Virus record (IMG/VR): IMGVR_UViG_3300025133_000717
Coordinates: 1 to 21,001 of that record
DNA from: a virus
Strand: one strand, 5' to 3'
Length of the DNA stretch: 21,001 bases
Each line of letters starts with the position of its first letter. Positions within the stretch are counted from its first letter, which is position 1. This document shows, one piece after another, positions 1 through 21,001 of this stretch. Below the pieces are notes generated by a model that was not told the DNA's origin, searched no databases, and saw only the letters and a program-made list of their open reading frames with translations. A program made the position numbers and the translations under genes.

Positions 1-344
1 ACTCCCTTATCTTCCTCTCCTCTTACGAGAACAGGTGCGAAGAAACGCTGACGGGCACAAAGCTTTTTAGCGAGCTTGATGCTCTCATCTGTCTTTTCAC
101 GCCAGAGAGCGCGGACGAAATCGTCAAGAGGATCATCCTCTAAGAAATTCTTCTTCGGGCTTAGAAAACCCGCGTTGTTGCCGAGGTTGTAGTGGAACCA
201 AAAATCCTTGAACGGATCGCCGTCCTTGGTTGGTACGATACGAATGGTAGATTCGCCCTCTGGTGGTTTCCAGAAGCCGGCTTTACCGCCTCTATTTTTT
301 ACTGCTTCGAGCTTTGCTCGCATTTTTGCTAAGTCTATAGCCAT
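1..344 (-). CDS. gp32: ssDNA-binding protein, T4 gp32-like (partial, N-terminal 114 residues)
   Basis: Partial gene whose 3' part lies beyond position 1. The reading frame opens at ATG 344 after a ribosome-binding site (AAAGGAA) about 8 nt upstream. The N-terminus is basic (residues 5-22), as in gp32 proteins, where this part mediates cooperative binding. It is followed by FWKPPEGESTIRIVPTKDGD (24-43) and by RQRFFAPVLVRGEEDKG (98-114), which match the OB-fold core of T4-like gp32 proteins. Known family role: coats single-stranded DNA during replication, recombination and repair, and represses its own translation. In T4 the core binds zinc through a His and three Cys. Here the corresponding stretch NFLEDDPLDDFV (66-77) has no CxxC pair, so zinc binding is probably lost. 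The last gene of the window in transcription order, it follows the tubulin-like gene by 77 nt. Confidence 0.88.
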   Translation of the reverse strand, partial: MAIDLAKMRAKLEAVKNRGGKAGFWKPPEGESTIRIVPTKDGDPFKDFWFHYNLGNNAGFLSPKKNFLEDDPLDDFVRALWREKTDESIKLAKKLCARQRFFAPVLVRGEEDKG

Positions 345-362
345 GTTGTTTTTCCTTTTTGT

Positions 363-399
363 TTTGGGTTAAAGTCATAACAGCAAATATTCTGTTATG
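363..399 (-). promoter_or_regulatory. Stem-loop in the gp32 mRNA leader, possible pseudoknot
   Basis: A perfect 8-bp inverted repeat, CATAACAG (399-392) and CTGTTATG (383-376) read on the minus strand, encloses the AU-rich loop AATATTTG. The loop's TTTG can pair with CAAA at 366-363, just downstream, which would form an H-type pseudoknot. The stretch from there to the start codon is A-rich and looks unstructured. T4 gene 32 is known to be autoregulated through a leader pseudoknot and an unstructured binding tract. That this is an analogue is inference. It is not a convincing intrinsic terminator for the gene upstream, because no U tract follows. Confidence 0.5.
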
Positions 400-421
400 C
401 TGGTTGGTTTTATCAATTATC

Positions 422-1249
422 CTATTGGATAATAGAAGTGTAGTTGAGTATGTAACAGTAATCCTGTTGGTAGTTTGTCGGGAATACTCCGAAAGATACT
501 TTCAAATCTTCTGTCTCAGATTGCTCCTTGATGGTTGAAACGATTTTCTCTCTCAAGTCTCCCTCAGTCTTTAGTCTTTCCTCATTGATACTATAAATAT
601 AACACTTTTCCTTGGTTCTGTCAAGGGAAAAAAACGATTTTTCTTCATTTCCTTCGATGTCTGAAATGCCGAATGTTGCTATTCGGCTTGCTTCTGTTGG
701 ATCCTCTATCTTGCCCATAACTGGGTCTGAATTCTTAAAAACATTTATCATGTGAATTGTTGAAACAAGCAATTCGTTTATCTTACTATTATAACCTATT
801 ATTGGAACATTGCCAAGTATATTTTCTAAATTTGTGTTCGAAACGAGATAAAGCATCCTGAGAAGCCCAGAACGAGCGTATTGCTGTAGAATGCCGTATG
901 TTGCTTTCTCGTGTAGTGTCTTGTTTTTTGAGAGAAGAGAAGTGTCCGGCCTTATGTAAAGCACACTTAGCTCGCATTTATCCTTTATTTGCTCCATTAT
1001 TCTCAGGCACATCGCAGAAATGTGTCCCGAACCGCCAACTATAAAGAGTGTTTCGCCCTTAATTCCTCTAAAGAAAGTCTTCATTGAAGGGGTGTTTTTC
1101 TCGTATTCTTCGGGGCCCTGTTGGGGCTTGACATCATAGCATCTTTTGCCTTCTAAGCCGACATCGATCTTGTAAGTCTTGTATTGAGGGTACTCTGAAA
1201 GCATGTCTGCGATGTTGCATCCTGCTTGCCCTAAGCCGACTATATTCAA
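422..1249 (-). CDS. FtsZ/tubulin-superfamily GTPase-like protein, compact phage form
   Basis: Predicted cytoskeletal GTPase of 275 aa. The N-terminus MNIVGLGQAGCNIADML (1-17) matches strand 1 and the T1 nucleotide loop of FtsZ and especially archaeal CetZ (GxGQAG). VGGSGHISA (71-79) sits where the GGGTGSG phosphate loop (T4) belongs. A helix at about 156-170 is followed by a loop with D183 and E186, placed like the catalytic NxDxxD of the T7 loop. Residues 215-272 show the alternation expected of a short C-terminal FtsZ subdomain, ending SFGVF(x)nYILNYTS. At 275 aa it is shorter than FtsZ or PhuZ (just over 300) and has no polymer-regulating tail. The start is TTG at 1249 with AGAGG 6 nt upstream; an in-frame stop lies five codons before it. 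Gene follows the 850-aa gene by 38 nt. Possible roles are positioning of phage DNA, as for PhuZ/TubZ, or interference with host FtsZ. Fold assignment is fairly sure, function is open. Confidence 0.72.
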   Translation of the reverse strand: MNIVGLGQAGCNIADMLSEYPQYKTYKIDVGLEGKRCYDVKPQQGPEEYEKNTPSMKTFFRGIKGETLFIVGGSGHISAMCLRIMEQIKDKCELSVLYIRPDTSLLSKNKTLHEKATYGILQQYARSGLLRMLYLVSNTNLENILGNVPIIGYNSKINELLVSTIHMINVFKNSDPVMGKIEDPTEASRIATFGISDIEGNEEKSFFSLDRTKEKCYIYSINEERLKTEGDLREKIVSTIKEQSETEDLKVSFGVFPTNYQQDYCYILNYTSIIQ

Positions 1250-1287
1250 TTTTACCTCTGTTTATCTTTAATTGTTGCGAGCCGGTG

Positions 1288-3840
1288 CTATTGACCGTCG
1301 TCGGAGACATCCTTGCTTTTCGGGGGAGGATCTTCCTGTTCTACTTCGATGTCTAGGCTTTTCGCCGCTTTGTCGGCCATGGCCGCTAGTTCTTGAGCAA
1401 GTTCGGTTGCAACTTGTCTTTCAAGGTCCAGTTTGTTCCCGTCACTTTTGGGGAGAATGACCCCAATGTCCTCGTCCTTGTCATTACTGACATCTCTTTC
1501 CTGGTTGGTTTTAATCGTAGGTAAATCCGTACCAACGATAGCTTTCTGGATAGCCTTGACGGACGCTTCGCCGGCCGCTATCTCGTCCTTGGATGTCTGG
1601 TTGGCGGCGCCGGCGGAATAGATGAGGGTGGCCGGTAAGAAGCGCTTAATAATATATTTGGCGACACCCCCCCAGAAAATCCCCTTATTTTTGCCATAAA
1701 GCGCATTTTTCCAGTTTGCGACGCTGTGGGTTCTCGATGGGTTGGGCGCCCATCTTTCGTCGAAATAATCTTTAACTATTTTCTTTATGGGGGGGCGCTT
1801 TGGTGTCGGCATGGATGTCACATTACGCGGGAAAATCGGGTTGGTCAAGCTTGGGGCAACATCTGGTCTGGCGAAGTAACCACCCCAGGATCCTCCTGAA
1901 AGCGGATTCATATCATCGGCAAGCTTGAGACTTTTGAGCGCGTCCGATGCATCAACAGGCACTACGAATCTAGCGCGTTGGGCGCGGTCTTGCAAAGCCA
2001 TGAAATATTTCTCATTTTTTATAAGCGCGTCTTCGACATCATCAATGCTTCTTCCGGCGACGCCGGCGGCGTTAGGCTCTAGGCCTTTTCTTATGGTTCT
2101 CTGAGCTGCGAGAAATTCTTGGGCCAAAGCGAGATCTAAATGAAAAGGTGCGCGGTCGATGCCATGGACGGAGCTTGGGATCACCTGTATCGCGTCATCG
2201 AGGAATGTACGGGGTACGCCGGCCATTGTGCTGTACGCTATGTGAATCTCAACCTCGGCCGCGGTTTGTGGGCCTGCTTTAACTTGTGCCGGAGTCAATC
2301 TGGACGCCGCTTCGTACACCTCGGGCGCTATGTTCTCCACCGAGTTAAAAGCGCCTTTAGCTCCGCCGACGGTTATGACATCATCAACAGTTTTGGTGGC
2401 TGCTTCGGTCGTGGTACCGCCTATGCGACTGAGGGCCCTCAACCAGTTGCCCTCTTGCAATAAGTCTAAGTCTTCTGTGAACATACTATCGAGAAAGGCA
2501 TCCAACTCTTCCTCGTCGGCTGCAATTGCAACTTCCTGTTCGAACAGCCTCCATCCTTCCATTATAAGTTTCATATTAGTGTTTTTATTGTCCATTTTGT
2601 TTTCCTTCAACTGATTAAGCTTGAGTAATTCGTCATCTGTTTTTGTAGGTTCTATTTTGTTTATCTCTGTCGGTTCAATGTCAGTTGTCGTGGTTTCCTG
2701 TGCCTGCGTCGTGGGCGCAAACAGAATGGAATCTTCATAGCCAACATTCCCGAACTCATCAACTTCTGCGTCGGGAGAAAAGGGAATCGGTGGCAGTTTC
2801 TCTGCCGCCGGCTCGGCGACAGGTTCGGGGAGGAACCAGGGTAACTCCGAAGATTCCGAGTCGGTGGTGTCGGTGGTGTCGGTGGTGTCTACGCCGGCGT
2901 CTTCTGCTGCGGCTTTTATTTCGGCTACCGTATTTTGGAATTCCTCGTTTTCCTTTACCATTTCTGCTACAAGGTCCGCCCCCTCTTCCAAGTTTTTTCT
3001 TGAAAGGTTTTCCTCCCAAGCAGCCCCCGATGCTTCGGCGATTCTTTTATCGTTGAACATTTGGGCAAACAGGACGACAGTATCCGCCAATTGAATCCGG
3101 TTCGCCCATTTGGTTGATTTCTCGGCCATGCCACCGGCCTTCGCCGCCTGCAGCGTCTGAAAGGTTTTCATAATTTTATCATGCCTTTTAAATGCGCTCA
3201 TGGTGTTGGCCGCTCTAGACGCTATGGTTCCTGCCTTGAAGTAGCCTGCCGCGGTTGAGGTGGCCATCTCGCCGAATGGCCCATCTGCCGGCACAAACGC
3301 AAGAATTCCGGAGAACGTCATCAGTGCGGCGTAGGCCCAGTCCGCTGGTCGTGCTGGATCAAAAAGAACATGGGACCACTTGGCATCCAGCATGTCCTGT
3401 ATTTCATCGACACTCCTTATCATGCCTCTGTGTTGATCAAGAATCCACTGATCCGGATCTTCGCCAGTCTTCTCCCAGTGCTTATTTGCATCTTCAATTT
3501 GTTTTTCATACACAGCGCGCATTGGATCGCTTTTAGCAATCATATAACCAAATTTGCGAGATGGCGTTTGACCTGGTGCATGGGGAGGATTCCAACCAGT
3601 CTTAAGTGCGGCGCCGACATCGACAGCTATATCCCTTATTCCCTCAACGGCGCCTAGTACTTTGTCGAATGCTGCGCTTTGCCCGGCTGTAGCTGCCGGC
3701 AGTTCTTGGACAGTCCACATCGTCTGATCTGGGATCATTTCAACCAATATTTGATTTTCAGAATTCTTAGTGCGCTGCTCGCTCAAGACCTCTTTCTCGT
3801 ATCCTCTCCAGTTCTCCATTAACTTTTTCATATCGCTCAT
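1288..3840 (-). CDS. Double-unit structural/internal virion protein candidate (850 aa)
   Basis: Not assigned to a named family. It looks like two proteins joined head to tail. The motif MKKLMENWRGYEKEV (4-18) recurs as MKLIMEGWRLFEQEV (423-437), with 9 of 15 residues identical. In T4, short N-terminal signals beginning MKTYQEF direct internal proteins into the prohead and are cut by the gp21 protease at (L/I)xE sites. Both copies here offer such sites (LME, LSE, LFE), so a head-internal role is a reasonable inference. Other features: a hydrophobic segment near 167-185, an acidic Thr/Pro/Glu-rich linker (about 300-410) with a DTT repeat, a second hydrophobic stretch near 740-765, and an acidic tail. 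Start ATG 3840 follows AGGAG. A good internal ribosome-binding site precedes Met416, so a separate 435-aa product is possible. Confidence 0.6.
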   Translation of the reverse strand: MSDMKKLMENWRGYEKEVLSEQRTKNSENQILVEMIPDQTMWTVQELPAATAGQSAAFDKVLGAVEGIRDIAVDVGAALKTGWNPPHAPGQTPSRKFGYMIAKSDPMRAVYEKQIEDANKHWEKTGEDPDQWILDQHRGMIRSVDEIQDMLDAKWSHVLFDPARPADWAYAALMTFSGILAFVPADGPFGEMATSTAAGYFKAGTIASRAANTMSAFKRHDKIMKTFQTLQAAKAGGMAEKSTKWANRIQLADTVVLFAQMFNDKRIAEASGAAWEENLSRKNLEEGADLVAEMVKENEEFQNTVAEIKAAAEDAGVDTTDTTDTTDSESSELPWFLPEPVAEPAAEKLPPIPFSPDAEVDEFGNVGYEDSILFAPTTQAQETTTTDIEPTEINKIEPTKTDDELLKLNQLKENKMDNKNTNMKLIMEGWRLFEQEVAIAADEEELDAFLDSMFTEDLDLLQEGNWLRALSRIGGTTTEAATKTVDDVITVGGAKGAFNSVENIAPEVYEAASRLTPAQVKAGPQTAAEVEIHIAYSTMAGVPRTFLDDAIQVIPSSVHGIDRAPFHLDLALAQEFLAAQRTIRKGLEPNAAGVAGRSIDDVEDALIKNEKYFMALQDRAQRARFVVPVDASDALKSLKLADDMNPLSGGSWGGYFARPDVAPSLTNPIFPRNVTSMPTPKRPPIKKIVKDYFDERWAPNPSRTHSVANWKNALYGKNKGIFWGGVAKYIIKRFLPATLIYSAGAANQTSKDEIAAGEASVKAIQKAIVGTDLPTIKTNQERDVSNDKDEDIGVILPKSDGNKLDLERQVATELAQELAAMADKAAKSLDIEVEQEDPPPKSKDVSDDGQ
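2593..2607 (-). promoter_or_regulatory. Internal ribosome-binding site and start codon inside the 850-aa gene
   Basis: On the minus strand AAGGAA (2607-2602) is followed after 6 nt by ATG (2595-2593), in frame with the surrounding gene (Met416). Seven residues later comes the second copy of the MKxxMExWR motif. The site would yield a 435-aa protein covering 1288-2595. It suggests that the gene was once two genes, or still makes two products. Confidence 0.5.
2861..2887 (-). repeat. Three tandem 9-bp repeats encoding Asp-Thr-Thr
   Basis: Three exact copies of TCGGTGGTG (plus-strand reading) lie in the linker of the 850-aa gene and encode a DTT-DTT-DTT run between its two units. Such in-frame short repeats expand and contract by slippage and mark a flexible, unconstrained linker. 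Confidence 0.85.
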
Positions 3841-3865
3841 TTTTTTAAGAGTCTCCTGTTTCTAT

Positions 3866-3874
3866 ATAAATAGT
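3866..3874 (-). promoter_or_regulatory. Shared intergenic motif ACTATTTAT, late-promoter candidate
   Basis: Reads ACTATTTATATAG on the coding strand, directly after the polymerase stop codon and 25 nt before ATG 3840. One of five identical 9-mers in the window, all intergenic and in the same orientation. Likely starts the unit of the 850-aa gene, the tubulin-like gene and gp32. The complementary strand reads TATAAATA, the T4 late-promoter box. Confidence 0.55.
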
Positions 3875-5068
3875 TTACTCTTTCGTTAGTGACTTCAAAT
3901 CGCCGAAACTATCCCCGAAAGAAGCATTTACCTTGAATAAGCCAAGTTCGGTGTCAGCGAACAGCCCCAATAACTTCGGCATCAAGTTTGTCTCATCTTT
4001 CGGGATGTCGATGACAACTGAGTCGTGAACCGTGAAAGCGATGAAACTCTTATAGTCCTTGAGGAACTCATCGATCTTGATCGCCTGTCTCAGCACCATC
4101 TCTGCTGTCGTGCCCTGTATAAGATAGGATAGCGAATGATGGCGATCTGCTGGCATCATGTTGCCAAACGGCGTAGTTACCTGCCCATCCTTAAAGTGAC
4201 CTTTTCTCACATCGTCCCTCTTATAGATCTGCTCCAATTTATCGTTTTTCTTCTTCTCGTCGTAAAGCCAAGAAAAGAAGGCTTTTTTAGCGTCCTCACG
4301 CGTCTCTACGCCCTCACCCATACCTTGGGCCAAGTTCCACGCGTGGATGTCTTCTAGGGGCTGTTTTGCCCCTGCTAAAGCCAATAGTGTACGAATCTCT
4401 GCGGCGTTGAAGTCGAGTTCGAGGAAATAGTCGTTATTTGGCTTCACGACAGAGCGGAATTCCTTGTTCATCGTCATAATGGGAAAACTGCTCTTTTTTG
4501 TCGTTAAACGCCCTGTTTTGGTGCCGAATAGGTTATAACGGACGAAATTTGGTAGGTTTTGTGCCTTTTCTCGGAATCTGCGTGTCTTTTCGCGGTGCAT
4601 TGACGAATTTAGGCCAGAAAGGTTGATTTTTAGCCTATTATGACTGATCTTGGTGAGCAATTTCGTCATTTTCAGCAAATAATCATAGTTTTTTGGTTTC
4701 TCGTAGGTGTCTAGGACGTGCTTTGTGATTTTTGTCCTTAATTCACAGTATTTCGCCAGAAAACGAGGTGGAACAAGGTCAAAAAAGCAGTTTTCGTCGA
4801 GATTTACCTGCCCAAGCATAAAGGAGCGGTAAAATGCCTTCATCTTCTCATTGCACTCATCCCAGTCATCCCTCAAGTTGTCTGGGCAGACTTGATCAGG
4901 AGTCTTGCCTTCGCAATAGAGAGATGCATACTCTATTTCCCTGTCTTCCAAATAAGGGACTGGTGCCCAGCAGGCAGTTAGGCCATCAGGAAGGTCGTCG
5001 AAGGATAGTTTGCCTTCTGCATATATGCCGACACATTCGTTTTTGTCGTCTAGTGTTTGGAATATCAA
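3875..5068 (-). CDS. Family-A DNA polymerase, polymerase domain only
   Basis: Template-directed DNA polymerase related to the C-terminal part of Pol I and T7 gp5. Visible motifs in order: FGTKTGRLTT (181-190, primer/template-contacting TGR), motif A FLELDFNAAEIR (215-226) with catalytic Asp219, motif B (O helix) REDAKKAFFSWLYD (257-270) with Arg257, Lys261, Phe265 and Tyr269 in the Klenow spacing R754/K758/F762/Y766, and motif C TVHDSVVID (346-354) with catalytic Asp349. Ser replaces the usual Glu after HD. At 397 aa there is no room for a 3'-5' exonuclease, and the N-terminal 100 residues show none of its motifs, so proofreading must come from another protein or be absent. Start is probably TTG 5068 (in-frame stop two codons upstream; only a weak ribosome-binding site). 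T4 itself uses a family-B enzyme. Lies last in the baseplate gene block, 9 nt after the 431-aa gene. Confidence 0.9.
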   Translation of the reverse strand: MIFQTLDDKNECVGIYAEGKLSFDDLPDGLTACWAPVPYLEDREIEYASLYCEGKTPDQVCPDNLRDDWDECNEKMKAFYRSFMLGQVNLDENCFFDLVPPRFLAKYCELRTKITKHVLDTYEKPKNYDYLLKMTKLLTKISHNRLKINLSGLNSSMHREKTRRFREKAQNLPNFVRYNLFGTKTGRLTTKKSSFPIMTMNKEFRSVVKPNNDYFLELDFNAAEIRTLLALAGAKQPLEDIHAWNLAQGMGEGVETREDAKKAFFSWLYDEKKKNDKLEQIYKRDDVRKGHFKDGQVTTPFGNMMPADRHHSLSYLIQGTTAEMVLRQAIKIDEFLKDYKSFIAFTVHDSVVIDIPKDETNLMPKLLGLFADTELGLFKVNASFGDSFGDLKSLTKE

Positions 5069-5077
5069 GTTTCACTC

Positions 5078-6373
5078 TTAGTAAATTAACTTATTTAAGC
5101 TGCGCGCCAAAGATTGCGCGTCTTTTTTGGACGACTCCGCTGTTTCCTTCCCTTTTAGCTTAGAGGCCTTGTGAGTCAAAGAACCCTCAGAAGGAATAAT
5201 CGGCGTCATCCTTTTCTTAATATATCCCGTTGCTCTCGATCTGTCAAACGAATATTCCAAATCTGATGCATTATTTGCCATTTTTCTTATTTCTGAATCG
5301 CTATATCCCAAGCCAAGTTCTATGTTTTTGACTGTTAAGAATTTTTCATACCAAAAATCATTTCCTATCCTAGAATCTATATTCTCAAAAGGCTCTTCGA
5401 CCCTGTTTTTCATTGTTAGCGTGGTACCGGCTTCTGAACTGGTATTGTGCCCATACACTGCAGTATTTTTGCGCACGAAGAGGTTGTAGACCCACGCCAT
5501 CATCTTCTTGAATTCTTCTAGCTCGTCATATGTGTCTTGGATCTCGATAAAATAATTATCCAGTATATCGTCGGCCGTGGAGACCCCCGGTGATCGGGCG
5601 GATGCATACTTTAACATCTGCTCCGAGGCCATGTCTGCCACAAGACGCCATGGCGCGTTCTTATCAATTGCAAACCCACTGTTTGCAGCAAAAATCCTAT
5701 ATGTTTGAAAATTTTTATCATTCATGAACTTACTTTTGTCACTATCAGTGGCATGACTAAGATCTGCCACTTCCAGACACAATCCACTAGTCATGACGCT
5801 GGATCGTTTGCTTATAGCATATGATGAGCGGGTGACAGAAGAATATTCTAAAAACTTCACAAAAAACTCCATAAAGAACGGAGCGAATTCATCAAAAGAG
5901 AAGATGTTGTCTGCAGCTTTCTTTACTGTCTTACAGTAAGCAAGGAAGCGCGCAGCAACTTCGTTGACGGTGGAGCTATACTGCCTAGTGCTATAAGACA
6001 AGCCAATTGTTGGCACTAATTTCGACAAATACTCACTATCCTCCGAGATAGAACCGGCTAGCCGAGCCTTTTCGTATTCAAAGGTCATGTTTTTAAAAGC
6101 ATCAACAACAAAATCCAAAGCCTTAATTGACTTGCCGGAGTTGGTCCCTAGGAAGCTCTCCATCAATTCTAGCTTTGGCGTGATAACCAATATCTCTCCT
6201 GATTGCTCGCGGATCCGGCCATAGAATAAATTTTCAAGAAACCAAAAATTCTTTGTTGATGCTGGGTTTACATTTACCTTCCCATCTTCAGAAAAAGCAT
6301 ATCCGCTATATAGCGAACGATGCCTAAAAGTGTCTTTAGCTGATAATTTATTATTTCCCTTAAAACCTGACAA
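5078..6373 (-). CDS. Unrecognised protein of the baseplate gene cluster (431 aa)
   Basis: I do not recognise the family with certainty. The frame starts at TTG 6373, which directly abuts the TAA of the hub-like gene (6376-6374). AAAGGAAG lies about 8 nt upstream, so the two are translationally coupled. The N-terminus contains a run rich in aromatic residues, NFWFLENLFYGRIREQSG (42-59). Residues 85-100 and 140-180 look helical, and the C-terminal 40 residues are Lys/Ser-rich and probably disordered. There is no signal peptide and no clear membrane segment. Position behind the baseplate genes and co-translation with the hub candidate suggest a virion or tail-assembly protein. That is inference from context only. 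Confidence 0.75.
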   Translation of the reverse strand: MSGFKGNNKLSAKDTFRHRSLYSGYAFSEDGKVNVNPASTKNFWFLENLFYGRIREQSGEILVITPKLELMESFLGTNSGKSIKALDFVVDAFKNMTFEYEKARLAGSISEDSEYLSKLVPTIGLSYSTRQYSSTVNEVAARFLAYCKTVKKAADNIFSFDEFAPFFMEFFVKFLEYSSVTRSSYAISKRSSVMTSGLCLEVADLSHATDSDKSKFMNDKNFQTYRIFAANSGFAIDKNAPWRLVADMASEQMLKYASARSPGVSTADDILDNYFIEIQDTYDELEEFKKMMAWVYNLFVRKNTAVYGHNTSSEAGTTLTMKNRVEEPFENIDSRIGNDFWYEKFLTVKNIELGLGYSDSEIRKMANNASDLEYSFDRSRATGYIKKRMTPIIPSEGSLTHKASKLKGKETAESSKKDAQSLARSLNKLIY

Positions 6374-9124
6374 TTATGTATCTTCCTTTGACGCGTCAAG
6401 AGTCTCTGCGTCTTTACATTCCTTTTCGTTCTTGTATTGAGTATCACTTCTGGGCCGTTGGGCGCCGTTATTGTCCCACTTCGCAGTTATTTGTGTTGTG
6501 AAATCCCTCTCAACTTGGTTTGTTACTGAGATTATCACATGATATCCACCTAATCCCATAACATTCGATATAGATCCCAATTTGTCGTCTCCGGTGCCAT
6601 CCATCGGAGAACCTAGCGATGATCCAAAGCCAATTGGATCTATATAGACCATCTGTCCTGGATAAAAGAGCGTATTGCCGACCATCGAAGCCCTTATATT
6701 GTACACATTCGATAAATGAACCAACGGGTTTTCATTCAGCCTTTGATATCTTGCTTCTCTCAAATATGGTTGATCGGTTTTGTTAAAATCTATAGATTGC
6801 AATATACCTTCATGCACCTTAAGGTGATAAATGCCATGTTTTGCGTCCTCTGCCTCGTCGCCGTTAAACTGATCCATGGTTTTAATGTTGTCAATATAAC
6901 AAACAATATAGTTCCAAACTTTATCCGGAGTAGTGGTTGACAGCAAATCTTGATCGATCACGCCGCCGGCTGGCAAGCCCTCTACCAGTATGTCTCCTGT
7001 CTCAGTGCAATAAGCCGCACTAGGGTTTGGCAAGTGAAAAAGAGGATCTTCTCCTTCATGATCCTTGCTTTCTGGTATGGAGACAAACCCTGTCTTCAAT
7101 TTTGTGTTGCCAGCAATGACCCTATTAAGGGGGCCGCCAGTAAAAGACTTTGCGCAATTCTGCCCAAAGGCCCTTCCTATTACTTGGCTTCCCAAATCTC
7201 TTATAAAGTCAACCAAACTATAAGTGGTCCTTTCTGTCTGAATAACATTTCTATACCAAAAATCAGCAAAAACTTCGACCGATATCGGCAGATCTGCTAG
7301 GCTGCATAGTATCTGTCCGCTCTCCACATCTGCATGTTGCAATTCGACTGGTCCCAATATGATCTTTATTTTATCCGCTTCGCCGAACGCGCCGATATTC
7401 ACCTTCTGAGTCATAAAACTTTGCCCACTAAATGCTCGATGAGCAAACACTTCCAGCAAATCTCCTAGGAAATACCAACGAATATTAATAGTTCCTTCGT
7501 CGGCTGAAGTGTAGTATGGTACTTCACGAGCCTCGAAGGCGCCGTTGTCGGCGGCAATGTCCATCTCACCGCTGTCGACTTTGGATTCAATTCTTTTAAT
7601 GGCGATAAAGTCACTAAAGCCGACATCAGACCCGCCTAGCCATTTGCTGACTTCCTTGCGACTGACTTTGGTTTGATATATCAACGGGAGGTCTAACTGT
7701 TCGGGGCCGGCGAGACTTTTATCATCGGCGCCGGACCTCCAGCGCTTTGTGTCGCTTTTTGTCGCTTTACCACCGGCCCACCGTTCTAGGACCGTCGAAC
7801 CTTGTGGAATCCTTGTCCCATCGAGGCCGAACGTAAATCCGGATTTCATTTCGTCTTTAAAAAATTTTCTATGAGACGCATTGTGAAGCTTTGCTCTTGT
7901 CATATTATACTGACCGGTCAAGGCTTTAGACAATTCATGGTTGCATGTTTCATTGGCAATTTTTATTTGTTTTTCAAGTTCCACCAGTCCCATCGTTTTT
8001 ATATCAATATCATCTGTGCTGGCGGATCTATCGCCTTTGTGGTGATATTCGTTAAGTTGTGTATTGTACACAACATTCGTCCTCATTTGTGATGTGGAGC
8101 CTTCAAGTCTGGCGCGGTAAGTCAAGGTAAGAGTAAAAGTTCCGAGTTGAGATATTGAAAAATCATGATCTGTCAAAGTAAGAAAAAGAGTTGTTTTCTG
8201 TGCTTTTATTTTACTGGCAACAGAAGCTTTTGAGTTTGCATTCCAGGCAACAACAGCCTTAATTTCATAAAGAGAAGAATGATAAAGATCTTCTTTGCCG
8301 GCATCATGTTTGGGAGAGCTGGGCCCATAGCCGAGCAAATCAAGAAGACTATAACTTATAGATTCTGCCGAATTCGGCAGAAGACTAGATCTTTCGGGTC
8401 TGTCGGGATAATAAAGATACTCATGCGTTCTAGATAGTTGATTAAAGTTCTGAAACTCTAAAACCAAGGTGGCTTCGATGTCGTTCCTTACTGTTTCTGG
8501 ATTCCCTCCTTTGTATGTCCAGGAAAAACTTTGGACACCATATCCAGTTTGAGGCCGGCCTTTAAATTTTTCTTTGAGGCCGCCTTTGATCTCATTCTTG
8601 TTGTCGGTTTTTCTTTGATATTGAACTGATTTTCCTGCTCTATATTTTTCGATGTCATCTTTTGCCATCTTCTCGAATATTAAAGGAATATCGGCCAGAT
8701 GTGTATATTCGACAGTTCCATCATTTTGTTTTTTTTCAGTATATAGGACCTTGTAGATGTCCAAGCTCCAAAGCATATGTGCGCGGTCGAAAGTGTTGAT
8801 ATTAACAAAATCAGAATTATCTCCCGACATATAAAGTTTGTTTAAAAAATCGCCAGTATCTCCTTTCTTTGTCGAAAATGTAGTCAAATATCGATACGGC
8901 TTTATAGTTTGCAATGGGCCTGGGCCGCTTATACCGGCGGCGGGGTAGTTGATTATGGGATGTAACAACCTAGACAACAGGCATTGTTGAGACCACCGAT
9001 AAGCCTCTTTTGCGCCTGTAGCTGTAACCTCATACGCCGCGCCAAGGTTGGATGTATATTCGCTCGAAACATCTTTTGAGATATTCTCTTCTAATTGACT
9101 CTGTTGTCCTGCTGAACCCGACAT
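6374..9124 (-). CDS. Baseplate hub / large tail structural protein candidate (916 aa)
   Basis: Long protein without membrane segments, starting at ATG 9124 after AGGTAGG and ending in TAA next to the following TTG start. The C-terminal region (about 799-884) is rich in beta-strand patterns. FYPGQMVYIDPIGFGSS and then NVMGLGGYHVIISVTN with RDFTTQITAKWDNNG resemble the carbohydrate-fold-like, OB-type ends of baseplate hub proteins that cap the tail tube in T4-like and Mu-like tails. The middle part (about 600-680) is also predicted beta-rich. It is larger than T4 gp27 (391 aa). Neighbours upstream are LysM and tube-like cap proteins, as expected of a central baseplate region. The general tail/baseplate role is fairly safe, the hub assignment less so; a wedge or fibre-connecting protein is possible. 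Confidence 0.6.
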   Translation of the reverse strand: MSGSAGQQSQLEENISKDVSSEYTSNLGAAYEVTATGAKEAYRWSQQCLLSRLLHPIINYPAAGISGPGPLQTIKPYRYLTTFSTKKGDTGDFLNKLYMSGDNSDFVNINTFDRAHMLWSLDIYKVLYTEKKQNDGTVEYTHLADIPLIFEKMAKDDIEKYRAGKSVQYQRKTDNKNEIKGGLKEKFKGRPQTGYGVQSFSWTYKGGNPETVRNDIEATLVLEFQNFNQLSRTHEYLYYPDRPERSSLLPNSAESISYSLLDLLGYGPSSPKHDAGKEDLYHSSLYEIKAVVAWNANSKASVASKIKAQKTTLFLTLTDHDFSISQLGTFTLTLTYRARLEGSTSQMRTNVVYNTQLNEYHHKGDRSASTDDIDIKTMGLVELEKQIKIANETCNHELSKALTGQYNMTRAKLHNASHRKFFKDEMKSGFTFGLDGTRIPQGSTVLERWAGGKATKSDTKRWRSGADDKSLAGPEQLDLPLIYQTKVSRKEVSKWLGGSDVGFSDFIAIKRIESKVDSGEMDIAADNGAFEAREVPYYTSADEGTINIRWYFLGDLLEVFAHRAFSGQSFMTQKVNIGAFGEADKIKIILGPVELQHADVESGQILCSLADLPISVEVFADFWYRNVIQTERTTYSLVDFIRDLGSQVIGRAFGQNCAKSFTGGPLNRVIAGNTKLKTGFVSIPESKDHEGEDPLFHLPNPSAAYCTETGDILVEGLPAGGVIDQDLLSTTTPDKVWNYIVCYIDNIKTMDQFNGDEAEDAKHGIYHLKVHEGILQSIDFNKTDQPYLREARYQRLNENPLVHLSNVYNIRASMVGNTLFYPGQMVYIDPIGFGSSLGSPMDGTGDDKLGSISNVMGLGGYHVIISVTNQVERDFTTQITAKWDNNGAQRPRSDTQYKNEKECKDAETLDASKEDT

Positions 9125-9129
9125 GGTGC

Positions 9130-9468
9130 CTACCTACGAAAAAGAGTTAAAGCCCTACTCAAGGGGAGAGGGATCGCCAAGGAATCCCCGATATTAACAT
9201 GTGCATCTGTTGGTTTTTGATTATACCACGCGATCAGCCACCAGAGGCCTCCATCTCCATAATATTTAGACGCCAATTTCCAATAGCGGTCGCTCGTCGT
9301 CCACACATGATGCTCATTAACCAAAGAATATCTGTCGGCCAAAGATATGGGAGAAAATTTTGGAGTTCGCAAGTGCTCTATTTGTTTCACATTTCGCGAC
9401 TCGAATAACTCTTCATATGCCTCATTTGAGTTAGACTTTGTTGATCTGCCGTTATTTCTAATTCCCAT
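9130..9468 (-). CDS. LysM-domain tail/baseplate protein
   Basis: A 112-aa protein with one LysM-type fold at 52-101: HHVWTTSDRYWKLASKYYGD followed by LWWLIAWYN and, at the end, VNIGDSLAIPLP. This is the W/Y-rich start, KYYGD turn, N at the helix end and G-x-x-L-x-IP close typical of phage LysM proteins. In contractile tails such small LysM proteins bind the hub or the end of the tube rather than cell wall; T4 gp53 carries a related domain in the wedge. Residues 1-40 are polar and probably extended. ATG 9468 follows a strong AGGAGG. Spaced 5 nt from the hub candidate and 20 nt from the tube-like protein, so co-expressed. Confidence 0.8.
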   Translation of the reverse strand: MGIRNNGRSTKSNSNEAYEELFESRNVKQIEHLRTPKFSPISLADRYSLVNEHHVWTTSDRYWKLASKYYGDGGLWWLIAWYNQKPTDAHVNIGDSLAIPLPLSRALTLFRR

Positions 9469-9488
9469 GAAAATATCCTCCTTTCATC

Positions 9489-10118
9489 TTATTGTTGAGC
9501 GTCTGGTTCAGCTGACCAAGGAAAGGATTTAGCAGTGATCGACCATTTTGCCGGTGAGCCGCTCCATCCAAAGTTTTTTGAGTCATCTAACAGGACAGTG
9601 TAAGATAAAGTTATTTTTATACTCTTCGGGTATGGCTTGTTTCCATCATATATAAAGCCATCTTCCGGAAGAACAGTGAAATTAAAGTTCGTAGGAAAGC
9701 CGGCCAGGAGAGAATCACGGGTGTTAGATGCCGCGGCTTCTACATCTTCGGAGTGTATCAAATTCATCAAGCCCAAATGCCATATAGGGTTTCCGCCCGT
9801 CACCTTTCCGTCGACATCAGTCTCAGGATACATCATCTGCACCATTTTGGAACAATTGGCCAAGTTTAGTTTGGCTTCGGCTAAATCCCATGCCGCCAAA
9901 CTCCATCCTAAAGAAATCTTTCTTGTAACGCCAGACCAAGTGAGGGACCTATTTATTCTCCTAGGAAGTTGAACTTCTTCCCAGTCATTAGAAATAGTTT
10001 CGCTGTATGCCAAATCCAGTGGCTTAAACTCTACAGAGCTTTCGGACCATTCATGGTAAAAAATTAGTTTCTGCTGCTTCGAATCAAATAAATGCTTTGT
10101 ACCATCATTTCCTGCCAT
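9489..10118 (-). CDS. Tail-tube-cap / baseplate initiator-like protein (209 aa)
   Basis: The 209 residues fit a tail-tube-like fold that often starts or caps the tube at the baseplate. Starting near residue 17 is KLIFYHEWSESSVEFKPLDL, then DWEEVQLPRRINRSLTWSGV and KISLGWSLAAWDLAEAKLN (67-85), and later FNFTVLPEDGFIYDG and KSIKITLSYTVLLDD. Beta strands around a central helix, as here, are the pattern of tube-type proteins (T4 gp19, gp48, gp54). Gene order tape measure, this gene, LysM, hub also matches that of cap proteins in other myophages. No exact T4 counterpart can be named. ATG 10118 follows GAGGGAAA. Conserved fold is inferred from pattern, not from a search. Confidence 0.55.
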   Translation of the reverse strand: MAGNDGTKHLFDSKQQKLIFYHEWSESSVEFKPLDLAYSETISNDWEEVQLPRRINRSLTWSGVTRKISLGWSLAAWDLAEAKLNLANCSKMVQMMYPETDVDGKVTGGNPIWHLGLMNLIHSEDVEAAASNTRDSLLAGFPTNFNFTVLPEDGFIYDGNKPYPKSIKITLSYTVLLDDSKNFGWSGSPAKWSITAKSFPWSAEPDAQQ

Positions 10119-10140
10119 TTTCCCTCTTATCTCCCGTCTT

Positions 10141-12228
10141 CTATGTTGCTCTGTTAATCTTTGTCATTATGTCGTGCGCGATGACTTTTCCATCAAGCTT
10201 TGATGTCAACGCTATGTTGTTCTGAATTACTGGGCTGGCCGCGGCTTGACCGGTTGCGGCCGACATTAGCGCGATATGCTCTCGCGTTATACTTCCAGCT
10301 TGCGCAACCGCCATAAAATTCTTGGCTTCACCCATTACTGCCTTAAGTCTCACAACTTTCTCGCCTGGAATTGCCTTAACGCTCTGTGCAAAGCGAGCCA
10401 TCTCTGGCGTTGCCAGCTTGGCGCCCCTTGCGGCGCCATGGAGGCTGCCGGCGAACTGGCTAGTCAGGCCAGCGGCGCGGGCCATTCCTCCATTCTCCGC
10501 AAAAATAGGAGGAGAATGTTGTTCATGAAACATAGTGAAGGCAAGAACCCCAAGAACAGCAACGAGGGGGCCCGCTGCTAAAGATGCAACTTTCATGCCG
10601 CTTGCTATTCTTCCCAATCCAAGTTGGGCTGCCGTGGCGGCGGCGTTAAGTCCTAGTACTGCTGTCTTGACGCCGAGAATCACGCCAATAACGGGGCCCA
10701 TGATTGCTGGCATCTCTGCTATCTTCGAGATAAAGACCTTGAAGCTTTGAAGAAGAGGCAGCATATCTTGTGCGAGGGCACGAAGTACCTGTTGCAGTTC
10801 CGCCTCAACTGTTTTAAATTCTTTATTTTGTTCAGCCAACTTCTCTATCTCATAGGCGTTCCTGTGAACTGAATCCCCTACTAAATCGAATCTTCCCCTC
10901 ATGATCAGCGCCAATTCATTAACATCTGATAAGCCCATAGCTTCTTGCACAGCTTTTCTCTCGTAATACGCCATTGACTCGAAACTTAGGCCTGCTTCTC
11001 TTGTTGCGGTGGCGAGCATCCTCATCCTATCTGTTGGGTCCGTTGTTTGAATCATCCTCATTACGCTCAGATAAGGGCCGCCAAGTACCGCATTAAGATG
11101 GCCAACACTATCTGCCGCAGTGGAAAACGTGTCAAACTTCGAAGCAATAGAAACCATGCTAGAAATTTCCATCCCAGTCGATTTGGCTGCAGCTTGGAGT
11201 CTTTTAAATACGGTTGTGGCTCTCGAACCATGTACGACCAGCTGGGGCGCCAGATTGCTAAAGTCTTCCATCATTTTATTTGTTGATACCCCCATTTGTT
11301 GCGCGAGGGCAAACAATTCACGGGTGGTGGCAGCGGCTTGTGAGCCACTATATCCCATGCTCCTAGTCAAAATTTCCATATTCTGCGCAGAAGTGGACGC
11401 ATCAACTCCCATCGTCTGAAGGAGTGCAGTTGTATCTTTGATAGCATCTTGTGACCGAGGCGACATCAGAGTGAAGCCGCTCATAGAAGAATAAAGAGAG
11501 CCCATAACATTAGCTGCGTCCTCTGAGGTCAGTCCTAAATTATAAAAAGCGCTTTCAAGCTTGGGAATTTCTTGCGTAAACGCGATAGAGGCGCCGGCGG
11601 CGCTCTTAAAAGAGACCATAACAGAATCTAAGCCTTTTGCTAGTGAAAAGGTCTGGTGTACCACTCCGGCGAAACCTGCACTGGCGAGTTCTGTGGCTTT
11701 CATGGCCGCCGATCCCCAGGAATCCATCTTTCCAGCTGTGGTGTTGGCCGATTTGGCCATTTTTTGAAGCTCTGCGTCAAAATCCTTACCGCCGGCTACA
11801 GCGGCCGCGAATGTGGCAGGTATTGAGGTGCCCCATGTGCTTGTTATGCCCCACATCCCCTTAACCTTTTTGGACATGATATCGGCAATACTGCTAAGTT
11901 CACTAAGGTCCTGCGCTAAAAGCTTGGAGGTTTCCCTTAGGGCTCGTAATTTATCAGCGCCTTGGCCGGTGGCCCTGATTAAATCGATCTCTGCATCAAC
12001 AAGCTCTTTGGCTGCGCGTTTTGCTTCGTCTGTTTCCCTTGCTAAAGTCGTGTAAGCATTGGCCGCCAGTATCGCTGCCTCGCGGTTTTGCATATTTAGA
12101 GCCTCAAGCTCTATCAGTGCCGCTGCTCTCGCCTCGTGAGCGCGCTTTTCAGCTGCATTTGTTGCGGCGGTGCCGCCTGCGGCGCCGCTACCGCCTGCGC
12201 TTCCGCCTCCGCTTCCGGGTGATGACAT
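10141..12228 (-). CDS. Tape measure protein
   Basis: Sets tail length and is ejected with the DNA. The 695-aa chain has the expected layout: a Gly/Ser-rich start (1-20), a long charged coiled-coil region (25-120), an Ala/Ser/Met-rich helical middle, and two hydrophobic segments near 508-538 and 548-567 that could insert into the host membrane. Residues 325-395 (NLAPQLVVHGSRATTVFKRL, FDTFSTAADSVGHLNAVLGG) resemble a section seen in other myophage tape measures. T4 gp29 is 590 aa, so the tail should be of comparable or slightly greater length. It sits in the usual place, after tube and assembly-chaperone genes and before hub genes. ATG 12228 follows AGGGAGGGAG. No lysozyme or peptidase domain is visible. 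Confidence 0.85.
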   Translation of the reverse strand: MSSPGSGGGSAGGSGAAGGTAATNAAEKRAHEARAAALIELEALNMQNREAAILAANAYTTLARETDEAKRAAKELVDAEIDLIRATGQGADKLRALRETSKLLAQDLSELSSIADIMSKKVKGMWGITSTWGTSIPATFAAAVAGGKDFDAELQKMAKSANTTAGKMDSWGSAAMKATELASAGFAGVVHQTFSLAKGLDSVMVSFKSAAGASIAFTQEIPKLESAFYNLGLTSEDAANVMGSLYSSMSGFTLMSPRSQDAIKDTTALLQTMGVDASTSAQNMEILTRSMGYSGSQAAATTRELFALAQQMGVSTNKMMEDFSNLAPQLVVHGSRATTVFKRLQAAAKSTGMEISSMVSIASKFDTFSTAADSVGHLNAVLGGPYLSVMRMIQTTDPTDRMRMLATATREAGLSFESMAYYERKAVQEAMGLSDVNELALIMRGRFDLVGDSVHRNAYEIEKLAEQNKEFKTVEAELQQVLRALAQDMLPLLQSFKVFISKIAEMPAIMGPVIGVILGVKTAVLGLNAAATAAQLGLGRIASGMKVASLAAGPLVAVLGVLAFTMFHEQHSPPIFAENGGMARAAGLTSQFAGSLHGAARGAKLATPEMARFAQSVKAIPGEKVVRLKAVMGEAKNFMAVAQAGSITREHIALMSAATGQAAASPVIQNNIALTSKLDGKVIAHDIMTKINRAT

Positions 12229-12242
12229 CTCTTACTCCCTCC

Positions 12243-12581
12243 CTACTTGAAAGGCCACTTTATGCCGGTTATTCTTTCGAAAGCATTAGTTGCCTTCTTT
12301 AATTTGGACTTGTCTTTATAAGTCCTAGGATCTTCTAAGCCATATTTTCTGGCTGTATCAATATATTTCTTCTCTTTGCCAATTGCCTTTGCAAAAGCAG
12401 TAACCTCTCTTGGGTTACCCTTGACAGAAACAGGTATAGATGCTCCGCCAAACATTCTAGTCATTATCGTCTCGATTTGATGACCAAACATAGCAAGAAA
12501 ACTTTCATCCAAGCGATTTTCCTTAAGCTTATTCAAGTCTATGACGATATCCGATATTTTATCTTCTTTCAATTGCTGCAT
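12243..12581 (-). CDS. Conserved small protein before the tape measure gene (112 aa)
   Basis: Function unknown. The central part is SFLAMFGHQIETIMTRMFGG (27-46), then IPVSVKGNPREVTAFAKAIG (49-68), ending FERITGIKWPFK. Residues 27-46 are amphipathic and helical. The rest is basic and probably an alpha/beta mini-fold. From memory, similar sequences occur as hypothetical proteins in marine T4-like phages; I cannot verify this without a search. ATG 12581 follows GAGGG at 7 nt, and the shared intergenic motif ends 22 nt upstream, so this is the first gene of the tape measure-baseplate unit. The place just before a tape measure gene suits an assembly factor. Confidence 0.7.
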   Translation of the reverse strand: MQQLKEDKISDIVIDLNKLKENRLDESFLAMFGHQIETIMTRMFGGASIPVSVKGNPREVTAFAKAIGKEKKYIDTARKYGLEDPRTYKDKSKLKKATNAFERITGIKWPFK

Positions 12582-12603
12582 AACATGACCCTCGCTTCTA
12601 GAT

Positions 12604-12612
12604 ATAAATAGT
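12604..12612 (-). promoter_or_regulatory. Shared intergenic motif ACTATTTAT, late-promoter candidate
   Basis: Second copy, reading ACTATTTATATCTAG on the coding strand, 22 nt before ATG 12581. It lies in a 70-nt gap after the small overlapping ORF and would start the long block from the 112-aa gene through the polymerase. No terminator is apparent in the gap. Confidence 0.55.
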
Positions 12613-12651
12613 AATCACATAGAAATAAAGCCCTAGCAACCAAACGCTTTC

Positions 12652-12897
12652 TTATCCCCTAGAGTTTGATGTTGCCTGATCCATGGCAGTCTTCGTTGCC
12701 TTGTTTTCAGTATCTATCTGTTCAAGTAGCCGATTAAGAAACCATCTACGGATCTGGATCGGGAGATTATACGCCTCAGAGAAGCTCCAACCTCCATAGT
12801 ATTTCATTAAAAAGAATTCTTCGTAAACGCTAGATATATAGTTACTGCCTAGGCCAAAAAAAGTCCACAGTAAATGGAACCTCCAGTTCCTGCGCAT
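12652..12897 (-). CDS. Small ORF overlapping gp26-like gene, gp51-like / tail assembly chaperone candidate
   Basis: Best described as 81 aa from ATG 12897; the open frame extends to 12948 and the true beginning is uncertain. Its core reads SVYEEFFLMKYYGGWSFSEA (23-42), then YNLPIQIRRWFLNRLLEQ (43-60) and a polar helical tail. In T4, gene 51 directly follows gene 26, and the gp51 protein helps hub assembly without entering the virion. Here the ORF overlaps the gp26-like gene by 56 nt in the +1 frame and lies between tube and tape measure, the classic place of G/GT-type chaperones. No good ribosome-binding site precedes ATG 12897, so entry by frameshift at the T7 run (12862-12856), giving a 349- or 350-aa fusion, is a serious alternative. 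The conserved-looking core argues that it is translated. Confidence 0.65.
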   Translation of the reverse strand: MRRNWRFHLLWTFFGLGSNYISSVYEEFFLMKYYGGWSFSEAYNLPIQIRRWFLNRLLEQIDTENKATKTAMDQATSNSRG

Positions 12898-13702
12898 GTC
12901 CACAAGAAGCGCAATAGAATTCCTGCGCCATGCTGATATCCGGTACAACCTTCTGATATATTGTCCTCAAATATCTAGAATCTCTGGCCGGCATATGGTC
13001 AACAAACTTAGAAATCATTGAAATAGAACTATCGCCATTTACAGAAATGATCATTCGTCGAAGTTGATCCGTCAGCGCTGTTTCTGGGAGTTTTTTCTTC
13101 CTGCGATTCTCTGCCATCTTTAAAAGATATTCCTCATCATTGCCGTCCATAAGATGCACGCCAACGCTAACGCCGCTTGTCGGCATGTTCAGCAAAAATG
13201 TACCGTTTTCTGAGCGCTCTATTTCGAATCTTGCAAAATCTTCTTCACTGGCGGAATAAACAGTACACTCACCCAAGTCAAAAGTCTGCTCAACTGTTTT
13301 TGAGCAAGACGGACAAACCACATTCGTATGGTATTCGGGCCCATATCCAGTTATTCTAGCTCCAAGAACAAGGGCATTTTTATCTCCAACCAACAAGCTA
13401 TTAATATTGATGGTTTTGTCGACGAGTACGCTTTGCAGCAGCCTATCGATAGCTATTCCCTTCTTGATAAGGGTTGCTGACGCTAATATATCCTCATCTT
13501 TTGCCGTCATATGGCGTATTTCAACCTCCGATTCCCCACAGAGAGGATGACCTTCTGGGTAGTACCTACCGGCTGAAGGGAGTTCTACAAACTCTGTTGG
13601 AGTGGAGAAAGAAAAAGAACCACCAACTTGTGATTCTCTTATCTGAGGAGGCACATCATCTTCAATGCTCTTCGTCCCCAGACGATCTTCGTTATTTCTC
13701 AA
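12842..13702 (-). CDS. gp26: Baseplate hub assembly protein, T4 gp26-like
   Basis: A 286-aa protein of the T4 baseplate-protein family. Diagnostic is VELPSAGRYYPEGHPL (39-54) followed by EVEIRHMTAKDEDILAS (59-75), an LIKKG turn and LLQSVLVDKTI (88-98), GDKNALVLGARITGYGPEY (106-124). Two CxxC pairs, CPSC (130-133) and CASC (264-267), probably hold one zinc. In T4 gp26 assists hub assembly, and family relatives act like tail assembly chaperones. The protein ends in FFWPRQ at TAA 12842, within the overlap with the next small ORF. The start is TTG 13702 with GAGG about 6 nt upstream; an in-frame TGA two codons before excludes a longer form. Longer than T4 gp26 (208 aa) mainly because of the C-terminal part holding the second CxxC. 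Confidence 0.85.
   Translation of the reverse strand: MRNNEDRLGTKSIEDDVPPQIRESQVGGSFSFSTPTEFVELPSAGRYYPEGHPLCGESEVEIRHMTAKDEDILASATLIKKGIAIDRLLQSVLVDKTININSLLVGDKNALVLGARITGYGPEYHTNVVCPSCSKTVEQTFDLGECTVYSASEEDFARFEIERSENGTFLLNMPTSGVSVGVHLMDGNDEEYLLKMAENRRKKKLPETALTDQLRRMIISVNGDSSISMISKFVDHMPARDSRYLRTIYQKVVPDISMAQEFYCASCGHAQELEVPFTVDFFWPRQ
12856..12862 (-). other. T7 slippery run at the gp26-like / small ORF overlap
   Basis: On the coding strand GAC TTT TTT TGG contains seven T, four codons before the gp26-like stop. The downstream ORF is in the +1 (equivalently -2) frame. A +1 slip gives VDFF-GLGS, a -2 slip gives VDFFF-GLGS. Phage tail chaperone genes commonly use frameshifts at such runs (-1 in lambda, -2 in Mu). 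The frame relation seen here excludes a simple -1 event. Confidence 0.4.
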
Positions 13703-13733
13703 TTTTCACCTCTAATTATAATTAACTTGCTTT

Positions 13734-14309
13734 TTAAAAAATGGGATCGCTGTTACCGGCCGCCAATGAGCCGCCAGAATTGGTAGTCTCGCCATGTTTA
13801 GTTAGGGTTGCCCAGTCATATCTTATTTCCAATGTTGCCTCTGACAGTGAGTCTCCGGAATAGTCTAATCCAGAAAGAGTAACACTCTTTATCCATGGAT
13901 TATTAAGAGTCCACTCCTCCAACTCGGCGCCGTCTGCATCTACCTGTTTAATTGTAATAGTCCCTATAGATGTAATGGACTTGGATTTAGAAAGAGTACC
14001 CAAGTCGTTGGCGCTGTCTGGGATGTCGTATCCTGCTAGCCTGATTGCCTGCATCAGTGTTGCAGTAGCATCCGGCTGGACGGGATCAACAAGAGTCACA
14101 GAAATAGTGTTCCAAGAAACGCGTCCTGGGTAATAGAAAGTGTGGTTCAGATAGTTGTGTGAAGCCTCGCTGATGGAGAGACTTGGCTTATCAACGCTCT
14201 TCACAAAAAAGGAACATCCAGATGTACTCAAGCCAGTAAATGACGCGACAAATCTATATTGCCTTTTTGGGTCCATCTGCTGACCCTGTGTCCAAAATGT
14301 TTCTCCCAT
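13734..14309 (-). CDS. gp19: Tail tube protein, T4 gp19-like
   Basis: Forms the hexamer rings of the inner tail tube through which DNA passes. At 191 aa it is close to T4 gp19 (163 aa). Family traits: RQYRFVASFTGL (16-27), SFFVKSVDKPSLSISEASHN (33-52), LNHTFYYPGRVSWNTISVTL (54-73) and at the end WTLNNPWIKSVTLSGLDYSG (133-152) with EATLEIRYDWA (157-167). These are the strands and loops of the gp19/Hcp-type beta barrel. A Gly/Ser-rich tail (174-188) is probably surface exposed. It follows the sheath gene directly, as in T4. ATG 14309 has AGGAGA 10 nt upstream, and the shared motif lies 32 nt upstream, so it can be transcribed on its own, which fits the large copy number needed. Confidence 0.93.
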   Translation of the reverse strand: MGETFWTQGQQMDPKRQYRFVASFTGLSTSGCSFFVKSVDKPSLSISEASHNYLNHTFYYPGRVSWNTISVTLVDPVQPDATATLMQAIRLAGYDIPDSANDLGTLSKSKSITSIGTITIKQVDADGAELEEWTLNNPWIKSVTLSGLDYSGDSLSEATLEIRYDWATLTKHGETTNSGGSLAAGNSDPIF

Positions 14310-14341
14310 GTGCTAAGTTCTCCTATGATATGCCTTTTCTA

Positions 14342-14350
14342 ATAAATAGT
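14342..14350 (-). promoter_or_regulatory. Shared intergenic motif ACTATTTAT, late-promoter candidate
   Basis: Third copy, ACTATTTATTAGAA on the coding strand, 32 nt before the tube gene start and directly after the stem-loop at 14351-14375. Would serve the tube, gp26-like and small overlapping genes. Confidence 0.55.
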
Positions 14351-14375
14351 AGCGAAGAGTGAAAAACCCCTCGCT
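14351..14375 (-). terminator. Stem-loop between sheath and tube genes
   Basis: A 9-bp stem with two G-U pairs: AGCGAGGGG pairs with CACTCTTCGCT over a 7-nt loop TTTTTCA (coding strand). It starts 7 nt after the sheath stop and abuts the shared motif. No U run follows, so it is either a weak terminator, an RNA-end stabiliser or a processing signal. The hairpin is seen; its action is not. Confidence 0.4.
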
Positions 14376-14382
14376 TATTTGT

Positions 14383-17300
14383 CTAATCCGCGAAAGAAGC
14401 TCCTGTTGATGCTATGATGAAATCAAGAGCGATGTATTCAATTGCTCTTTGTGGCTTGAGATATATTTGAGCATACATGATATTATTGTCTATCTCGTGT
14501 GCCGTGGTTGTAGTCTCATCAAGGACAACCCTATAGTCGGACAAGCCATAGCGTGCCTGAATGTCAGAGAGGAAAGGATTAACTTCTCCTGTGAACCTAG
14601 CCCATGTGACTGAGTTGTTCTGGTCGAACAATATTGTCGCGGCGATCCTAGAAACCTCTTTCTTGATATATATCATAAGCCTACGAACATTGATGCGATC
14701 TAAAGCAGAGCCAGCAGCGCCGACGCCCCCTCCTTCCCAGAGAGTCTTCTGTCCGTAGACGACGATGCCCTCGGATGGGAATTTTGCAATTGGATTAATG
14801 TCATGATCATACAACTTGTCTCTGTCTGAGGATGTCACTCTTTCTACAACATCCGTTACTGTGAGGCCTGCGCCGCCTGATTTTAGGCCGCCGCGGTTGA
14901 AACCAGCTGGAGCGTACCAAAGCTCAGATAGTGCTTCGGAATTCCCGAATGTGCCAAGCGCTATGACAGAAGGCGGAACATACAACAACCTACTTGTTTT
15001 TGGATCCTCAACCTGTACCCATGGATAATAGGCGCAGGCATAGCTAGTATCGATAGTCCTGGCCGCTTTATTGGATGTGGTGGTGGACACTGAACCCAAA
15101 CGGTCCGAGAAAGTATCCTTGTTTTCCGTCGACGGCACATAGCCGCCGTCCAAATCGATGATGGCCAGCGCATCTGCTCTGGTTTCGCACGTAGAAATCA
15201 TCTTGTTAGTAATGTCGTTCTGAGTAATACCTGGTATCGTCATAAGGTTGTATTCCAAAACTTCTGCATCGGCAATCGAATCTAGCGCCTTATCAATACT
15301 ATTGTAAGAATAGCTAGTAAGGTTTGTTGGAGATGACCACTGAGAATTCCTGAAAGGCTCTTTCTCTGTGATGTCAAGTCCATCGTGTCCGCCGTACATA
15401 GGTGCCCAGAACTGTCGTAGCCCCTCGTCGAGCACCATGGCATAATCATCATTAACAGCGCTAATAGAGGTTCCTGCTGCTCTAGAGCCAGATAGGTCAT
15501 AGAACGGACCAACTCCGGAAGCCCCTGAAAGGTTATCAAGCGAGAATACCCACTGATACTCTGTACCAGCTGGCGCGCCGGTGAGGGTGTCAAATCTACC
15601 CCTTGCAGTGCTGCCGAACGGCAAGCCGATATTGTATTCGCCATATCCTTGATCGGGGGAAGGGGAAGCGGCTGAAATGCGATGGTCTACTCCAAAATAG
15701 GCAGCTGCTCCCAGTCCCGAAAAGCCCTCATCAGAGTTTCCCCTGACTGCAGTGGCCGGGAAGACCCAAGAGCCGGAGAAGTCGGGTCCGCTGGAGGCTC
15801 TTAGGAAGATGGCGCCGCTAGTATGACTAGCGTGGTGTTGCGCAATATTTCCCGTGCCCCAAAGGACATAACCATTTGTCGGGGTGCCGGCGAGAACTGT
15901 GGCAGTCGTTGTTTGTCCTTGCAAATTACTGGTTCTGGACCAGTCGCCGCCAGAGAAATTACCAAATGTAGCGTCTGTGCCTTTGGCGGTGGGTGTTATA
16001 GTGGTATTTCCTGCGGCACCTGCTACATCTTGTGTAAGTGTTACTACCGCATCTGCGCTTGTAGCTGTTATAGTAGCTGCACAAGTGCTAGTTGCGTCAT
16101 TTATAGCGGCGGCAATCTTTACAGCAGCAGCGTTGTTGCCTGCGGATCCGCCAGCAGCTGCTGCTCCTGCCAACCCTACTTTATTATCAGCAACTAAATC
16201 ATCGCCCGTTTCAATAGTAAATGTATGTGCAGTTCCTGCGGTATCTGTTATAATAAATGTCTGCTCATCGGTAAAATGAGTTACTTCGTCTACTGTTATC
16301 GTTGCGGTTGCTGCGACGACCCCGGGGTCGTCGCTGGCAAACCAAGAAAACCCTACAGATCTGATTGGGCCGGTTACGCCAAACGGCACAGCGCTTTGGT
16401 TAAAAGAAATCTTATCATTCATCTCAATGCGAACATATTGGGACTTATTCCCATATACGACATCTGCATCGTCGGGACCTTCGGCTGTATGCTTCTTGTT
16501 GGCATAACTCCAAGTATAAAGCTTGTTCCCTATCTTTTTCTCAACATAATCTTTGGAATTCTTATTAAGCGTACACCCAGTAAATCTCTCCAAGGCGGTC
16601 GAATCAACAGTAGTCGACTTTGCATCAGCAGGGTATACTGCCACGGTGAAAGTACCCCATGAAGTAGAGGTTGTTGCCGCCCGTATGTCCTCAATGGCGA
16701 TTTTAATGTTTGAGTTTGGCCATGCGCCGTAATCTAGAGCGTGGAACTTAAACAGTCTCTGCGGCCCTGAAGACTCGGCGATAAATGACCCTGTTGGGCC
16801 AAAATCTTGTGAAAAGAACCAGCCTGTTTGTGAGTTCGTAGCCGGGGCTTTTCGATCATGATATCCGGCTGCAGATGCACTCATTAGGGGGAGGATCATT
16901 CCCCATTGCTCTCCGGCGCCGCCGGTGCAATAGGTTTGAGTCGCCCTTTCAAATGTCTCGCCAAGCCAATATTTGTGCTCATAGTCGGAGAGAGACGAAG
17001 TATCTGTAATTTCTGTGTTTGTCATGGCAGGAGAAGTGTTGAACATGTTTCTTGACCAGCTTGTCGCAGAACTGTCACCAAAATTTGCACTTCCGAATTC
17101 CTTAGCTAGGGTCTTGCCATTCCATAAACTGAGCTTGAACACATTTGCTGCTGTACTACCATAAGACTTAATAAGGCAGCCGGCAGCGCTTACTTGGTTG
17201 CCATCAACATCAGCACCCGATAAAGTAAGAACGGATCCGCTGTCGACATACCATATGGCGGACAGCGTACCGGTGTTGTGTGAGGTCGCAGAGCCAGAAT

Positions 17301-17733
17301 CAATAATAAAGAGCCCAAAAGCACCGCCGTTGGTGTTGTTGGTGCTCGATGAGACGGGATCCTTAGTTGTAGTCCACCCTGCTAGGCCGGATGTGCCGGC
17401 GGAAGAGTGCTCCTCACCGAGAAGACGGACAATAGTTGCCGGAGCGGTGCCTGCATTCAGCCATGCTTTTGCGGCATATGAGGCGTATGTCGGGCCGTCC
17501 GGGATACCAGCTCTCCACTTATCGGTGGTGGTGTCCTCACCTGGGACGGGATCTCCAAAAATATTAATAAACTCAGAATAAGAATTAACTTGGACCGGTA
17601 TCATGCCCGGCCCCTTTGATGTTCTTCCTATAATAACGGGCCCGATGATTGGAGGAGCCTCAAAGGTGAGAGACTCGTCTATTTCACTAAGAAATATTCC
17701 AGGCGAGATGAATGTAAATTTGGATGCTGACAT
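14383..17733 (-). CDS. gp18: Contractile tail sheath protein, T4 gp18-like, with large insertions
   Basis: The outer contractile layer of the tail. The N-terminus SPGIFLSEIDESLT (10-23) and GPVIIGRTSKGPG (31-43) are typical, as is the last 100 residues: RRLMIYIKKEVSRIAATILF, VTWARFTGEVNPFLSDIQAR, then LSDYRVVLDETT and YAQIYLKPQRAIEYIALDFI. These form the wedge domain and the linking arms of sheath proteins. At 1116 aa it is far longer than T4 gp18 (659). Extra material includes an Ala/Thr-rich beta segment (about 472-594) containing ITATSADAVVTLTQDVAGAA and GNTTITPT, a pattern I recall from surface domains of other environmental phage structural proteins. Such insertions should decorate the outside of the sheath. 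ATG 17733 follows AAGGAGA. Flanked on both sides by shared-motif copies, so probably a single-gene unit. Confidence 0.93.
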   Translation of the reverse strand: MSASKFTFISPGIFLSEIDESLTFEAPPIIGPVIIGRTSKGPGMIPVQVNSYSEFINIFGDPVPGEDTTTDKWRAGIPDGPTYASYAAKAWLNAGTAPATIVRLLGEEHSSAGTSGLAGWTTTKDPVSSSTNNTNGGAFGLFIIDSGSATSHNTGTLSAIWYVDSGSVLTLSGADVDGNQVSAAGCLIKSYGSTAANVFKLSLWNGKTLAKEFGSANFGDSSATSWSRNMFNTSPAMTNTEITDTSSLSDYEHKYWLGETFERATQTYCTGGAGEQWGMILPLMSASAAGYHDRKAPATNSQTGWFFSQDFGPTGSFIAESSGPQRLFKFHALDYGAWPNSNIKIAIEDIRAATTSTSWGTFTVAVYPADAKSTTVDSTALERFTGCTLNKNSKDYVEKKIGNKLYTWSYANKKHTAEGPDDADVVYGNKSQYVRIEMNDKISFNQSAVPFGVTGPIRSVGFSWFASDDPGVVAATATITVDEVTHFTDEQTFIITDTAGTAHTFTIETGDDLVADNKVGLAGAAAAGGSAGNNAAAVKIAAAINDATSTCAATITATSADAVVTLTQDVAGAAGNTTITPTAKGTDATFGNFSGGDWSRTSNLQGQTTTATVLAGTPTNGYVLWGTGNIAQHHASHTSGAIFLRASSGPDFSGSWVFPATAVRGNSDEGFSGLGAAAYFGVDHRISAASPSPDQGYGEYNIGLPFGSTARGRFDTLTGAPAGTEYQWVFSLDNLSGASGVGPFYDLSGSRAAGTSISAVNDDYAMVLDEGLRQFWAPMYGGHDGLDITEKEPFRNSQWSSPTNLTSYSYNSIDKALDSIADAEVLEYNLMTIPGITQNDITNKMISTCETRADALAIIDLDGGYVPSTENKDTFSDRLGSVSTTTSNKAARTIDTSYACAYYPWVQVEDPKTSRLLYVPPSVIALGTFGNSEALSELWYAPAGFNRGGLKSGGAGLTVTDVVERVTSSDRDKLYDHDINPIAKFPSEGIVVYGQKTLWEGGGVGAAGSALDRINVRRLMIYIKKEVSRIAATILFDQNNSVTWARFTGEVNPFLSDIQARYGLSDYRVVLDETTTTAHEIDNNIMYAQIYLKPQRAIEYIALDFIIASTGASFAD

Positions 17734-17751
17734 TTAGCTGTCTCCTTAAGT

Positions 17752-17868
17752 ATAACTGCACTCTTTATGCTTTTCTCTTTAATAAATAGTATTTTGTTTT
17801 CCGAAAGCCACAACAAGATTGGATAATGCCCAATTAAGTTTAGAGGGGGCGCAATGAATAACTGCACT
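17752..17868. repeat. 11-bp direct repeat ATAACTGCACT flanking the sheath leader
   Basis: Exact copies at 17752-17762 and 17858-17868, 106 bp apart, in the 155-nt gap between the gp15-like and sheath genes. One copy lies next to the sheath ribosome-binding site, the other in the loop of the hairpin after the gp15-like gene. The shared promoter-like motif sits between them. Could be a protein-binding pair or the trace of an indel. Confidence 0.6.
17782..17790 (-). promoter_or_regulatory. Shared intergenic motif ACTATTTAT, late-promoter candidate
   Basis: Fourth copy, ACTATTTATTAAAG on the coding strand, 48 nt before the sheath start, the longest spacing of the five. Likely drives the sheath gene. 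Confidence 0.55.
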
Positions 17869-17878
17869 TATTGGCGCC
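17848..17878 (-). terminator. Bulged stem-loop after the gp15-like gene
   Basis: On the coding strand GGCGCCAAT (17878-17870) pairs with ATTGCGCC (17855-17848) with one bulged base, around a 14-nt loop. It begins 10 nt past the stop codon. A run of C rather than U follows, so as an intrinsic terminator it is weak; it may protect the 3' end of the neck-gene transcript. Confidence 0.35.
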
Positions 17879-17888
17879 TATAATCTTG

Positions 17889-18920
17889 TTAGTCGATTGC
17901 ATAGTTTATTGTTGCCTCATGTATTGCGGGTCCTTCTTCGCCAGTCTCTTCTGTTGAGTTCCAGAAGAGACTGTTGTCAGTCTCGCCACCACCCTCAGAA
18001 TCGACACCAGTTGATGTAGCGGCCCCCTCTGCGGCTGCCTCTCCGGAATCAGCGTCTGGATTTAAATATGGATTATCTGGCTCGCTTGGGTCTTCAATCG
18101 CCATCGATGGCTCGGAAAGTGACGCGGGTTCAGTTAGTTGAATTACAGTTACCGCCCCTTCTCGGATTGCAATCTTTGGCCTTTCTTCGTTACTATCAGA
18201 TCCCAATATGTATCCTAGGATTTTTGCATCTATAGATGTCTCATATATTCTTTCATCCTGTCCCATACCTGTGACATTGTTTGCTTGGCCGAAGGATCCC
18301 TGTATAAATCCTTCAAATTTATGGCCATCATGTCCAATAAAAAAGTTATCAATCTGTCCTGTTCTGGCGATAAAAGGCGTTAATATTTCATTAACTTGCT
18401 GTTGATATTGTGCCTTTATGCTGATCCTATACATCAAAGTTATGTATGTTGGAACCGGCATTGTTATTGTCTCATATACAGTCAAATCCTTGCTGGATGG
18501 GAAGTTATAGTCCCTATTTTTATCGAACGAATGAGCGCTTTTAAATTCTGATGTCTTCATCTGCCCTATTCTTCTTGCTACGGTAAGGGCGCCGCCTCGT
18601 GGATCGTTTTCGTTTGGTATGTGTGCCCACGCAATACCTTTAAAATTTGAATCTTTTGCAACTGACTCCCTGGAGACCACTATCATAGGAAGCTTAAGTA
18701 CGCCGCTTGAATCTCGAAGATCCTTGTTGTCCTTTATCTGGTGGGATCTTTCTGTTCCCGCCCATATCACTGGAACTTTTTTCCAGCCTTTATTGGTTGT
18801 CGCGAAGATGTCCAATTTTTCATCGAGCCACTTAAATAGCGCGTGGTCTATTGTCTCAAGCGTAGATGGCATGAGATCGATCTCTTTCAATATTGCTGGT
18901 GGTGACACTCTAGCTGGCAT
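17889..18920 (-). CDS. gp15: Tail terminator / sheath stabiliser, T4 gp15-like
   Basis: Forms the ring that ends the tail tube and sheath and binds the neck. The chain (343 aa) opens with LETIDHALFKWLDEKLDIFA (21-40), then KKVPVIWAGTERSHQIKD (47-64), KLPMIVVSRESV (76-87), and the core PTYITLMYRISIKAQYQQQV (157-176) with NEILTPFIA, which lines up with the helix-strand core of T4 gp15 (IYELSIFTRYEDD). After residue 264 comes an acidic, Ser/Gly/Glu-rich tail of about 80 residues without evident fold. I chose ATG 18920, preceded by AGGGAGGG, over the TTG at 18965. This start overlaps the stop of the connector gene by 11 nt, a sign of translational coupling. Directly precedes the sheath gene. Confidence 0.8.
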   Translation of the reverse strand: MPARVSPPAILKEIDLMPSTLETIDHALFKWLDEKLDIFATTNKGWKKVPVIWAGTERSHQIKDNKDLRDSSGVLKLPMIVVSRESVAKDSNFKGIAWAHIPNENDPRGGALTVARRIGQMKTSEFKSAHSFDKNRDYNFPSSKDLTVYETITMPVPTYITLMYRISIKAQYQQQVNEILTPFIARTGQIDNFFIGHDGHKFEGFIQGSFGQANNVTGMGQDERIYETSIDAKILGYILGSDSNEERPKIAIREGAVTVIQLTEPASLSEPSMAIEDPSEPDNPYLNPDADSGEAAAEGAATSTGVDSEGGGETDNSLFWNSTEETGEEGPAIHEATINYAID

Positions 18921-19398
18921 CAAACAGTCCCTCCCTTGCTCTGCTGCACTTGGCCGTAATTTCAAGCTTGTGATCCGTTTGCCCGAAAAGCTGTCTAGGT
19001 TCGGACAGCGACATTATCTCATAATATATATCTCCGTATAACACGAAATCACCCTCTCTCACATAAAGATCTTGATCCTCCGTGAGTCTTCTTTTGTGAA
19101 AATGAATTGATATCGAAGACATTTTATCTAACCCAATCGCTTCATTGTTTACGGTCTCAATGCCCTCCCAAGATACAAGAGCATAAACTCTCACAGGAGG
19201 AAGGAATGTTTTTTCTATAGCTTCGCCATAAAGTTCATGATAGTTTGTTGCCGCTACATCAATTGGATAATAAACCACAGTTTGTCCAATGACACTCTCA
19301 ATAAGCTCATCATTAACCTGCTTAACAAGGTCTCTTTCTTTCTTGCCCAAAAACAGCGGCGGGGGAGGTGCTGATGGTTGGCTCCATTCATTGCTCAT
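18910..19398 (-). CDS. Neck / head-tail connector protein, gp14-like or stopper-like
   Basis: A 162-aa protein between the gp13-like and gp15-like genes, the place of gp14 in T4. Recognisable parts: VVYYPIDVAATNYHELYGEA (41-60), KTFLPPVRVYALVSWEG (63-79), SISIHFHKRRLTEDQDLYVR (95-114) and EGDFVLYGDIYYEIMSLSEP (115-134), then LFGQTDHKLEITAKC. The beta-strand series with a G-D turn and a final Y/F-E-I strand followed by LFGQ is the pattern of stopper and connector proteins that seal the head. The first 15 residues are Pro-rich and probably flexible. It is shorter than T4 gp14 (256 aa). ATG 19398 follows AGGAGGTGAG. Symbol left empty because gp14 is supported mainly by position. Confidence 0.7.
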   Translation of the reverse strand: MSNEWSQPSAPPPPLFLGKKERDLVKQVNDELIESVIGQTVVYYPIDVAATNYHELYGEAIEKTFLPPVRVYALVSWEGIETVNNEAIGLDKMSSISIHFHKRRLTEDQDLYVREGDFVLYGDIYYEIMSLSEPRQLFGQTDHKLEITAKCSRAREGLFDAS

Positions 19399-19408
19399 GT
19401 CTCACCTC

Positions 19409-20725
19409 CTATCCTTGATAAATTAATAACGGTATATCTTCAAGAACTTGACTGGTTGCGGCTACCATTGCAGCATCTTTCTCCGCAAGTGCTCGGTATG
19501 TCATTTCATCAAGTATTGTTTTTAACTCTTCCTTAAGCGCCTGCATTTCACTATTGGACATGTTAGACAAATCGGCAGCGTTTAGCGTTACTGCTTCGCC
19601 CGGAATCGGTATTGATCCAAATTTTCCCCTAACTTGCGACAACATTCCCATCGCAAGAGCCAAAGCGTATCGACGAATCCAATGTTTCCCTATGGCATTA
19701 ATATTTTGATAAGGGATATTATCAAAAGGCAAAGTGTTAACATTATTTATGCCGTCCACACCAAACTTTCTATCACTATCTTCGGTCCAGCCATCCTTCT
19801 CAACAGTAAACTGAACCCACATATAGCCAGGAAAAGTTCCATCAGGAACAGGAAAAACCCTAAGCTTGTTGTTATAAAGTTCATAAGAATAGTGAGACAA
19901 CCTTGTCCACATGTGATCCTCGTAGGCCATGGCTTGAAGTTTATTGTGCCAAGCTGGGATTATCTCAAATGTTGTATCATCCGAGAATTGACCATAGTAG
20001 TTTAGGTTTCCAACAACATTGAGGCCACCATAGTATCCATAAAAACGCCACACAGAAGCAGGAGTCCTGTAAAAAACCCTTCTAATGGTCACCTTCTTGT
20101 TGCCAACCATGCCAGCGAAATCTGGGGTGTCTCCTGTTGCCGGGTCAGTTCCTCCGGATTTTGCAGAACTCGATATAATTGTTTGTAAATCATAATCCTG
20201 CTGACTTGTTGTTAAAGAAAATGATGCTGAATACATGGTGGTGGCGCCACCTACGCCTGCCTCCTTAGACATCCCATCCCCTATTCTCTTGGCATATCTA
20301 AATTCAAAGCGAGGATAAGAAAGATTAACTGCCGATCCACTGGCATCTCCTCCCGTCATTTGACCATTGTGATCAAAAGTGCCGGTTGACATACCGAGAA
20401 GATCGGAAAGAACATTCTTGGCCTGATGGATATTAATCTGATAGGAATATTCTAGAACAGCTTCTTCGTATGCCGAATATACATTTCCAACAGTAAGTTC
20501 TATATCTAGTACATCGCCACCCAACTTCTTATAGGTGTAAGCCACTTGATCTGCGGCGCCGCTGATGAAATTAGTATCATACAGAGCCGAATCAGTATCA
20601 ACATACATGCCAAGTGCATAATTGCTAGTATTTCCAGCGCCATTTCCAGTTGCAGTTACGCTTCCTGTCGATGTCAGAACAACAGTGCTGGTTTGGCTAG
20701 TTGGTGTTAAAGTTGGTACAGCCAT
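19409..20725 (-). CDS. gp13: Neck protein, T4 gp13-like
   Basis: Joins head to tail in T4-like phages. The C-terminal third (342-405) is the most telling: INAIGKHWIRRYALALAMGM, then LSQVRGKFGSIPIPGEAVTL, then NAADLSNMSNSEMQALKEEL. The IPIPG-x-x-V-x-L turn and the following acidic helix agree with gp13-type proteins. The middle part is rich in aromatic residues (VWRFYGYYGGLNVVGNLNYY, about 221-240; YELYNNKLRVFPVP). At 438 aa it exceeds T4 gp13 (309 aa), largely through a Ser/Thr/Gly-rich N-terminus (1-40) and an added middle section. ATG 20725 follows AAGGAGA at 9 nt. Ten bases separate it from the connector gene, so they are co-transcribed. Confidence 0.72.
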   Translation of the reverse strand: MAVPTLTPTSQTSTVVLTSTGSVTATGNGAGNTSNYALGMYVDTDSALYDTNFISGAADQVAYTYKKLGGDVLDIELTVGNVYSAYEEAVLEYSYQINIHQAKNVLSDLLGMSTGTFDHNGQMTGGDASGSAVNLSYPRFEFRYAKRIGDGMSKEAGVGGATTMYSASFSLTTSQQDYDLQTIISSSAKSGGTDPATGDTPDFAGMVGNKKVTIRRVFYRTPASVWRFYGYYGGLNVVGNLNYYGQFSDDTTFEIIPAWHNKLQAMAYEDHMWTRLSHYSYELYNNKLRVFPVPDGTFPGYMWVQFTVEKDGWTEDSDRKFGVDGINNVNTLPFDNIPYQNINAIGKHWIRRYALALAMGMLSQVRGKFGSIPIPGEAVTLNAADLSNMSNSEMQALKEELKTILDEMTYRALAEKDAAMVAATSQVLEDIPLLIYQG

Positions 20726-20764
20726 TCACAGAGTTCTCCTTGCTTCTATTCAGTAGTAAGTAGT

Positions 20765-20947
20765 TTACTCTACTGTCTTTTTACGGCCGAAACTTTTCTT
20801 TGGAGCAGGCGCCTTCTTAGCAGGAGCCTTCTTAGCAGGCGCCTTCTTAGCAGGAGCCTTCTTTTCCACAACTGGTGCTGCTTCCTCGGCTACGGTTGCA
20901 GCCTGTGCTGCCTTCATCTTCAAAAGTCTTCTTTTTCTTGGGTTCAT
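20765..20947 (-). CDS. Small basic Lys/Ala/Pro-repeat protein (60 aa)
   Basis: A very basic peptide: MNPRKRRLLKMKAAQAATVA at the start, a short acidic stretch (EEAAPVVE), then four KKAPA units and a basic end (KKSFGRKKTVE). The repeat recalls the tails of histone H1-like and HU-like proteins, which bind DNA non-specifically. The strong AAGGAGGAG before ATG 20947 and the promoter-like motif 22 nt upstream support real translation at high level. As the first gene of the neck operon it may be a DNA-condensing internal protein or a virion accessory protein. Function is inferred from composition only. Confidence 0.75.
   Translation of the reverse strand: MNPRKRRLLKMKAAQAATVAEEAAPVVEKKAPAKKAPAKKAPAKKAPAPKKSFGRKKTVE
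20811..20863 (-). repeat. 15-bp tandem repeat encoding KKAPA
   Basis: Three full units GCCTTCTTAGCAGG(A/C) plus a partial fourth (plus-strand reading) lie within the small basic gene. The units differ only in the last base, so they expanded recently or are kept uniform. Confidence 0.9.
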
Positions 20948-20969
20948 TATAAACTCCTCCTTGTTCTCA

Positions 20970-20978
20970 ATAAATAGT
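20970..20978 (-). promoter_or_regulatory. Shared intergenic motif ACTATTTAT, late-promoter candidate
   Basis: Fifth copy, ACTATTTATTGAGA on the coding strand, 22 nt before ATG 20947. Would start the unit from the small basic gene through the neck and terminator genes. Confidence 0.55.
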
Positions 20979-21001
20979 CTATCGGCCCTTTAACTCACCA
21001 A

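Follow-up and report, generated by a model that had tools for sequence, protein, structure and literature searches.

PhuZ and TubZ are dynamic GTPases, the former from nucleus-forming jumbo phages and the latter from plasmid-like phages. In both proteins the helix H11 and a tail are present, also in the filaments (PMC5322520, PMC3678025). We analysed a stretch of 21,001 nucleotides from an IMG/VR virus record (IMGVR_UViG_3300025133_000717, positions 1 to 21,001), hereafter called the window, and found a gene for a 275-aa protein which, by structure prediction, has the full fold of tubulin and FtsZ, proteins that form filaments in cell skeletons and in cell division; the model includes the GTPase domain, the central helix H7 and the C-terminal domain (Table 1). 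As far as tested, the family of this protein is new to the record, and its function is unproven. We take it as new because no description of it was found in the open literature that we searched, the coverage of which is incomplete.

Table 1. Features of the window that bear on the tubulin-like gene and its surroundings.
Feature	Position	Strand	Evidence
gp32-like single-strand DNA-binding protein, N-terminal part, at the window edge	1..344	-	PHROG 1192, E 1.7e-13
Hairpin with 8-bp stem and 8-nt loop, conserved; between tubulin-like gene and gp32, in the leader of the latter	364..399	-	Comparison of relatives
Predicted tubulin/FtsZ-fold protein, 275 aa	422..1249	-	Translation; AF2 model (mean pLDDT 94.3, pTM 0.92); fold searches
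C-terminal domain, residues 190-275 (S7, S8, H10, S9, S10), without H11 or tail	425..682	-	Model and VIA-align
Shortened H7-S7 linker at the expected T7/H8 site	683..733	-	No helix in model; NxDxx[DE] in 0/97
Central helix H7, residues 153-172; N158 on the guanine side, H166/N169 at the opposite end	734..793	-	Model and conservation
T6 Asn138, guanine-contact position	836..838	-	99% conserved; aligns with Asn in FtsZ PND
Invariant Q122..R126 S127 where helix H5 ends, inferred to face away from the nucleotide loops	869..886	-	100% over 97 members; helix limits from model
T4 loop, residues 72-77, GGSGHI in place of GGGTG[ST]G	1019..1036	-	Canonical motif in 0/97; register from hhalign
T1 phosphate-binding loop, residues 5-10, GLGQAG	1220..1237	-	G5 and G7 100%, G10 98% over 97 members
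850-aa protein of unknown function, between polA and tubulin-like gene in the window phage	1288..3840	-	Pfam search; unmatched in fetched relatives
Compact family A DNA polymerase (PolA), 397 aa	3875..5068	-	PF00476, E 6e-11; PHROG 17

The reading frame is uninterrupted and begins with TTG, with an AGAGG ribosome-binding site upstream, while the start codon of the relatives is ATG or GTG at roughly the same place. Since at least 582 relatives were found in IMG/VR using a profile (75 loci with a single-sequence query), and 48 aligned members, 37-92% identical to the protein of the window, are of full length, we regard it as a real gene. No relative was detected by tblastn in 50,697 GenBank phage records, using three family members as queries, nor among bacteria and archaea, of which one genome per species was scanned; the searched collections possibly lack records close to that of the window. 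The protein alone gave no usable match in Pfam, PHROGs or PDB sequences, and the family does not reach the gathering cut-off of the Pfam entry PF00091 (Tubulin). Querying IMG/VR with canonical FtsZ from E. coli or with PhuZ from phiKZ returned no loci; such searches reach close relatives only.

The AlphaFold2 model, obtained from the 48-member alignment, has a pLDDT of at least 70 at every residue. Using Foldseek against the PDB, we found that the top 50 matches were all TubZ or FtsZ, with E values of about 1e-11 to 4e-10 and TM scores, normalised by query length, of 0.66-0.74. With VIA-align, CetZ gave a Z score of 25.6 over 253 residues at 2.7 A, covering residues 1-275, TubZ gave 23.8, and FtsZ and tubulin gave about 22, with essentially the whole model aligned. 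Profile comparison was weak, with P 0.0012 for PhuZ over 97 columns only, in the N-terminal part, and P 0.027 for FtsZ; with both, the motifs fell in a compatible register. In the model, strand S7 (residues 190-196) is reached from H7 via a short linker. Had the fold been of the plain Rossmann kind, lacking H7 and the C-terminal subdomain, the initial suggestion of a tubulin-like protein would have been refuted; this outcome was looked for by structure prediction and fold search and did not occur.

Conservation was counted over 97 distinct members (<85% identity), and the register of T1, T6 and the Asn of H7 rests on hhalign (weak P) together with the order of elements in the model. N158, at the start of H7, is conserved in 99% of the members; in FtsZ, the positions of N138 and N158 face the guanine. 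At the place of the T4 loop the members have GGSGHIS or similar, and neither the canonical motif nor the superfamily signature [SAG]GGTG[SAT]G occurs in any of them. The catalytic T7 motif is found in none of the members, helix H8 is absent from the model, and the chain ends directly after S10, so that H11 and the C-terminal tail are missing; relatives have a short tail at most. Our data show that the family is degenerate, having lost the T4 signature, T7/H8 and the tail and retained the T1 loop and the guanine-side Asn. The preliminary description, which was made from the sequence alone, had pointed to GLGQAGC at the N-terminus and GGSGHIS in the T4-loop place, and both are located there; the alteration of the T4 loop turned out to be real and family-wide, and the H7-like helix and the C-terminal beta subdomain it had proposed are both found in the model. 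Its reading of D183 and E186 as a T7-like acidic feature could not be upheld, as an acidic residue is present at 183 in only 43 and at 186 in only 57 of the 97 members, none has NxDxx[DE], and no H8 is predicted.

Complete invariance over the 97 members was found for Y23, Q122, R126, S127, H166 and N169, which are situated in the H1-S2 loop, at the end of H5 and in the second half of H7. The latter two regions and T1 are the best-conserved stretches of the protein. From the topology we infer that the invariant set occupies the face that is turned from the nucleotide and contacts the next subunit of a protofilament; top and bottom faces were assigned by the order of secondary structure in the known fold and not from coordinates.

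Among the described tubulins, PhuZ (phiKZ gp39 and relatives) is the nearest family by profile, and it shares with the small family the phage tubulin fold, an 'ID' after strand S2 and a non-standard T4 loop. However, the 275-aa protein is about 50 residues shorter and has no T7 Asp and no H8, and the C-terminal helix H11 with the acidic tail of PhuZ is lacking. Moreover, PhuZ comes from jumbo phages, whereas the small family belongs to a PolA cluster in T4-like phages, and there is no BLAST-level identity between the two. TubZ, known from Bacillus plasmids and phage c-st, is alike in fold (Z 22-24) and in its extrachromosomal DNA context, but the small family lacks T7/H8 and the tail and is linked to polA and gp32. 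A TubR-type partner gene beside the tubulin-like gene was not seen among the neighbouring ORFs, which were inspected by eye only. FtsZ and CetZ share the fold (Z 22-26), the T1 loop and the guanine-side Asn positions with the small family, which nevertheless is only 10-16% identical to them and has neither the T4 signature nor the catalytic T7. The best viral structural match (TMq 0.81) is A0A6J5RW92, a protein of 452 aa from an uncultured Caudovirales phage in BFVD, named 'FtsZ Cell division GTPase'; its identity to the 275-aa protein is 14%, and by E-value (4e-23) it is closer to a larger phage family, P0004. Because the T4 and T7 features that define FtsZ, TubZ and PhuZ were looked for and are absent, we place the protein, by its fold, in the tubulin/FtsZ superfamily, of which it is a degenerate representative, and not in one of these three groups.

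The larger family P0004 (for example L173, 4387-5481, minus strand) is numerous in IMG/VR and has the canonical motifs GGGGGTGS and FDSKDL. It matches an FtsZ profile with 97% probability, its model aligns to TubZ with a Z score of 33, and no relative was found in the GenBank phage records searched. One of ten long records carrying the small gene also has this second, 364-aa tubulin-like gene. When 30 records were sampled, starting from either family, 7 proved to carry both. The two are alike in their T4-like phage setting and sometimes share a genome, but only P0004 has the canonical T4 loop and FDSKDL/H8. By eye, the larger gene lies near a gp55-like sigma factor gene in T4-like phages. Stops inside some matches prompted us to consider stop-codon recoding. 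We rejected it for those sequences of the larger family that we examined, in which each stop either terminated the gene or preceded it; cases in the small family were not read separately.

The small gene is fixed in the replication cluster (polA - tubulin-like - gp32) of an uncultured clade of T4-like phages. We found gp32 downstream of it in 147 of 152 loci and the same compact PolA upstream in 127 of the 152, many of the remainder reaching the end of the contig. Seen from the side of PolA, the tubulin-like gene is on the same strand in all 77 loci that have space enough downstream, in 52 cases within 18 nt. These counts rest on the loci that matched best, and close relatives are possibly favoured. 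The link with replication, suspected in the preliminary description, is far stronger than proposed there. Its assignment to a T4-type phage stands as regards gp23 and gp32, with T4-type gp23, along with PolA, present in all ten long records (107-194 kb), but not as regards the polymerase, which is a compact PolA; no family B polymerase (PF00136) was detectable in 14 long records, eight of them among these ten. Hence, we found no candidate for the replicative polymerase other than PolA. In other large phages with a distant PolA of 400 aa, the tubulin-like gene does not adjoin where downstream ORFs were readable, and at least three of these loci have, by eye, an exonuclease-like gene in the place instead. 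T4-style late promoters (TATAAATA) were not found in a consistent position near the gene.

Further observations concern the surrounding genes. In this clade, the compact 397-aa PolA appears to have taken the place of the family B polymerase of T4 type. Loci without tight polA spacing have at least one intervening gene, which in the window encodes the 850-aa protein and elsewhere often a protein of about 100 aa starting with KLVRDRIPEII (for example L033, 4684-5004, plus strand). By eye, the latter looks MazG- or PRA-PH-like; it has no Pfam match. Apparently unrelated neighbours share an N-terminal peptide similar to MKxLMENWRxxxxE (window 1288-3840, minus strand; L020, 3854-4999; L123, 2025-4406; L137, 7850-7960), which occurs twice in the 850-aa protein, at the start and internally. 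Possibly it directs proteins to the capsid, like the tag of T4 internal proteins. The window also encodes a tail sheath protein of 1116 aa (14383-17733, minus strand), far longer than T4 gp18, and its PHROG match covers fewer than 500 positions, scattered along the whole chain.

The hairpin in the gp32 leader is found in most relatives, mostly 15-45 nt before gp32, with a loop of about RANATTWG that is often followed by ACTYTA. The stem covaries strongly (69 double-change cells; 19 in shuffles), but the rows had been picked for having it. A model of the hairpin found one copy per record, adjoining gp32 where compared, and Rfam has no family for it. Probably, it is a translational operator of gp32.

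How the tubulin-like protein acts can only be proposed. To the following explanation we give about an even chance: the protein has a tubulin fold, binds a nucleotide, probably without hydrolysing it, and acts together with the replication machinery, perhaps as a scaffold built head-to-tail. The linkage and, by prediction, the fold have been shown here, while the mechanism is inferred without any experiment. The protein would bind nucleotide, probably GTP, which would not be hydrolysed by the canonical T7 mechanism. Its conserved top and bottom faces may allow association, either head-to-tail with itself or with a partner, and it might be a scaffold, gated by nucleotide, on which the PolA/gp32 machinery of the phage is gathered or positioned, rather than a motor filament like PhuZ. 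However, position in an operon is no proof of common function, other large phages have distant relatives of this PolA without such a neighbour, and the conserved bottom face could equally serve a different partner. More tentatively, it is possible that the fold, with GTP hydrolysis lost, has become part of the viral replication machine in obligate partnership with the compact PolA and gp32, standing in some phages beside a second, canonical tubulin in a two-tubulin system.

The gene just upstream of 32 in phage T4 is that of the helicase loader 59. This parallel, the near-universal order polA - gene - gp32, often with 0-18 nt after polA, and the possible need of a compact PolA for a partner would also suit a non-polymerising replisome subunit, for instance a processivity or loading factor for PolA or gp32. 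We regard this as rather unlikely, since a pure adaptor would have no need for the observed conservation of the nucleotide loops and both longitudinal faces.

Unlikely, too, is a cytomotive filament in the manner of PhuZ and TubZ, driven by GTP and centring or segregating phage DNA, in which R126, H166 or N169, for example, would replace the T7 acids in catalysis. The same fold, the conservation of both longitudinal faces and the proximity to PhuZ by profile are what such a filament would predict, but the T4 signature and the T7 motif are gone in 97 of 97 members, H11 and the tail, both present in filaments of TubZ and PhuZ (PMC5322520, PMC3678025), are missing, and no TubR-like neighbour was seen by eye. 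It is the combined loss of T7 catalytic element, T4 signature and tail that makes a motor-like filament less likely. For filament formation or inhibition of host division, both raised in the preliminary description, there is no direct evidence.

We see equally little probability in a pseudo-tubulin that antagonises host FtsZ or the second tubulin of the phage, capping or poisoning filaments with its bottom face docked onto the nucleotide face of the target. One good face combined with a dead T7 is the expected look of a capper, and a canonical phage tubulin is also encoded in 7 of the 30 sampled records. Nevertheless, the position of the gene is tied to polA and gp32 and not to host-takeover genes, and of the ten carrier records in the first sample, nine lack the second tubulin. 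Finally, a Rossmann dinucleotide (NAD-type) enzyme or TrkA-like domain is practically ruled out and was rejected: TrkA_N is matched by 13 of 48 members (best E 8.8e-6), presumably via the common GxGxxG loop at the start, but the entire 275-aa model, including H7 and the C-terminal domain, resembles the tubulin family.

Overall, our data describe a very common protein family in environmental T4-like phages (that of the window being an ocean phage), in which the tubulin fold has been retained and the catalytic signature discarded, and which is linked to the gene of a DNA polymerase. If the protein is indeed a non-hydrolysing partner of the replication machinery, it would show that the tubulin fold is useful to a virus without canonical GTP hydrolysis. 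The family offers a direct way to ask whether phages of ordinary size organise their DNA replication with a protein of cytoskeletal type.
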